Shown: in pieces, positions 1 through 64,000 of the stretch
Layout: each line of letters starts with the position of its first letter
How positions within the stretch are numbered: position 1 is the first letter of the stretch
NCBI GenBank assembly: GCA_029246285.1
Contig: JAQWNW010000058.1
Coordinates: 1 to 64,000 of the forward strand
Direction: 5' to 3'
DNA length: 64,000 nucleotides
Origin: Paracoccaceae bacterium
GTDB lineage: Bacteria > Pseudomonadota > Alphaproteobacteria > Rhodobacterales > Rhodobacteraceae
Translations under genes and position numbers: made by a program
Notes under the pieces: generated by a model
The model's database searches: none
What the model saw: the letters and a program-made list of their open reading frames with translations, nothing else
Told to the model about the DNA's origin: nothing

Positions 1-43
1 TGTTTCTCTGGATTTTGATTGGCTGGCATCATAGATACTTGTT

Positions 44-772
44 ATGTCTTTAAAAAATTCAAAAATCAGGCTTTACTTCAACGCTTCTATAGCAAAAGAC
101 GATGATATAGTCTTCAACAAAGATCAAACACATTATCTTTCTAAAGTTATGCGTTTAAGAATTGGCGATACTTTAGACATATTCAATGGCATTAATGGCG
201 CCTGGAAGACAATGATTACAGATATAAATAAGAAATCAGCAAATGCAAAAATAATATGTCAAACCCAATTACAGCGAAACCCACCAGACTTATGGGTATT
301 ATTTGCGCCTATTAAAAAAAACCGAACTCAGTTCATCATTGAGAAAGCAACAGAACTTGGTGCTGCTCGGATTATACCGGTAAAGACCGAATTTACCAAT
401 GCTGAAAGAATAAAGCGAGAAAATTTATATGCGCATGCAATTGAAGCTGCAGAACAATGTAGGGGTACCTTTGTTCCAGCCGTGGAAGAATTAACTGAAT
501 TAGGAAATTTATTGAACAAGTGGCCAGATGATCGAGGTATTTTGTTTTGCAACGAGATGTTAGCTGGAGAAAAAATTGAGCTTCCTAAAAAAGGTATTCG
601 AAAATGGGCGATCCTAATCGGTCCTGAAGGAGGTTTTTCTGTATCAGAACAAACAAAACTTAATAGCAATAAATTAATTTTCCCAATTGACCTTGGTCCA
701 AGAATTTTAAGAGCCGATACAGCAGTCGTGGCAGCAATGAGCCTGTGGCAAAAAAAATTTGGTGATTGGTAG
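44..772 (+). CDS. rsmE: 16S rRNA (uracil-1498-N3)-methyltransferase RsmE
   Basis: This is a SPOUT-class methyltransferase that methylates N3 of U1498 in 16S rRNA within the assembled 30S subunit, using SAM. An N-terminal PUA-like part (about residues 8-75) precedes the knotted catalytic domain. The family motifs are plain: GPEGGF at 193-198 and LGPRILRADTA at 218-228. The length of 242 residues is normal for the family. The ATG at 44 is the first in frame and the N-terminus fits the family. The 3' end overlaps the next gene by one base, so the two are probably cotranscribed and lead into gshA. Only function by family is known; nothing unusual is seen. Confidence 0.95.
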   Translation: MSLKNSKIRLYFNASIAKDDDIVFNKDQTHYLSKVMRLRIGDTLDIFNGINGAWKTMITDINKKSANAKIICQTQLQRNPPDLWVLFAPIKKNRTQFIIEKATELGAARIIPVKTEFTNAERIKRENLYAHAIEAAEQCRGTFVPAVEELTELGNLLNKWPDDRGILFCNEMLAGEKIELPKKGIRKWAILIGPEGGFSVSEQTKLNSNKLIFPIDLGPRILRADTAVVAAMSLWQKKFGDW

Positions 773-1281
773 TGGATTTGCTTAGGCCAGAATTAAAAGT
801 ATGGCTATACAAATGGAAGGAACCTTTAATCTCTACATTGGTTACCCTTCTGGGATTAAGGCTGGCACATTATGGCCTTTCAAATCATAACTTAGTATTG
901 CTAATCGTCGGCAGTGTGATTGTAATAATAGGTATTTGCGTTGTCGTTGTCTCTTACATTAGAATATCATTCTCAAAATTTCCAAATGGTGTTGGCATTA
1001 TAGAAGTTAAAGAAAAACAAATTATTTATTTTGATCCATCTGGAGGCTCAGTTTTCTCTTCAGATAGTCTCATATCTATTGAGTTAAAATTTTCTGATAA
1101 ACTGGGTTTGATGTGGCGACTGAAGACTGAAGATGGGTCTTTTGTTGAAATTCCACTTAATGCCTCGGGGAATGAAAAATTATTTGATGTATTTATGACT
1201 TTACCAAAAATTGACCAAGCTCACCTTATCAGCTCTGTCAAAAATCCAGAAAATTTGTCAAAAATTATTTGGTCAAAATAG
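772..1281 (+). CDS. Small two-helix membrane protein of unknown function
   Basis: I do not recognise this gene. It encodes about 169 residues with two hydrophobic segments near the N-terminus (about residues 18-36 and 42-64), followed by a soluble part of about 100 residues rich in beta-strand-like stretches. That layout resembles proteins with a membrane anchor and a PH-like or regulatory cytosolic domain. The GTG at 772 overlaps the rsmE stop by one base; a TTG two codons upstream (766) is possible. It lies between rsmE and gshA, so it is probably part of the same operon. The position suggests a housekeeping role, but no function can be assigned. Confidence 0.75.
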   Translation: MDLLRPELKVWLYKWKEPLISTLVTLLGLRLAHYGLSNHNLVLLIVGSVIVIIGICVVVVSYIRISFSKFPNGVGIIEVKEKQIIYFDPSGGSVFSSDSLISIELKFSDKLGLMWRLKTEDGSFVEIPLNASGNEKLFDVFMTLPKIDQAHLISSVKNPENLSKIIWSK

Positions 1282-1344
1282 CTACTTGACTTGACTTATT
1301 GTTAGGTTCACCAAGTTATATAAAATTTTACTGAGGATTAAAAA

Positions 1345-2715
1345 ATGTCAATTCCACAATCCGGAGGGGCGTTAATTGAGAGTTACGAGCAGTTAGCGGG
1401 CTATTTAAATGATGGATGCAAACCAAAAGAAAATTGGAAGATCGGAACTGAACATGAGAAATTTGGTTTTAGAAAGAATGATTTTACCCCATTACCATAT
1501 GAAGGCGAATGTTCAATAAAGGCGATGCTAAATGGCCTAAAAGAAAATTATCAATGGTCCGAAATTCTAGAAGATGGTAATATCATTGGCTTATCAAAAA
1601 ATGGTGCGAACATAAGTTTAGAGCCAGGTGGGCAGTTAGAATTATCAGGAGCTCCTTTAGACTCAATTCACGAGACTTGCGATGAAGTGAACCAACACTT
1701 AATCGAAGTAAAGAATGTTGCTGACAAAATTGGAGCGGGTTTCTTCGGATTAGGTGCTGCTCCAGAATGGACACATCAAGAGATGCCAATGATGCCGAAA
1801 GGCCGCTACAAATTAATGACAGATTATATGGGAAAGGTAGGAACTCACGGTAAACAGATGATGTATAGAACTTGTACTGTTCAGGTAAATTTAGATTTTT
1901 CTTCAGAACACGATATGATAAAAAAAATGCGTGTCGGATTAGCCCTTCAGCCAATTGCAACTGCCTTATTCGCAAATTCTCCATTTTTCGAAGGAAAACT
2001 TAACGGCCACAAGAGCTGGCGCAGTAGAGTTTGGCGAGATTTAGACAATGATAGAACCGGAATGCTACCATTTGTTTTTGAAGAAGATTTTGGGTTTGAA
2101 GCATGGACTGAATATGTTTTGGACGTTCCGATGTATTTTGTTTATCGGAATGGTAAATACATCAATGCCTTAGGCCAATCATTTAGAGATTTTCTCAAAG
2201 GAAAGTTACCCGCGCTTCCTGGCGAAAAACCAAAAATTTCAGATTGGGCTGATCATTTAACAACAGTTTTTCCTGAAGCTAGAATGAAGCAATTTATCGA
2301 AATGCGAGGCGCTGATGGAGGCCCTTGGCGAAGATTATGTGCGCTACCAGCTTTTTGGGTAGGTTTAATGTATGATCAAAGTTCATTGGATAGCGCTTGG
2401 GATCTTTGTAAAAGATGGAACAAAGAAACTAGGGAGCAACTGCGAATTGCCGCATCAGAAAAAGGTGTAGAGGCAAATATTAGTGGAATATCCGTTTTAG
2501 ATACTGCCAAAGAATTAGTAAAAATTTCTAAGGAAGGTCTTAAAAATCGAGCTAGACCAGGTAATGGGGGCTTAGTACCGGACGAGCGTCATTTCTTAAA
2601 TGCTATTGAGGAAGTTTTGGAAACTGGAAGGTCTCCCGCTTGCGAACTAATCGACAAATACCACAACGAATGGGGAGAAGATTTAAAAAATGTTTACGAG
2701 GAATATGCATATTAA
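1345..2715 (+). CDS. gshA: Glutamate-cysteine ligase, plant/alphaproteobacterial type
   Basis: The enzyme catalyses ATP-dependent ligation of glutamate and cysteine, the first step of glutathione synthesis, in the cytosol. At 456 residues it matches the plant-type GCS2 family used by alphaproteobacteria rather than the enterobacterial type. Visible hallmarks are the IGTEHEKFGF segment near residue 33, the EPGGQLELSGAP segment near 92, the RTCTVQVNLD stretch near 175 and RPGNGG near 403. A good ribosome site (GAGGA) sits about nine bases before the ATG. It is the third gene of a rightward group with rsmE and a small membrane protein, and it ends convergent with plsY. Confidence 0.96.
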   Translation: MSIPQSGGALIESYEQLAGYLNDGCKPKENWKIGTEHEKFGFRKNDFTPLPYEGECSIKAMLNGLKENYQWSEILEDGNIIGLSKNGANISLEPGGQLELSGAPLDSIHETCDEVNQHLIEVKNVADKIGAGFFGLGAAPEWTHQEMPMMPKGRYKLMTDYMGKVGTHGKQMMYRTCTVQVNLDFSSEHDMIKKMRVGLALQPIATALFANSPFFEGKLNGHKSWRSRVWRDLDNDRTGMLPFVFEEDFGFEAWTEYVLDVPMYFVYRNGKYINALGQSFRDFLKGKLPALPGEKPKISDWADHLTTVFPEARMKQFIEMRGADGGPWRRLCALPAFWVGLMYDQSSLDSAWDLCKRWNKETREQLRIAASEKGVEANISGISVLDTAKELVKISKEGLKNRARPGNGGLVPDERHFLNAIEEVLETGRSPACELIDKYHNEWGEDLKNVYEEYAY

Positions 2716-2782
2716 AATATGGCTAACTAAACACTCTTTAAATAAAAACATAAACTTTTAATGTTAAAATTAGTCTCAATAA

Positions 2783-3388
2783 TTAAGATTTGCCTATTTT
2801 TGACTCAGAACCATTCACCAATCGTCTAATATTTTCTTTATGACGATATAAAATCAAAATTGTCATGATTACTGTCACCACAAGAGCACCATTACCATAA
2901 AATAGAAAAATCCAAATAGGCGCTGATAAACCACTAATAATAGCAGCAAGTGAAGAGTATCGGAATAAAAATGCTACAATCAACCACACCAAACAAACAA
3001 ATATTCCTGCCATAAAGTTTAATGCCAATAAAGCACCAATAAATGTTGCGACACCTTTGCCACCCACAAATTTTAACCAAATTGGATAAATATGACCAAG
3101 TATTACGCAAACACTCGCCGTTATTGCTGCATCTTCAGATATATAGCGCGCCAAAATCACTCCTAAAAATCCCTTAGAAGCATCAAGAATTAAAGTAAGT
3201 AAAGCAGCGAACCGATTTCCTGTTCGAAGCACGTTTGTAGCACCTATATTTCCAGACCCAAGATTACGTAAATTACCCAACCCATAGATCTTTGATATTA
3301 ATATACCAAATGGAATGCTTCCCAAAAAATATGCTAAAATAAACACAATCGATGTCAGAGCCAAACTCTCGATTGAAAAATCATTCAT
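2783..3388 (-). CDS. plsY: Glycerol-3-phosphate acyltransferase PlsY
   Basis: This integral membrane enzyme transfers an acyl group from acyl-phosphate to glycerol-3-phosphate, making lysophosphatidate for phospholipid synthesis. The 201 residues carry five predicted membrane segments and the three family motifs: GSIPFG near residue 23, GSGNIGATNVLRTGN near 44 and GGKGVATFIG near 108. The start overlaps the pyrC-like gene by eight bases, so it is the last gene of a pyrB-pyrC'-plsY operon. That arrangement is common in alphaproteobacteria. The gene ends convergent with gshA. Confidence 0.95.
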   Translation of the reverse strand: MNDFSIESLALTSIVFILAYFLGSIPFGILISKIYGLGNLRNLGSGNIGATNVLRTGNRFAALLTLILDASKGFLGVILARYISEDAAITASVCVILGHIYPIWLKFVGGKGVATFIGALLALNFMAGIFVCLVWLIVAFLFRYSSLAAIISGLSAPIWIFLFYGNGALVVTVIMTILILYRHKENIRRLVNGSESKIGKS

Positions 3389-4676
3389 TTATAGATTCTC
3401 CATAAACTTCTTGTCCATTAACAAAAGTTTTAATTACTTTTCCTTGCATCAAACTTTCATCATATGGAGTATTCTTTGACTTTGAATTAAGGTTAAATCT
3501 ATTCAAGACGAAAGGAGCATCTGCATCAAATAATACCAAATCAGCTTTCTTGTTTGGTTCTAGAGTACCTCTGTTTAGGTTAAACCTTTTGGCTGGATTT
3601 AAAGACAATGCTCTAAACAACTTAGGTAAACTAATTGAATTATTATGATAAAGTTTTAGAGATGCTGGTAAAATGGTCTCAAGTCCAACAGCACCACTCG
3701 CCGCTTCCTCAAAAGGCAGTCTTTTACTCTCCTCATCCTGAGGAGTATGCATTGAAGAGATAATATCAATAGTTCCGTCCGCAACCGCCTCAATCATTGC
3801 TAACCGATCATCCTCGGCTCTTAACGGGGGTTTTATTTTAAAAAAAGTTCTATAATCACCAATATCCATTTCATTTAAAGTCAAATGATGGATTGAAGCC
3901 CCTGCCGTCACATCCAACCCATCTCTTTTCGCCCGCTTTAAAGGATCTAAAGCACGCGCAGTCGATAACTGATCAAAATGGTATTTAACCCCTGTTAATT
4001 CGACAATCGCAAGATCTCTTTGAACCCCAATCGTTTCCGCTATTGCGTTGACTGAAGGCAAACCTTTAAGCGAAGCAAACTTTCCCGAAGTAGCTGAAGC
4101 ACCTGCTGACAATGTTATATCTTGAGGGTGTCCTTGTACAAGCATGTCCAAACTAGCCGCATAAGTTAAGCAGCGTGTCAGAACTTTATTATTTGCCATA
4201 ACTTGGTCACAATCTGTAAAACCTATCGCACCAGCATCACGCAACAATCCTAACTCAGTCATTTCTGAGCCTGCTCTGTCGCGAGTCAATGCTGCCATCG
4301 GGTAAATATTAATTGGCGATACAGTATCCGCCCTTTTTATAACAAACTCTAATTTTTCTGGTGTATCAATTGCCGGAATAGTATCTGGACGGGTAATAAT
4401 ACTCGTAACACCGCCAGACGCTGCAGCCAAACTGGCTGTTCTAAAGCTTTCTTTATGTCTCTCACCTGGTTCACAAATTTTTACCCCTACATCGATAATT
4501 CCAGGAGCTAAGTATTTTTCAGAGCAATCAATTACCCTATCGAAAAATTTTTCGTCTTCTATTACTTTGCCATAACATAGTTTAGAAATTTTATCGTCAC
4601 AAACAATCAAATACCCCAACTTCACACTATCGAGCACGGGGTCAATTAGGTGGGCATTTTTTAGCAAAATCTTCAA
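3381..4676 (-). CDS. pyrC: Dihydroorotase homologue lacking metal-binding residues (PyrC'-like)
   Basis: The protein has the amidohydrolase fold of class I dihydroorotase over its full 431 residues. The canonical metal-binding HxH after the first strand is replaced: residues 62-66 read DVGVK, before an EPG that is conserved. The late DHAPH motif reads MHTPQ at 309-313, so the catalytic aspartate is methionine. Histidines at 183 and 233 remain. Pseudomonas has a comparable inactive PyrC' that supports assembly of aspartate transcarbamoylase. By analogy this is probably a non-catalytic ATCase partner, and an active dihydroorotase should exist elsewhere. It starts three bases after pyrB. Confidence 0.85.
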   Translation of the reverse strand: MKILLKNAHLIDPVLDSVKLGYLIVCDDKISKLCYGKVIEDEKFFDRVIDCSEKYLAPGIIDVGVKICEPGERHKESFRTASLAAASGGVTSIITRPDTIPAIDTPEKLEFVIKRADTVSPINIYPMAALTRDRAGSEMTELGLLRDAGAIGFTDCDQVMANNKVLTRCLTYAASLDMLVQGHPQDITLSAGASATSGKFASLKGLPSVNAIAETIGVQRDLAIVELTGVKYHFDQLSTARALDPLKRAKRDGLDVTAGASIHHLTLNEMDIGDYRTFFKIKPPLRAEDDRLAMIEAVADGTIDIISSMHTPQDEESKRLPFEEAASGAVGLETILPASLKLYHNNSISLPKLFRALSLNPAKRFNLNRGTLEPNKKADLVLFDADAPFVLNRFNLNSKSKNTPYDESLMQGKVIKTFVNGQEVYGESINE

Positions 4677-4679
4677 TGC

Positions 4680-5630
4680 TTACCCTCCTTTTAAAAACTG
4701 TCGTGAGACATTTCGGGCAAGCAATTCCATCACACCCATTCTTACTGCAACTCCAATCTCAACTTGATCTTGAATTACCGAATGATTGATATCATCCGCC
4801 AAGGTTCCATCTATTTCCACACCTCTATTCATTGGCCCAGGATGCATAACAATCACATCTTTTTTTGCACATGAAAGCTTTTCACTATTTAGACCCCACC
4901 GGTGGTAATACTCCCTACGAGATGGAACAAAGCTACCATCCATTCTTTCGTTTTGGAGCCGAAGCATCATCACAACGTCAACATCATTTAATCCCAAATA
5001 CATATCTTCAAATACTTCAGCACCCAGCTCTGAAACTCCAGATGGCATCAGTGTTCTTGGACCAATCAAGCGAATTCGATTCCCCAACTTATTCAGTAAT
5101 AAAAGATTAGAGCGAGCAACTCGGGAGTGTGCAATGTCTCCACAAATAGCTACTGATAAAGATTGCAAACGCCCCTTTGTACGTCTGATTGTAAGGGCGT
5201 CTAATAATGCTTGAGTTGGATGCTCATGTAATCCATCTCCTGCATTTATAACCGAACAATTAACTTTTTCAGCTAATAACTTCACCGCCCCTGACTGGGG
5301 GTGCCTCACAACAATTAAATCTGGATTCATTGCATTCAAAGTCAATGCCGTATCTATTAATGTTTCGCCTTTTTTGATAGACGAAGCCTGCATTGTCATG
5401 TTCATAACATCAGCGCCCAAACGTTTTCCCGCCAGTTCAAAGGATGCTTGAGTTCTAGTAGAGTTTTCAAAAAACATATTTATTTGAGTAAGGCCACTTA
5501 GGATATTCGAATTTTTCTTAGTTTCTCGATTTAAATTTACATATTTCTCGGCGCAATCGAGAATTTCTAATATCTCCACTTGTTTAAGCTGCTCGATCCC
5601 TAAAAGATGTCTATCGCAAAATACCATCAA
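4680..5630 (-). CDS. pyrB: Aspartate carbamoyltransferase catalytic subunit
   Basis: This cytosolic enzyme condenses carbamoyl phosphate with aspartate to N-carbamoylaspartate, the committed step of pyrimidine synthesis. The 316 residues contain the carbamoyl-phosphate loop [11 protein letters not shown] at 55-65, HPTQALLD near 136 and MHPGPMNRG near 264. No regulatory pyrI is next to it; instead it is followed after three bases by the dead dihydroorotase homologue and then plsY. The start is the first of two consecutive ATG codons. The gene is divergent from the uracil-DNA glycosylase gene, with about 90 bases between them that hold a plausible promoter. Confidence 0.96.
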
Positions 5631-5650
5631 AGCCTCTTAAAAAAAACATT

Positions 5651-5678
5651 TTTATAATATGTCATGACAACAACTCAA
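5651..5678 (-). promoter_or_regulatory. Candidate promoter for pyrB-pyrC'-plsY
   Basis: On the minus strand a TTGAGT box (5673-5678) is separated by 16 bases from TATAAA (5651-5656), about 20 bases ahead of the pyrB start. It is the best sigma-70-like pair in the short divergent gap. The DNA is AT-rich, so chance matches are common. Confidence 0.35.
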
Positions 5679-5721
5679 ACAAGGGATTTACGACTAATCA
5701 ATCAATGCGTAAACTAATGTT

Positions 5722-6519
5722 ATGCAAAAGGATAGATTAGAATCTCTAAACCAGAAAGAAGCAATAGAACTGTTAGCTTTTTATAATGAGCTAGGCTGGG
5801 ACGAAGCTTTGGATGAACAATCGATAAATCGTTTTGAAAAAAATGTAGAAACGGCACGAGAAACAAATTTAAGAAAAATAAATCCAAAACTTAAAAATTC
5901 GAAATTGATTCCAGATGAAAGTGCGTTACCGGTGGCCATTTCATTAGCAAAGAAAACCACGAGCCTTGATCAGCTAAAATCGACACTTGCAACATTTGAA
6001 TTTTGCGATCTACGCAATGGGGCGAGAAATTTAGTTTTCGGCGACGGAGATCCCTCATCTGAAGTAATGATCATTGGGGATGCTCCAAATCCCTTAGAAG
6101 ATAGGCAGGGTAAGCCCTTCGTTGGCGACGAGGGCGATTTGTTAGACAAAATGTTTTCAGCAATTGGTTTGTCAAGAAATTCCAAAGGATTGGAAGGTAT
6201 ATACGTCTCAACAATTATACCTTGGAAACCTCTTCATACTCAATCATCTATTAGAACAGAAATTGAGATGCTTTTCCCATTTATTAAAAGACATGTTCAA
6301 TTAATAAACCCAAAATTCCTTATCATAATGGGCTCCGATGCCTCAACTGAGCTATTTCACCGGATAGGAGGTAATGAGCGATCAGCAAAATGGGGCAAAC
6401 TCTTAGGAATAGACACAGTTAAAATTCACCACCCAGGATATTTGATTAAAAACCCACTTGCTAAAAAAGAGGCCTGGAAAGAATTACTAGAATTAAAGGC
6501 TCGACTTGATGAGATATAA
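5722..6519 (+). CDS. Uracil-DNA glycosylase-family protein with few iron-sulfur cysteines
   Basis: The C-terminal two thirds match the family 4/5 uracil-DNA glycosylases, which remove uracil from DNA. The first active-site motif GDAPNPLEDRQGKPF is at 119-133 and the late HHPGY at 236-240. The N-terminal 80 residues look like a linker common in alphaproteobacterial members. Family 4 enzymes hold a 4Fe-4S cluster with four cysteines; here only C95 is visible near the first pair, and the two later positions read W168 and L184. The cluster may be lost or incomplete. It overlaps moaB by 11 bases, so the two genes are cotranscribed. Confidence 0.85.
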   Translation: MQKDRLESLNQKEAIELLAFYNELGWDEALDEQSINRFEKNVETARETNLRKINPKLKNSKLIPDESALPVAISLAKKTTSLDQLKSTLATFEFCDLRNGARNLVFGDGDPSSEVMIIGDAPNPLEDRQGKPFVGDEGDLLDKMFSAIGLSRNSKGLEGIYVSTIIPWKPLHTQSSIRTEIEMLFPFIKRHVQLINPKFLIIMGSDASTELFHRIGGNERSAKWGKLLGIDTVKIHHPGYLIKNPLAKKEAWKELLELKARLDEI

Positions 6520-7054
6520 AATAAACTCAACTCGGCAATTTATACCAATAAATTTTGCAATATTAACAGTTTCCGACACACGCTCAAAAAAAGATGATAA
6601 ATCTGGTGATACTTTAGAGAAATTAATGCAAAATGATGGGCATAAAATAGTCAATCGCCAAATTATTCATGACGACAGAGAATTAATCGCAAAAACTCTT
6701 TTAGAATGGAGTTCTGACGAAAAAATTGAGGCAATTATTACGACAGGTGGTACTGGTCTTACTGGTCGGGACGTTAGCGTAGAAGCACATCGCGATATAT
6801 ACGACAAAGAGATCGACGCTTTTAGCACTATTTTCGCTCAGGTATCGGTAGAAAAAATAGGAACATCAGCCGTTCAGTCAAGGGCTTGTGCTGGCATAAA
6901 AAATGGTACTTTTTTGTTTGCTCTTCCAGGATCTCCAAGTGCCTGTAAAGATGGTTGGAATGAAATTTTATCAAAACAGTTCGATTATAGACACATGCCT
7001 TGTAATTTTGTTGAGCTTCTACCGCGGTTACTTGAGAGTGATCGACGTAAATAA
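6509..7054 (+). CDS. moaB: Molybdenum cofactor biosynthesis protein B
   Basis: MoaB-type protein of the MogA/MoaB fold, which binds molybdopterin and is thought to act in its adenylylation before molybdate insertion. About 181 residues are encoded. The motifs TVSDTRS near residue 22, TTGGTGLTGRDV near 81 and LPGSPSACKDGW near 143 are typical. The ATG at 6509 is preferred to a TTG one codon earlier. It lies within the end of the glycosylase gene. The xanthine dehydrogenase later in the window needs molybdenum cofactor, though that link is only thematic. A coding remnant in the same frame follows its stop directly. Confidence 0.93.
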   Translation: MRYKINSTRQFIPINFAILTVSDTRSKKDDKSGDTLEKLMQNDGHKIVNRQIIHDDRELIAKTLLEWSSDEKIEAIITTGGTGLTGRDVSVEAHRDIYDKEIDAFSTIFAQVSVEKIGTSAVQSRACAGIKNGTFLFALPGSPSACKDGWNEILSKQFDYRHMPCNFVELLPRLLESDRRK

Positions 7055-7282
7055 AATTTCTCAGGTGTTCTAAGAAAAATCAGCCAAGAAGCAGTTAATA
7101 TTTTACGCAGCACAGAATTTGACGAGAATACTTTCAAAGCAGTTTTCAATGCTCACGCTAAAAAGTCCTTTCGGCGTCTCGAGCTCGCTCAGGAAAACTT
7201 AATTTCTCTTATAAATTCGATGAGTTTAGAAGAGCGCCTAAAGTATGCCGATCGTATTGCAAAATTTAGTAAACGGGAGTAA
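7055..7282 (+). pseudogene. N-terminally missing remnant, periplasmic heavy-metal-sensor-like
   Basis: An open frame of 75 codons runs from directly after the moaB stop to a TAA at 7280-7282, in the same frame as moaB. It has no ATG, GTG or TTG until near its end. The translation is alpha-helical and charged, with segments such as LRKISQEAVNILRST and LEERLKYADRIAKF. It resembles the C-terminal half of small periplasmic metal-sensor or CpxP-like proteins of Rhodobacterales, including the final L-s-x-E-E-R pattern. The usual N-terminal membrane anchor is absent. It may be a 5'-deleted pseudogene, a gene with a non-standard start, or a stop-readthrough extension of moaB. Confidence 0.5.
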
Positions 7283-7363
7283 TTGGCAGTGATAACTAAA
7301 TTATTTCTTTCTTTTAAAATTTGAAGCATTAACTAATAGTTGAGGAAATAGAGAGTAAACTAT

Positions 7364-8839
7364 ATGCGTTTCATTGGAAGAAGTTTGTTTGGACTATTTT
7401 TAATAGCTTTAACGATAGGGCTGTTAGCTACTGCTGCTGGCTTGGTTTTTAAGACTTTTCAGGAGCGAACCGCAAAGCAAGGGAAGAAAAGACCACAAGC
7501 TGAGCGAATTTTTTCAACTCATGTGCTAAAAGTAGAAGCCTCAAAGATACAACCTAAAATTGAAGCGTTTGGAGAAATTCAAAGTAAAAGAACCTTGGAT
7601 ATTCGAATTCCGATTGGAGGTACCATTGTATACCTGTCTCCAAATTTTATTGATGGAGGCCAAGTAAAGAAAGATGAAGTATTAGTAATTACTGATCCAG
7701 CGAATTTTAAAGACAAGGTAGTTTTAGCTAAAGCAGATTTGAATGAGGCAAAAGATGAACTTTTGGAGGCAAAAGATGCCTTAAGTCTCGCAATTGATGA
7801 TTTAAATGCCGCTATCAAACAATCCGATTTACGAAACCAAGCCTTAAGCAGAAGAGAAAGTTTAACTAATAGAGGTGTGGTAACTGAGACCTCTTTAGAA
7901 AATGCCGCATTATCTGCTGCATCAGCAGAACAAGCAGTTTTATCAAAAAGAAAATCTATACTACAGGCCCAATCTAGGCTGAATCAATCCAAAGGCACAG
8001 TGGTTCGTCGAGAATTAGCATTCGCTAATGCTGAACGGCAGTTAAAAAACACAGAAGTAAGGGCAGAATTTGACGGTACATTAAGTGCTGTATCGCTGGT
8101 GTCAGGTGGAATCGTCAATAATAACGAAAGAGTTGGTCAATTAGTCGATCCTTCCTCTCTTGAGGTCAAATTTCGAATATCTGCAACTCAGTATAATCGT
8201 TTAATTGACAGAACAGGGGAACTGCAATCAATACCCACAAACGTCAAATTAGATGTTTTTGGAACTGAGATTTCAGCACTAGGTCAAGTTAATCGCTCCA
8301 GTGCTACCGTTGGTGTCGGTCTTACTGGCAGACTATTATTCTCAAGCCTCTCAGAGGGTAATGTGTCAAGTTTCCGGTCTGGAGACTTCGTGACGGTTAC
8401 ATTGATTGAGCCAGCTCTAGATAATGTTGTTGAATTACCGTCCAACGCCTTGAGTGGCGGAAATAGGGTGCTCGTTCTGACAGATGAAGATCGATTGGAA
8501 GAAATTGAAGTAATGGTCTTAAGGCGTAACAAAAATGATGTAATTATTGATGCCTCAAAGGTGACTGATAAAGAAATTGTGTTGAACAGGACTCCTTTAT
8601 TAGGTGCTGGGATCAAAATCAAACCAATTAGACCAGGTGATTCTAATTCAGAGGAAAAAAAATCTATCGAGCCAGAAACAGTGAACCTAGATGAAGAACG
8701 ACGACAAAAACTAATCTCATTTATCGAAGGGAATGGATATATCCCTAAAACAGCCAAGAAGAAAATAATAAAGGCCCTAAACGAAAAAGAAGTTCCACTT
8801 AAACTAATAAACCGAATAGAAAGCAGGATGGGCGGATGA
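7364..8839 (+). CDS. RND efflux periplasmic adaptor (membrane fusion protein)
   Basis: The protein is the adaptor that joins an RND pump to an outer-membrane channel. It has an N-terminal membrane anchor (about residues 8-32), a split lipoyl/barrel region, a long coiled-coil hairpin (about 120-215, rich in A, E, K, Q and S) and a beta-barrel domain. At 491 residues it is longer than many adaptors: about the last 65 residues form a charged helical tail ending in RIESRMGG. I recall a similar tail in Rhodobacterales relatives. It is followed after three bases by the pump gene. No outer-membrane factor is in the window. Confidence 0.9.
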   Translation: MRFIGRSLFGLFLIALTIGLLATAAGLVFKTFQERTAKQGKKRPQAERIFSTHVLKVEASKIQPKIEAFGEIQSKRTLDIRIPIGGTIVYLSPNFIDGGQVKKDEVLVITDPANFKDKVVLAKADLNEAKDELLEAKDALSLAIDDLNAAIKQSDLRNQALSRRESLTNRGVVTETSLENAALSAASAEQAVLSKRKSILQAQSRLNQSKGTVVRRELAFANAERQLKNTEVRAEFDGTLSAVSLVSGGIVNNNERVGQLVDPSSLEVKFRISATQYNRLIDRTGELQSIPTNVKLDVFGTEISALGQVNRSSATVGVGLTGRLLFSSLSEGNVSSFRSGDFVTVTLIEPALDNVVELPSNALSGGNRVLVLTDEDRLEEIEVMVLRRNKNDVIIDASKVTDKEIVLNRTPLLGAGIKIKPIRPGDSNSEEKKSIEPETVNLDEERRQKLISFIEGNGYIPKTAKKKIIKALNEKEVPLKLINRIESRMGG

Positions 8840-8842
8840 TAG

Positions 8843-11800
8843 ATGGAGCTTAACAAGAAGATAACATCTAGTTTAATGGGTGCCTTGTCCTATTTTACCC
8901 GCCATAAAACAGCCGCAAACCTTCTTTTACTTGTGATGGTCATCGCAGGGCTATCTGCTGTGCCAAAAATGCGAACACAATTTTTTCCAGATATTGTTGT
9001 TGAGATGGTTAGCGTGCATGTCGTTTGGGATGGGGCTGGTCCTGAAGAAGTTGATAATGCGATTGTCCAACTTATTGAACCTGCCTTACTTAGCCTAGAA
9101 GGTATAGAAAATACCTTATCAACTTCATCACAAGGTTATGCGAGAATCCGAGTAAATTTTCAACCAGGTTGGGATATGGCCCGCGCTACAGAAGACGTAA
9201 AGGAAATAATTGATGGAATTACCGATTTTCCAGAAGATGCTGAAGAGCCAAAAGTAAGACGAGGGGCTTGGCGTGATCGAGTAACAGACGTTGTAATAAC
9301 CGGACCCGTATCTAAAGATCAACTGGCTCTTTTTGCGGATGAATTAGTTTCGCGACTTTTCCAGGAAGGTATCACCCGAACAACAATTAGAGGGGTGGCA
9401 GCACCTGAAACGGTCGTAGAAATTCGACAAGTAGATTTAATTAAAAACGATCTAACTCTTTACCAGATAGCTCGAGCGATTGGAGAAGAAGCCGAAACAG
9501 ATCCAGCTGGTAGTATGGCTAGCGGAGCGGCTCGAGTACGTACGGGTGTTGAGAAGCGTAGTTTTTCCGAAATAGCTGAGGTTGTCGTTAAATCCAATAC
9601 GGATGGTTCAAAAATTCGTGTATCTGATATAGCTGCAATAAGTGAGCAAAAAATTGATCGAAATAGAGCCTATTTTGTTGGTAAAGACCCTGCAATTTCC
9701 GTAAGAATTGATCGTTCAGATAAGGGAGATGCAATAAGTATTCAAAGTTCGGTTGAAAAAGTGGCGTCAGAGATGGAAACATATTTACCTGAAGGCACCG
9801 AAATAAAACTTATTAGAACGCGAGCGGAACACATCACGAAGCGGATTAACTTACTGGTTGATAATGGTTTAATTGGTCTCAGTTTAGTAATCGGATTATT
9901 ATTCCTGTTCCTCAATGCTCGAACAGCGCTCTGGGTTACAATGGGTATCCCCGCAGCATTGATTGCAACAATTGGTATAATGTATCTCGCCGGCTTAACA
10001 ATTAATATGATATCTTTATTTGCCTTAATCATTACTCTGGGTATTGTCGTAGACGACGCCATTGTTGTAGGGGAACACGCAGATTTTAGAGCTCGCAACT
10101 TAGGAGAAAATCCCGTAGCTGCAGCTGAAAATGCTGCTATCAGAATGGCTCCTCCTGTCTTTTCAGCTACTATTACCACAATCATTGCATTCTCAGGCTT
10201 AACATTAATTAGTGGTAGATTCGGTGATTTTATGGCAGATATCCCATTTACCGTTATTGTTGTCTTATTTGCATCCTTGGTTGAATGTTTTCTTATTTTA
10301 CCAAATCATATGAGTCACGCTTTAAAAAACATTAACAAACGCAAGTGGTACGATACCCCTAGTTATATTTTTAACTTAGGTTTTTCCTGGTTTCGAGAAA
10401 AACTCTTTAGACGATTTGTTAAATACATCATAAAGTTCAGGTACCCGGTTTTAGCTCTCACTTTTTTAATACTAGCTAGTCAAGCAAATCTTTTCTTAAA
10501 AGGCAGTGTTCAGTGGCGCTTTTTCAATGCACCTGAACGTGGCTCTATTAGCGGCAATTTTGCCATGTTACCAGAAGCAACAAGAGAAGATACTTTGGCA
10601 ATGATGATAGAGCTTCAAAGAGCAGCAAACGATGCAGCAAAAAAACTTGAAGACGAATACGGGATAAATCCACTGGACTTTGTCATGGCAGAAATCGGAG
10701 GAAATTCAGGGAGAGCGCTATCCGGATCAGAATATAAAGACAAGGATCTCTTAGGCGCCATTTCAATTGAGCTAATTGATGCAGATTTACGACCATATTC
10801 AAGCTATGAATATCTGAGCGCACTCCAAAATAATGTTCAGAACCATCCCGCACTTGAAACGCTGAGTTTTCGAAATTGGACGTCCGGACCAGGTGGGGAC
10901 GCATTAAGCGTACAACTATTTGGCGCAGATTCGAAAATTCTAAAGAGCGCTGCAGAAAAATTAAAAAACCTGGTTTCAGTATATCCCGAAGTTTCAGCCG
11001 TAGAGGATGATTTAGCATACGATAAAGAAGAGCTGATTTTGGACTTAACCCCTCAAGGCCAAGCTCTTGGTTTTACGATTGATCAATTGGGTAGCAAATT
11101 AAGACATCGATTAAACGGAATAACTGCCGCTAAGTATCCATCAGGAGTTCGTACTGCAAAAATTAAAGTTCAAATGCCAAAGGATGAATTAAGCGCCGAT
11201 TTTATTGATCGCACAATGCTTCGAACGCCAAAAGGTAAATATGTTCCAATGTCTGATATCGTAACTGTTACATCAAATAATGGATTCGCAACAATTAAAC
11301 GCGAGGATGGCCTACGAGTAATAACGGTAACTGGGGATATCTCGGAAGATGACCCTGATCGAGCAAACTTGATCAATGAAAGATTGAAAGAAGAGATATT
11401 GCCACAAATAGAACAAGATTTTCAAATAAAAACCAAACTGTCAGGATTAGCTGAGCAAGAAAATACGTTCTTAAATGACGCACTGTTTGGTTTTGGGATA
11501 TGTCTTTTAGGAATTTACTTAACTTTAGCGTGGATATTCTCAAGCTGGTCTCGACCAGCGGTTGTCATGGCAATTATTCCTTTTGGATTAGTTGGTGCAA
11601 TTTATGGCCATTATATTTGGGAGGTACCCCTATCCATGTTCTCAGTAATTGGACTTATTGGCATGACAGGGATCATTATAAATGACAGCATTGTGTTAGT
11701 GTCAACTGTAGATGAATACGCCAAAAGCCAAGACTTTATAAAAGCCATTATCAATGGAGCCTGTAATAGATTGAGACCAGTTGTTTTAACAACATTAACG

Positions 11801-12253
11801 ACTGTACTCGGTATGGCTCCACTATTGTTCGAAAAATCACAAGGTGCTCAATTTCTAAAACCAACTGTTATCACACTTGTTTATGGCTTGGGCTTCGGGA
11901 TGATACTCGTTTTGATTGTTGTCCCGTCAATACTGGCCATGCAACTTGACATATCTAGACAGATCAAAGCTTTCAAATCCTCAATTTCCCTTAAACACAA
12001 AGCTTTTACACTTAGACTTATTATCTTGATTGCGTGCATTTTGATTGGTCTAAGTTTTCTACTCACAATAGGATCAGTAATATTTACTGGCGAGGTACAT
12101 TCAACAATTGCATCTTACTATCAAGCTTTTCCAATCAAAAACGCCTATTTATGGAGTTTAAGTACATATCTTGTTTCAACGATAATAATTATTTCCGTTG
12201 CTTATATTTTAAATATTGTCGCTTATAAATTAGTATTCCGACAAGTCAGATAA
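8843..12253 (+). CDS. RND efflux transporter, HAE1/acriflavin-resistance family
   Basis: Inner-membrane proton antiporter of 1136 residues with the repeated RND layout: one helix near residue 27, a large periplasmic part, about six helices from 340 to 545, a second periplasmic part, and the last helices from 870 to 1030. The conserved proton-relay aspartates lie in GIVVDDAIVVGE near residue 407. Two extra hydrophobic segments at the C-terminus (about 1050-1130) make it longer than typical members. Substrates cannot be read from the sequence; drugs, bile salts or lipids are all possible. It is in an operon with its adaptor just upstream and ends convergent with the DsbD-like gene. Confidence 0.93.
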   Translation: MELNKKITSSLMGALSYFTRHKTAANLLLLVMVIAGLSAVPKMRTQFFPDIVVEMVSVHVVWDGAGPEEVDNAIVQLIEPALLSLEGIENTLSTSSQGYARIRVNFQPGWDMARATEDVKEIIDGITDFPEDAEEPKVRRGAWRDRVTDVVITGPVSKDQLALFADELVSRLFQEGITRTTIRGVAAPETVVEIRQVDLIKNDLTLYQIARAIGEEAETDPAGSMASGAARVRTGVEKRSFSEIAEVVVKSNTDGSKIRVSDIAAISEQKIDRNRAYFVGKDPAISVRIDRSDKGDAISIQSSVEKVASEMETYLPEGTEIKLIRTRAEHITKRINLLVDNGLIGLSLVIGLLFLFLNARTALWVTMGIPAALIATIGIMYLAGLTINMISLFALIITLGIVVDDAIVVGEHADFRARNLGENPVAAAENAAIRMAPPVFSATITTIIAFSGLTLISGRFGDFMADIPFTVIVVLFASLVECFLILPNHMSHALKNINKRKWYDTPSYIFNLGFSWFREKLFRRFVKYIIKFRYPVLALTFLILASQANLFLKGSVQWRFFNAPERGSISGNFAMLPEATREDTLAMMIELQRAANDAAKKLEDEYGINPLDFVMAEIGGNSGRALSGSEYKDKDLLGAISIELIDADLRPYSSYEYLSALQNNVQNHPALETLSFRNWTSGPGGDALSVQLFGADSKILKSAAEKLKNLVSVYPEVSAVEDDLAYDKEELILDLTPQGQALGFTIDQLGSKLRHRLNGITAAKYPSGVRTAKIKVQMPKDELSADFIDRTMLRTPKGKYVPMSDIVTVTSNNGFATIKREDGLRVITVTGDISEDDPDRANLINERLKEEILPQIEQDFQIKTKLSGLAEQENTFLNDALFGFGICLLGIYLTLAWIFSSWSRPAVVMAIIPFGLVGAIYGHYIWEVPLSMFSVIGLIGMTGIIINDSIVLVSTVDEYAKSQDFIKAIINGACNRLRPVVLTTLTTVLGMAPLLFEKSQGAQFLKPTVITLVYGLGFGMILVLIVVPSILAMQLDISRQIKAFKSSISLKHKAFTLRLIILIACILIGLSFLLTIGSVIFTGEVHSTIASYYQAFPIKNAYLWSLSTYLVSTIIIISVAYILNIVAYKLVFRQVR

Positions 12254-12281
12254 AACTGACCTTAATAAATTATCCTTTAGA

Positions 12282-13079
12282 TTAGCATCCCTGAATGTAT
12301 ACACTCTCATTCTTGCTAATAAGGGTTATAATCATTCCATCTCTATTTAAAACAAATGCTTCATCATCAGATTGCTCAGCCTTTGAGATAATTCTAAGAG
12401 AATTTGAATCACTTTTTATATTAGGTAACGCAAACCAAATGTTACTTTCAGGCAACTCAACTATAGCCGCCTTAAAATCAATATCTTTATTATAAAATTC
12501 AATATTAGATCTAAAAATCAGATTTTTTCCATCAACTTTAAATTCGCATTTCACTTTTTTTAATTCATGCCCTGAAACTACTTTAGGGAGCCTATTCATA
12601 TACTCAACAATTTCTGAGTCTAAGGCCGTTTTTGAAGCTCTTAATTTAGTTGTTAAACTACGGGAAACCGGGACACACAATTTCTCACAAATTCCAAGCC
12701 TAATATTTAACTTAGCTTTTATTAATTTAGCAGGATTGTATGGTCTAAACTCAATGGGTAGGACTACATAATCCTGATAACCAAATGACAACATGTCATT
12801 ATCATCAAAGATTTTCGGGTGTGGCCAAAGCACTTTAACTGCTGATAAATTTAGAGAACCAGTCCAATCAAACTTTGGACTAAAGCCTGCTTCTCCCGGG
12901 TGCCTCCAGTAAGTTTTCCAACCTGGCGACAATTTTACCTTAAGCCCTCCATAATGAATGCCATTAGACTGCCTCCAACCTTTCAGTAACTCTAACTCCA
13001 GAACCTCTGAAAATTCTTTAGCAAAGACTGATTTTATAGAAATAAAAAAAAATAAAAAAATTATAAAAATATATTTCAT
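12282..13079 (-). CDS. Exported protein with DsbD N-terminal-like disulfide corrector domain
   Basis: The 265-residue protein has a cleavable signal peptide (about residues 1-20) and a domain like the periplasmic N-terminal domain of DsbD. Hallmarks are PGWKTYWRHPGEAG near 52 and the redox pair in GICEKLCVPV near 131, where the two cysteines are separated by three residues. Relatives pass electrons to periplasmic thiol proteins. Here the domain stands alone: no membrane DsbD part or thioredoxin domain is fused or adjacent. A role in periplasmic disulfide reduction or cytochrome assembly is inferred. It is divergent from yqgE. Confidence 0.82.
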   Translation of the reverse strand: MKYIFIIFLFFFISIKSVFAKEFSEVLELELLKGWRQSNGIHYGGLKVKLSPGWKTYWRHPGEAGFSPKFDWTGSLNLSAVKVLWPHPKIFDDNDMLSFGYQDYVVLPIEFRPYNPAKLIKAKLNIRLGICEKLCVPVSRSLTTKLRASKTALDSEIVEYMNRLPKVVSGHELKKVKCEFKVDGKNLIFRSNIEFYNKDIDFKAAIVELPESNIWFALPNIKSDSNSLRIISKAEQSDDEAFVLNRDGMIITLISKNESVYIQGC

Positions 13080-13192
13080 AGAGTTTTCTTTATAGAAAGT
13101 ATTCTGAAAATATTGCTATACTGCAGATCATTGAAGAATTTTAAACCCTTTTTCACTACTTGCAACCAACAAAACCAATAACAAGCTTTATT

Positions 13193-13768
13193 ATGAAAGA
13201 AAAACCAAAGACTACAAACCTCAACGGCAAGTTCCTAATTGCAATGCCAAATATGGGCGATAGCAGATTTACACATGCAGTGATATACATTTGCTCTCAC
13301 CATGAAGAAGGTACTATGGGTTTAATTATAAATAAAACAGCAATCAACTTTAACCTATCAGATTTAATTAAACAATTAACACTGCCAACAGAAATAAAAC
13401 CAAAAACTTTTCCAATTAATATTGGTGGTCCCGTAGAACCATATCGAGGATTTATTCTACACACTTTAGATTATGTAAATGAAGAAAATACAGTTAAAGT
13501 TGATCAAATTTTAGGAATGACTTCTACATTGGATATTTTGGAAGATATAGCCTCTTCGAAAGGTCCAGAAACATTTTTAGTAGCATTAGGTTACTCCGGT
13601 TGGGGCGCTGGCCAACTTGAGCTGGAAATAAAAAATAATGGATGGCTAGTATCGGATTCAAATATAGAAATAATTTTTAACAACAATAATTCTAAAAAAT
13701 GGGGAGAAGCACTAAAACTTTTAGGCGTAGATCCAATTCTTTTATCGACTAATGGTGGAAACGCTTAA
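13193..13768 (+). CDS. yqgE: YqgE/AlgH family protein
   Basis: This is a conserved cytosolic protein of the UPF0301 family (about 191 residues) whose biochemical role is unsettled. The family signature is clear: LIAMPNMGDSRFTHAVIYICSH near the N-terminus, GTMGLIINK, the GGPV motif and GYSGWGAGQLE near the end. I place the start at the ATG at 13193 rather than a TTG at 13160, because the family begins only a few residues before the LNGKFLIAMP segment. It overlaps the tail of the convergent Sua5-type gene by four bases. Confidence 0.93.
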   Translation: MKEKPKTTNLNGKFLIAMPNMGDSRFTHAVIYICSHHEEGTMGLIINKTAINFNLSDLIKQLTLPTEIKPKTFPINIGGPVEPYRGFILHTLDYVNEENTVKVDQILGMTSTLDILEDIASSKGPETFLVALGYSGWGAGQLELEIKNNGWLVSDSNIEIIFNNNNSKKWGEALKLLGVDPILLSTNGGNA

Positions 13769-14715
13769 TTACGAAAAGCTGCACGTTGTAATCTATCATT
13801 GAGCGCTAAACCTAAGCCAATTTGAGGAATAGGTGAGACGGCTATGCAATCCGCACCAATTTTTTTTGCTAAATTATCAATTAACCGCATTTGTGAAAAT
13901 AAGTTTGAAGCAGCTTCTGTTAAGTCCCCTTTTACAGATAAATTCAAATCTGCTTCAAAAACCCCAAAACCCAGTAAGACCTCATTATTTCTTTTATTAG
14001 AAGCGTTTAGTCTCATTTTTGTTTCAGGTGCGTAGTGAGATTCTAACTGTCCTGGAGAGTTTAAAACTTTCTTTTGATTTTTTAAAGTAATTGTTCCCAA
14101 AACGGTCTGTATATCCTCTATTATCAAGCCACCGGGTCTAAGTAAGATCGGTACTGAATCACTTACGTCAATTATGGTGCTTTCAAGCCCAATCTTACTT
14201 TTTCCACCATCAATTACTGCCGGTATTATACTGCCTAATTCGTTAATCACATCTGAAGAGTTTGTAGCACTGATTTTACCAGAACGATTTGCAGACGGCG
14301 CTGCAATGGGGATACCGCAAAGTTTAATAAAATCTAGTGCGATTTTATTTGAAGGTATTCTTACCCCCACTGTGCCTAAACCAGACGTCGCCAAAGAGGA
14401 TAGATCAGTATACTTCTTTAATCTACAAACAAGAGTTAGAGGACCAGGCCAAAAAGCTTCCGCCAATTTTAAGGCAAAATTATTTAAGTTTACGTATTCC
14501 TCTACCAAGGCCAAATCCGAAAAATGGATAATAAGTGGATTAAACTTTGGTCTGTCTTTAGATTTAAAAATTCCGGCTACAGCTAAATCATTCCGGGCAT
14601 CGGCACCTAAACCATAAACTGTCTCTGTAGGAAATGCTACTTGCTGTCCATTCCTAATAAGGTCAGATGCCCTTAATAATCCCTTTTGATCGGCCTTCAA
14701 CAATTCCGTTAACAT
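13765..14715 (-). CDS. tsaC: Threonylcarbamoyl-AMP synthase (Sua5/YciO/YrdC type)
   Basis: The enzyme makes threonylcarbamoyl-AMP from threonine, bicarbonate and ATP for t6A37 modification of ANN-decoding tRNAs. The N-terminal YrdC domain (about 10-200) carries FPTETVYGLGADA, the KSKDRPKFNPLIIHF loop and the SANRSG motif. An additional domain of about 100 residues, typical of Sua5 rather than bacterial TsaC, follows and includes the SPGQLESHYAPET linker. The 316-residue length fits Sua5. The gene stands alone on its strand and overlaps yqgE tail to tail. Confidence 0.93.
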   Translation of the reverse strand: MLTELLKADQKGLLRASDLIRNGQQVAFPTETVYGLGADARNDLAVAGIFKSKDRPKFNPLIIHFSDLALVEEYVNLNNFALKLAEAFWPGPLTLVCRLKKYTDLSSLATSGLGTVGVRIPSNKIALDFIKLCGIPIAAPSANRSGKISATNSSDVINELGSIIPAVIDGGKSKIGLESTIIDVSDSVPILLRPGGLIIEDIQTVLGTITLKNQKKVLNSPGQLESHYAPETKMRLNASNKRNNEVLLGFGVFEADLNLSVKGDLTEAASNLFSQMRLIDNLAKKIGADCIAVSPIPQIGLGLALNDRLQRAAFRN

Positions 14716-14920
14716 CTTTAATCCCTAATTATATAATCTTTCTTGCTACTTCTTAAATTTAGATTTACGCAGAGCCCTAATTTTATCTTCAAAGCCGTTA
14801 TACTCGAAGGACGAAGCCATTGAACACAATATTTATGTATTTTCAATCCACAAGCTATAAATTTACCTAATTAAAGGGATTTAATTCAATCTATCTCCAA
14901 CAAATCAAAGTGTTAATTAA

Positions 14921-15952
14921 ATGAAATTTCCAAGTAAAGATACGCCGGAAGCCGGGAAAGCCATCGAGATTGCGAAAGATATTCTATGGATGAGACTACC
15001 CCTACCAATGGCATTAGACCATGTAAATATTTATGCTATCCGCGAAAAAACAGAAGAATATGATGGATGGACATTAATTGATACTGGATTTGATACTAAA
15101 AAGTCTCGCTCGATTTGGGAAGAATTATTAAAAGGTCCACTGCTCGATTTACCTATAAAACGCGTAATAGTCACGCATCATCATCCAGATCATATTGGTT
15201 TAGCAGGTTGGTTTCAATCTAGATACGGATCTGAAATTTGGGCATCGCGGACAACTTGGCTATTTGCCAGAATGATGACGTTGGATAGAAATGAAAAGCC
15301 ATCCAAAGAAACCCTAAATTTTTATAAATCAGCAGGTATGGATGAAGAGATTCTTGAACAACGTTCTAAATCAGTACCTTTTAATTTCAGTGATGTGGTG
15401 GCACCAATTCCACTGGGGTTTAGACGACTTCAACAGGATGAAACAATTAAAATAGGAAAACGAAGCTGGAAAATACATATGGGAAATGGACATTCTCCAG
15501 AGCACTCAACTCTTTGGTCTCTCGATGGTGACATAGTTATTGCTGGCGATCAGATCCTTCCATCAATTTCACCTAATTTAGGGGTCTATGCTACCGAGCC
15601 AGAAGCTGATCCTGTTGGAGAATGGCTGGAGTCGTGTGAAAGGTTATTATTAGAAGCAAATAATGACCAACTAGTTCTTCCTGGGCATAAGTTACCATTT
15701 TACGGTTTACCTAATCGCTTAAAACAATTGATTGAAAATCATCATGAAGCACTTGAACGACTTTCAAACTTCCTGATTACACCTAAAACAGCGGCTCAAT
15801 GTTTTGCACCATTATATAGACGAAAAATAAGCTCCAGCGAATATGGCCTTGCTCTTGTGGAGAGTGTTGGCCATTTAAATCATCTTTTAAAAGAAAAAAA
15901 AGTAATTCGTGAAAAAACAATTGAAGGAATATGGCTTTGGAAAAAGATATGA
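14921..15952 (+). CDS. MBL-fold metallo-hydrolase
   Basis: The protein has a metallo-beta-lactamase fold with the metal motif THHHPDHIG near residue 86, a GHSPEHS histidine segment near 190, the aspartate of IAGDQ near 210 and a last histidine in LPGHKLPFYG near 262. A C-terminal helical extension (about 275-343) looks like the winged-helix tail of LACTB2-like hydrolases. The substrate cannot be assigned; thioesters and RNA are both precedents in the superfamily. About 200 bases without a gene lie upstream, and I see nothing further there. The gene is followed by the short oxidase subunit gene. Confidence 0.88.
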   Translation: MKFPSKDTPEAGKAIEIAKDILWMRLPLPMALDHVNIYAIREKTEEYDGWTLIDTGFDTKKSRSIWEELLKGPLLDLPIKRVIVTHHHPDHIGLAGWFQSRYGSEIWASRTTWLFARMMTLDRNEKPSKETLNFYKSAGMDEEILEQRSKSVPFNFSDVVAPIPLGFRRLQQDETIKIGKRSWKIHMGNGHSPEHSTLWSLDGDIVIAGDQILPSISPNLGVYATEPEADPVGEWLESCERLLLEANNDQLVLPGHKLPFYGLPNRLKQLIENHHEALERLSNFLITPKTAAQCFAPLYRRKISSSEYGLALVESVGHLNHLLKEKKVIREKTIEGIWLWKKI

Positions 15953-16018
15953 ATATATTTTATTTGTAAAACCTATTTCAATTTAATAATATAAATATGA
16001 TTTAATAACGAGGCAAAA

Positions 16019-16153
16019 ATGACCAAACACGAGCACGGTTCTATGGACACAAAGGTGCAAGAAAAAGTATTTGAAGGATTTATAAAATGGGTTGTTGGAA
16101 TCAGCGCATTTTCAATTGGAGTTTTAATTTTCTTAGCTATTTTTAATAGCTGA
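16019..16153 (+). CDS. aa3-type cytochrome c oxidase subunit IV (44 residues)
   Basis: This short gene encodes 44 residues. It has the bacterial COX4 pattern: an amphipathic start with HEHGSMDTKVQEKVFEGFIKW, then one membrane helix (about residues 25-42) ending FNS. In Paracoccus and Rhodobacter this single-helix subunit sits in the aa3 oxidase complex. The ATG at 16019 has a GAGG site about eight bases ahead. No other oxidase subunit is in the window, which is usual because this gene is often separate from the ctaCDE cluster. Confidence 0.88.
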   Translation: MTKHEHGSMDTKVQEKVFEGFIKWVVGISAFSIGVLIFLAIFNS

Positions 16154-16181
16154 GCTTATTCAAAATAAATTAATTTAAATA

Positions 16182-16802
16182 TTGCAAACCATATTCACCA
16201 AATTCATTATATTTTTATTTGTCTCTATTTCCTTAAAGGGGTGTGTAACAAAACAGATTTCATGGGCACCCACTGATAAAATTCAATCAGTAGCTTTTAA
16301 AAATAATGAGCCAGCCTCTATTACTCTACTAACAATGATTAATAATAATACAGGTTTTGGAGGTCATTCAGCCCTTTTAATTAACGCTAATGAACGAATT
16401 TTGTTTGATCCAGCGGGCACTTTTATTCATCCTCAAATTCCAGAAAGACATGATGTTTTGTATGGAATAAGTGATGCGGCTCTTGAAAGATATGTAGATT
16501 ATCATGCCAGACCATCTATTCATGTTGTCATGCAAAAAATTGAAGTTGATCCAAAAATAGCACTAGATATTAGTAAAAAAGTTCAAAATTATGGTCCAGT
16601 ACAAGATATGATGTGCTCATTCGCAATCAGTGATATATTGAGTGAAAATACAATATTTAGAGCCATACCCAAAACAATCTTTCCCAAAAATACGATGAAT
16701 AGCTTTGCTAATTTAAAAGTGGATAAAACAACTATTATTTATGATTACTTCGAAGATGACGAGACCAATATTTTCTTAGAAAAACAAAGCCAAAAAAAAT
16801 AA
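16182..16802 (+). CDS. Lipoprotein of unknown function
   Basis: The N-terminus (about 20 residues) is a lipoprotein signal with lipobox LKGC and acylated cysteine at 21. The mature part has a GGHSALLINANERILFDPAGTF segment near 60-80, an RHDVLYG segment near 88 and a histidine in DYHARPS near 109. The pattern of an early H and later D, H and C residues resembles NlpC/P60- or permuted papain-like lipoproteins of Rhodobacterales, but I cannot name the family. The TTG start at 16182 has no strong ribosome site but gives a correct signal peptide. A terminator hairpin follows immediately. Confidence 0.75.
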   Translation: MQTIFTKFIIFLFVSISLKGCVTKQISWAPTDKIQSVAFKNNEPASITLLTMINNNTGFGGHSALLINANERILFDPAGTFIHPQIPERHDVLYGISDAALERYVDYHARPSIHVVMQKIEVDPKIALDISKKVQNYGPVQDMMCSFAISDILSENTIFRAIPKTIFPKNTMNSFANLKVDKTTIIYDYFEDDETNIFLEKQSQKK

Positions 16803-16826
16803 ACCCCCAATGTAAAATGGGGGTTT
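16801..16826 (-). terminator. Rho-independent terminator downstream of rpsU
   Basis: A perfect nine-base stem (AAACCCCCA at 16801-16809 with TGGGGGTTT at 16818-16826) closes an eight-base loop. Read on the minus strand it is followed by a run of eight T after one A, so it fits termination of rpsU. It may also help to end the rightward lipoprotein gene, though the plus-strand tail is short of T. Confidence 0.85.
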
Positions 16827-16848
16827 GTTGAATTCATATTTTTGGAGG

Positions 16849-17058
16849 TTACATAATTCCTATTTCGCGCTGAGCTTTTTTTCTCGCCAATTTTCTTGTG
16901 CGGCGAATTGCTTCAGCTTTTTCTCTCGCTTTTTTCTCGGACGGTTTTTCAAAATGTTGCTTTAGCTTCATTTCCCGAAATACACCTTCGCGTTGCAGCT
17001 TTTTTTTCAAAGCACGAAGGGCTTGATCTACATTGTTATCACGAACTTGAACCTGCAT
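16849..17058 (-). CDS. rpsU: 30S ribosomal protein S21
   Basis: Small-subunit protein bS21 of 69 residues, needed for translation initiation. It begins [20 protein letters not shown] and carries the basic helical tail rich in R and K that typifies the family. A strong ribosome site, AAGGTGGTGA, lies just ahead of the ATG. It is transcribed alone, divergent from the COQ9 gene and closed by a strong hairpin. A rpsU-COQ9 neighbourhood is familiar from alphaproteobacteria. Confidence 0.97.
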
Positions 17059-17162
17059 GTGGGGTCACCACCTTTCAAAGTTTAGAGTTGCAATTATTTG
17101 CAGGAAGCGTTGAGATAGCAAAAACAAAATCATTTGTCCATAGATTAAAAATAGGATTTATT

Positions 17163-17813
17163 TTGACTGATATTAATAAGTTTATCGATATAGCATTAAA
17201 ACATGTGCCATTTGAAGGTTGGAATGAGCAGGTTTTTGAGAAAACCTGTTTAGAAGCAAATATATCAATTATTCAGGGCAAACTACTTTTTCCACGATCT
17301 TCAACCGATCTAATGTTAAGTTTTTTAAAACGAGACGACCAGGAATTATCCAATCTGGTTAAAAAAAACGATAATGTGAACCAAAAATATCGCATCCGAA
17401 TATCAAATGCTATTTTCGATAGAATTAATTTGGCTCAAAAAAATAGAGAAGCCTACAGAAAAGCATTAAGTTTACTTGCACTCCCACATATGACGCCCGA
17501 CAATGCGGCAATGATGTGGAACTTATCAGATACTATCTGGGTTGCACTAAATGATAGCTCAACTGATGTTAGCTGGTACACAAAAAGAATCACACTAGGC
17601 TTCGTATACAGTACCTCTTTAATTTATTGGCTAGGTGATGAAAGCCATGAGTTAAAAAAAACAAAGGATTTTTTAGAACGTCGAATTGAAGATGTGATGG
17701 AATTTGAGATGGTGAAAGGAAAATTTAGAAATTCAAAATTTGGACAAGAGTTTATGAGAGGACCTGGCAAAGTATTTTCTTTTATAAAAGCCCCAAATGT
17801 CGAACAAAAATGA
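17163..17813 (+). CDS. COQ9 family protein (ubiquinone biosynthesis)
   Basis: COQ9 is a TetR-fold lipid-binding protein that assists ubiquinone ring modification, in eukaryotes by presenting substrate to COQ7. This 216-residue copy shows the family pattern: HVPFEGWNEQVF near residue 14, FPRSSTDLMLSF near 40, and WYTKRITLGFVYSTSLIYWLGDES followed by FLERRIEDVMEFE. I choose the TTG at 17163. It has an AGGA site ahead and gives the short N-terminus normal for the family; an open frame reaching back across rpsU is not coding. It overlaps the quinone oxidoreductase gene by four bases. Confidence 0.9.
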   Translation: MTDINKFIDIALKHVPFEGWNEQVFEKTCLEANISIIQGKLLFPRSSTDLMLSFLKRDDQELSNLVKKNDNVNQKYRIRISNAIFDRINLAQKNREAYRKALSLLALPHMTPDNAAMMWNLSDTIWVALNDSSTDVSWYTKRITLGFVYSTSLIYWLGDESHELKKTKDFLERRIEDVMEFEMVKGKFRNSKFGQEFMRGPGKVFSFIKAPNVEQK

Positions 17814-18823
17814 ATGAAAGTAAAAACATAATGAACATCCCTGAGAGAATGAAAGCAATAAAAATAAAAGAACCTGGTGGATCAGAGGTTCTTCAACTTC
17901 ATCATGAATTGGTTCCAAAGCCAGGATTTAAGCAAATATTAATAAAAATTGCTTTTGCAGGTGTAAATAGGCCTGATGTCCTTCAACGTATGGGCTTATA
18001 TCAGCCTCCAAAGGATGCTTCTAAAATACCTGGGCTTGAAGCTTCTGGTACAATTGTGGCAGTTGGCTCGGGCTGTTCCCGATGGAAAATTGGCGATCAA
18101 GTTACGGCATTATTACCAGGTGGTGGCTATTCTGAATATGCAGTGACCCATGAAGACCATGCACTGTCAGTACCAACTTCACTATCACTGAAAGAAAGTG
18201 CAGGTCTATGTGAAACATTTTTTACAGTATGGTCGAATGTTTTTATGCGTGGAAAATTAAGAGCTGGTGAAACTTTTCTTGTGCACGGTGGAACATCTGG
18301 GATTGGGACAACTGCAATTCAGCTGGCTTCTGTTTTTGGAGCTAAGGTTTTCACAACAGCAGGTTCTGATGAAAAATGTAAGTTTTGTATTCATCTTGGC
18401 GCTCACCACGCTATAAACTATAAAACAACCGATTTTCACAAAGCTATAAGGGAAATCAATCAAGATTCAGGAATTGATCTCATCCTTGATATGGTAGGCG
18501 GGGAATACATAAAAAAAAATATAAAGACTTTGGCAAATGAAGGTCGTTTGATTCAAATAGCTTTCCTTGAGGGCGCAAAACAAGAAATAAATTTTTCAGA
18601 AATAATGCTGCGAAGATTGGTTCTCACTGGATCAACATTACGGCCTCAGTCTGACCTGAATAAATCAAATATGGCGAATGAATTGAGACAGCATGTGTGG
18701 CCCCTTATAGAGTCTGGTAGGATCAAACCAGTTATTGATCAAATATTTGCACTAGATGATGTGCAAAGCGCCCATAAAGCGATAGAAACTGACCATATTG
18801 GTAAAATATTACTATCAATCTGA
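17810..18823 (+). CDS. NAD(P)H-quinone oxidoreductase, zinc-free MDR family
   Basis: The protein is a medium-chain reductase of the quinone oxidoreductase/PIG3 group, 337 residues. The GroES-like domain (about 20-130) lacks the zinc-binding cysteines. The nucleotide-binding fold starts at HGGTSGIGTTAIQLA near residue 160. Such enzymes reduce quinones or enals with NADPH. The start overlaps the COQ9 stop by four bases (ATGA), so they form a two-gene unit. A link to quinone metabolism is a reasonable inference from that pairing. A second start at residue 8 is possible. Confidence 0.92.
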   Translation: MNESKNIMNIPERMKAIKIKEPGGSEVLQLHHELVPKPGFKQILIKIAFAGVNRPDVLQRMGLYQPPKDASKIPGLEASGTIVAVGSGCSRWKIGDQVTALLPGGGYSEYAVTHEDHALSVPTSLSLKESAGLCETFFTVWSNVFMRGKLRAGETFLVHGGTSGIGTTAIQLASVFGAKVFTTAGSDEKCKFCIHLGAHHAINYKTTDFHKAIREINQDSGIDLILDMVGGEYIKKNIKTLANEGRLIQIAFLEGAKQEINFSEIMLRRLVLTGSTLRPQSDLNKSNMANELRQHVWPLIESGRIKPVIDQIFALDDVQSAHKAIETDHIGKILLSI

Positions 18824-18996
18824 GCTATAAATTTTCGATAAAATCCAATTATGCAAAACTACTTTAAAAGTGCAATAAAACGCTTCCCAATTATTAATTC
18901 TCAGCGTATAAGCGCTTTTATTCCAGAAAACGCGCACATCTATCTCAGAGCATAATGCGGTTTCATCGCCGAAAATATATAACAAAGGATCAAATT

Positions 18997-19725
18997 ATGG
19001 CACTCCCAATAATGGCAAAAGCAACTGCTGTTTGGCTTGTTGACAATACAATGTTAACCTTCAAGCAAATAGGTGACTTTTGCGGTCTACACGAATTAGA
19101 AGTTCAAGGAATAGCTGATGGTGAAGTTGCATCTGGTATCAAAGGATTTGATCCAATTGCTAACAATCAACTCGATGCAGACGAAATAAATCGAGCTTTG
19201 GAGAGCCCTAGTCACAAATTAAATTTAAAACACAATCCATCTGCTGAAGGTGAAACAAAAAAACGTGGTCCCAGATACACTCCACTTTCGAAAAGGCAAG
19301 ATAGACCTTCAGCGATTGCATGGCTTGTGAAATTCCATCCGGAATTATCTGATGCGCAGATTTCCAAATTAGTTGGAACCACAAAACCAACGATCTTAAC
19401 AATACGGGATAGAAGCCATTGGAATATTACTAATATTCAGCCTGTCGATCCAGTAGCACTTGGACTTTGCAAACAAACGGAATTAGATGCGGCAGTAAAA
19501 AAAGCAGCAGTAAAAAAAGCTCAAGATTCAGGAGATATTTCTGAAAATGAAAAAATTAGGCTCATGAGTACCGAGCAATCCTTAAAGAATGACGAAGGTA
19601 CTAAAATACCATCGTCAATAACGGGCCTTGAGTCCTTCACTATTTCTCAGGAGGAAAAAATTAATGAGCCCAGCGTGGATGCCGAAAGTTTATTCAATTT
19701 ACCAAACACTGAGAAAGACGAATAA
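18997..19725 (+). CDS. DUF1013 protein, TrcR-type cell cycle regulator
   Basis: This 242-residue protein belongs to the alphaproteobacterial DUF1013 family, known in the Caulobacter literature as the cell-cycle transcriptional regulator TrcR. The conserved block MALPIMAKATAVWLVDNT opens the protein, with helix-turn-helix-like stretches TFKQIGDFCGLHELEVQGI near 25 and LSDAQISKLVGTTKPTILTIR near 118. The C-terminal 80 residues are low-complexity and charged, with a tandem AAVKK repeat. The ATG at 18997 has AAAGGA ahead; an upstream ATG at 18955 only adds a non-conserved stretch. The 170-base leader holds an inverted repeat and a short open frame. Confidence 0.9.
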   Translation: MALPIMAKATAVWLVDNTMLTFKQIGDFCGLHELEVQGIADGEVASGIKGFDPIANNQLDADEINRALESPSHKLNLKHNPSAEGETKKRGPRYTPLSKRQDRPSAIAWLVKFHPELSDAQISKLVGTTKPTILTIRDRSHWNITNIQPVDPVALGLCKQTELDAAVKKAAVKKAQDSGDISENEKIRLMSTEQSLKNDEGTKIPSSITGLESFTISQEEKINEPSVDAESLFNLPNTEKDE

Positions 19726-19727
19726 AA

Positions 19728-20339
19728 CTAATATTCCACACCAATCTGTGCTTTTATTCCAGATCTAAATGGGTGTTTTATTAACTCCATTTCAGTAACA
19801 AGATCAGCTATTTCTATTAGCTCTTCCTTTGCATTGCGCCCAGTAAGAACAACGTGCGTATTCTTTGGTTTTTCATTTATCAAAAAATTAACAACATCAT
19901 TGATATCAATATAATCATAACGCAGGGCAATATTTATTTCATCAAGCAAAATCATCTTATTTCTGTCGTCTCTTATTAAGTCCTTTGCTTTTTCCCAAGC
20001 AGATAGAGCCATTTCTGTATCACGACTTTTATCCTGGGTTTCCCAGGTAAATCCCTCACCCATAGTATGAAATTCACAAGTCGTCTGAAATTTTGACAAA
20101 ATTAAATCTCTTTCACCTGTACTCATGCCACCTTTTATAAACTGAACAACCCCACATTTCATATCATGAGCAATACACCGAAAAATCATTCCAAACGCTG
20201 CTGATGACTTCCCTTTACCCTTTCCCGTATTGATAATGATCAAACCTTTTTTATCTGTCTTTGTAGCCATAATTTTATCACGAGCTGCTTTCTTTTTTGC
20301 CATTTTCATGGCGTGCCTTTCCTCGTCAGCATTTGACAT
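19728..20339 (-). CDS. cobO: Cob(I)yrinic acid a,c-diamide adenosyltransferase
   Basis: CobO/BtuR-type enzyme of 203 residues that adenosylates cobalt corrinoids with ATP in adenosylcobalamin synthesis. The P-loop GKGKGKSSAAFG lies at 39-50. VVQFIKGG, GEGFTWET and LLDEINIALRYDY follow in the family order. It is the last gene of the leftward cobalt operon, about 65 bases after cobN. It ends two bases from the stop of the convergent TrcR-type gene. Confidence 0.95.
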   Translation of the reverse strand: MSNADEERHAMKMAKKKAARDKIMATKTDKKGLIIINTGKGKGKSSAAFGMIFRCIAHDMKCGVVQFIKGGMSTGERDLILSKFQTTCEFHTMGEGFTWETQDKSRDTEMALSAWEKAKDLIRDDRNKMILLDEINIALRYDYIDINDVVNFLINEKPKNTHVVLTGRNAKEELIEIADLVTEMELIKHPFRSGIKAQIGVEY

Positions 20340-20405
20340 AAATCTCCCCCCACTTCTTTGAATTAAGACTATATTCGTGTTTATTCAATAATTCCGCAAT
20401 ATACT

Positions 20406-23400
20406 TTATTTCTTATAAAAAAAATTTCCCAGCTTGCCTATATTAATAAGCGCCGAATTAGATTTTGGTCTCCATAAACCTCTATCAATGGCTTCTTGGA
20501 ACCTATCAATAATCTCGCCCAGGGCAGGTTTGTTATTCTCTAAAATAAACTTGTAATTTTCTTCATTCTCGATAAAGGATTGATAAACCAGATCAAAATG
20601 GTGATTAGCAACCACACCTGTTGTAGCCGAAAACGCAAATAAATAATCTACGGTTGCTGCCATTTCAAAAGCACCTTTATAACCATGGCGCTTTACCCCC
20701 TCAATCCATTTTGGGTTTACAACTCGAGATCGAACCACCCTTCCAAGTTCTTCCTCCAATGTTCTGATTACTGGTTTCTCTGGTCTAGAGTGATCATTAT
20801 GATAAATTGGGCGATCTCTACCCTGCAATAACTTAACAGCCGATGCAGCTCCACCTTCAAATTGATAATAGTCATCTGAATCCAAAAGATCATGTTCACG
20901 ATTGTCCTGGTTTTGCACTATAGCCTCAACGCCAGAAAGCCTATTTTCAAAAGCCTTTCGAGCTTCAATACCATCTACATCATTTCCATATGCGTAAGAG
21001 CCCCAAGCCAAATAAGCTTCCGCTAAATCACTTGTATTACTCCATAACCGCTCATCAATCATGGCTTGGAGACCAGCACCATAAGCACCAGGCTTAGATC
21101 CAAACACCCTATATTTAGACCCATCCAACGATGCCTTTGCCGGATTCATATCGACCGGCTCATCCAATTTCATTACGGCTGCAACAACATTATCAACTAG
21201 AGAAATTAACTGTGGGAATGCATCTCTAAAAAATCCAGATACTCGTAATGTAACATCTACACGAGGCCTATCTAGTACTGACAATGGTAATATCTCAAAG
21301 CCAACAACTCGTCTATTTGCCAAATCCCATTTAGGCTTAGCACCCATTAAAGCCATCGCTTGTGCAATATCATCCCCACCGGTTCGCATATTTGCAGTAC
21401 CCCATGCAGTAATCAAAATAGATTTGGGCCATTCTCCATTAGTTTGAAGATGTTTTTGTAAAAGTAGATTAGCAGACTTCCACCCTAGGGCCCATGCAGT
21501 TGGTGTGGGTACTGCTCGACTATCAACACTAAAAAAGTTACGTCCAGTAGGTAATACATCAAGCCGACCACGAGTGGGAGCGCCCGAAGATCCAGGCGGT
21601 ATAAAATCACCATTCAAAGCATTCAATATACCCAAATGCTCATTTGTGCCGCATGATCTCAAAAGTGGTCTTACTAGAGCTCTGATATAATTTAGGACCA
21701 AAAGAGTATTCTCACCTGAAAACTCTTCTGATCCATCTATCAATTTTGAAGCAAAGTTTTCTAACCTCTCAATCGTATCTCCACAACTCCTCCAATTATC
21801 TGGTGAACAATTTTTTAGAACTTCTGGCTTTGGACCCTTCCAGTTTTCAGCCATTTCGCAATCTAATGGATCAAATCCCAAATTCAAATCTTCAGCTAGG
21901 GCGACAATAAGAGAAGCATCTTTGTCTATCCCTTTTCCTCGAGGAATCCGTACTAGGGCTTGGATCAAATCCCTTTCGAAACGTCCAGTCGGTGATGAAC
22001 CAAATATATGCAAACCATCTCTTATTTGAGCTTCTTTTAAATCACATAAATATGAGTCTAATTTGGCTAAATTAGCGTCCACGTCATCTCCATTCATGCC
22101 CACATCAATATCTAAACCTGTCGCGCCGCTCAAAGATATAATCTCTTCTCTTAAATGATTTATTCGCTTTGGATCGATCCCTGCTGCCTCGTAATACTCG
22201 TCAACCAAAGCCTCAAGCTCTTTAAGAGGTCCATAAGTTTCTGCTCTCGTAAGTGGTGGAGTAAGGTGATCAATGATTACTGCACTTGATCGTCTTTTCG
22301 CCTGCGTACCCTCACCAGGATCATTAACAATAAAAGGATATATATTTGGTACGGGTCCTAATGCTACTTCAGGAAAACAATTTTCCGATAATGCTAATGC
22401 CTTACCAGGCAACCATTCTAAATTTCCATGTTTACCCATATGTATCAAGGCGTCACACTTAAATTCATTTCTAAGCCAAAAGTAAAATGCCAAGTAATTA
22501 TGTGGAGGAACTAAATCAGGTGAATGGTAGGTGTCCTTTGGATCTATATTATAACCTCGCGCAGGTTGGATCCCGATTACTATATTTCCAAAGCCAATCA
22601 CTGATAGTGCAAAACCACCCTCATCAATAAATGGATCACTTTCAGGCTCTCCCCAACGTTCTTCTATTAATTGTCTGACTTCAAAAGGTAAGGTTTTAAA
22701 TACTGCTTTATATTTTTGTAGTGGAAACCTAACCCCACCCTGTTTTTCATGCCTATCTGTCAACCAATTTGTAGGGCCAGACATAATTTTATCCATTAAA
22801 TCAGATGATGATTTTGGAATACGAGAAACGCTATAACCATTCTTAAATAAGAACTTCATCAAATTAATCGTTGAAGCAGGCGTGTCCAAACCCACTCCAT
22901 TAGCCAAACGACCATCTTTGTTAGGATAGTTAGCCAATATTATGCCAATTCTTTTTTCCGAAACATTTTTTTCTCTTAAACCAAGCCAAGAAGAAATTAA
23001 TTTAGTTACAAATTCTATTCTGTTTCCATTCGCTTGATAAGTGGCCAAAGAGCATTGAGTATGGGGATCATAAAAAGCTTCACCTTTGAATGAAATGGCT
23101 CTACTCAATACCCTACCGTCAACTTCAGGCAAAGCCACATTCATGGCTATATCTCTACCAGATAATCCACTGGTGCCATCTCGCCATGTTGCTTCTGAAG
23201 AACCTGAAAGTACTAATTGAAAAACCATCGAATTTTGAGTTTCTTCCATAACAAGCGGATTCATTTCGGAATTAAAACCAACTTCTTGATTAGGGGAGTT
23301 TGTAGAAAAACTTGTACAATTTAAGATTAACGAAGGCGGAGCATCCCTAAAAAAATATTTTAGCGATGCTATTGAAACTGGGTCCTTGAGCGAAGTGACA

Positions 23401-24110
23401 AAAATTGGCATTGGGTTTAAACCATACTTGAGCATAGATTTAACCAACTTATTAATTGGGCTCAGTCCCCCCCCTTGAATTAATGCACGATAGAATATGA
23501 TCGGGACAACTGGTGCTTTTGATATCCAGTTATCTTTCAAATTGGAAAATTCACTTATGCCCAATCCAGGCCAATAGGTTCCCGATCGTAAAAGAGGCTT
23601 CGCTCCCTCTGGTTTCTCACCATTCCCCAGCATTGAATTAGCATAAACCAGAGCGTTTGAAATGTTGTGGGCACCACCTTCAACAAAATAGGCTAGTAAC
23701 GCTTCCCAATCATCTCTACTAACGGTTGATAAGCGCCATAGCTCATCATCTGGCTTATCATCACCCGGTAAAGCTACAAATGGTATTCCCGCTTCAAAAA
23801 GTCTAGCTGAATATTGTTCAACGCCATATTTCCAATAGCCCGCACCCCCTAGAATCCGTGCTACGACAAGCTTTGATCCTAATGCACATTGATCTAAATG
23901 CATATCAACTGACATAGGATGTCTCAAATGCATCATATTCATTAATCTTAAAGTTGGTGATTTTGAATTTAAGGCTGTTCTAGATTCGGAAAGACAAACA
24001 AGCTCTGTATCAGCAGCTGAAATAAACACCATATCAGCAGGTGTTTGACCCGGATCAACAGGCTCTAAACCATCATCGATTGTCCCTGGCTGTGCTGCAA
24101 GAAGATGCAT
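20406..24110 (-). CDS. cobN: Cobaltochelatase subunit CobN
   Basis: The large subunit of the aerobic-type ATP-dependent cobaltochelatase inserts cobalt into hydrogenobyrinate a,c-diamide. At 1234 residues it has the normal size, and the CobN/BchH signature is present, including the HMGKHGNLEWLPGK segment near residue 556 and the PTGRNFFSVDSRAVPTPTAW segment near 865. The partner subunits CobS and CobT are not in the window. The start follows directly on the stop of the GNAT gene with no spacer, so translation is probably coupled. Its place between cobW/GNAT and cobO supports a single cobalamin operon. Confidence 0.96.
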   Translation of the reverse strand: MHLLAAQPGTIDDGLEPVDPGQTPADMVFISAADTELVCLSESRTALNSKSPTLRLMNMMHLRHPMSVDMHLDQCALGSKLVVARILGGAGYWKYGVEQYSARLFEAGIPFVALPGDDKPDDELWRLSTVSRDDWEALLAYFVEGGAHNISNALVYANSMLGNGEKPEGAKPLLRSGTYWPGLGISEFSNLKDNWISKAPVVPIIFYRALIQGGGLSPINKLVKSMLKYGLNPMPIFVTSLKDPVSIASLKYFFRDAPPSLILNCTSFSTNSPNQEVGFNSEMNPLVMEETQNSMVFQLVLSGSSEATWRDGTSGLSGRDIAMNVALPEVDGRVLSRAISFKGEAFYDPHTQCSLATYQANGNRIEFVTKLISSWLGLREKNVSEKRIGIILANYPNKDGRLANGVGLDTPASTINLMKFLFKNGYSVSRIPKSSSDLMDKIMSGPTNWLTDRHEKQGGVRFPLQKYKAVFKTLPFEVRQLIEERWGEPESDPFIDEGGFALSVIGFGNIVIGIQPARGYNIDPKDTYHSPDLVPPHNYLAFYFWLRNEFKCDALIHMGKHGNLEWLPGKALALSENCFPEVALGPVPNIYPFIVNDPGEGTQAKRRSSAVIIDHLTPPLTRAETYGPLKELEALVDEYYEAAGIDPKRINHLREEIISLSGATGLDIDVGMNGDDVDANLAKLDSYLCDLKEAQIRDGLHIFGSSPTGRFERDLIQALVRIPRGKGIDKDASLIVALAEDLNLGFDPLDCEMAENWKGPKPEVLKNCSPDNWRSCGDTIERLENFASKLIDGSEEFSGENTLLVLNYIRALVRPLLRSCGTNEHLGILNALNGDFIPPGSSGAPTRGRLDVLPTGRNFFSVDSRAVPTPTAWALGWKSANLLLQKHLQTNGEWPKSILITAWGTANMRTGGDDIAQAMALMGAKPKWDLANRRVVGFEILPLSVLDRPRVDVTLRVSGFFRDAFPQLISLVDNVVAAVMKLDEPVDMNPAKASLDGSKYRVFGSKPGAYGAGLQAMIDERLWSNTSDLAEAYLAWGSYAYGNDVDGIEARKAFENRLSGVEAIVQNQDNREHDLLDSDDYYQFEGGAASAVKLLQGRDRPIYHNDHSRPEKPVIRTLEEELGRVVRSRVVNPKWIEGVKRHGYKGAFEMAATVDYLFAFSATTGVVANHHFDLVYQSFIENEENYKFILENNKPALGEIIDRFQEAIDRGLWRPKSNSALINIGKLGNFFYKK

Positions 24111-24569
24111 TTAAATACATTTTTCCATATAGACGCTTGTTTCATTAGGAAAATAGTCTCCAAAACGATCACAAAAGGTAAATCCATTTTTTTTATAAAG
24201 ATCCACAGCAGCATTTAACTCTAATCCAGTCTCTAATTTGACATATGATAATTTTTCAATTTTTGCCTGTATGATAACATGGTCTAACAATTTTTGCGCC
24301 ACACCTTGGCCTCTTTGTTTTTCATCTACAAACATTGCTTTCAATTCTGCGTAAGTCTCATTAATTGACAGAGCGGCACAACCAATAATTTTATCATTAT
24401 CAGTTGCAACGTAGAATTTAACATTACTTTCACATAATTCGTCTACAGATAATGCATAGATATCATCTTGTGGAAATAATTTAGATAACAACTTATGACT
24501 GGCTTGTAACAAGCGAAAAGCTTCGGGGTGACGAGGATTACCATCAACAATAGCTAATCGATCTATCAT
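24111..24569 (-). CDS. GNAT family N-acetyltransferase within the cobalt operon
   Basis: A 152-residue acetyltransferase with the GNAT core: a beta strand with YVATDNDKIIGCAAL near 54, the acetyl-CoA loop VDEKQRGQGVAQKLLDHV near 87, and LETGLELNAAVDLYKKNGF near 113. Its acceptor is unknown. The stop abuts the cobN start and its own start overlaps cobW by four bases, so it is a true member of the cobalt operon rather than a chance neighbour. It may modify a small molecule or a protein of that pathway, but this is inference. Confidence 0.88.
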   Translation of the reverse strand: MIDRLAIVDGNPRHPEAFRLLQASHKLLSKLFPQDDIYALSVDELCESNVKFYVATDNDKIIGCAALSINETYAELKAMFVDEKQRGQGVAQKLLDHVIIQAKIEKLSYVKLETGLELNAAVDLYKKNGFTFCDRFGDYFPNETSVYMEKCI

Positions 24570-25621
24570 CTTATTAGTGCTTCTGTTATTTTCGATCGGC
24601 TCATACCTTTTTGACCTATTACGACAATCTTCGTTGCACGTTCCTCACTTATTCCAAATGCCTTATCAAAATACGACTCCACTCGAGGTCCAACAGCTTG
24701 AATCGTCAGTCTCAATGGTTTCCCCTTCACAGCGACAAAGCCTTTCAATCGCAAAATATCATGTTGCTTTATCACTTTTACAACTTTTTGAGTAAAGATA
24801 TTAACATCTTGGATTTCTTGCATCGCAATTATAAAACTTTCAAAATCATCATGGTCATGGTCATCAGAACTGTGGTTGGAATCATCCTCATGATGATGGT
24901 GATGTAATTCGTGACGATTCTCTAAATCATTCTCTGCCATCATCTTTTGTCCAAGGACAATATCCGCCGATAAAACACCCCTTTCTGATTTCAAAACTTG
25001 AACCCCATCTCTACTATCTTGTTTTAGTTGATCAACAAGATTATCTGCTTGATCATTAGTAAGCAAATCAGATTTATTTACGATAATCATATCCGCGCAA
25101 GCAATTTGATCCTCAAACAACTCAGACAATGGGGTTTCATGATCCAAATTTTCGTCTGAAGCTCTCTGCATATCGACTGCTTCAATTGAATGTGCAAACC
25201 TCCCTTCGGTGACGGCTTTTCCATCAACAACGGTAATAACACCATCAACTGTGACTTTAGTTTGAATCTCTGGCCATTTAAATGCCCGCACCAATGGTTG
25301 TGGTAATGCCAAACCACTTGTCTCTATTATGATATGGTCAAATCGTGTCTCACGTTCGAGCAATTTCTGCATCGTCGGAATAAAATCGTCAGCAACAGTA
25401 CAACAAATACATCCATTGGATAGCTCTAAGATATCTTCTTCATTACAAGCTTCATCACCGCACCCCTTAAGAATATCGCCATCTACTCCCAGATCTCCAA
25501 ATTCATTAATTATTAAAGCTATTTTTCTTCCAGCAGCATTATTTACAAGATGCCTAATTAAAGTTGTTTTCCCCGCACCTAGAAATCCGGTTATCACGGT
25601 CGTTGGTATCTTATTAAGCAT
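24566..25621 (-). CDS. cobW: CobW-type metal GTPase/chaperone
   Basis: G3E-family GTPase of 351 residues thought to deliver cobalt for cobalamin synthesis. The P-loop GFLGAGKTT is at 12-20. The metal-binding CxCC lies in SNGCICCTVADD near 70. A histidine- and aspartate-rich stretch (about 239-262, with five histidines in a row) links it to the C-terminal CobW domain. It sits between a small His-rich membrane ORF and the GNAT gene, all leftward, below cbtA. Regulation by the upstream cobalamin riboswitch is likely if the operon is continuous. Confidence 0.95.
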   Translation of the reverse strand: MLNKIPTTVITGFLGAGKTTLIRHLVNNAAGRKIALIINEFGDLGVDGDILKGCGDEACNEEDILELSNGCICCTVADDFIPTMQKLLERETRFDHIIIETSGLALPQPLVRAFKWPEIQTKVTVDGVITVVDGKAVTEGRFAHSIEAVDMQRASDENLDHETPLSELFEDQIACADMIIVNKSDLLTNDQADNLVDQLKQDSRDGVQVLKSERGVLSADIVLGQKMMAENDLENRHELHHHHHEDDSNHSSDDHDHDDFESFIIAMQEIQDVNIFTQKVVKVIKQHDILRLKGFVAVKGKPLRLTIQAVGPRVESYFDKAFGISEERATKIVVIGQKGMSRSKITEALIR

Positions 25622-25641
25622 ATTAATTTCCCTTACTATTT

Positions 25642-25890
25642 TTAAATACTAGGATAATGATGATCATTACTTACAAGAGAAAAACGATTATGACTTCCAC
25701 AACCATATTCCATGTCCCCTTTTTCCTCTCTTAAATCTAACCGAGACTCCTCATGAATGATCTCGCTTTTGTGATCAGTATCATGATTATGAGTTTCGAA
25801 AGGCTTCCCAAACACAATGCCTAGAAAATATCCAAGCCCGACTAGAAAGAAACTTAATACAAAATATATAAATATTGACCTACTAGAAAT
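25642..25890 (-). CDS. Small His-rich membrane protein, probable ATT start, cobalt operon
   Basis: An open frame of 82 codons fills the gap between cbtA and cobW. It has no ATG, GTG or TTG start. An ATT at 25888-25890 is preceded at ideal distance by GGAGGA, placed inside the last codons of cbtA. The product would have one membrane helix (about residues 6-28), then a soluble tail with eight histidines, including HNHDTDH near 34-40 and DHHYPSI at the end, plus one cysteine in YGCGSH. The histidines suggest metal binding at the membrane. I do not recognise the family. It ends 20 bases before cobW. Confidence 0.6.
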   Translation of the reverse strand: MSSRSIFIYFVLSFFLVGLGYFLGIVFGKPFETHNHDTDHKSEIIHEESRLDLREEKGDMEYGCGSHNRFSLVSNDHHYPSI

Positions 25891-26557
25891 CTTCTTTCCT
25901 CCAAAAATAACCAGTCAAAAAACCTAGAGAGCTCCAAGTTACCAGTCCAATTGCCAAAGCTCGGGATGCAAAATGACTAGCAAGCTCTGGTGGTGTTGGA
26001 CCAACAAATATTAAAGGCTGTGGTGCACCAATTATATGAGGTGTTAAAAGCAGAATAACTCCAACAACAATAAATATAAGTTTACCCCCGAAAGCGAGAA
26101 TCCAGAAACCCAAACCCGTGGAGATTACACAAAAAAACCACCAAATCTGTCTTGGTATTAATTCAGCCGCTGCAACCCCAGGTAACTCTGGTGGCAATCC
26201 AAATGCAGGAGATAATTGTACTGTCACAAAACCACAGATACCAAATAAAACAGCCCTTACATTATCAATTTGCAGATTTATAGAAGATGCATATGCAAGT
26301 AACGAAGTTAAGATAAAAGCATATCCAGTATAGATCAAAGCGCTAAATAGAACACTCAGCGCATTTCGTTGAAAATCAAAAGTGAGGTTTAAATGAGACC
26401 CTGAGACACTACTGTTTCCAAAATGTGTTAAAGTTCCAGCCTCATACAACTCAGCGTGCAAAAGAATTGGTTGTAAAAATATTATTTGCATTGCCGCTGA
26501 AATTACGCCGGCTATAAAGCCTGCAAACAGGGCTATGGTTAAAATTCTTAAAAACAT
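25883..26557 (-). CDS. cbtA: Cobalt transporter subunit CbtA
   Basis: CbtA is a predicted cobalt uptake membrane protein found with CbtB under B12 riboswitch control. The 224 residues include five hydrophobic segments and the family stretches FIAGVISAAMQIIFLQPILLHAE near the N-terminus and GLPPELPGVAAAEL near 115. The gene is leftward, about 130 bases below cbtB. Its 3' end carries the ribosome site of the next small ORF. The mechanism of transport has not been worked out; the assignment rests on family and on the riboswitch context. Confidence 0.92.
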   Translation of the reverse strand: MFLRILTIALFAGFIAGVISAAMQIIFLQPILLHAELYEAGTLTHFGNSSVSGSHLNLTFDFQRNALSVLFSALIYTGYAFILTSLLAYASSINLQIDNVRAVLFGICGFVTVQLSPAFGLPPELPGVAAAELIPRQIWWFFCVISTGLGFWILAFGGKLIFIVVGVILLLTPHIIGAPQPLIFVGPTPPELASHFASRALAIGLVTWSSLGFLTGYFWRKEDF

Positions 26558-26688
26558 CGGAAATCCCGTGGCTAAAAATATGAAAACTGCTTTTGACAGT
26601 ATCGAAAACCAAATAAATAATTGGAAGATATATCCAACAAAGCAGTACCTAGGTTAACGGCCCACTCTATCTGTCAATCTATTAATTT

Positions 26689-26859
26689 TCAGTGGCAAGG
26701 AAAACCCGTGGTATGACGCACGTCGTGAGCGGCATCATGCAGGGCGCTGCCTTGAACGTGACCCGACACCGTGACAACAGCCAATCCCAATAAGGCAGCA
26801 CAAATCATCCCAAGATATGTTGATCTAACTGCAATATTATTTTTAATAGCGATATTCAT
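26689..26859 (-). CDS. cbtB: Cobalt transporter subunit CbtB
   Basis: CbtB is a short single-helix protein with a histidine-rich C-terminal segment presumed to bind cobalt. Here it has about 56 residues, one membrane helix near 14-33, and the conserved tail SALHDAAHDVRHTTGFPCH. I choose the ATG at 26859 because a strong GAGGAGAG site lies just before it; a frame opening at 26880 only adds seven residues that overlap this site. It is the first gene after the cobalamin riboswitch. The local GC content is above that of most of the window. Confidence 0.92.
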   Translation of the reverse strand: MNIAIKNNIAVRSTYLGMICAALLGLAVVTVSGHVQGSALHDAAHDVRHTTGFPCH

Positions 26860-26904
26860 TTTTCTCTCCTCTTCCGTCACACCCGACAGATTGATAAATT
26901 TCTC

Positions 26905-27105
26905 GCTCCGGCTGGTTTCCTGACTTGCGTTTCAGTGCGCTTACCGACCTTCCCAGCTATCGCCAGTGGTTTTTCCGGTGCGCTATCCGCATACAGTCGC
27001 GGGGGCGGTTGCAGCTTTAAATCCCTAGAGACGGTTGACCATTACTGCATTCCCATTCAATCCCCAATAGCTTTGCTATTTTATGGGGAACCTTTGCACA
27101 ATCCT
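26905..27105 (-). promoter_or_regulatory. Cobalamin riboswitch upstream of cbtB
   Basis: Read on the minus strand the element shows the parts of a cobalamin riboswitch in order: GCAAAGGTTCCCC near the 5' end, a GGGAATGCAG block, GCGACTG, CCACTGG, CTGGGAAGG, and the B12 box AAGTCAGGAAACCAGCC about 50 bases before the cbtB start. The element is GC-rich against AT-rich surroundings. It would shut down cobalt uptake and probably the whole cbtB-to-cobO unit when cobalamin is ample. Boundaries are approximate. With the smc promoter it accounts for the gene-free stretch 26860-27316. Confidence 0.93.
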
Positions 27106-27197
27106 TCTGATCACTTAACCTTTCAGACGTCAAGTTAATTCAGGATATGTTTTAAAAATAATTTGAGTTTTTAATAACTAAAAACCGATAAAGTTAT

Positions 27198-27225
27198 TAG
27201 ACAACCCAACAATATATGGTATAAT
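27198..27225 (+). promoter_or_regulatory. Candidate promoter for smc
   Basis: TAGACA (27198-27203) and a perfect TATAAT (27220-27225) are 16 bases apart, about 90 bases ahead of the smc start. It is a good sigma-70-type match in the space between the riboswitch and smc. Confidence 0.5.
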
Positions 27226-27316
27226 AAGCAAATTAGAAGACGATATCGTGTAATTGCTATTACAGAACGTGTAAAAATTTAAAACTAGGATCATAATATC
27301 AAATGTTAGGTAAAAT

Positions 27317-30300
27317 TTGCGATTTTCACGATTAAGATTAAACGGCTTCAAAAGCTTTGTTGATCCGGTAGACCTATTAATTACTGATGGCCTTACTGGT
27401 GTGGTTGGTCCGAATGGTTGCGGTAAATCAAATTTATTAGAAGCTTTAAGATGGGTGATGGGTGAAAATCGACCAAAATCTATGCGCGGTAGCGGAATGG
27501 AGGACGTTATTTTTGCTGGAGCCGCGACAAGACCAGCACGTAATTTTGCAGAAGTATCTATACATATTGATAATAGTAAAAGAGAGGCTCCCTCTGCATT
27601 TAATAATCAAGACTCTTTAGAAATTATTAGACGTATCACGCGCGATGCTGGATCTGCCTACAAATCTAATGGAAAAGATATAAGGGCACGAGATATACAA
27701 ATGTTGTTCGCGGATGCTTCAACAGGATCACATTCACCAGCACTTGTTCGACAAGGGCAAATAGCAGAGTTGATAAATGCCAAGCCAAAATCCCGTCGAA
27801 GGATTCTCGAAGAAGCAGCAGGAATATCAGGGCTGTATCAGAGAAGGCACGAGGCTGAATTGAAACTCAATGCTTCTGAGACAAATCTTTCAAGAGTAGA
27901 AGATGTTCTCGAACAATTAAACAATCAACTAACAGCGCTTGCTCGGCAAGCCAAACAAGCGATAAGATACAGAGAAATAAATGAACAACTTAGAAAGTTT
28001 GAAGGAATTTTATTATATGGGCTTTGGAAAGAGGCTGAGGAAGCTTTAAGAGAGGCAAGTCAAAAATTAACCGAATGCCTAAAAGAAGAAGCTGTTTTAC
28101 AGTCCAAGGCAATGGAAACTCAAAAATTAAGGGAAGAAGCGGAAACCAAACTCCCCCCAATGCGAGAAGAACAAGCAAATTCGGCAGCTCTTTTTCAACG
28201 CTTAAAAATTCAAAAAGACTCAATTAAAACAGAAGAAGAAAGAGCAGAACAAAATATTGAAACATTGAGAGCAACAATCACGCAATTAGAATTTGATACA
28301 AACCGTGAAAATATGCTCAATAAGGACGCAAAAGATACTCTTTCAAAATTAGGCAGCGAACAAAGTGAGCTCAATCATGAATTCAGCGATTTTGGCGAAA
28401 GATTAGTAAAAGCAGAAAAAGAAGCGAGAAGTTCTGCAGATATTCTTAGCAATGAAGAAGCGAAGTTTGATGAAAAAAATGAAGATATTGCTCGTCTTTC
28501 TGCAAAGCATCAATCCATACAGAGGCTTTTAAACGATGCCGAAGAAACCTCAAAAAGGAATGAGAAAGAAAGTTCCAAATTACTAGGATCAATCGATATA
28601 TCTGAAAAAGCCTTAAGAGAGGCAAACTTAAACTTTTCTAAATGTCAGAAAGATCAAGAAAGAATAGCCAACAAGGTAAAAATTGCCGAAGAAGCGCTCG
28701 TAACCGCGGAACTAAACCGCGCTGAGATACAAACACGTGAAGCTATTGCTCGAGCCGAAATGTCTGAAGCAGAAGGATCAGTTGCAACCTTAAGAGCAGA
28801 GGTCAAAACTCTTGAAAGAATGCTTGAGCGCGAAACTGATGAACAAGAGCGACTTTTAGATACAATTCAGGTACAAGATGGATTTGAAACTGCATTGGGC
28901 GCGGCATTATCAGATGACTTAAGCCTACCCGAAGTAACTCGCTTTGGATTGAGCGGTTGGTTCATGCTTCCAGATTACAAAACAGGGCCCAAGCTACCGA
29001 AGGGCGTAAAAGCTCTTAATGAATTCGTTAAAGCACCAAAAGTACTAAGTAGACGAATTTCACAAATTGGATTAGTTGATCAAAACAATGGGCATAAATT
29101 TCAAAGACTATTGGAACCTGGGCAAAGGCTCGTTTCTATAGAAGGAGACCTATGGCGTTGGGACGGATATGTCGCACACTCAGAAGACGCCCCTGGATCT
29201 ACAGCCTTAAGACTAAAGCAAATTAATAGATTAACCTTTCTAAGGCAAGATTTAGAAGAAGCTACATCTTTGGCAGATGGGTCTCAGAAAGCGCATGAAT
29301 TGCTATACAAAGAACTAGTTTCAGCAACCAACACAGATAAAAATGCAAGAGAATACAGACGCCAAGCTGACAATGAATTAACGGAGAATAATCGAAGTTT
29401 ATCTCGAAGTGAATCAGATCGTGATATTGCTTCAGGTAAATTAGATAATTTAAGATTGGCGTTATCTAGACATCAAGAGGCTTCAAATGACAGCCAATTG
29501 GAAATAAAAGAGGCCACAAAGTCATTAAAAAAATTAGAAAATCTAGAGCAAGCAAGAAGCGACTTAGAAGCTCTAAAATCATCTGTAGAGACCGCAAGAA
29601 TTACAATGTTGACTAACAGGTCAAATTACGACGACATCCGTCGTGAAGGAGAGGCGAGAAATAAAAGGCTCGTTGAGATAAAGGAAGAGCTAAATAGCTG
29701 GACTCAAAGATTACTAAATTCTGAAGAACGAATTAAAGCCTTAACATTACGAAAATCAGAAACGGATGACGAATTAATTAAGGCAGAAAATTCTCCCAAA
29801 GAGATAATCGAAAAAGCCAGAAAACTAGAGGATCAATTAATAATTGCCGAACAAAATTTTAATGAAAAAAGCAATATTCTTATAACCAGTGAAAATAATT
29901 TACGTGATATCGAAAATGTTGAAAGAAAAACAGAACGTCAAGCGTCGGAAGCGCGAGAAGCTCGTGCTCGTGCAGAAGCATTAAACGAAGGCGCTGAAAG
30001 TATTTTAAATGCAGCTCGAGAAAGAATTAAAGATGAATTAAACTTTACGCCTGAAGAATTACTTAACAAATTAGAAATTGATACAGAAAACCTTCCACTG
30101 GCTGAAAAAACAGAGATCGATGTACAACGCCTAAAAAGACAGCGAGAATCTTTGGGATCGGTTAACCTTAGAGCAGAGGAAGATGCAAACGAAGTAAGGA
30201 TTGAATTTGAAACATTGCGCGATGAGAGTTCTGACCTAAAAGAAGCCATTAATAAGTTAAGAAATGGTATTGCTAGTTTAAATTCAGAAGGGAGAGAGAG

Positions 30301-30772
30301 ATTACTTACCGCATTTGATGAAGTTAATAAGAATTTTGGAGTGCTTTTCAAACATTTATTTGGTGGTGGTGAAGCTAGTTTACTCTTAGTAGAAAGTGAT
30401 GATCCACTCGAAGCAGGTCTGGAAATAATGTGCCAACCACCTGGGAAAAAATTAAGTACTTTATCTTTATTGTCTGGTGGAGAACAGACCTTAACAGCAC
30501 TATCTCTAATTTTTGCTGTATTCCTTGCGAATCCTTCACCCATTTGCGTTTTAGATGAAGTTGACGCTCCCTTAGATGATGCAAATGTTACACGCTTTTG
30601 CGATCTTCTCGATGAAATGACACGACGAACTGATACGCGCTTTCTCATAATCACTCACCATGCCGTAACAATGGCTCGAATGGATCGCCTTTTTGGAGTA
30701 ACGATGGCAGAGCCAGGCGTAAGTCAATTAGTATCAGTCGATCTACAAAATGCTGAAAGGCTTGTAGCCTAA
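27317..30772 (+). CDS. smc: Chromosome segregation ATPase SMC
   Basis: SMC is the condensin subunit that organises and segregates the chromosome. All parts of the family are visible in 1151 residues: the Walker A loop GPNGCGKSNL at 31-40, long coiled coils on both sides of a hinge near 505-620, the signature LSGGEQ near 1052 and Walker B with VLDEVDAPLDD near 1078. The TTG start at 27317 gives the exact N-terminus expected (MRFSRLRLNGFKSF). It stands alone rightward; scpA and scpB are not next to it. Confidence 0.96.
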   Translation: MRFSRLRLNGFKSFVDPVDLLITDGLTGVVGPNGCGKSNLLEALRWVMGENRPKSMRGSGMEDVIFAGAATRPARNFAEVSIHIDNSKREAPSAFNNQDSLEIIRRITRDAGSAYKSNGKDIRARDIQMLFADASTGSHSPALVRQGQIAELINAKPKSRRRILEEAAGISGLYQRRHEAELKLNASETNLSRVEDVLEQLNNQLTALARQAKQAIRYREINEQLRKFEGILLYGLWKEAEEALREASQKLTECLKEEAVLQSKAMETQKLREEAETKLPPMREEQANSAALFQRLKIQKDSIKTEEERAEQNIETLRATITQLEFDTNRENMLNKDAKDTLSKLGSEQSELNHEFSDFGERLVKAEKEARSSADILSNEEAKFDEKNEDIARLSAKHQSIQRLLNDAEETSKRNEKESSKLLGSIDISEKALREANLNFSKCQKDQERIANKVKIAEEALVTAELNRAEIQTREAIARAEMSEAEGSVATLRAEVKTLERMLERETDEQERLLDTIQVQDGFETALGAALSDDLSLPEVTRFGLSGWFMLPDYKTGPKLPKGVKALNEFVKAPKVLSRRISQIGLVDQNNGHKFQRLLEPGQRLVSIEGDLWRWDGYVAHSEDAPGSTALRLKQINRLTFLRQDLEEATSLADGSQKAHELLYKELVSATNTDKNAREYRRQADNELTENNRSLSRSESDRDIASGKLDNLRLALSRHQEASNDSQLEIKEATKSLKKLENLEQARSDLEALKSSVETARITMLTNRSNYDDIRREGEARNKRLVEIKEELNSWTQRLLNSEERIKALTLRKSETDDELIKAENSPKEIIEKARKLEDQLIIAEQNFNEKSNILITSENNLRDIENVERKTERQASEAREARARAEALNEGAESILNAARERIKDELNFTPEELLNKLEIDTENLPLAEKTEIDVQRLKRQRESLGSVNLRAEEDANEVRIEFETLRDESSDLKEAINKLRNGIASLNSEGRERLLTAFDEVNKNFGVLFKHLFGGGEASLLLVESDDPLEAGLEIMCQPPGKKLSTLSLLSGGEQTLTALSLIFAVFLANPSPICVLDEVDAPLDDANVTRFCDLLDEMTRRTDTRFLIITHHAVTMARMDRLFGVTMAEPGVSQLVSVDLQNAERLVA

Positions 30773-30794
30773 AAAATATACGCTCAAATTACAG

Positions 30795-32393
30795 TTAGTA
30801 ATTAACATCAAATTCTAAAGCGCGAACTTGATTGAATACACCAGTGCTTAACAAGATATTTCTAATTTCATTAGTTATGGGAGTATCTAAATAAAGCAAA
30901 GCAATCGCCTCACCCCCTACTTTAGAACGGCCTAATGTGAAATTGGCAATATTTACACCATTTTCAGCCATTGTTTTACCCAAAACTCCAATAATACCTG
31001 GAGTATCTACATTCGTAGTATATAACATATGTTGCCCAACTTCAGCATCAATATTAATCCCTTTGATTTGAATAAATCGAGGCTTGTCATCACTGAAAAC
31101 AGTTCCAGCAACTGATCTTTCCATTGTTTCAGTAACAACAGTTACCTTGATATATGCCGCAAATACTCCACTCTTGTCCTGAGTGGTTGTTGAGATCTTA
31201 ATGCCTCGATCTTTTGCAACTATAGGGGCCGAAACTAAATTAACATCTGGGTTCGATGTACGCATTATGCCTGCTATGACTGAACAATTAAGTGCTTCTA
31301 GATTCATTGAAGATACTGATCCATCATATAAAATATTTATTGCTTTGATCGGCTCTTGGGTAAGTTGACCCACGAATGTTCCTAAATGTCCTGCTAACAA
31401 CAACCAAGGTGTCATTATTTTTGACTCCTCAGCAGTTATAGAAGGCATATTAAGCGCATTAACTACTGCACCATTTATCAAGTAATCACTTATTTGTTCA
31501 GCAACTTGGATGGCTACATTTTCTTGGGCTTCTTTTGTGGCGGCACCTAGGTGTGGTGTGCAAATAACATTAGGTAAATTGAATAATGGACTTTCAATCG
31601 CTGGTTCAGTCAAAAATACATCGAAAGCAGCACCCGCAACACGCCCATCTTTTATCGCCTCGGCCAAAGCTAGTTCATCTACCAAGCCACCTCTAGCGCA
31701 ATTTATTATCCTAACCCCGGGTTTTAATTTTTCTATATTTTCCTTATTTAAGATATTTCGAGTCTGATCAGTCAGTGGAACATGTAAGGTGATAAAATCT
31801 GATCCTTCCAATAACTCTTCTAATTCCACTTTTTTGATGCTTAGATTTTTAGCCTTCTCTTCGCTTAAGTAAGGGTCATAAGCTACAACCTTCATTTTTA
31901 AAGCCCTAGCTCTTTCGCAAACAACGCCTCCTATATTACCTGCTCCTATTACACCAATTATTTTATTAGTAAGCTCGACTCCCATAAACTTTGACTTTTC
32001 CCATTTACCTGCGTGGGTTGAATTGTTTGCAGCTGGTATCTGTCTAGCAACAGCAAACATCATTGCGATAGCGTGCTCAGCAGTAGTTATCATATTACCA
32101 AGTGGCGTATTCATAACGATTACTCCTTTTTTAGAAGCAGCAACCTTATCAATATTATCAATACCTATCCCAGCACGGCCAATAACCTTTAATTTATTGG
32201 CACGTTTAAGTATGTTTGGCGTTACTTTTGTTGCTGAACGAATTGCCAATCCATCATAATCCCCAATCCGCTCAGCTAAATTTTTTTTATCTTTGCCCAA
32301 TTCCGGTTCAAAATCTACTTGGATACCTCTGTCTCGAAAAACCTTCAGAGCTGAAGGACTCAAATTGTCTGATACTAAAACTTTAGGTTTCAT
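30795..32393 (-). CDS. serA: D-3-phosphoglycerate dehydrogenase
   Basis: SerA oxidises 3-phosphoglycerate with NAD, the first step of serine synthesis. The 532-residue form has the substrate/NAD domain with GVIGAGNIGGVVCERA near 144, the catalytic arginine and histidine regions NCARGGLVDE and CTPHLGAATKEAQ, an intervening domain (about 320-450) and a C-terminal ACT domain that normally allows serine feedback. It follows serC by 44 bases on the same strand, so serC-serA form an operon, possibly under the upstream leader RNA. Confidence 0.96.
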   Translation of the reverse strand: MKPKVLVSDNLSPSALKVFRDRGIQVDFEPELGKDKKNLAERIGDYDGLAIRSATKVTPNILKRANKLKVIGRAGIGIDNIDKVAASKKGVIVMNTPLGNMITTAEHAIAMMFAVARQIPAANNSTHAGKWEKSKFMGVELTNKIIGVIGAGNIGGVVCERARALKMKVVAYDPYLSEEKAKNLSIKKVELEELLEGSDFITLHVPLTDQTRNILNKENIEKLKPGVRIINCARGGLVDELALAEAIKDGRVAGAAFDVFLTEPAIESPLFNLPNVICTPHLGAATKEAQENVAIQVAEQISDYLINGAVVNALNMPSITAEESKIMTPWLLLAGHLGTFVGQLTQEPIKAINILYDGSVSSMNLEALNCSVIAGIMRTSNPDVNLVSAPIVAKDRGIKISTTTQDKSGVFAAYIKVTVVTETMERSVAGTVFSDDKPRFIQIKGINIDAEVGQHMLYTTNVDTPGIIGVLGKTMAENGVNIANFTLGRSKVGGEAIALLYLDTPITNEIRNILLSTGVFNQVRALEFDVNY

Positions 32394-32437
32394 TCTTCGT
32401 ACTTTCTATAAGATATTTCTTAGATTAAATTTTGTTT

Positions 32438-33592
32438 TTAGGATGAACTTAATAAGCTGATTTCTGTTTCAAAAGCCCATTTAACCCAGGGCATCAATAA
32501 TTCGATATCATGGGTTTCAACAGTACCGCCACACCAGATTCTTAGACCAGGGGGAGCATCACGGTATGACTTAATATCAAAAGCTACGCTTTCACTCTCC
32601 AATCTAAAACAAACATTATTAGCAAATTCGTTTGGGTTTTTTATACGACGATCCTTGAAGACTAAACAAACCGACGTGTTGGACCTTGTGTCTAAACGCG
32701 ATGAAAGGTTACTTACCCAATCGTGTTCATCTACAAAATTGAAAATGACTTTGGCATTCTTATCACAACGATTAATCATAGCGCTCAGACCACCAATGGA
32801 ACGCAACCATGACAAAGAAAAAAGATAATCTTCTACCGCTAACATTGATGGGGTGTTAATGGTTGCCCCCAAAAATATATCTTGGTTCAGTTTGCCATTT
32901 TTTGTTAACCTAAATAACTTTGGCATCGGCCAAGGAGGGATATAAGTTTCTAATCGATCTACGGCTTTTGGACTTAGAACCAGCATACCGTGGGCTGCTT
33001 CACCTCCCATTACTTTTTGCCAACTAAAAGTTGTTGCATCCAACTTTTCCCAAGGCAAATCAACTGCAAAAGCTGCCGATGTAGCATCACAAATAGTTAA
33101 CCCTTTTCTTTCACTTGGAATGAAAGTTGAATCTGGAACCCGAACACCTGATGTTGTTCCATTCCATGTGAAAACAACATCATTATTAAAGTTCACATCA
33201 TCCAAATTGGGTAAAAAGCCATATTCTGCATTCATCACATTTGGCGACAATTGAAGCTGTGAAACAACATCTGTGGCCCAACCTTTACCAAAACTCTCCC
33301 AGACCAATATAGTTATTTCCTTTGGGCCTAGAAGAGACCATAAGGCCATTTCAACAGCTCCAGTATCTGAAGCTGGAACAATTGCTATTTTGTAATCTAA
33401 AGGTATCTTAAGTAATGAACGCGTCTCTTCAATAGCATTGGTCAACTTTTGACGACCGATTGCTGCCCGATGAGATCTTCCTAAAGGTGCATCAGAAAGT
33501 TCTGAGAGTTGCCAATTCGGAGGTTTAGCACAAGGGCCTGATGAAAAATGCGGGTTTGCCGGCCGCAATTCCGGTTTTAACAGTATAGTCAT
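32438..33592 (-). CDS. serC: Phosphoserine aminotransferase
   Basis: This pyridoxal-phosphate enzyme converts 3-phosphohydroxypyruvate and glutamate to phosphoserine. The 384-residue protein is of the long alphaproteobacterial type; it starts with RPANPHFSSGPCAKPP and has the lysine-bearing segment TFSWQKVMGGEAAHGML near 196 that should hold the cofactor. The cognate leader RNA lies directly ahead and its stem touches the ribosome site. serA follows on the same strand and serB is divergent, so the whole serine pathway is here. Confidence 0.96.
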   Translation of the reverse strand: MTILLKPELRPANPHFSSGPCAKPPNWQLSELSDAPLGRSHRAAIGRQKLTNAIEETRSLLKIPLDYKIAIVPASDTGAVEMALWSLLGPKEITILVWESFGKGWATDVVSQLQLSPNVMNAEYGFLPNLDDVNFNNDVVFTWNGTTSGVRVPDSTFIPSERKGLTICDATSAAFAVDLPWEKLDATTFSWQKVMGGEAAHGMLVLSPKAVDRLETYIPPWPMPKLFRLTKNGKLNQDIFLGATINTPSMLAVEDYLFSLSWLRSIGGLSAMINRCDKNAKVIFNFVDEHDWVSNLSSRLDTRSNTSVCLVFKDRRIKNPNEFANNVCFRLESESVAFDIKSYRDAPPGLRIWCGGTVETHDIELLMPWVKWAFETEISLLSSS

Positions 33593-33602
33593 TTTGTATC
33601 CT

Positions 33603-33645
33603 CACAGATATATGCCCTTCGTTGGGGAAGGGTGTCCCATCTGTG
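33603..33645 (-). ncRNA. serC leader RNA motif
   Basis: On the minus strand an outer stem CACAGAT/ATCTGTG (33639-33645 with 33603-33609) encloses an inner stem CCCTTC/GAAGGG. The ribosome site GAGGA of serC comes immediately after the outer stem. A conserved structure upstream of serC is known in alphaproteobacteria as the serC motif. Its ligand or regulator is not known to me; a role in controlling serC initiation is inferred from the position. Confidence 0.7.
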
Positions 33646-33722
33646 CGTCTAAGAATTGTTTTTACTAAATGCAAGAAAAATATTACATCATACCCACAAC
33701 AACTAAGTTAGGTAATTTGACG

Positions 33723-34598
33723 ATGTATGCTGTGACATTGATGTGTAATCCTTCCCAACCAATACTAACAAAGAAATTAATATCAAAATATTACATAATT
33801 TTTGAGGGAAGTTCTTTAATTTGGTTAAGAGATGGCATTGCCGTAGAAATCAAAACATCTATATTTCCCAAGGAATTCTTGAAACACAGAATAAAATTAC
33901 AAGAGTTAAATATTGATAGTGTTTTGCAAAAAGATAAATCGAGAAAGAAAAAACTGTTAATTGCCGATATGGATAGCACAATTATTGAGCAGGAATGCCT
34001 AGATGAATTGGCAACAGAAATTGGATTTGAGGCAGAAATAAAAAACATTACTAAAGCCGCAATGAAAGGTGAAATAAACTTTGAGACCGCGTTAAGAGAT
34101 AGAGTGAGTTATCTAAAAGGAGCCCCAACTAGTACCATTACTAAGGTCTTAACTAATCGCATAAGCATCGCTAGCGGGGCTCGTACATTATTAGCAACGA
34201 TGAAAAAAAACAATGCATACACTGCACTGATTTCTGGTGGGTTTACGCACTTCACCTCTCACATTGCTGCAGATCTAGGATTCGATAAACATATGGGAAA
34301 TCAATTGGAAATATCTGATTCTAAACTAACTGGATCTGTAAAAGAGCCTATTTTAGGAAAGGAAGCTAAAGTTGAATTGCTCGAATCATTATCTAAATCC
34401 TTAAAAGTTTCTTATCAGAATATAATTTCAGTAGGAGATGGCGCTAACGATATTGGAATGTTAAAATTAGCTGGGTTAGGAGTGGCTTTGCATGCAAAAC
34501 CTATCGTCCAATCAGAAGCCAATACCATTATCAACCACTGTGATTTAACAGCGTTATTATATTTACAAGGTTATCAATTTAACGATTTTATTTGTTAG
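33723..34598 (+). CDS. serB: Phosphoserine phosphatase
   Basis: SerB removes phosphate from phosphoserine in the last step of serine synthesis. It is a HAD-family enzyme: the nucleophile motif ADMDSTII lies near residue 85, SGGFTHF carries the serine motif near 170, and GDGANDIGMLKLAGLGVALHAKP the C-terminal metal aspartates. An N-terminal ACT-like part of about 75 residues precedes the catalytic domain. The start at 33723 (MYAVTLMCNP) fits family members better than an ATG at 33669, which would add 18 residues. It is divergent from serC. Confidence 0.93.
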   Translation: MYAVTLMCNPSQPILTKKLISKYYIIFEGSSLIWLRDGIAVEIKTSIFPKEFLKHRIKLQELNIDSVLQKDKSRKKKLLIADMDSTIIEQECLDELATEIGFEAEIKNITKAAMKGEINFETALRDRVSYLKGAPTSTITKVLTNRISIASGARTLLATMKKNNAYTALISGGFTHFTSHIAADLGFDKHMGNQLEISDSKLTGSVKEPILGKEAKVELLESLSKSLKVSYQNIISVGDGANDIGMLKLAGLGVALHAKPIVQSEANTIINHCDLTALLYLQGYQFNDFIC

Positions 34599-34700
34599 GG
34601 ATTTGGTAACTTTATAATCCGCTGATCATTTATAATAAGTACACTTTTAGAAAAATTATTTTTAGGTTAATAAAACATTCTAACTTTATGGAGGTAAGCT

Positions 34701-35993
34701 GTGGTAGATATAGCTACACGAGTTCATAATAGAAAATGGAAAATCGATCCTATAATTCGATCTCTAATTGATACCGATTTCTATAAGTTGTTAATGTGCC
34801 AATCTGTATTCAAAAATAAGCGAACAACAAAAGTAAAGTTCAGCTTAATAAATAGATCAAAAAATGTCCCTCTAGCTAAGATAATTGATGAAGGAAGATT
34901 GCGCGAGCAACTTGACCATGTTCGAACCTTAAAATTAAGTCGAGGAGAAAGTACTTGGCTGCGAGGAAATACTTTCTATGGAAAACGACAAATGTTCAGA
35001 TCAGATTTTATGGAATGGTTTGAAAAACTAAAATTACCGCCGTACAATCTAGAGCGTATTGGAGATCAATATGAACTTTCATTTGAAGGAAACTGGCCTG
35101 AAGTAATGTTCTGGGAGATTCCCGCTCTATCAATTATTATGGAGCTAAGGAGTAGAGCTGTTCTAAGAGAGATGGGTAAATTTGAACTCCAGGTATTATA
35201 TGCTCGAGCAATGACTAAGCTCTGGGAAAAAATTGGAGATCTAAAAAACCTAGATAATCTTTCCATAGCTGATTTTGGCACACGGCGAAGACATTCATTT
35301 CTCTGGCAAGATTGGTGCGTACAAGCAATGCAAGAAGGACTTGGAAATAATTTTACGGGAACTTCTAATTGCTTAATTGCTATGAGGCGGGAAGTTGAAG
35401 CCATTGGCACAAACGCACATGAATTACCAATGGTGTATGCAGCATTAGCACAAACTGATGCAGAATTAGCCCAAGCTCCGTACAAAGTCTTTCAAGATTG
35501 GCAAGAAGAACACGATGGAAACCTTTTGATATTATTACCAGATACTTATGGATCAAAAAATTTTCTAACTGATGCACCAGAATGGATGAATAAATGGACT
35601 GGCATTCGGGTGGATTCTGGAGACCCAGGCACTGGCGCAAAACTTGCTATTGATTGGTGGAAAACTCGTGGTGAAAATCCAAAAAATAAGCTACTTATTT
35701 TTTCTGATGGTTTAGACGTACCTAAAATTATCGAATTAAATAATAAATTTAGCAATCAAACAAAAGTAGCTTTTGGGTGGGGCACTCTAATGACTAATGA
35801 TTTTAGAGGCCTTGTAAGTGATAGCTCTTTGGATCCATTTTCATTAGTTTGCAAAGCCATAAGTGCAGACGAAAATCAAACAGTGAAGTTGTCTGATAAT
35901 CCAAATAAGATAATGGGACCAAAAGATGAGGTTTCTCGGTATAAACGGATATTTGGTGAGGGCAACCAAAAAAAGATCGATTTAGTAGTTTGA
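34701..35993 (+). CDS. pncB: Nicotinate phosphoribosyltransferase
   Basis: PncB salvages nicotinate to nicotinate mononucleotide with PRPP and ATP, feeding NAD synthesis. The 430 residues include LIDTDFYKLLMCQSVF near the N-terminus, FGTRRRHSFLWQDW near 196 with the phosphorylated-histidine region, and the PRPP-binding segment with IRVDSGDPG near 303. The GTG start at 34701 has a near-perfect GGAGGT site. The gene is single on its strand and is followed by a region of alternative hairpins and a tRNA gene. Confidence 0.95.
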   Translation: MVDIATRVHNRKWKIDPIIRSLIDTDFYKLLMCQSVFKNKRTTKVKFSLINRSKNVPLAKIIDEGRLREQLDHVRTLKLSRGESTWLRGNTFYGKRQMFRSDFMEWFEKLKLPPYNLERIGDQYELSFEGNWPEVMFWEIPALSIIMELRSRAVLREMGKFELQVLYARAMTKLWEKIGDLKNLDNLSIADFGTRRRHSFLWQDWCVQAMQEGLGNNFTGTSNCLIAMRREVEAIGTNAHELPMVYAALAQTDAELAQAPYKVFQDWQEEHDGNLLILLPDTYGSKNFLTDAPEWMNKWTGIRVDSGDPGTGAKLAIDWWKTRGENPKNKLLIFSDGLDVPKIIELNNKFSNQTKVAFGWGTLMTNDFRGLVSDSSLDPFSLVCKAISADENQTVKLSDNPNKIMGPKDEVSRYKRIFGEGNQKKIDLVV

Positions 35994-36053
35994 AAGCAAC
36001 CATTTTCAAAACGAGTTAGATACAGGATTTCTTTTACTTTACAGGTATGTTTG

Positions 36054-36101
36054 GTGATGCTAGGGAGCATCGTGCTAGACTTAATGATTTGTTAGCATCA
36101 C
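36054..36101 (+). repeat. Nested alternative inverted repeats between pncB and tRNA-Arg
   Basis: GTGATGCTA (36054-36062) pairs perfectly with TAGCATCAC (36093-36101) over a 30-base loop. GATGCT inside the first arm can instead pair with AGCATC at 36066-36071 over a four-base loop. The two foldings exclude each other. The element lies 60 bases after pncB and 23 before the tRNA. It may be a terminator of pncB or an RNA switch; no long T run follows the small hairpin. Confidence 0.5.
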
Positions 36102-36124
36102 AAAACTTTTATTTAAAGTAAAGT

Positions 36125-36201
36125 GGTCGCATAGCTCAGCTGGATAGAGCATCTGCCTTCTAAGCAGAGGGTCTCAGGTTCGAATCCTGATGCGATCACC
36201 A
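36125..36201 (+). tRNA. tRNA-Arg (anticodon TCT)
   Basis: The 77 bases fold as a tRNA with encoded CCA end: acceptor GGTCGCA against TGCGATC, D arm with AGCTCAG, anticodon stem TCTGC/GCAGA around loop CTTCTAA, and the T arm with GGTTCGAATCC. The anticodon TCT reads AGA/AGG arginine codons. AGA is common in this AT-rich sequence. Confidence 0.97.
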
Positions 36202-36223
36202 CTTTAGCAAATTCTGAATTTTA

Positions 36224-36535
36224 TTAATGGGTCCAAACGGTTCTTCTGTTCGTGGCGAAATTGTCTCCATAGCCGCCATTTCTAATATTATGTTTTCGCT
36301 CTTGAGGTTGACAGACCAAAACCTCTATTCCACATGACTCAGCGTACTCCAAAGCTGCCTCTTTAGAATTAAACTTCAGTTTAACTTGTGAGTTCATATC
36401 TCCAGAAGATGTCCATCCCATTAGGGGATCCAGTGACCTAGCCTCCGCTGGTAGAAACTCCAAGATCCAATCTCCGGACTTAGCTTGTCCGGATTGCATC
36501 GCATTTCGCGCAGGCTGATATATTCTGGCTGACAT
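36224..36535 (-). CDS. Complex I accessory subunit, NDUFS4/ETC 18-kDa family
   Basis: This 103-residue protein matches the alphaproteobacterial homologue of mitochondrial NDUFS4, a peripheral subunit of NADH:ubiquinone oxidoreductase. The family pattern is seen in ARIYQPARNAMQSG, in LEFLPAEARSLDPLMGWTSSGD and in the segment with LKFNSKEAALEYAESCGI. No other nuo gene is close, which is normal for this subunit. The gene is convergent with the tRNA gene. The 178 bases upstream, before uvrB, are very AT-rich and hold no gene that I can see. Confidence 0.93.
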   Translation of the reverse strand: MSARIYQPARNAMQSGQAKSGDWILEFLPAEARSLDPLMGWTSSGDMNSQVKLKFNSKEAALEYAESCGIEVLVCQPQERKHNIRNGGYGDNFATNRRTVWTH

Positions 36536-36713
36536 AAATAATTCTCACATTGTTTTAATTCTCTAATATTTAATTAAAATTATTTTTCAAGAAAAAAATT
36601 ATTGGTTAATAAGTAATTTAGTTTAAATAATTAATTTAACTTATAAATCTAAACATAAGCTTGAAAAAAAAATATTTACACACACGTTAATAGAACAGAT
36701 TGAAAGTCTTTTT

Positions 36714-38894
36714 ATGAACCAGATCACAAACCCATCTCTTTCAAAGAAAAGTAATTCAAAATTAGAGGGTGGTAAACAATTTTTAATGGAAACCCCATTT
36801 GATGCTGCAGGCGATCAACCTGCTGCTATTTCTGAATTGTTTGAGGGTATCGCTCAGGGGGAGCAGACACAAGTTCTTCTAGGTGCTACAGGTACTGGTA
36901 AAACTTTTACAATGGCAAAAGTAATCGAAAAAACGCAGCGACCTGCTATAATTCTAGCTCCGAACAAGACATTAGCAGCTCAGCTTTATGGCGAATTTAA
37001 GAGTTATTTTCCAAACAATTCTGTGGAATATTTTGTTAGTTTTTATGATTACTATCAACCAGAAGCTTATGTGGCCCGTACAGACACTTATATAGAAAAA
37101 GAAAGCACCATTAATGAGCAAATAGATAGGATGCGTCACTCTGCAACCCGAGCACTGCTCGAACGTGATGATGTCATAATTGTAGCTTCTGTAAGTTGTA
37201 TTTATGGAATTGGGTCAGTTGAAACTTATGGTACGATGATCCAAGAACTAGAGGTTAATCACAACTATGAACAACGCCAGATAATGGCTGATTTGGTTGC
37301 TCAGCAATATAAAAGAAATGATAACGCGTTTTCGCGAGGAACTTTCAGGGTCAGAGGAGATAGTTTAGAGATTTGGCCAGCTCATTTAGAAGACCGCGGT
37401 TGGCGGTTATCATTTTTTGGAGAAGAATTAGAATCTATTATTGAATTTGACACTTTAACAGGAGCCAAAACCGCTCTTCTAGAAAAGATCCGAGTTTATG
37501 CAAATTCTCATTACGTTATTCCAAGACCCACCCAACAACAGGCTATAAAAAAGATACGCAAGGAATTAACAGAGCGTTTAAAATTTCTTGAAAAAGAGGG
37601 TAAGCTTCTGGAAGCCCAAAGGTTAGAACAGAGATGTAATTTCGACCTCGAAATGATAGAAGCCACCGGATCATGCTCTGGCATTGAAAACTATTCTCGT
37701 TATCTAACCGGTCGAGGTCCCGGAGAGCCGCCTCCCACTCTTTTTGAATATATACCTGATCATGCATTAGTTTTTGCAGATGAAAGTCACGTTTCGATTC
37801 CACAAATAAATGGTATGTATAAAGGTGATTATCGACGTAAATTTAATCTTTCTGAACATGGTTTTCGGTTACCATCGTGTATGGACAATAGGCCTCTAAA
37901 ATTCGAAGAGTGGGATGCAATGCGGCCTCAAACAATCTGTGTTTCAGCAACGCCGTCAAATTGGGAGATGGAACAAACTGAAGGTATATTTGCTGAACAA
38001 GTTATTAGACCCACTGGTCTTCTAGATCCACCAGTAGAAATTAGACCAGTAGAAATGCAGGTTGATGATTTGCTCGAAGAAGTCAAAAAAGTCACTGGTA
38101 AGGGATTTCGTACTTTGGTCACCACCTTGACGAAACGAATGGCAGAGGATTTGACCGAATACATGCATGAGCAAGGCGTTAAAGTTCGATACATGCATTC
38201 AGATATTGATACGCTTGAGAGGATTGAAATACTGAGAGACCTTAGACTTGGCGCTTTTGATGTATTAATAGGAATTAATTTATTACGTGAAGGATTAGAC
38301 ATACCAGAGTGCGGTTTAGTTGCTATTCTGGACGCTGACAAAGAGGGATTCTTAAGATCAGAAACTTCGCTTGTACAAACAATAGGACGAGCTGCTCGTA
38401 ATTCTGAAGGTAGAGTTATAATGTACGCTGATCGAGTAACCGGCTCCATGGAACGGGCTTTACGAGAAACTAACCGACGTCGAGAAAAGCAACATCGTTA
38501 CAATTTGGAGAATGACATAACTCCTGAAACCATAAAGAAAAATGTACAGGATGTTCTTGAAGGTTTATATAAAGGGGATACTGATTTATCCCGGGTTACA
38601 GCAACTGTCAACAAGCCTTTAGTGGGAGCTAATTTATCAAAACATCTAGAGGCATTAAAAACAGAAATGCTAGAAGCGGCAGAAAATCTTGAATTCGAAG
38701 AAGCTGCTAGAATTAGAGACGAAGTAAGACGTTTAGAAACGGTTGAGCTTGCAATATCAAATGATCCCTTAGCACGCCAATCAGCCATTGACGCCGAAGT
38801 TCAAAAATCACAAAAAATTAAAGGGCGCTCTCATGCAGGCAGAGCTGGAACCGTTAATATAAAAGGAAAGTCTCAAAGAAATTCAAAATTATGA
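36714..38894 (+). CDS. uvrB: Excinuclease ABC subunit B
   Basis: UvrB is the damage-verifying helicase-like subunit of nucleotide excision repair. The 726 residues show Walker [11 protein letters not shown] near 57, the damage-probing hairpin around YYQPEAY near 107, the DEAD-like FADESH motif near 350, helicase motif VI with QTIGRAARN near 556, and the C-terminal UVR motif [19 protein letters not shown] near 650 that binds UvrC. About 25 N-terminal residues precede the conserved FETPFD-like start. I searched the upstream region for the alphaproteobacterial LexA box and did not find one. Confidence 0.97.
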
Positions 38895-38982
38895 TACGTA
38901 GACAATCTGCTAAGGTCTTTATTGCATTGCGTTTAATTAATGTTTCTTATGGCAGTCAATAAAGATTAAAGGTCTCTTCGAA

Positions 38983-40254
38983 TTGTCTGATAATAATTTA
39001 ACCACATCTAACACAGAATTAGGTGGCAAGCGAGCCTGGTTGATCTGGTCATTGGCGGCGATCGCTTTTGCTTACGCCTTTCTTCATCGTGTTGCTCCGG
39101 GGGTTATGGTTCATGACCTTATGAGAGATTTTACAATTAGTGGGACAATGTTAGGCACTCTATCTGCATTGTATTTTTATCCTTATTTTATACTCCAAAT
39201 CCCCTTAGGAGCATTGCTAGATACTCTTGGAACAAGATATTTATTATCGTCAGCACTATTTCTTGCGGCAATTGGCTCAGTTTTATTTGGATCAGCACAA
39301 ACAATAGAAATAGCTTATCTTGGCAGATTTCTAATTGGTGTTGGATCAAGCGTTGGTTTTTTGGCTGCTCTCACACTTGCAGGGAATTGGTTTCCATCAA
39401 ATAGGTTTGCTCTAATCTCAGGTTTAACTATGCTAATTGCTATGATGGGAGCCATGTTAGGCCAAGGACCATTAGCGATATTCATTTCTAATTTTGGATG
39501 GCGAGCAAGCCTATGGTTTTTAAGTATTTTTGGCTTAATACTTGGCTTATTAGTTATCTTAATCGTTAAAAATACACCCCAAAAGACAAACAAGTCACAA
39601 AGACAGTCAAACCCTTTAAAACAGATTATCCCGAATCTAAGAAATGCCTCAAAGTCATTAGAAATGTGGAAAATTGCGTTCGTTGCGGCTACAATGAGCG
39701 CTCCTATGCTCACGCTAGGTGGTTTATGGGGCACCCCATATTTAATGAGCGCCTATGAACTAGGAAGATCAGAAGCAGCATTTTTTACATCTTTTATACT
39801 TTTCGGATGGGCTTTTTTCGCACCTATATTCGGCTGGCTCTCTGATTTTTTGGGACGTCGAAAGGTAATTTTAACGAGTGGTTCAAGCTTGTTAACTATA
39901 GCATTGGGATTAATCGCCCTACTACCTAATCCAACAATTCTTTCGACAGTACTCTTATTTACATTGGTCGGTGTATCAGGTTCTGTAATGGTAAGTGCCT
40001 TCGCACTGATTAGAGAAGTAACTCCAAATAAATTCCAGGGCGCATCGATCGGTATTGTAAATGCCATGACAGTTGCTTCTGGAGCAATTTTACAACCCTT
40101 AATTGGCTTTATTCTCGATTTACGATGGGATGGGGCTATGATAAAAGGAGCTAGAATATTCACCCAGGCTGATTATAGGTTTTCATTCATGATCATATTT
40201 TTTACTGCGCTTTTGGGATTAATCGTATGTCTTTCACTTAAAGAAAAAATCTAA
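38983..40254 (+). CDS. MFS transporter
   Basis: The 423-residue protein has about twelve membrane helices with a cytosolic loop near 205-220, and the MFS loop motif LGTRYLL between helices 2 and 3 together with WLSDFLGRRKV in the second half. It resembles carriers of the organic-anion group, but the substrate is not clear. The TTG at 38983 is the only start that includes the first helix. Seventeen bases separate it from the nuclease-like gene, and then the DMSP-lyase-like gene follows after 21. This points to an operon and makes an osmolyte or product carrier possible. Confidence 0.88.
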   Translation: MSDNNLTTSNTELGGKRAWLIWSLAAIAFAYAFLHRVAPGVMVHDLMRDFTISGTMLGTLSALYFYPYFILQIPLGALLDTLGTRYLLSSALFLAAIGSVLFGSAQTIEIAYLGRFLIGVGSSVGFLAALTLAGNWFPSNRFALISGLTMLIAMMGAMLGQGPLAIFISNFGWRASLWFLSIFGLILGLLVILIVKNTPQKTNKSQRQSNPLKQIIPNLRNASKSLEMWKIAFVAATMSAPMLTLGGLWGTPYLMSAYELGRSEAAFFTSFILFGWAFFAPIFGWLSDFLGRRKVILTSGSSLLTIALGLIALLPNPTILSTVLLFTLVGVSGSVMVSAFALIREVTPNKFQGASIGIVNAMTVASGAILQPLIGFILDLRWDGAMIKGARIFTQADYRFSFMIIFFTALLGLIVCLSLKEKI

Positions 40255-40271
40255 CAAGCAATTAAATCAAA

Positions 40272-40772
40272 TTGAAAAATATAAAATTAAATAACAAAAT
40301 TATCTTGATCATAATTTTGGTATTTTTATTGATTGTCGTATTACAAAATTACCAAAACAATCTCTATATAGCCCCAAAGAAAACTATTATAACTTTGTCA
40401 AACGAAAAAAAGACCATCTCTGGAACCATAAGTAAAATTAGAGATGGAGATACGATCGTTTTAGATACCACACCAATTCGGTTAAACGGATTGACTTGTA
40501 ATGAGTTGGGTACGCCTCTTGGAGACCAAGCAAAATTATTTTTACAAGAAAAAATTTCTTCGAGAAAAGCTACATGCACTTTGAATGGCTCCAAGAGCTA
40601 TGATCGTGAGATTGGTAGATGTAAAGTAAATACCGTAGGAGACATTGGATTACTTATGATCACATCAGGATTGTGCGGTAGATGCCCACGATATGACCCA
40701 GATGAAATATATTTACCTACTCAAAAGTCTGCTGGACCTTTTGTAGGATTAATGCCTGATTATTGTAAGTAA
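40272..40772 (+). CDS. Membrane-anchored staphylococcal-nuclease-like protein
   Basis: The 166-residue protein has an N-terminal membrane helix (about 10-26) and an SNase/thermonuclease-like OB domain: SGTISKIRDGDTIVLD near 50, IRLNGLTCNELG near 68 and YDREIGRC near 110, covering the positions of the calcium ligands and catalytic arginines of the family. The C-terminal part has extra cysteines. The product would face the periplasm. Family members degrade nucleic acids; activity here is not certain. It has a TTG start and lies between the MFS and DMSP-lyase-like genes. Confidence 0.82.
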   Translation: MKNIKLNNKIILIIILVFLLIVVLQNYQNNLYIAPKKTIITLSNEKKTISGTISKIRDGDTIVLDTTPIRLNGLTCNELGTPLGDQAKLFLQEKISSRKATCTLNGSKSYDREIGRCKVNTVGDIGLLMITSGLCGRCPRYDPDEIYLPTQKSAGPFVGLMPDYCK

Positions 40773-40793
40773 GATAAAATTTATAGGTTTCTT

Positions 40794-41429
40794 TTGGAAG
40801 CATCTAAAAATCTAATAGGCTTGAAAGATAAAGTTGTAAAATTCTGCAACTCAAGAGAAGATATATTAAGATTTAGTGGTCACATTCCAAAGAATTTAAG
40901 ATACCACGCAAATGCGCCACAAAAACAACCTGTGCAAAAACTTATTGGTAGAATTAGTACAACAGAATTTTTAAATACTAAGAACATTTTAGATAGTATA
41001 ATAAGGACAAATTATGAATTAAAATGGAATACGACATATTCTGAAAATGAGGTGGGTACAGACTTCATAAAAAGATATGGCTGGTTCGATTTAATTGGCC
41101 CAAATGGTCCGTTCCATATGGAGGGTATTCGAATAATGATAGGTTATTGGGGTGCAAATCTTGATTATCAAATGCATTGGCATGAAGCAGAGGAGGCATA
41201 CGTCCCTCTTGCTGGGTCAGCATTATTCTGGTCAGAGCATAATGGAACAAAGATTGCTGGTGTTGGAGATATTGTAATTCACAAATCAAACGAAAAGCAT
41301 TGGACAAAAATGACTGATGGCTTTCTCCTAGCATTAGCGATTTGGAAAGGAACCAATTTAAGTGTAAATCCAAAGATTTCTTCCCGAGATGGCACCAAAA
41401 TACATGAGGTAAAAGAAAAAAAAGATTAA
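40794..41429 (+). CDS. DMSP-lyase-like cupin (DddL/DddQ family)
   Basis: The 211-residue protein ends in a cupin domain with the pattern of the DddL/DddQ DMSP lyases, which cleave dimethylsulfoniopropionate to dimethyl sulfide and acrylate. Metal and catalytic residues fall as in DddQ: H128, H130, E134 and Y136 in MHWHEAEEAY, then H169 in NEKHW 33 residues later. The upstream part, with DLIGPNGPFHMEG near 99, also fits. Which of the two families it belongs to cannot be settled by eye. The TTG start has a weak AGG site. It follows an MFS and a nuclease-like gene on the same strand and is convergent with a sulfotransferase gene. Confidence 0.82.
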   Translation: MEASKNLIGLKDKVVKFCNSREDILRFSGHIPKNLRYHANAPQKQPVQKLIGRISTTEFLNTKNILDSIIRTNYELKWNTTYSENEVGTDFIKRYGWFDLIGPNGPFHMEGIRIMIGYWGANLDYQMHWHEAEEAYVPLAGSALFWSEHNGTKIAGVGDIVIHKSNEKHWTKMTDGFLLALAIWKGTNLSVNPKISSRDGTKIHEVKEKKD

Positions 41430-41434
41430 GAGGA

Positions 41435-42355
41435 TTAAGAAATATCTCCACCATTTTCAAGCCAATCTCGGCAATCTGGGCTCAAAACCTTATCACATGC
41501 CAAATCGTAAAGCGTTAATTCATCTGGAGATAAGATATCTTTCCAACGACCATTTATCCCTTTATTAATGAAGGTCTTTGCACCACCTTGCCAACTTGCT
41601 CCAGCATCGGGAACATAGGTTTCTGCAGCTTCTCGCATCGCTTCAATAGATATTTTTTTTTCAACGTCATTTATTCGATCCGACTCGACGTCAATATCTA
41701 AAAACTTAGCAATTTTTTTTATCGAAGCCTTTATATCTTTTTTCATATCAGCATAATTCATAAAAAGAATATTGGGCAAATGACGATAATTCCACCATGA
41801 TTGAACTCCTTGCAGATGTGACCAAAAGGGGTACCCATCACTTTCCCAATCAAACCATCCTTTAGTGCACCAATCTCTCCAATATGTATGAAAATCATCT
41901 GGTGGATGAGGAAATTTATCACCAATTAGTTGAGGTGAGTTATTCATCATGTCATAAACTTCTGGAATATAATTTAAGTGGTGATTCCACAAAGACAATG
42001 CAACATCTCTGCCATCACGACTTACGTATATATATTTGATCTCTGGAAAAAAGTGTAAGGCATCTAAAGGTAAATGAGTTTTTATTACCCTTCGATGTTT
42101 CTGCCCATTTAACTCCTTCAAAACCACTTCAATAGGAAAATCAGTAGAGTCCAGCCATGGGCTAAATTCCGTTACGTTTTTTGGAAAATTTTGATTTGGA
42201 AATAATAGATTTACGACCAAAGCTTGAGTCCAAGTGGTACCAGCTTTCAATGTTGTCGCAATAACTATATCATTGTTACGCGGTTTAAAATCGACCCAAC
42301 GCTCACTATCTATATGATGGTTTTGAAAAATTAAATTCTTACTAGGATAATTCAT
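41435..42355 (-). CDS. PAPS-dependent sulfotransferase
   Basis: The protein belongs to the sulfotransferase 1 superfamily, which moves sulfate from PAPS to an alcohol or amine. About 306 residues carry the phosphosulfate-binding KAGTTW loop near residue 37, the YVSRDGRDVALS segment near 118 that binds the 3'-phosphate, and the C-terminal GINGRWKD segment with the RKG-like loop. The acceptor is unknown. I place the start at the ATG at 42355, which has an AGGTGA site; the ATG at 42370 has none. It ends five bases from the DMSP-lyase-like gene, tail to tail. Confidence 0.88.
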   Translation of the reverse strand: MNYPSKNLIFQNHHIDSERWVDFKPRNNDIVIATTLKAGTTWTQALVVNLLFPNQNFPKNVTEFSPWLDSTDFPIEVVLKELNGQKHRRVIKTHLPLDALHFFPEIKYIYVSRDGRDVALSLWNHHLNYIPEVYDMMNNSPQLIGDKFPHPPDDFHTYWRDWCTKGWFDWESDGYPFWSHLQGVQSWWNYRHLPNILFMNYADMKKDIKASIKKIAKFLDIDVESDRINDVEKKISIEAMREAAETYVPDAGASWQGGAKTFINKGINGRWKDILSPDELTLYDLACDKVLSPDCRDWLENGGDIS

Positions 42356-42432
42356 TGCTTCACCTGACATAAAAAAATCAGTTAAAGCCTACATCAAAAT
42401 AATTAAAATATTCAATACACTTTCAGACCTAT

Positions 42433-43350
42433 TTACTCTTCCAATAGATCTTTGATATGTTGTTTTGAGTTTTTTGCAATATAATCCATAAATAAACGCA
42501 CTTTAGGTTCTTGTAATTTTCGATGTGGATAAAGACATCCAAAAGTTGATGATAATGGTGGTGAATCTTCTAAAATTTTTACTAAAGAACCGGATTTCAG
42601 ATGTTTCGCCACTTCAAATTTTGGCCGATTTACGATACCACGGCCAGCCAAAGCCCAAGTAGTCAAGAGATCGCCATCATCCGTATCATAAGCACCTTTA
42701 GCAAAAACTTTCTGAGGTAACCCATCAACTAATAAGGTCCAATAATACTCCTTACTTCCTGGAAATCTTAATAAAAGACAATTATGTGCGTCACTTTTTA
42801 AGCAGGTTGGGGTTTTTGGAACACCTTTGCTTTTCAAATAATCTGGAGAAGCACATAAAACTCTTTCACATTGTAAAATGCTTCTTAATTTCATGGTACT
42901 GTCTTCTAATACGCCCAAGAAGAATTCTAAGTCAGCACGCTCTTCCAAAAAATTCGTCTTGCGGTCAGTCAATCGGAGCCGTATTTCGATTTCTGGATAT
43001 ATATCATTAAAAGCTGGAATTAATGGACCAATAATTCTTCTACCCAGACCTAGTGGTGCTAGAGCACGGATCTCACCCCTTGGTTTTCCAGCAAAACCTG
43101 CAATTGCAGCTTCAGCACCTTCTACCGATTCAATGATCTTTTCCGCATGTTCGTAGAATAATCTTCCTGTCTCGGTTAATGCTAATTTTCGAGTAGTCCT
43201 ATTAAATAGTCTTACACCTAATCTTCTCTCAAGTTCTTTAATACGATTTGATGCCACCGCAGGCGTTAATCGTTGATCTCTCCCAGCAGCCGTAATCGAT
43301 CCGAGCTCAACCACACGAACAAATACTTTGACTGAGTCGAAATATGGCAT
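42433..43350 (-). CDS. LysR-family transcriptional regulator
   Basis: This is a LysR-type regulator of about 305 residues. The winged helix-turn-helix (about 5-63) reads FVRVVELGSITAAGRDQRLTPAVASNRIKELE and is followed by the effector-binding domain from about 90. I choose the ATG at 43350, with GAGAG ahead, over a TTG at 43371. The gene is divergent from puuD with about 105 bases between them. LysR proteins commonly regulate the divergent neighbour, so control of puuD by a purine-related effector is a fair guess. Confidence 0.92.
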   Translation of the reverse strand: MPYFDSVKVFVRVVELGSITAAGRDQRLTPAVASNRIKELERRLGVRLFNRTTRKLALTETGRLFYEHAEKIIESVEGAEAAIAGFAGKPRGEIRALAPLGLGRRIIGPLIPAFNDIYPEIEIRLRLTDRKTNFLEERADLEFFLGVLEDSTMKLRSILQCERVLCASPDYLKSKGVPKTPTCLKSDAHNCLLLRFPGSKEYYWTLLVDGLPQKVFAKGAYDTDDGDLLTTWALAGRGIVNRPKFEVAKHLKSGSLVKILEDSPPLSSTFGCLYPHRKLQEPKVRLFMDYIAKNSKQHIKDLLEE

Positions 43351-43378
43351 TTTACTCTCAATTACTTTCAATTATTTT

Positions 43379-43423
43379 TTGACAGTGAAGGCTTATTTTA
43401 TATATTTTTCAAGAGATAAAATA
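43379..43423 (+). promoter_or_regulatory. Candidate puuD promoter with overlapping inverted repeat
   Basis: A perfect TTGACA (43379-43384) is 16 bases from TATATT (43401-43406). An inverted repeat TATTTTAT (43394-43401) with ATAAAATA (43416-43423) overlaps the -10 region. It lies in the gap between the divergent LysR gene and puuD, where a LysR operator is expected. AT-richness lowers the weight of the repeat. Confidence 0.5.
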
Positions 43424-43456
43424 TATGTATTATAAAATCAAACATGGAGATCTTAA

Positions 43457-44674
43457 ATGTATGAGTATGCTATAATTTGGGAATGGCTGAGCTTTGCTGT
43501 AAAATGGATTCATGTCATCACAGCCATTGCTTGGATAGGCTCATCCTTCTATTTTATTGCTTTGGATTTAAGTCTGCAAAAAAGAGCAAATCTACCTGAT
43601 GGAGTTTCTGGTGAGGAATGGCAAGTACACGGTGGTGGCTTTTATCATATTCAGAAATATTTAGTCGCTCCAAAGGAACTGCCAACTCATCTAACCTGGT
43701 TTAAGTGGGAAAGTTACGCCACATGGTTATCTGGCTTCGCATTAATGTGTATTATTTATTACGTTGGAGCAGATCTATATTTAATCGACAAAAATTTATG
43801 GGATATTGAACCCTGGTTAGCCATAATTGTCTCTGTTGGCTCCATAATTATTTCATATTTAATTTACGATTTTTTATGTAGGTCAAAATTGGGAGGAAAA
43901 CCCACATTACTTATGTTAATATTATATTTAATTCTAATATTTGCCGCATGGGGTTATACTCAAATATTTACTGGCAGAGCGGCTTTTTTGCATCTTGGTG
44001 CGATTACAGCCACTATAATGTCCTGTAACGTGTTTATGGTTATTATTCCCAACCAAAAAATCGTAGTCGCCGATTTAATTGCAAATAAAACACCAGACCC
44101 AAAATATGGTAAAATTGCAAAGTTACGTTCAACTCATAATAATTATTTAACCCTCCCTGTTATATTTCTTATGCTGTCAAATCATTATCCTCTTGCTTTC
44201 GCAACAGAATACAATTGGATTATTGCAAGCATGGTTTTTTTAATGGGAGTCACGATAAGGCATTACTTTAATACAATGCATGCTCGAGCAGGAAAGCCGA
44301 CTTGGACTTGGGCAATTACAATAATTATTTTTCTTATTATAATGTGGTTATCAACAGTTCCAAATGTACTTAGCAACAAAAAAACTCAAATACCCACAGC
44401 TCTAGAATCTTTAAGAACTTCACAAAAATTTGAAAGCGTCGAAAGTATTATAATTGGTCGTTGTTCAATGTGTCATGCCTCTGAACCAGTTTATCCAAAT
44501 ATTCATATAGCACCCAACAATGTTTTGCTAGAAACTGAGGAACAAATCATCCAAAATGCTAGAGGTATTTATCTTCATGCGGGTCGTAGCAAGGCTATGC
44601 CACCAGCAAATGTTACTTGGATGGAAGAACATGAGCGGACTTTACTCGTTCAATGGTACGAAGAAGCATTGTAA
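43457..44674 (+). CDS. puuD: Membrane-bound urate hydroxylase PuuD with cytochrome c domain
   Basis: PuuD oxidises urate to 5-hydroxyisourate and passes electrons to the respiratory chain. The 405-residue protein has about eight membrane helices (including VKWIHVITAIAWIGSSFYFIA near 15-35) and a C-terminal periplasmic cytochrome c domain with CSMCH at 336-340 and a likely axial methionine at 381. It is divergent from a LysR gene. It complements XdhABC and UraH, encoded about 10 kb downstream, to give the route from xanthine to OHCU. Confidence 0.9.
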   Translation: MYEYAIIWEWLSFAVKWIHVITAIAWIGSSFYFIALDLSLQKRANLPDGVSGEEWQVHGGGFYHIQKYLVAPKELPTHLTWFKWESYATWLSGFALMCIIYYVGADLYLIDKNLWDIEPWLAIIVSVGSIIISYLIYDFLCRSKLGGKPTLLMLILYLILIFAAWGYTQIFTGRAAFLHLGAITATIMSCNVFMVIIPNQKIVVADLIANKTPDPKYGKIAKLRSTHNNYLTLPVIFLMLSNHYPLAFATEYNWIIASMVFLMGVTIRHYFNTMHARAGKPTWTWAITIIIFLIIMWLSTVPNVLSNKKTQIPTALESLRTSQKFESVESIIIGRCSMCHASEPVYPNIHIAPNNVLLETEEQIIQNARGIYLHAGRSKAMPPANVTWMEEHERTLLVQWYEEAL

Positions 44675-44690
44675 AGTAATCAATAGAAAA

Positions 44691-44981
44691 TTACTTTAAT
44701 TCGACCTCAACAAAAGACATCGGATAATTTGAGTTATTTATCACATTATGCTCCACCCCTTCAGATCTTCTATAAGCCGTACCCGCTGGAACCAAAACTT
44801 CGCGTTTAGTCCCGATTTCTTCTAATAACATATTACAGTCACTGACAGCAGTAATAACATAATCAAACTCATGCTTATGCCAACCAGTTTCTGAACCAGC
44901 TTCAAAATCAAATCTGGTAACTCGAACCTTATCATCTTCAATTAGCAATGACGCTTCAGCTTTAGCTCTTTTCATGCTCAA
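44691..44981 (-). CDS. Small cupin-domain protein
   Basis: This 96-residue single-cupin protein contains the metal-type motif GSETGWHKHEFDYVITAVSD near residue 29-48 and a late histidine in SEGVEHNVINNSN. Small cupins of this kind are binding or isomerase-type proteins of varied function, so no substrate can be given. It lies leftward between puuD and a lipocalin-like gene, 25 bases from the latter and probably in a two-gene unit with it. It has no resemblance to the longer DMSP-lyase-like cupin beyond the fold. Confidence 0.82.
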   Translation of the reverse strand: MSMKRAKAEASLLIEDDKVRVTRFDFEAGSETGWHKHEFDYVITAVSDCNMLLEEIGTKREVLVPAGTAYRRSEGVEHNVINNSNYPMSFVEVELK

Positions 44982-45006
44982 TCCTTTTTAATTAGCAATA
45001 AAAATA

Positions 45007-45423
45007 TTATTGAATAATAATTTTTGAATAGCTACTCCAATTTGTAAGTTTATTGAAATCGGGAAGGAAAACCGTTTGACTTATAGTCATTTGCTTTAGT
45101 GAATTCGACAAAGTTCGTTTAACTTCCATCACTTTAATATCATCCTTGAACGCTTTGGTGTTGAGCTCTCGCTCTGATATTATTTCTGTGGTCAAGCTAT
45201 CTGCAAGCTCACCGCCCGAGAAAGGAAAGGACAAACCATTTGGCCGCCCACGAAACCTAAATTCCTGACGCTCTCCATGATGATCGATCCAAATCATCTC
45301 AAATAGCAGATCTTTAGTCTTAACAGATATGATATAATGACCATCTAATGGGGGTAAGCCTTGTTCATAGACACAAGATCCCTTTATTAAAGCCCATTTT
45401 CCCAAAAAACTTTTGTATTGCAT
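45007..45423 (-). CDS. Lipocalin-like small beta-barrel protein
   Basis: The 138 residues begin SFLGKWALIKGSCVYEQGLPP and alternate polar and hydrophobic residues as in a small beta barrel. The GxW near the start and the VSVKT/TISQT strands resemble uncharacterised lipocalin-like proteins that bind small hydrophobic molecules. No signal peptide is seen. I choose the ATG at 45423 over a TTG three codons earlier. It is transcribed toward the cupin gene. The 190 bases ahead of it, up to the aldehyde dehydrogenase, hold no further gene. Function unknown. Confidence 0.72.
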   Translation of the reverse strand: MQYKSFLGKWALIKGSCVYEQGLPPLDGHYIISVKTKDLLFEMIWIDHHGERQEFRFRGRPNGLSFPFSGGELADSLTTEIISERELNTKAFKDDIKVMEVKRTLSNSLKQMTISQTVFLPDFNKLTNWSSYSKIIIQ

Positions 45424-45622
45424 AGATACCAACCATTTTAAATGAGACTAATATTATAAATCATTTAATAAATAAACTACACTCCATACCAACACTGTAC
45501 TAAATTCCATTATCTTTTAGGTCCAAATTGAAAATAAATTTCTAAATTATTTCATTGAGAACTTGAATTTTATTTGAATATAACCCCAATATCCAACCAC
45601 AAATAACCATATATAGGTCAAG

Positions 45623-47086
45623 ATGAAGAATTATTATAAAAACTATGTTGATGGCAATTGGATCGATGGGGGTTCAGGTGTAATACCAGTCGACAATCCA
45701 GCCAACGGGGAGCACCTAGCTGATCAAGCTTGTGCTGATTTCAATGATATTGACAAGGCAGTTAAAGCAGCAAAGCGTGTTCACAAAGAAGGTCTATTAA
45801 CCGCTATGCGGCCAGTTGAAAGGGGTAGAATGGTTAAAAAGATGGGAGAATTTCTTCTTCAAAATGCTCCTCTGATATCTAAAGAGTTAACTTTGGAGGC
45901 TGGCAAACCTTTATGGGAGTCTGAGATTGAAATTCGAGGAGCCGCTCGATACTTTGAATATTACGGTAACCAGGCAGAAACAATTGAAGGGAAATCAATA
46001 CCGCTTGGTGAAAACTATTATGATTTTACTGCTTATGAACCATATGGAGTTTCAGCTCAGATTATACCTTGGAACTTTCCTTTTGAAATGACCTCGAGAT
46101 CTTTATCTGCCGGGCTAACAACTGGTAACTCTTGCGTCGTTAAAACAGCAGAGAATGATCCTCTAACCCAATACTGGTTTGCTAAGGCGGCAGAATATGC
46201 CGGTTTTCCAGATGGTTCTGTTAATTTACTCTGTGGTTTGGGTAAAGAAGCTGGTGTTGCACTTTCATCTCATCCTGAAGTCAATCAAATTGTGTTCACA
46301 GGATCAGTTGCTACCGGCTCAGCAATAGCAGGGGAAGCCGCTAAAAATATCGTTCCATGTACATTAGAGTTAGGAGGAAAATCTGCTGCTATTGTTTACG
46401 ATGATGCGGATTTGGATAATTTGCTCAATTCTTTAAGGTGGGGAATATTTTATAACGCTGGCCAAGTTTGTTCTGCTATGAGCAGAATAATTGTTCCAAG
46501 GAAACTTCAGGAAGAAATTTCAGAAAGAGCCGGCGAATTAGCAAAATCCTTATCTGTTGGACCAGGTTCAGAGCGAAAAGAATTTGGTAATAATATGGGA
46601 TCATTAATATCTGAGTTACAAAGAGACCGGGCACTAGCGCTTTGCCAAAAAGCTCAAAGTGCAGGAGCATCAACTGTCACTGGAGGACACAAATTAAATC
46701 GACCAGGCTGGTTCTTAGAGCCCACCATATTTAACAATGTTACTCCCGACATGGAGATAGCTCAAACTGAGGTTTTCGGACCAGTCTTGTCAATAATTCC
46801 GTATGACACAGATGAACAAGCGCTCGATATAGCAAATGGTACAGATTATGGTTTGGTTTCTGGGGTTTTCACAAAGGATTTAGACCGGGCAATGGTTTCT
46901 GCTCAAAAAATGCGTGCAGGCCAGGTTTTTATAAATGAATGGTTCGCAGGCGGGGTTGAAACTCCTTTTGGTGGATATGGTAAATCAGGTTATGGTCGAG
47001 AAAAAGGCCGAGAAGCACTTTGGAATTATATTCAGACTAAGAATATAGCCATAAGGCTTGGTAAAGGTGCGGCAGGTCGGGCTTAA
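45623..47086 (+). CDS. NAD(P)-dependent aldehyde dehydrogenase
   Basis: The 487-residue enzyme is of the aldehyde dehydrogenase superfamily. It shows the cofactor segment IIPWNFPFEM near 148, the general-base glutamate in TLELGGKSAA near 248, and the catalytic cysteine in NAGQVCSAMSR near 284. Overall it resembles succinate-semialdehyde and betaine-aldehyde-type enzymes. The true aldehyde cannot be read from sequence. A carboxymuconolactone-decarboxylase-like gene follows after 32 bases and is probably in the same transcript. Confidence 0.93.
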   Translation: MKNYYKNYVDGNWIDGGSGVIPVDNPANGEHLADQACADFNDIDKAVKAAKRVHKEGLLTAMRPVERGRMVKKMGEFLLQNAPLISKELTLEAGKPLWESEIEIRGAARYFEYYGNQAETIEGKSIPLGENYYDFTAYEPYGVSAQIIPWNFPFEMTSRSLSAGLTTGNSCVVKTAENDPLTQYWFAKAAEYAGFPDGSVNLLCGLGKEAGVALSSHPEVNQIVFTGSVATGSAIAGEAAKNIVPCTLELGGKSAAIVYDDADLDNLLNSLRWGIFYNAGQVCSAMSRIIVPRKLQEEISERAGELAKSLSVGPGSERKEFGNNMGSLISELQRDRALALCQKAQSAGASTVTGGHKLNRPGWFLEPTIFNNVTPDMEIAQTEVFGPVLSIIPYDTDEQALDIANGTDYGLVSGVFTKDLDRAMVSAQKMRAGQVFINEWFAGGVETPFGGYGKSGYGREKGREALWNYIQTKNIAIRLGKGAAGRA

Positions 47087-47118
47087 ATTAAAACAATTAA
47101 ATAAAGGTAGAGTATCTT

Positions 47119-47496
47119 ATGGAGAATAAATTCGAACTAGGTCTTAAGAAAAGAAAAGAAACACTAGGTGCAAAATATGTAGAAGAAAATCTTGCTTTAG
47201 CCGATAACTTTACCAAACCTTTTCAAGAAGCGATGACTGAATGGTGCTGGGGATTTGGATGGGGGGATGAAACAATTGATAAGAAAACCAGATCAATGAT
47301 GAATCTAGCTATGATTGGCGCATTAGGAAAAATGCATGAATGGGAAATCCATTGTAACGGTGCAATAAAAAATGGGGTGTCCTTGGAAGAAATTAGAGCA
47401 ATTATTCACGTGGTTGCTATCTATTGTGGAGTTCCACAATCATTGGAATGTTTTCGAGTAGCCCGAAAGGTTTTGGAAGAACATAAGTTGTTATGA
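47119..47496 (+). CDS. Carboxymuconolactone-decarboxylase-family protein
   Basis: This 125-residue all-helical protein is of the CMD/AhpD superfamily. It has the family run with MMNLAMIGALGKMHEWEIHCNGAIKNG near 56-82 and IIHVVAIYCGVPQSLECF near 90. It lacks the CxxC of AhpD-type peroxidase partners, so decarboxylase-like or non-redox function is more likely. A ribosome site AAAGGTAGAG precedes the ATG. Its pairing with an aldehyde dehydrogenase suggests a small catabolic operon for an aromatic or aliphatic acid, which is only an inference. Confidence 0.9.
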   Translation: MENKFELGLKKRKETLGAKYVEENLALADNFTKPFQEAMTEWCWGFGWGDETIDKKTRSMMNLAMIGALGKMHEWEIHCNGAIKNGVSLEEIRAIIHVVAIYCGVPQSLECFRVARKVLEEHKLL

Positions 47497-47504
47497 TAGG
47501 AAAT

Positions 47505-48263
47505 TTAAAAACTTAAGAACTTACGAACACTATGTTCAAATTCTATAGGCTTTTCTGCATGGACCCAGTGTCCTGCGCCGACAATTCTTTTAACTCTCAG
47601 GTTTGAAAATTTTTTTCGCATTAACGAAATACTATCTGTTGAAACATAGGTTGAATTTTCTCCAACTATCAATAAAGTTTTACCATTAAATACTTGATTA
47701 GAACTTGGAAAATTTACAATTTTTCCCATATTTTTCTCCAGACTTGATAAATTTAGGTCCCAGGTTGTATGAGATTTAAATTTCAAATTCTGAAGCAAGA
47801 AATCCCGAACTTCTTTTTCTTCAATGAACGACGCAAGAACATTATCCGCATCTCTTCTAGACTTGACAAGTTTCAAATCAATACTTTGTAAAGCTTTAAC
47901 AATGTCTATTTGCGAATGATCGTAGTTGATTGGTGCAATATCAACTACAATTAGCTTTGCCACTATTTTCGGGTCCTGTAATGCTAAGTACATAAAAGCT
48001 TTACCGCCCATGGAGTGACCCAGGATGCTACAGTAACCTCCAAAGGATTTTATTACTTTTTCCAGATCATCAGCCATTGCTTCATAACTATGATCTGGAT
48101 GAGAACTACTATTACCATGATTGCGCATATCTACTGAGATTACATACCATTTATCTGATAAGCGCCGAGAAATTACACCCCAATTTTTGGCTGAGCCAAA
48201 CAATCCATGTGCGATTATCAGTGGGGGGTGTTTTGGATCTCCCACTTTGATAGCATTTAACAT
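47505..48263 (-). CDS. Alpha/beta hydrolase, YbfF/ABHD11-like esterase
   Basis: This 252-residue hydrolase has the oxyanion segment HGLFGSAKNWG near 19, the nucleophile elbow GHSMGG near 84-89 and the catalytic histidine in GAGHWVHAEKP near 236. The pattern RNHGNSSSH near 46 is typical of the YbfF esterase and ABHD11 group, which act on short acyl esters or acyl-CoA. It follows hisS by ten bases on the same strand, so the pair is cotranscribed. Confidence 0.92.
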   Translation of the reverse strand: MLNAIKVGDPKHPPLIIAHGLFGSAKNWGVISRRLSDKWYVISVDMRNHGNSSSHPDHSYEAMADDLEKVIKSFGGYCSILGHSMGGKAFMYLALQDPKIVAKLIVVDIAPINYDHSQIDIVKALQSIDLKLVKSRRDADNVLASFIEEKEVRDFLLQNLKFKSHTTWDLNLSSLEKNMGKIVNFPSSNQVFNGKTLLIVGENSTYVSTDSISLMRKKFSNLRVKRIVGAGHWVHAEKPIEFEHSVRKFLSF

Positions 48264-48273
48264 AATGTTTTTC

Positions 48274-49776
48274 TTAATTCTTGTATTTTGAGATCAAATT
48301 TTCTAATTCGACGATCAAATTCTTACGTAATATCGTCTTTTGAGCAGGTTGTGATTTCCATTCCTCATTAGTAGTCATCTCAGAAGCAAGTTTAGCTCCT
48401 AAGTATAGGTCTTTTATTAATACCTCACCTTTTTCTAGCTCATTCTCTCCTTCGATAATCGCAATGGGACTATTGCGTATATCAGCGTATTTCAATTGAT
48501 TCCCAAAATTCTTAGGATTCCCCATATAAACTTCAGATCGTATACCTGCTCTCCTTAACTCTACAGCCATCGATTGATAATCATTTAATCTGTCACGATC
48601 CATTACGGTAATAATGACTGGACCTTGCTCAGTAATTTTAGAAGATTTCCGACTTTCTAATGCAGCAAGTAACCTATCTACTCCAATAGACATCCCAGTA
48701 GCAGGAACCTCTTGCCCAGTAAACCGCTTTACCAGATCATCATATCGACCTCCCCCTGCGACAGAACCAAATCGCCTTTTTAATCCCTTTTCATCAACTA
48801 TATCAAAAGTTAATTCTGCCTCAAGAACTGGACCAGTATAATACCCAAGTCCTCTTACAACAGACGGATCAATTAAAACACGATCAACCCCATAACCCTG
48901 TGCTTCAGTACTTTCGGAGATCTTTTCAAGATCCAAAATACCTTGCTCTCCTATTTTAGAACCAGTTACCAAATATGATAAATTCTTGAGTGTCTGCTGA
49001 TTAGTCTCAGATTTTGCCCCTAAAAACTGCAAAATCAGAGATAGTTGGCTATCAGATAAGTTTGCACCATCTGTATAATCACCACTTTCATCCTTTCGTC
49101 CTTTTCCCAAAAGATCCTTGACACCTGAAGCGCCGAGCCGGTCCAATTTATCTATTGCCCTTAAAACAATTCCTCGCTGCTCAGCACATTTCTGCAAATC
49201 ATTTGATTCAAATAGACCTATTTTTTCTAAAACACCGTTAAGAACTTTTCGATTATTTACTTTTATTATATAATCACCCCGATTAATTCCTGTAGCCTCT
49301 AATGAATCTGCAAGCATTAAACACATTTCAGCATCAGCAATCATATGAGAAGAACCGACAGTGTCCGCGTCACATTGATAGAATTGTCGAAAACGGCCAG
49401 GACCAGGTTTTTCATTCCGCCAAACAGGACCCATACAATAACGTCTATATGGACTGGGTAGTTTATTTCGATGTTGAGCATAAACTCTCGCCAACGGGGC
49501 TGTTAAATCATAGCGCAAAGCCAACCAGCTATCTTCTTCCTGCCATGCAAAAACTCCTTCATTTGGCCTATCAATATCAGGTAAAAATTTCCCCAAAGCA
49601 TCAACATTTTCTATCGCGCTAGTCTCTAGGGGTTCAAAACCATACATATGATAAACTTCCATTATTTTTTGAAGCATCGAGTTGCGAACTCTAATCTCAC
49701 TACCAAAATAATCTCTAAATCCTTTGGGTGTCTCAGCCTTTGGCTTCATATTTTTTACTTTTTTTTGCTTAGACAT
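48274..49776 (-). CDS. hisS: Histidyl-tRNA synthetase
   Basis: HisRS of 500 residues charges tRNA-His. It is a class II synthetase with motif 2 in [22 protein letters not shown] near 118, the histidine A motif RGLGYYTGP near 312 and motif 3 in [12 protein letters not shown] near 358, plus the C-terminal anticodon-binding domain from about 400. An insertion of about 60 residues near 190-290 is usual in the longer type. It heads a leftward pair with an esterase gene and is divergent from slyX. Confidence 0.96.
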
Positions 49777-49908
49777 TCTCTTGCCAATTTGTTGTTATCA
49801 TTTACGTCCTAAACCAAGGCCATGAAAGGAGCAAGGTTTCCCACATCAAAGCCTAGTAATTAATATTGCTCTACCTTATGGTTAAAAATCAATAAGAAGA
49901 GCAAGAAA

Positions 49909-50118
49909 ATGAAAAATAATAAAACAAAAACCATAGAAGAATATGTTGCTCATCTACAATTGATGGTAGACGACCTCAACGCCGTAGTGACTGAGCAAAA
50001 TAAACAAATTTCAAATTTAAAACAAAGGGTTGAGTTCTTATTGTCTCGCGAGGCTGAGAGAGAGTACGCTGACCAAAACTCTCTAATAATGTCCGATAGC
50101 AAACCACCTCATTGGTAA
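49909..50118 (+). CDS. slyX: SlyX family protein
   Basis: SlyX proteins are short coiled-coil proteins of unknown role. This one has 69 residues, a coiled coil from about 7 to 45 rich in E, Q and L heptads, and the characteristic PPHW C-terminus. It is a single rightward gene between divergent hisS and convergent dnaE. The AGAAGAGCAAG stretch before the ATG is an adequate ribosome site. Confidence 0.88.
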   Translation: MKNNKTKTIEEYVAHLQLMVDDLNAVVTEQNKQISNLKQRVEFLLSREAEREYADQNSLIMSDSKPPHW

Positions 50119-50150
50119 TAGACTGTTTAAGAAGTAGCTACTAAATTAAT

Positions 50151-53100
50151 TTAAAAGTCTTTAACCTCAACCACTCCACCCAACGACTTTAAAGCACCTT
50201 TTGTTTCAGGAGTGACAGGAAATTTTCCATTTAACAACATTTCAACATCTCCTGGCAAACTGGGGTGCATTAAAATTAATCTTATAGGACCGACTGCTTT
50301 ACTGTTAATTCCTGATTTTGCCCTTTCCAACACTGAAGCAACGGATGGTAAGACCTCACTCTCATTAACATAGACACTTAAGCCTGCTAATGCCCCTCCA
50401 GATATAGCCTTATCGACCGGTTGAACCGAACGCGCTAAAATCTTTAATTGACCACTTTCTAAATTCGCATCAACAGTCAAAACTATATTATCTCCAGGTT
50501 CCAAGAATTCTCTCGACGCCTCTAAAACATCTGAAAACATTGTAACTTCATATATTGCCGAGGGATCAGATAATTGCACGAAAGCATATCTATTACCCCG
50601 CGCCGATTTACGCTCCTGTCTCGCCGTGACTGTTCCAGCTATCTTGATAATTGACGCACCATTTTTTACCTTAGCTTCTACTTCAGAAAAATTGATGATC
50701 TTATTTCGCTTAAGAGCCGTCGAATAATCGTCCAGAGGATGCCCACTCAAATAAAATCCAACAGCTAAATGCTCTTGGCTTAGCCTTTCCATTGGAAGCC
50801 AGTCATCTGTTTTAACTATCCTCGGCTCAGGCAAATCTTCTCCAGTATTACCAAATAGTGAAACCTGAGTTGAATTACGATCTTCATTAGCTGCACTAGA
50901 ATAATTAATCAACGCATCCAAAGCTCTAAAAATCTTTTGTCTATTATTATCCAATATATCAAAAGCCCCAGCACGAGCTAGCATTTCTAATGGCCTTCTT
51001 CCTATTCGTTTAAGATTAACTCGCCTTGCAAAATCATATATATTTACAAATGACTTATTGCCCCGAATTTTGATAACCATTTCCATAGCATCTACACCAA
51101 TATTCTTTAACCCCCCGAGAGCATAATATATGCTTCCATCTTGTACAGTAAATTTAGCACCAGAATTATTTATACATGGTGGAAAAATTTTAATCCCCAG
51201 TCTATCAATCTCTTGCTTATAAACATTTAACTTCTCTGTAATATGAAGGTCACAATTCATAACCGCGGCCATAAACTCAACCGGATGATTAGCTTTCAAC
51301 CAGGCAGTCTGATAACTAACCACAGCATACGCAGCGGCATGCGATTTGTTAAAACCATAATTTGCAAACTTTTCTAAAAGGTCAAAAACTTCCTTAGCCT
51401 TTTGCTTTTCAACACCATTCTTAGCAGCACCACTCTCAAATTTTGGTCTTTCTGCGTCCATCGCTTCCTTTATTTTTTTTCCCATTGCACGACGTAACAA
51501 ATCTGCACCACCAAGAGAATAACCACCCATTACCTGAGCAATCTGCATAACTTGCTCTTGATACACGATTATTCCCTGTGTTTCCTCTAAGATATGGTCA
51601 ATAAGAGGGTGGATTGATTGCAAGTTTCGCTGTCCATTTTTGACCTCACAATACGCTGGAATGTTTTCCATTGGGCCTGGTCGATATAAAGCCACCAAAG
51701 CAACTATATCTTCTATAGATGTAGGCTTCATCCGTCTTAAAGCATCCATCATACCAGCGCTTTCAACCTGAAAAACGGCAACAGTTTTAGCGCTAGAATA
51801 CAGATCGAAGGTGGCTTTATCATCCAATGGAATGCTATCTATTTCGATATTAACATCCCTTAACTTTAATAGGTCGATAGCATTCTTAATTACGGTTAAA
51901 GTTTTTAAACCCAAAAAATCAAACTTTACTAAACCAGCTTGTTCAACCCATTTCATATTAAACTGGGTCGCTGGCATTTCTGATCGGGGGTCTTGGTAAA
52001 GAGGGACTAATTCATCTAATGGTCTGTCACCTATCACAATACCAGCAGCATGGGTTGCCGCATTTCTCAATAAACCCTCTACTTGCCGTGCATAATTTAA
52101 CATTCGATCTACAACTTCTTCAGAGTTTGCAGCCTCTTGTAATTTAGGTTCATCCTTTAAAGCTTTTTCAATTGAAACCGGTCTAACACCCTCAATCGGA
52201 ATTAATTTTGATAATCGGTCTACCTGGCCATACGGCATTTGTAATACCCGCCCCACATCTCGAACAGCCATTTTTGATAACAACGCACCAAAAGTGATGA
52301 TTTGACCAACTTTATCATTTCCATACTTATCCTGAACATATTGGATAACTTCCTCACGTCTATCCATGCAAAAATCGATATCAAAATCGGGTATTGAAAC
52401 ACGTTCTGGATTAAGAAATCGTTCAAATAATAATGAATATCGTAATGGATCTAGATCAGTTATAGTTAAAGCATAAGCAACCAAAGACCCTGCTCCAGAG
52501 CCTCGCCCAGGTCCAACAGGAATTTCACGAGATTTCGCCCATTTTATAAAATCAGCAACAATTAAAAAATAACCTGGAAAACCCATTTCTTCAATAACTT
52601 TAAGTTCAAAATCTAACCTGGTTTCATAATCTTTTATTGGCGCTACACAATCAATTTTTGCTAATCGTAACCTCAGTCCCTCTGCCGCCTCCTGCCTAAG
52701 CAATTGGACCTCATTGTCAGAAAATCTTGGCAAAATGGGCTCTCGAACGTTTGCTTTAAATGCACACCTTTTGGCTATTTCAACAGTATTTTCTATTGCT
52801 TCGGGAAGGTCCGCAAATAAGGCCATCATTTCTTCTTGAGACTTGAAGTAATGCTCTGTTGTGAAGCGCCGCCTATCTTCTTTTTGATCAACGTATGTCC
52901 CATCCCCAATACAAATTAATGCATCATGTGCCTCAAACATTTCTCTATTTGGAAAATAAACATCATTAGTTGCAACTAAAGGTAAGTCCAACTCATATGC
53001 TAATTGAATAAATTGTTCCTCTGTCGAAACTTGATTGTCAGGATATCTGCCCTCCGAAATAGGATGTCGTTGAACTTCAACATATAATCGATCAGAAAAT

Positions 53101-53600
53101 GAGCTTTTTAACTGAAGTAAATCAGCTTTTGCCTGCTCTATATTATTATTAATTAACTGACGTCCAATTGGACCATCAGATCCACCAGTTAGACAAATCA
53201 ATCCTTCGTTATGATCACATACTTCCTTTATATTTAATCCAATACTGTTCTCAGTATTACTTAGATAAAATACTGAGTTTAACTTAAGTAAGTTATTGTA
53301 ACCGACTTGATTTTGAGCCAATAAAACTAAGTATTGTTTGTCATCAGTTATTCCATTTTTATTCTCTTCAACATCAGCGATTATTTCTATTTGGCAACCA
53401 ACTATTGGTTGCACCCCAGCCGTTGATAAAACAGTAGAAAATTCTAATGCCGCAAACATATTATTCGTGTCAGTAACAGCAACAGCGGGCATCTTATTAC
53501 CAATGCAGTATTTTCCCAAATTCTTTAAAGCAATCGCGCCTTCAAGAAGTGAGTATTCTGAATGTACACGAAGATGGATGAATCGAAGTTCTTTTTTCAT
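50151..53600 (-). CDS. dnaE: DNA polymerase III alpha subunit
   Basis: DnaE is the catalytic subunit of the replicative polymerase. The 1149-residue protein has the N-terminal PHP domain (LRVHSEYSLLEGAI near 10-23), the palm motif with PDFDIDFCMDRREEV near 395 that holds catalytic aspartates, finger and beta-clamp-binding regions, the helix-hairpin-helix part near 820-870 and an OB domain near 980-1060. The clamp-binding motif QVSLFG lies near 921. It is a single leftward gene, divergent from the uraH-xdh operon. Confidence 0.97.
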   Translation of the reverse strand: MKKELRFIHLRVHSEYSLLEGAIALKNLGKYCIGNKMPAVAVTDTNNMFAALEFSTVLSTAGVQPIVGCQIEIIADVEENKNGITDDKQYLVLLAQNQVGYNNLLKLNSVFYLSNTENSIGLNIKEVCDHNEGLICLTGGSDGPIGRQLINNNIEQAKADLLQLKSSFSDRLYVEVQRHPISEGRYPDNQVSTEEQFIQLAYELDLPLVATNDVYFPNREMFEAHDALICIGDGTYVDQKEDRRRFTTEHYFKSQEEMMALFADLPEAIENTVEIAKRCAFKANVREPILPRFSDNEVQLLRQEAAEGLRLRLAKIDCVAPIKDYETRLDFELKVIEEMGFPGYFLIVADFIKWAKSREIPVGPGRGSGAGSLVAYALTITDLDPLRYSLLFERFLNPERVSIPDFDIDFCMDRREEVIQYVQDKYGNDKVGQIITFGALLSKMAVRDVGRVLQMPYGQVDRLSKLIPIEGVRPVSIEKALKDEPKLQEAANSEEVVDRMLNYARQVEGLLRNAATHAAGIVIGDRPLDELVPLYQDPRSEMPATQFNMKWVEQAGLVKFDFLGLKTLTVIKNAIDLLKLRDVNIEIDSIPLDDKATFDLYSSAKTVAVFQVESAGMMDALRRMKPTSIEDIVALVALYRPGPMENIPAYCEVKNGQRNLQSIHPLIDHILEETQGIIVYQEQVMQIAQVMGGYSLGGADLLRRAMGKKIKEAMDAERPKFESGAAKNGVEKQKAKEVFDLLEKFANYGFNKSHAAAYAVVSYQTAWLKANHPVEFMAAVMNCDLHITEKLNVYKQEIDRLGIKIFPPCINNSGAKFTVQDGSIYYALGGLKNIGVDAMEMVIKIRGNKSFVNIYDFARRVNLKRIGRRPLEMLARAGAFDILDNNRQKIFRALDALINYSSAANEDRNSTQVSLFGNTGEDLPEPRIVKTDDWLPMERLSQEHLAVGFYLSGHPLDDYSTALKRNKIINFSEVEAKVKNGASIIKIAGTVTARQERKSARGNRYAFVQLSDPSAIYEVTMFSDVLEASREFLEPGDNIVLTVDANLESGQLKILARSVQPVDKAISGGALAGLSVYVNESEVLPSVASVLERAKSGINSKAVGPIRLILMHPSLPGDVEMLLNGKFPVTPETKGALKSLGGVVEVKDF

Positions 53601-53651
53601 ACGTCATATTAATCATAAGAAGGTGGTATCTAAAAGAGGAACTGTTTATAT

Positions 53652-53672
53652 TATGTATTTATAAAATACATA
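53652..53672 (+). promoter_or_regulatory. Perfect palindrome ahead of uraH-xdhABC (candidate operator)
   Basis: Arms TATGTATTT (53652-53660) and AAATACATA (53664-53672) flank a three-base centre. A second, imperfect palindrome lies at 53679-53695. Both are in the gap between dnaE and uraH, about 50-90 bases ahead of the uraH start. No T run follows, so a terminator is unlikely. A regulator site for the purine operon is inferred. Confidence 0.5.
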
Positions 53673-53740
53673 CTCAAAATATTGATAATCGATATTAAAA
53701 AAAGCAGGTAAGATAAGCGAAGAAAAAAACTGGAAAAATT

Positions 53741-54091
53741 ATGGGAAAATTAACAACACATGTATTGGATACAAGTAAAGGGGTCCCAGCGTCGAATATG
53801 ACAATAAAGCTTTATTACTTGGACGCAGACAAAAAAAAATTAATTGGCTCATTCATTACTAATAAAGATGGCAGAGTCGACCATCCTCTGTTGGAAGGAA
53901 GTAATTTTCATCAAGGAAGGTATGAATTAGTGTTCCATGTTGGAGCATATCAAAAAAATATAGATAAAACTGATACAGAAAATCAGTTCTTAAACCTAAT
54001 ACCGATACAATTTTTTATCAGCGACAATACTCACTACCATGTACCACTGCTATATTCCCCATTTGGTTACTCAACATACAGAGGTAGTTAA
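53741..54091 (+). CDS. uraH: 5-hydroxyisourate hydrolase
   Basis: UraH is a transthyretin-like enzyme that hydrolyses 5-hydroxyisourate to OHCU. The 116 residues open with the signature LTTHVLDTSKGVPASNM and end in the invariant YRGS tail; the catalytic histidines are in TTHVLD near 6 and HYHVPLLYSPFGYSTYRGS near the end. It has no signal peptide, so it acts in the cytosol. The stop overlaps the xdhA start by one base. PuuD elsewhere in the window supplies its substrate. Confidence 0.96.
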   Translation: MGKLTTHVLDTSKGVPASNMTIKLYYLDADKKKLIGSFITNKDGRVDHPLLEGSNFHQGRYELVFHVGAYQKNIDKTDTENQFLNLIPIQFFISDNTHYHVPLLYSPFGYSTYRGS

Positions 54092-55500
54092 TGCAAAAGA
54101 TAACTTTTATTCTAAATGGTGAAGAAGTATCCTTAGAAGTCTTATCATCTACAACAACTTTACTCGACTGGTTAAGGGAAGAAAAAAAACTAACCGGAAC
54201 AAAAGAAGGTTGTAACGAAGGTGATTGTGGAGCCTGCACCGTATTGGTAACTGATTTAAAAAAAGGCCGGACAGAGCACAAGGCTCTTAATGCTTGCATT
54301 TTATTCTTACCTCAACTTGATGGTAAAGCAGTAAGAACTATAGAAGGATTAGCATCAAAAACCTCTGATTTAAGAATTCAAGAAGAAATGATTTCAAATC
54401 ATAGCAGTCAATGTGGTTTTTGCACTCCAGGTATTGTAGTTTCACTACTAACAGCTCAGTTAAATAAAGATAAAAATTACGATGATATCTTAGCGGGGAA
54501 TCTCTGTAGATGCACAGGCTACACTCCAATTATTGATGCAGCTATAGCTGCTGAAAAAACTGCTAAAATGCCAGTATGGGTCAAAGCTGACAATAATAAG
54601 CTCAAGAAAATCTCCACCAATAAAAAATCTAAGCAAAGCAAATTATTTCTACCACAAACGATCAAAGATCTTGAAAAATGGTGCACTAAAAACCCAGAAG
54701 GTATACTAGTTGGTGGGGCAACTGATGTAGGTTTATGGGTAACAAAAAAACTAATGGATTTAAAACAGATCTGCTTCATTGGTCAAATCTCCGAAATGAG
54801 TCAAATAAAAACGGCCAATCAATCTCTAAATATTGGTGCATGCACAACAATTGAAACCCTAAGAAATAATATTAAAACCAGTCACCCAGAATTTTCGGAA
54901 TTATTAAGACGATATGGGTCCACTCAAGTTAGGAATGCGGCTACGATAGGTGGAAATATAGCGAATGGCTCACCAATTGGCGATTCTTCACCAGCTCTTA
55001 TTGCATTAGGAGCAACAATCTCGCTTAATCTTAAGGGAAAACACCGAACTATTCCAATTGAAGAATTTTTCATAAAATATGGCATACAAAACAAACAAAA
55101 AGGAGAGTTTATAGAATCTATAAATATGCCAAGAAAAGAGGGAAACTTCAGATGCTATAAAATTTCAAAAAGATTTGATCAAGATATCTCGGCTATTTGT
55201 GGATGTTTTAATATTACTATTAAAAAAGACACTATTATAAACGCTCGCATTGCTTTTGGTGGAATGGCAGAGATCCCTAAACGGGCTATCGCAGTAGAAA
55301 ACTTTTTAATGGGCTCATCCTGGAGCGACGAAACAATCTCAAAAGCTTGTTTAGAATTTGAAAATGATTTCAATCCAATTTCGGATATGCGCGCTTCATC
55401 ACAATATAGAAACTTAGTGGCTAAAAATTTATTGAAAAAATATTTCATAGAATTGTCGAAAACAGAAAAAAATACCAATGTTTTAAGAGTAAAGATATGA
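54091..55500 (+). CDS. xdhA: Xanthine dehydrogenase small subunit (2Fe-2S and FAD)
   Basis: XdhA holds the two 2Fe-2S clusters and FAD of the bacterial xanthine dehydrogenase. In 469 residues the first cluster site is GCNEGDCGACTVLV near 42, the second has QCGFCTPG near 110 and NLCRCTGY near 144. The FAD domain from about 195 shows VGGATDVGLW and NIANGSPIGDSSP. It overlaps both neighbours by one to four bases, giving a tight uraH-xdhA-xdhB-xdhC operon. Confidence 0.96.
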   Translation: MQKITFILNGEEVSLEVLSSTTTLLDWLREEKKLTGTKEGCNEGDCGACTVLVTDLKKGRTEHKALNACILFLPQLDGKAVRTIEGLASKTSDLRIQEEMISNHSSQCGFCTPGIVVSLLTAQLNKDKNYDDILAGNLCRCTGYTPIIDAAIAAEKTAKMPVWVKADNNKLKKISTNKKSKQSKLFLPQTIKDLEKWCTKNPEGILVGGATDVGLWVTKKLMDLKQICFIGQISEMSQIKTANQSLNIGACTTIETLRNNIKTSHPEFSELLRRYGSTQVRNAATIGGNIANGSPIGDSSPALIALGATISLNLKGKHRTIPIEEFFIKYGIQNKQKGEFIESINMPRKEGNFRCYKISKRFDQDISAICGCFNITIKKDTIINARIAFGGMAEIPKRAIAVENFLMGSSWSDETISKACLEFENDFNPISDMRASSQYRNLVAKNLLKKYFIELSKTEKNTNVLRVKI

Positions 55501-57800
55501 GTATATTGAAACCCTTACCCCATGATGCAGCAGCCTTACACGTAAGTGGATCCGCTCAATATACTGATGATATCCCCACACCTGACAATACATTACACTT
55601 AGTTTTTGGTTTATCAGAAATTGCTCACGGAAGAATTGTAAAAACTGACCTGACAGATGTTAAATCAGCATCTGGAGTAAGTTGCGTTTTAATGGCAAAA
55701 GACATTCCAGGTAAAAATGACATTTCACCTTCACCATTTCCTGAACCTTTGCTAAGCGATGGAACCCTAAATTACATTGGACAGCCAATATTCATTTGCG
55801 CTGCCACCAGTCATTTGTTGGCGCGGCGAGCAGCAAAGCTGGCAAAAATTGAGTATAAGAAAAAAAAGGCAATCATAACCATTGAGGAGGCAATTAAAGC
55901 AAAGTCTCTTTTAGAAAAACCAGTTGTCTATAATAAAGGTGATCCTGAAAATACGATATTAAATTCTGAATTTAACCTAAATGGAACTATCAACATCGGT
56001 GGGCAAGAACATTTTTATTTAGAAGGTCAAGCTGCATTAGCCATACCTCATGACGATGGCGATATTACAATCCATTGCTCTACTCAACATCCAACCGAAG
56101 CACAACATAAGGTGGCAGATGCTTTAAAAAAACCTATGAATGCCGTTAGAGTACAAGTTAGACGAATGGGTGGTGGTTTTGGTGGAAAAGAAAGTCAATC
56201 TAACGCTTTAGCCGTTGCTTGCGCAATAATGGCTAACCAAACCGGTAAACCTTGCAAAATGCGATATGATCGAGATGACGATATGATTGTCACGGGTAAG
56301 CGGCATGATTTCCGAATTGACTACAATGTTGGCTTTAATGGTAAAGGTAAGATTACTGGCATAGAGTTCAAACAATTTGTCCGTTGTGGCTGGAGTGCAG
56401 ATCTTAGTTTAGCTATAGCAGATAGGGCAATGCTTCACAGCGACAATGCATATTTCCTCTCAGATGCTAAAATAACATCATATAGATTACTTACAAATAC
56501 ACAGTCAGCAACCGCTTTTCGTGGGTTTGGTGGACCTCAAGGGATGATTGGGATTGAACAAGTCATAAATCACATCTCTCAATACTTAGGAAAAGACTCT
56601 TTAACTGTAAGGGAGCAAAATTTTTATAATAACCCATCGAAAAGAAAAAATGAGGTCCAAACTACTCCTTATCATATGCAGGTAAAAGACAGCATAATTA
56701 AACCTCTAGTAAAGCAACTAAAGTCTTCATCCAACTACACCAAGAGGCGATTGGAGATTGAGAATTGGAATAACAAAAACAAATTTTTAAAAAAGGGGTT
56801 AGCACTGACGCCCGTAAAGTTTGGGATATCCTTTACTTTAACACACCTAAATCAAGCTGGAGCTTTAGTTCATGTGTATCAAGATGGGTCAATAAGAATT
56901 AATCATGGTGGGACAGAAATGGGACAAGGCTTGTTCCAAAAGGTAGCTCAAGTGGCTGCTCAAGAATTTTCCCAACCTATAGAAAACATAAAAATCACAG
57001 CTACTGATACTGGAAAGGTACCCAATACTTCTGCTACTGCAGCTAGCTCGGGAACAGACTTAAACGGCATGGCTGTAAAAGTCGCATGTGAAAAAATTAA
57101 GCTTAGGCTGAAATCTTTCTTAGGTAAAACTTATAAACTTAAGGCAACGGAAATCGAATTTCTGAATGGATCCATATATTGTAAAGGAAAAGAATATTCT
57201 TTTAAAAGCATTATCAAACAAGCCTATGAAAACCGAATAAGCTTAAGTGCTACAGGCTTTTATGCAACTCCTGAAATTAAATGGGATAGGCTTAAAGGTA
57301 AAGGTAATCCGTTTTATTACTTTGCTTATGGCGCCGCAGTAACAGAAGTCATTATTGACACTCTAACTGGAGAAAATCGGATACTTAGGGTGGATATTTG
57401 TCACGATGCCGGAAAATCAATAAATCCAGCAATAGATATTGGGCAAATACAAGGTGGTTATGTTCAAGGCGCTGGCTGGCTAACAACCGAAGAACTCATT
57501 TGGAATGAAGAAGGCAAGCTTATGACACATGCACCTTCAACCTATAAAATCCCAGCCTGCTCAGATCGACCAAGAATTTTTCATACAAACTTATTCCATT
57601 ATGAAGGAAATAAAAAACAGACTATATACAGAAGTAAAGCAGTTGGAGAACCTCCTCTTATGTTAGGTATTTCTGCACTAATGGCATTAAATGATGCTAT
57701 CGCATCTGTTGGCGATTGGGATCGATACGCATTGCTCGATACACCAGCAACCCCAGAAAAAATACTTTTTGAAATACAAAAGCAAATTAGAGGTATTTAG
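55497..57800 (+). CDS. xdhB: Xanthine dehydrogenase molybdopterin-binding large subunit
   Basis: XdhB is the catalytic subunit that hydroxylates hypoxanthine and xanthine to urate at a molybdenum centre. Its 767 residues include the cofactor motifs RRMGGGFGGKES near 221, TAFRGFGGPQG near 340, and the active-site glutamate in AVGEPPLMLGISA near 721. The start overlaps xdhA by four bases. MoaB, encoded near 6.5 kb, belongs to the cofactor pathway it needs. The C-terminal residues before the stop run directly to xdhC. Confidence 0.96.
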   Translation: MSILKPLPHDAAALHVSGSAQYTDDIPTPDNTLHLVFGLSEIAHGRIVKTDLTDVKSASGVSCVLMAKDIPGKNDISPSPFPEPLLSDGTLNYIGQPIFICAATSHLLARRAAKLAKIEYKKKKAIITIEEAIKAKSLLEKPVVYNKGDPENTILNSEFNLNGTINIGGQEHFYLEGQAALAIPHDDGDITIHCSTQHPTEAQHKVADALKKPMNAVRVQVRRMGGGFGGKESQSNALAVACAIMANQTGKPCKMRYDRDDDMIVTGKRHDFRIDYNVGFNGKGKITGIEFKQFVRCGWSADLSLAIADRAMLHSDNAYFLSDAKITSYRLLTNTQSATAFRGFGGPQGMIGIEQVINHISQYLGKDSLTVREQNFYNNPSKRKNEVQTTPYHMQVKDSIIKPLVKQLKSSSNYTKRRLEIENWNNKNKFLKKGLALTPVKFGISFTLTHLNQAGALVHVYQDGSIRINHGGTEMGQGLFQKVAQVAAQEFSQPIENIKITATDTGKVPNTSATAASSGTDLNGMAVKVACEKIKLRLKSFLGKTYKLKATEIEFLNGSIYCKGKEYSFKSIIKQAYENRISLSATGFYATPEIKWDRLKGKGNPFYYFAYGAAVTEVIIDTLTGENRILRVDICHDAGKSINPAIDIGQIQGGYVQGAGWLTTEELIWNEEGKLMTHAPSTYKIPACSDRPRIFHTNLFHYEGNKKQTIYRSKAVGEPPLMLGISALMALNDAIASVGDWDRYALLDTPATPEKILFEIQKQIRGI

Positions 57801-57802
57801 AA

Positions 57803-58756
57803 TTGAGTTTTGACTTAAATTTGATGCATGAATATCTTAAGAAGTATAATGAGGTCGTAAGAATTTTAATACTTAAAACTTCGGGTTCGGCTCCTAGAAA
57901 TTCAGGTACCTGGATGATTGTTTGGAAAAATGGACAAAACAGGACAATAGGTGGTGGCCAACTTGAATACGAAGTCACAAAAAGTGCGCGAGATTTATTA
58001 AACAGCAGTCACAGCCAGAAAATAAAAAAATATAGTTTAGGGCCCGATATCGGCCAGTGTTGCGGTGGTAGCGTTGAAGTGCTCATAGAAAAAATGAATA
58101 TTGAAAAATTAGGAATTATTTCAAAAGAAGATGGGTTTTTTGCAAGGCCAATATCTAGAAGTAATAAAAGTTTGAAGTTATCCTCAATATTGAAAAAATT
58201 CCGAAATAAATCTATTCCAATAGAATACATTTTTTGCGATGGGTGGTTAATCGAGCCATTAGTAAAAGAGAAAAGAAATCTTTGGATTTACGGTGCTGGG
58301 CACGTTGGAACGGCAATAGCAAATACAATACATAAATTAGAAAGATTTAATATTTTCTGTCTAGATACTTCTGAAGAACGCTATCCAAATGACTTCCCAA
58401 AAAATGTAGAAAGATTGATAGCAGTTAATCCTGCAGAATTGGTCAAATATGCCCCAGGAGATACTCATCACTTAATACTAACTTATTCTCATGCATTAGA
58501 TTTAGAAGTTTGCAACCAATTATTAAAACAACCTTTCTTATCTGCAGGCCTGATAGGTTCGAAAACGAAATGGGTTAGATTTAAAAAAAGATTGGGTGAA
58601 CTGGGCTATAATTCAGAGCAAATTCATAGAATTATATGTCCGATTGGAGATCCTTCTCTAGGTAAATCTCCTTATGAGATAGCAATTGGGGTCGCAAATA
58701 TGCTTCTTGATTATGACAAAATACATGTTTCAAGGAAAGAAGAGCTCAGTATATAA
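57803..58756 (+). CDS. xdhC: Xanthine dehydrogenase accessory protein XdhC
   Basis: XdhC binds molybdenum cofactor, helps sulfurate it, and loads it into XdhB. The 317 residues show the N-terminal TSGSAPRNSGTWMIV near 25 and IGGGQLEYEV, the cysteine pair of GQCCGGSVEVL near 89, and a C-terminal Rossmann-type domain from GAGHVGTAIA near 170 to the GSKTKWVRFKKRL segment near 250. The TTG start lies two bases after the xdhB stop. It is the last gene of the purine operon. Confidence 0.93.
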   Translation: MSFDLNLMHEYLKKYNEVVRILILKTSGSAPRNSGTWMIVWKNGQNRTIGGGQLEYEVTKSARDLLNSSHSQKIKKYSLGPDIGQCCGGSVEVLIEKMNIEKLGIISKEDGFFARPISRSNKSLKLSSILKKFRNKSIPIEYIFCDGWLIEPLVKEKRNLWIYGAGHVGTAIANTIHKLERFNIFCLDTSEERYPNDFPKNVERLIAVNPAELVKYAPGDTHHLILTYSHALDLEVCNQLLKQPFLSAGLIGSKTKWVRFKKRLGELGYNSEQIHRIICPIGDPSLGKSPYEIAIGVANMLLDYDKIHVSRKEELSI

Positions 58757-58800
58757 AAGCTAATATTCACCATAAAAAATTTGTTTCAATAATTGGATCA

Positions 58801-60009
58801 CTAGTCTTTCGTGTCATTACCTTTTTTTAAGAACAATAAAATACAAAAGCCAATCAAGATTAAACTAATGATAAACGGTGAACCTGGAAAGTAGAGAACT
58901 GTTCGATCTCCAGTAAAAAATCCAAAGGTTGATGTCATTAACAAAGGTGAAACAATCATGCCAATAGCGGCTATACTAGTAAGTAACCCTTGCAGTTCAC
59001 CTTGTTGATCATCGGGAACCGCTTGACTCATTAAGCCTTGCAAGGCAGGTCCAGCAATCACTCCCAAACTAATGATTGGAATTAATAGCCAAATCATCCA
59101 GGGCTGCGAAACAAACGCTATCAAAAAAAAGCAAATCATATTCAGATATAATGCAAAAATAACAGTTTTACGTTCGCCCACATATTTTATTATCTTTCTC
59201 ATCAAGTAACCCTGAGTTATCGCCATGCAAAAACCAAAAGCAGCGAACGAATAACCTATCTGAATTGGAAGCCAACCAAACTGTTCTTCTGACCAATATG
59301 CCCAAATAGCAGGATAAACATAAAACGCGATGTCATATATAAACAAGATGAATAGCAGTCGTGACACCCCTACAATTTTACTCAAATGTTTTAATGCACC
59401 TAATGGATTAGCTCTTAAAAGTTTAAAAGGCCTTTTATTCTTCTCATTAACGGTCTCAGGCAACACGAAGTAACCCAAGCAAAAATTTGAAAATGCTAAT
59501 AGTGCTGCTGCGTAAAATGGTGCCCTAGATGAGAACTCACCCAATATTCCGCCTAATAAAGGCCCCAAAACGAACCCAATACCAAATGCTGCTCCAATTA
59601 ATCCGAAATTTTGAGATTTTTCATCATTTTTGGAAATGTCGGCCATGTACGCCATAGCTGTAGAATGGGTGGCAGCAGTCATTCCACCTATCAACCGTCC
59701 AACAAATAAAATCCAAATTGATGCAGCATACCCCATTATTACATAATCGATGGCCATCACAAATAATGAAATTAATAAAATTGGTCTTCTTCCATAACTA
59801 TCCGAAAGATTACCTAAGAGTGGCCCAAAACAAAATTGCATAAAGGCAAATGATGTAGCTAACAATCCACCCCAGATTGCCGCAGCACTAACATCTACAT
59901 TTCCTAATTCTTTTAAAAGGGCCGGCATGACTGGGCCAATCAATCCAATGCCCATTGAATCAATAATTACTGTAATTATTAAAAAAGTCTTAGCACTATT
60001 GATATTCAT
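58801..60009 (-). CDS. MFS transporter, TetA/multidrug-like
   Basis: The 402-residue protein has about twelve membrane helices and two MFS signatures, GPLLGNLSDSYGRRPILL near 63-80 after helix 2 and GAAFGIGFVLGPLLGGILGE near 139-158 in helix 5. That arrangement matches the TetA/TCR12 group of drug-proton antiporters. As the distal gene of a leftward unit with an enolase-superfamily enzyme and an alcohol dehydrogenase it might instead carry a substrate of that pathway. Real substrate unknown. Confidence 0.88.
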   Translation of the reverse strand: MNINSAKTFLIITVIIDSMGIGLIGPVMPALLKELGNVDVSAAAIWGGLLATSFAFMQFCFGPLLGNLSDSYGRRPILLISLFVMAIDYVIMGYAASIWILFVGRLIGGMTAATHSTAMAYMADISKNDEKSQNFGLIGAAFGIGFVLGPLLGGILGEFSSRAPFYAAALLAFSNFCLGYFVLPETVNEKNKRPFKLLRANPLGALKHLSKIVGVSRLLFILFIYDIAFYVYPAIWAYWSEEQFGWLPIQIGYSFAAFGFCMAITQGYLMRKIIKYVGERKTVIFALYLNMICFFLIAFVSQPWMIWLLIPIISLGVIAGPALQGLMSQAVPDDQQGELQGLLTSIAAIGMIVSPLLMTSTFGFFTGDRTVLYFPGSPFIISLILIGFCILLFLKKGNDTKD

Positions 60010-60062
60010 AAGATGTAAATTCCAAAAATTGGATTTTTGATGGATTAGATTTAATATAGGAT

Positions 60063-61301
60063 TCAGACTTTTCTGGGCGGGGCTCCACCGAGAAACTTAT
60101 TATCTTTTTGGTAATCACAACCCTGTTCAGCCATCTCAAGGTGTAATCGATTACCTTTATAGGGATGACTTAATGCAATTTTTTCGTCAAATTCAATTCC
60201 TAAACCAGGTGCACTTGGAGCTTTAATAAAACCATCTTCCCATTTGATACTATTCTTAATTAATTTTAGATGGAATTCCCCACCTGTTAAAATTGTTTCA
60301 ACTAACAAGAGGTTTGGAATATTTGCTGCGAGCTGTATGTTTGCAGCCCACTCAACAGGGCCAGCATATAGATGAGGGGCGATTTGTGCATTATAAGCTT
60401 CACCAATTGCTGCAATCTTTTTAGTTTCTAGTATGCCTCCAGATCTACCTAAAGCAGGTTGAAGAATAGCCGCTCCACCTGTTCTTAGAATTGTGCTGAA
60501 CTCAGCTTTGGTAGTCATCCGCTCTCCCGTGGCAATAGGTATCCGAACCTGTTTTGCAACATTTTCAAACTCTAATAAATTATCTGGAGGTATTGGTTCT
60601 TCAAACCAAAGAGGATCAAAAGCCTCAAGTCTTCGCCCAAGTCTTATTGCCCCTGCAGTATTGAATTGACCATGAGTACCAAAAAGTAAATCTGCTTTAG
60701 TACCTACGGCATCTCTTATAGCCCTACAAAACTCAACAGATTTTTCAATATCATACATCGAGGGATGATGACCTCCTCTTATTGTATAAGGACCCGCTGG
60801 ATCAAACTTTAATGCCGTAAAACCTAATTTTACCATTTCAACCGCAGACTCCGCGGCCATTTCTGGAGATAACCAAAAGTCATTAATATTGTGATGTGGT
60901 AAGGGATAAAGATAGGTATAAGACCTAATGCGTTCGTTCATTAAGCCACCCAATAAAGCATAGACGGGTCTTTCATGAGCTTTACCTAATATATCCCAAC
61001 AAGCAATCTCCAATCCTGAAAATGCACCCATCACAGTCAGATCTGGTCGCTGAGTAAAGCCACTTGAATACACACGCCTAAACATTAGTTCAATATTTTC
61101 TGGATTTTCTCCCAACATATGACGATTGAAAACATCTTCAATTACGGATCGCATCGCGTCAGGACCAATAGATGAAGCATACACTTCACCGTAACCAACA
61201 ACTCCATTATCAGTTATTAATTTGACAAATATCCAATAACGACCACCCCAACCAGGCGGAGGGGTGCCCACTACAAATATTTCAAGATCTTTTAATAACA
61301 T
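60063..61301 (-). CDS. Enolase-superfamily (mandelate racemase/MLE-like) enzyme
   Basis: The 412-residue protein has the enolase-superfamily capping domain and barrel. The second and third metal glutamates are seen in WFEEPIPPDN near 230 and IATGERM near 257, and the general-base histidine in APHLYAGP near 308. Strand 3, where most members have an aspartate, reads LLFGTHGQFN near 202. QPALGRSGG stands where an aspartate is common. It resembles sugar-acid dehydratases, but the substrate is not assigned. It lies between the alcohol dehydrogenase and MFS genes on one strand. Confidence 0.88.
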   Translation of the reverse strand: MLLKDLEIFVVGTPPPGWGGRYWIFVKLITDNGVVGYGEVYASSIGPDAMRSVIEDVFNRHMLGENPENIELMFRRVYSSGFTQRPDLTVMGAFSGLEIACWDILGKAHERPVYALLGGLMNERIRSYTYLYPLPHHNINDFWLSPEMAAESAVEMVKLGFTALKFDPAGPYTIRGGHHPSMYDIEKSVEFCRAIRDAVGTKADLLFGTHGQFNTAGAIRLGRRLEAFDPLWFEEPIPPDNLLEFENVAKQVRIPIATGERMTTKAEFSTILRTGGAAILQPALGRSGGILETKKIAAIGEAYNAQIAPHLYAGPVEWAANIQLAANIPNLLLVETILTGGEFHLKLIKNSIKWEDGFIKAPSAPGLGIEFDEKIALSHPYKGNRLHLEMAEQGCDYQKDNKFLGGAPPRKV

Positions 61302-61358
61302 ACTGTGACTCTTTGCAGAATTTGTTTTGAACTACTTTCTATTAGCAACTAAAAAACA

Positions 61359-62447
61359 TTAATCAAATACAATCACGTTACGACGACTCTTACCAGATTT
61401 AACATCTTCGATCGCTTCGTTAATTTCATCTAATGAGTATTTACGAGTCACTAATTCATCTAATTTTAATCGACCTTGCTGATATAGATCAATCAAGTAA
61501 GGAATATCTTTTTTTAGAACGGTTCCTCCCATATAAGATCCAAGAAGTGATTGACTGCCAGTAGCTAAAATGACCGGTTCTACTTTAAATTTTGCTCCAG
61601 ATGGTGGCATTCCAACCATAACAAGACTACCACCGACACTTAGAAATCTACTAGCTCCTTCATAAGCAAAAATAGAACCCACTGTAACAAATACATGGTC
61701 GGCACCTCTACCTCCCGTCATATTTTTTACTATTCTGTGTGGTTTTTCTACACTTGCCAAAATACCATCCGTTGCTCCAAACTCTTTGGCGTCTGCTAAC
61801 TTTTCTTCCGATAAATCAATTACAATAATTTTGGAGGCACCCGCCAAAGCAGCGCCTTGAATTGCATTTAAACCCACACCGCCAGCACCAATTACAACAA
61901 CATTCGATCCTGGTAGAACTTTAGCGGTATTTGTTACAGCGCCGACTCCTGTAATCACCCCGCATGCTAACAAAGATGCAGATGTCATTGATATACTTTC
62001 TGGAATAGCCTGTATCTGACTTTCATGAAGCACTGCTTTCTCAGCAAAAGCTCCTGTAGCTAAGCCTTGCTCAATTGGCTTACCATCAATTGTTTGAATT
62101 GGGCCAGAAACTAAGTCATAACGAGTTTCGCAAGATGTTGGCTTTCCATTTCTGCATGAGACACAATCACCACAAGAACGTATCAATGTTGCTAGAACGG
62201 TATCACCAACAGAGTAGCTTTTAATACTAGAACCTATTGCCGTGACAACTCCCGCTGCCTCATGGCCATAAACTGCTGGTAAGTGCCCTCCCCAATCTCC
62301 AGCCATATATGAAATATCCGAGTGACATATTGCACAGGCTTTTAAGGTAACTTCTATTTCATCATGCTTTGGTTCATTTAATAATACATTTTCGACTATT
62401 AAAGGTTTCCCAAATTCATGACAAACTGCAGCACGAATGATTGGCAT
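61359..62447 (-). CDS. Zinc-dependent alcohol dehydrogenase
   Basis: The 362-residue MDR enzyme carries both zinc sites. The catalytic ligands appear in CAICHSD near 38 and GHE near 61. The structural lobe has CGDCVSCRNGKPTSC near 91-105, with four cysteines. The NAD fold starts at VVIGAGGVGLNAIQGAAL near 183. It resembles class III and aryl-alcohol-type dehydrogenases; the alcohol or aldehyde is unknown. It begins the leftward unit of dehydrogenase, enolase-family enzyme and MFS carrier, and is separated from the binding-protein gene by a terminator. Confidence 0.92.
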   Translation of the reverse strand: MPIIRAAVCHEFGKPLIVENVLLNEPKHDEIEVTLKACAICHSDISYMAGDWGGHLPAVYGHEAAGVVTAIGSSIKSYSVGDTVLATLIRSCGDCVSCRNGKPTSCETRYDLVSGPIQTIDGKPIEQGLATGAFAEKAVLHESQIQAIPESISMTSASLLACGVITGVGAVTNTAKVLPGSNVVVIGAGGVGLNAIQGAALAGASKIIVIDLSEEKLADAKEFGATDGILASVEKPHRIVKNMTGGRGADHVFVTVGSIFAYEGASRFLSVGGSLVMVGMPPSGAKFKVEPVILATGSQSLLGSYMGGTVLKKDIPYLIDLYQQGRLKLDELVTRKYSLDEINEAIEDVKSGKSRRNVIVFD

Positions 62448-62498
62448 TCTGTGTTCTCCTATCTATTTTACCACCTGAACCTATTGATATAATAAAAA

Positions 62499-62524
62499 AC
62501 GCTACCAGATTTTTCTGGTAGCGT
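62499..62524 (-). terminator. Rho-independent terminator after the ABC binding-protein gene
   Basis: A perfect ten-base stem, ACGCTACCAG with CTGGTAGCGT, encloses a six-base loop. On the minus strand it is followed by a T-rich run, about 20 bases after the binding-protein stop. It separates that gene from the alcohol dehydrogenase unit. Confidence 0.9.
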
Positions 62525-62543
62525 CCAAATTTTTAAAAAGAAA

Positions 62544-63701
62544 TCAACGACGCGTTAATTCAACCCAATTATCACCTTGTACTTGGCTAATAATTACATC
62601 GTTGGCACCCTGATGATTATCAGCCGTGATAGTAACCATCACACCACTAATTTTATCTTCAAAGTTTAAAGATTCCATTCCAGCTTGGAAGCTATCTGAC
62701 GTCAAATCATGACCAGCTGCTTCAAGAGCTCTCACAAGAACCTCTGCTGCAGATCTACCAAGTAAAGCTCCTGTTCCAGGGAACCCGCCAGTTTCTTCGG
62801 TATATTTAGCAACCCAGCCACCTACTACGGGATCACCCATTCGAGCAACTATATCTGCCCAACCAGATGCTGCATAAAAGCCATCACCAGGGCCACCGGG
62901 AACTTTAGCAATCAAAGTATGAAAGGATGCTGAACCACCTAAGAATTTAAGATCAGTCAAGCCCATCTTTTTTGCTGTTCCTAAGACAGTAAGGGTTTGC
63001 TTCACTCCTAATGCAACAGTTATAAGTTCACATCCAGAAGCTTTTAGCTTTGATAGAGAGCCAACAAAATCTAATTCATCAGGCTTATGCTTTGTTTCAC
63101 CGCCAAATGTCAGCCCTGAACCCGCTTCGGCCACTGCATCTTTAGTTCCTTCTGCAATTTCTAATCCGAAGTCAGACGGTATGTACATAGAGCATATATT
63201 TTTAACCCCAGTACTCTCAGACAGATATGGCACACTCGTTCTCATTTGATCATAATATGAAGATGTTCCAGCATATTTATAATCTGAATGTGGTTCTATC
63301 ATTTGCCGTGCTGCCGTTAGTGGTGAGACATTTGCAATTTTCTTAGCCTCTAACAGAGGGAAAGAGGCAATATTCATTGGAGTACCAAGTTGCAACAACA
63401 TAGCAAAAATCTTGTCTGAATTTACCAATTTGTTTAAATTAGACATAGCTTTTGGCATTTGGTACCCGTGATCTTCGACTATCATTTTTATTTGTCGACC
63501 GTGAACACCACCAGCGGCGTTTACTTCATCAAAATACATTTGAGCAGCTTCCATTGCCGGAGCACCAAAAGCAGCAAATGGTCCAGACATATCTTGATTT
63601 GATCCAATAAGTACTTGGGTATCAGTAACACCTTGGTCAGCATTAGCAGTTCCCGTGAAAAGGACAGCCGTTAAAAAAACTGCCTTAAAAAGGTTTTTCA
63701 T
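62544..63701 (-). CDS. Branched-chain-type ABC transporter substrate-binding protein
   Basis: This is a periplasmic-binding-protein type I of 385 residues with a signal peptide (about 1-21, ending ANA) and LivJ-like sequence: LIGSNQDMSGPFAAFGAPA near 32 and YFDEVNAAGGVHGRQIKMIVEDHGYQ near 52. Such proteins serve Liv-type uptake of amino acids, aromatic acids or amides. It follows an acyl-CoA-synthetase-like gene by 36 bases and is closed by a strong terminator. The permeases and ATPases, if present, lie beyond the window. Confidence 0.93.
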   Translation of the reverse strand: MKNLFKAVFLTAVLFTGTANADQGVTDTQVLIGSNQDMSGPFAAFGAPAMEAAQMYFDEVNAAGGVHGRQIKMIVEDHGYQMPKAMSNLNKLVNSDKIFAMLLQLGTPMNIASFPLLEAKKIANVSPLTAARQMIEPHSDYKYAGTSSYYDQMRTSVPYLSESTGVKNICSMYIPSDFGLEIAEGTKDAVAEAGSGLTFGGETKHKPDELDFVGSLSKLKASGCELITVALGVKQTLTVLGTAKKMGLTDLKFLGGSASFHTLIAKVPGGPGDGFYAASGWADIVARMGDPVVGGWVAKYTEETGGFPGTGALLGRSAAEVLVRALEAAGHDLTSDSFQAGMESLNFEDKISGVMVTITADNHQGANDVIISQVQGDNWVELTRR

Positions 63702-63737
63702 TATTTTTCTCCCTAAATTATATATGTTAACATGAAT

Positions 63738-64000
63738 TCATAAGTACATTTCGTCAATCAGCGTTTTATGTTTTTCTTCTACAAAGCCACGCTTTAACTT
63801 CATAGTTGCTGTCAACTCATCATCTTCTGCGGTTAATAGGATGTTAATCAGTCGAAATTTCTTAATTTGTTCAACACGAGCAAAATCTCTATTAACATCA
63901 TCAATAATGTTAGATATCAACTCTATAATTTCAGGTGCAGCACATAATGAGGCAAAATCTGAAAAAGGTATTTTTTGGTCTTGAGCAAACTTTTCAACAT
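63738..64000 (-). CDS. Long-chain acyl-CoA synthetase-like protein, C-terminal end only
   Basis: The window's right edge cuts this leftward gene; its last 86 codons are present. The C-terminal domain of an AMP-forming acyl-CoA synthetase is recognisable: VNRDFARVEQIKKFRL, the hinge-side EDDELTATMKLKRG with the functional lysine, and a final LIDEMYL. It resembles the FadD15/FAA1 group. Synthetases of this type often sit in clusters with Liv-type ABC genes, as here. The chain substrate is unknown. Confidence 0.88.
   Translation of the reverse strand, partial: VEKFAQDQKIPFSDFASLCAAPEIIELISNIIDDVNRDFARVEQIKKFRLINILLTAEDDELTATMKLKRGFVEEKHKTLIDEMYL

Follow-up and report, generated by a model that had tools for sequence, protein, structure and literature searches.

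The frame between cbtA and cobW

Does the gap between cbtA and cobW in the cobalt operon of this Paracoccaceae bacterium hold a gene, and if so, of what kind? In the window, the 64,000-nucleotide stretch of contig JAQWNW010000058.1 analysed here, an 82-codon frame followed by a TAA stop lies open on the minus strand at positions 25642..25890 (codons 25890-25645, stop codon 25644-25642), as the initial annotation had described. The frame is situated between cbtA (25883..26557, minus strand), a predicted cobalt transporter subunit (PF09490, E 2.7e-42; TIGR02458 above cut-off), and cobW (24566..25621, minus strand; TIGR02475, E 7e-153, also Pfam-confirmed), with 261 nt separating the cbtA stop from the start of cobW. 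Upstream lie cbtB (26689..26862, minus strand), a second predicted cobalt transporter subunit (PF09489, E 1.4e-18, over cut-off; TIGR02459 below cut-off, at 55.2 of 64.4 bits), and, ahead of it, a cobalamin riboswitch (26893..27110, minus strand; RF00174, 105.9 bits). Further genes downstream we take, from their sequences, to be cobN, cobO and a GNAT gene.

A chance open frame was ruled out by shuffling together with the neutral simulation described below: the given frame stayed open over 82 codons in 0.35% of 2000 dinucleotide shuffles, and any of the three frames in 0.65%. Base composition by codon position (46/32/24% GC) is what coding frames show in an A+T-rich genome. The product has zero matches over cut-off in Pfam or NCBIfam, which excludes it as a CbtB, CobW or other family member by these models; the score for Aspzincin_M35 (PF14521), 13.9 bits where 30 is the cut-off, was attributed to chance. 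A search of the 82-residue product against 198 genomes of the family, one per genus, gave a best match outside its own genome of only E 0.028. Like CbtB (PF09489), whose gene lies in the same operon, it reads as a small protein combining a hydrophobic stretch with a histidine-containing tail, but it has no PF09489 match. CobW, a COG0523 GTPase (TIGR02475), shares the operon and has a His/Asp-rich stretch; it is, in contrast, a cytosolic GTPase metal chaperone, and the window product matches no CobW model.

The product has one predicted membrane helix and a histidine-rich arm

Hydropathy analysis showed one strong hydrophobic segment in the window protein (Kyte-Doolittle mean 2.28, residues 8-26), and AlphaFold modelled a helix at residues 3-27 (25810..25884, minus strand; pLDDT block means 80-96), both agreeing with the single membrane helix proposed earlier. 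Beyond the helix, the model is unstructured and of low confidence. Codons 26-50 (25741..25815, minus strand) make up a His segment containing HNHDTDH, identical in the congeneric genome G001, and codons 51-82 (25645..25740, minus strand) form a weakly constrained tail. The initial annotation counted eight histidines and one cysteine; the histidines number seven (residues 34, 36, 40, 46, 67, 77 and 78), and the one cysteine is indeed present, though it is a tyrosine in G001.

Selection on the frame in congeneric genomes

Counterparts of the frame are present in all three congeneric genomes, namely that of the window (G000), G001 (82% complete, 7% contaminated) and G002 (76% complete, 4% contaminated), with gene place and order alike in each. 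The same frame is open in G001 and encodes the same short form, with 79% identity over residues 3-82 (E 1.2e-40); it contains two N, and both affected codons were excluded from the selection analysis. G002 has a 149-aa frame at the same place, encoding a helix, the motif HKHSHDH and a further domain, and its product matches that of G000 with E 1.3e-5 (E 1.2e-4 in the reverse search). The short form is thus known from one genome pair, G000 and G001.

Between these two genomes, dN/dS of the frame was 0.37, or 0.32 without the first three codons (Nei-Gojobori), a weaker constraint than in every neighbouring gene compared (cbtB 0.11, cbtA 0.19, cobW 0.11, GNAT 0.14, and cobN, over 784 codons, 0.08). 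The dS of the frame, 0.28, falls inside the neighbours' range of 0.24-0.45, which argues against constraint at the DNA level as the cause and rules out conserved non-coding DNA. By part, dN/dS was 0.15 for codons 4-50 and 0.71 for codons 51-82.

Against a simulation of neutral change in the same genome pair, which took kappa and base frequencies from fourfold sites, codons 4-82 showed 14 amino-acid changes where 20.3 were expected (P=0.0047). For segments whose borders, at codons 25 and 50, were set after the changes were seen, codons 26-50 carried five synonymous and no amino-acid changes against 3.6 of the latter expected (P=0.0002, segment drawn post hoc), codons 4-50, likewise drawn post hoc, gave P=0.017, and codons 51-82 had nine amino-acid changes against 11.5 expected (P=0.087). 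Codons 4-25 had five against 5.2 expected (P=0.59), with no synonymous excess. With Fisher's test, the N-terminal part differed from the tail at P=0.12 and the His segment from the tail at P=0.008.

The helix-encoding part shows a signal of another kind. None of nine substitutions in codons 3-27, and none of eight in codons 4-25, falls at the second codon position, and the segment thereby stays hydrophobic through all five amino-acid changes in codons 4-25. G001 retains the seven histidines, which in itself is no significant excess with 16 of the 80 comparable residues changed. The initial annotation had named a frame or histidines lost in relatives, or a protein free of selection, as grounds against a gene; instead, frame and histidines persist in G001, and selection on the protein is detected over the frame and is strongest in the His segment.

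A candidate non-standard start

Ahead of the helix, the frame contains no ATG, GTG or TTG; its first standard start is an internal GTG at 25815, from which a 57-aa ORF without the helix is called mechanically. The earlier claim that there is no standard start therefore holds only for the full-length frame, helix included. The best-placed start is plausibly an ATT (25888..25890, minus strand), present at this position in all three genomes, which follows by 6 nt a Shine-Dalgarno-like GGAGGA (25897..25902, minus strand) in the 3' end of cbtA; the G002 counterpart of this site is GGAGAA. A CTG (25912..25914, minus strand), kept in G000 and G001 and matched by GTG at the same place in G002, is a fair alternative. 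The pairing of ATT with GGAGGA put forward earlier keeps its favourable spacing but has a competitor in this CTG. The ATT is constant although the last two cbtA residues vary (DF in G000 and G001, NS in G002), and since the site overlaps cbtA, its conservation in part reflects shared constraint.

Elsewhere in the window's genome, infC (L178, contig C1, ~31450-31659) has an ATA just before its conserved ARRPHN sequence and no ATG, GTG or TTG from the preceding stop to ARRPHN; it appears to start at this ATA, which would show that such starts occur in this genome. Non-standard starts of this class are common in infC, where they are under the control of IF3.

An unnamed family commonly follows cbtB-cbtA

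The larger point of our analysis is an unnamed protein family of about 165 aa, here called X, whose gene is a common successor of cbtB-cbtA in Rhodobacterales and certain relatives and is found beside the importer genes in many marine bacteria. In a genome of another genus of the same family (G022), the gene after cbtA encodes an ATG-started 160-aa protein, whose relatives turned up in 68 of 295 family genomes (E <= 0.001), some through the C-terminal domain alone; cbtB and cbtA stood just upstream of X in 28 of the 30 loci fetched from this search. A 31-row X profile matched 12 of 289 genomes sampled at class level and 75 of 244 at order level; these 75 all belong to the same family as the window's genome.

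A scan over named genomes yielded 477 X relatives, of which the best 80 were kept for locus analysis. In all of these best 80 of 477, a cbtA match ends at most 132 nt from X, and cobW is downstream in only five; because the loci were picked by X similarity, this supports X going with cbtA and not the reverse. Of 41 related genomes, 15 gave cbtA loci, 16 in total: four were followed by full-length X and two by the short form, and at ten none was found (one of these, L009, has just 754 nt of contig past cbtA), so X is not required with CbtAB everywhere. One genome (G015) has two cbtA copies, one followed by X (L005) and the other by cobW without X (L017), which suggests two alternative operon forms.

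X begins with ATG at 75 and GTG at three of the best 80 of 477 loci; the remaining two have an ATG slightly ahead of the matched start, by 15 or 3 nt. A cobalamin riboswitch was detected at 12 of 13 X loci searched among the 80, ~0.9 to 1.3 kb before X, and was not found at the thirteenth (L123); where cbtB coordinates were available, in L077, L078, L079 and L081, it is just upstream of cbtB. Near the X locus of L079, positions 2614-2665 also match the SAM/SAH riboswitch RF01727, exactly at its cut-off.

X is built from an N-terminal membrane helix, a linker rich in histidine, and a beta-rich domain in which histidines are conserved. The AlphaFold model of a full X protein (L081, 31 rows; mean pLDDT 87.7, pTM 0.67) has a helix at residues 3-25, an uncertain linker and strands from residue 57, with pLDDT 97-99 at residues 61-164. 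In an alignment of X (A2), H33, H35, H53, H106, H108 and H145 are fully conserved, and H125 almost fully.

Searches of Pfam, NCBIfam and PDB sequences gave no convincing match for X. Weak hits to PF21467 (10 of 31 members, best E 0.0058) and PF03168 (5 of 31, best E 0.0032), to six more Pfam families (at most three of 31 members each) and to three NCBIfam families (one of 31 each) were set aside as chance or generic beta-domain similarity. Structural comparison of the domain with the PDB returned nothing with Foldseek E <= 0.001, and a best VIA Z of 9.2 amid many unrelated rows; the matches were generic ones of Ig/FN3/PKD-like kind, from which we read no function. No account of X was recognisable in titles and the beginnings of abstracts from the literature on CbtA, CbtAB and DUF1636.

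The window frame resembles a shortened X

The frame, read earlier as an unannotated ORF, is no lone orphan and probably has relatives in this widespread family after cbtA. The bridge is the 149-aa product of G002, which matches the X profile with 55.6 bits (E 9.6e-19 in a three-sequence search; E 2.3e-16 against six-frame segments). The window protein itself scores 9.3 bits, over its helix and His part only, and 9 of 2000 shuffles score as high; against six-frame segments, the profile gave E 0.047 for G000 and E 0.16 for G001. Given this weak profile score, the link is carried by synteny, by the match between G000 and G002, and by alignment of the helix and HxH. In an alignment of the window protein with X (A3), G20, H34 and H36 are invariant in 18 of 18 rows, the window HxH pairing with the HDH of X.

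Like X, the window frame lies just downstream of cbtA on the same strand, in an operon led by a cobalamin riboswitch, and encodes one N-terminal helix with HxH soon after it. It differs in length, 82 aa against ~165, being ~80 residues shorter, in having no ATG, GTG or TTG ahead of the helix, and in the absence of the beta-rich domain (GHxH...H...NxH), for which reason we regard it as a shortened relative and not a full member.

The tail is possibly a remnant of that domain. A MAFFT alignment shows a likeness between tail and domain in K-4-Y-4-H and SNDH, and A3 pairs tail residues Y62, N75 and H77 with invariant X residues. Shuffled sequences score as high against the X domain profile in 59 of 5000 cases for the G000 tail and 62 of 5000 for that of G001, while pairwise alignment of the tail with G002 is not significant (1769 of 5000 shuffles as high); given these scores, an exact mapping of tail onto domain was rejected as merely suggestive.

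Remnant, peptide or gene

Judging from sequence comparison, we consider it somewhat better than an even bet that the frame is a genuine gene, probably translated, and a shortened X relative encoding a membrane-tethered histidine arm at CbtAB; the constraint on the protein suggests that the frame probably still makes one. Its main rival, which we rate unlikely while taking it seriously, is a decaying pseudogene, in which an ancestral X is being lost in the genus and the open frame is an unbroken remnant. The missing domain, the missing standard start ahead of the helix and the tail dN/dS of 0.71 would all fit such decay, as would the finding that neither the G022-protein search nor the 31-row profile search detected X at E <= 0.001 elsewhere in G000. 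In addition, 38.6% of neutral simulations leave the frame open, so openness in both species proves little. Decay does not, however, readily explain the deficit of amino-acid changes over the whole frame or their complete lack in the post hoc segment of codons 26-50, and the short form is common to two species (cbtA protein identity 88%), having therefore outlived their divergence.

Translation might instead begin at the GTG at 25815, giving a soluble, cytosolic His-rich peptide of 57 aa that could meet CobW. That codon is a standard start, is shared with G001 and opens the most constrained segment as drawn; yet it has just a weak AGG nearby and is missing from G002, the codons 4-25 that it would leave out are kept hydrophobic, with 8 of 8 substitutions sparing the second position, and the helix is a feature of family X. 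We therefore consider this peptide improbable. Still harder to credit is a +1 frameshift near the run TTTTTGGAG, which would fuse the frame to the CbtA C-terminus with no separate start. In its favour, all three genomes (G000, G001 and G002) keep the run, and the frame stands in +1 to cbtA, whose end it overlaps. Against it, at 78 of 80 loci the matched start of X is itself an ATG or GTG, the other two having ATG 15 or 3 nt upstream, and the window frame is preceded by a strong ribosome-site-like sequence.

A possible role at the cobalt importer

If the frame is a gene, X in this genus would have diverged and lost its usual ATG, and the window species and its sister would also have lost the X domain, keeping the helix and His-rich arm. 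Translation would proceed from the riboswitch-led cbtB-cbtA message, via the ATT with its GGAGGA or the CTG just upstream, and the protein would sit in the inner membrane beside CbtA and CbtB, presumably in contact with them. The charges flanking the helix, one arginine before and a lysine after with the ATT start, and further lysines before with the CTG start, are a weak guide to topology. In X, a short Arg/Lys N-terminus is followed by a helix, an acidic stretch rich in histidine and then a folded domain, an order that suggests a periplasmic tail. Such a layout is typical of membrane-anchored periplasmic proteins. The histidines, most likely periplasmic, could then bind Co(II) loosely, concentrating it locally at the mouth of the importer, with CobW acting later, in the cytosol.

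This arrangement bears on the membrane-proximal cobalt relay suggested in the initial annotation; a relay to CobW now looks poorly supported: the family layout puts the tail probably in the periplasm, and direct relay is unlikely because the cobalt site of CobW, a cytosolic protein, is likely its CxCC motif (PMC7689651). A role on the CbtA/CbtB side appears to fit better. CbtAB was reportedly first predicted in a paper of 2003. That CbtAB imports cobalt is only predicted (PMC2667541), and support comes from a methanotroph screen in which cbtB repression and lower cobalt each improved growth (PMC13108547). The literature on CbtAB, to the extent of the excerpts available, yielded no account of its mechanism.

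As a broader and quite tentative proposal, which we think has a real but minority chance of being right, X might be a third CbtAB component, a tethered periplasmic Co(II) capturer, here pared down to helix and His arm, with an AUU-class start tying its dose to initiation factor 3. As a conserved, riboswitch-led, His-bearing CbtAB neighbour without a family model, X offers a direct way into the question of how cobalt in the periplasm might get to CbtAB, and the shortened form suggests which part of it may suffice. The window frame would also be a small gene that is apparently under selection and has no ATG, GTG or TTG before its helix, of the sort that automated annotation may miss.

X on plasmids and in another neighbourhood

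L159 (NZ_CP072995.1, 4833-5309) encodes a sequence distantly related to the C-terminal domain of X, beside YHYH (PF14240) and PEBP-like genes, with cobalt genes absent among the nine annotated features in 10.3 kb; from this neighbourhood, the role of the domain may be wider. In public plasmid records, X is entered as 'hypothetical protein' (e.g. WP_166194393.1, WP_008188223.1), adjoining CbtA and a convergent DUF1636 gene. The set cbtB-cbtA-X with the convergent DUF1636 gene was seen on a 12.2-kb plasmid (L157, NZ_CP049812.1) and a 94-kb plasmid (L158, NZ_CP045347.1), both typed as mobilizable (MOBQ), so that this cobalt-uptake set may move between marine bacteria.
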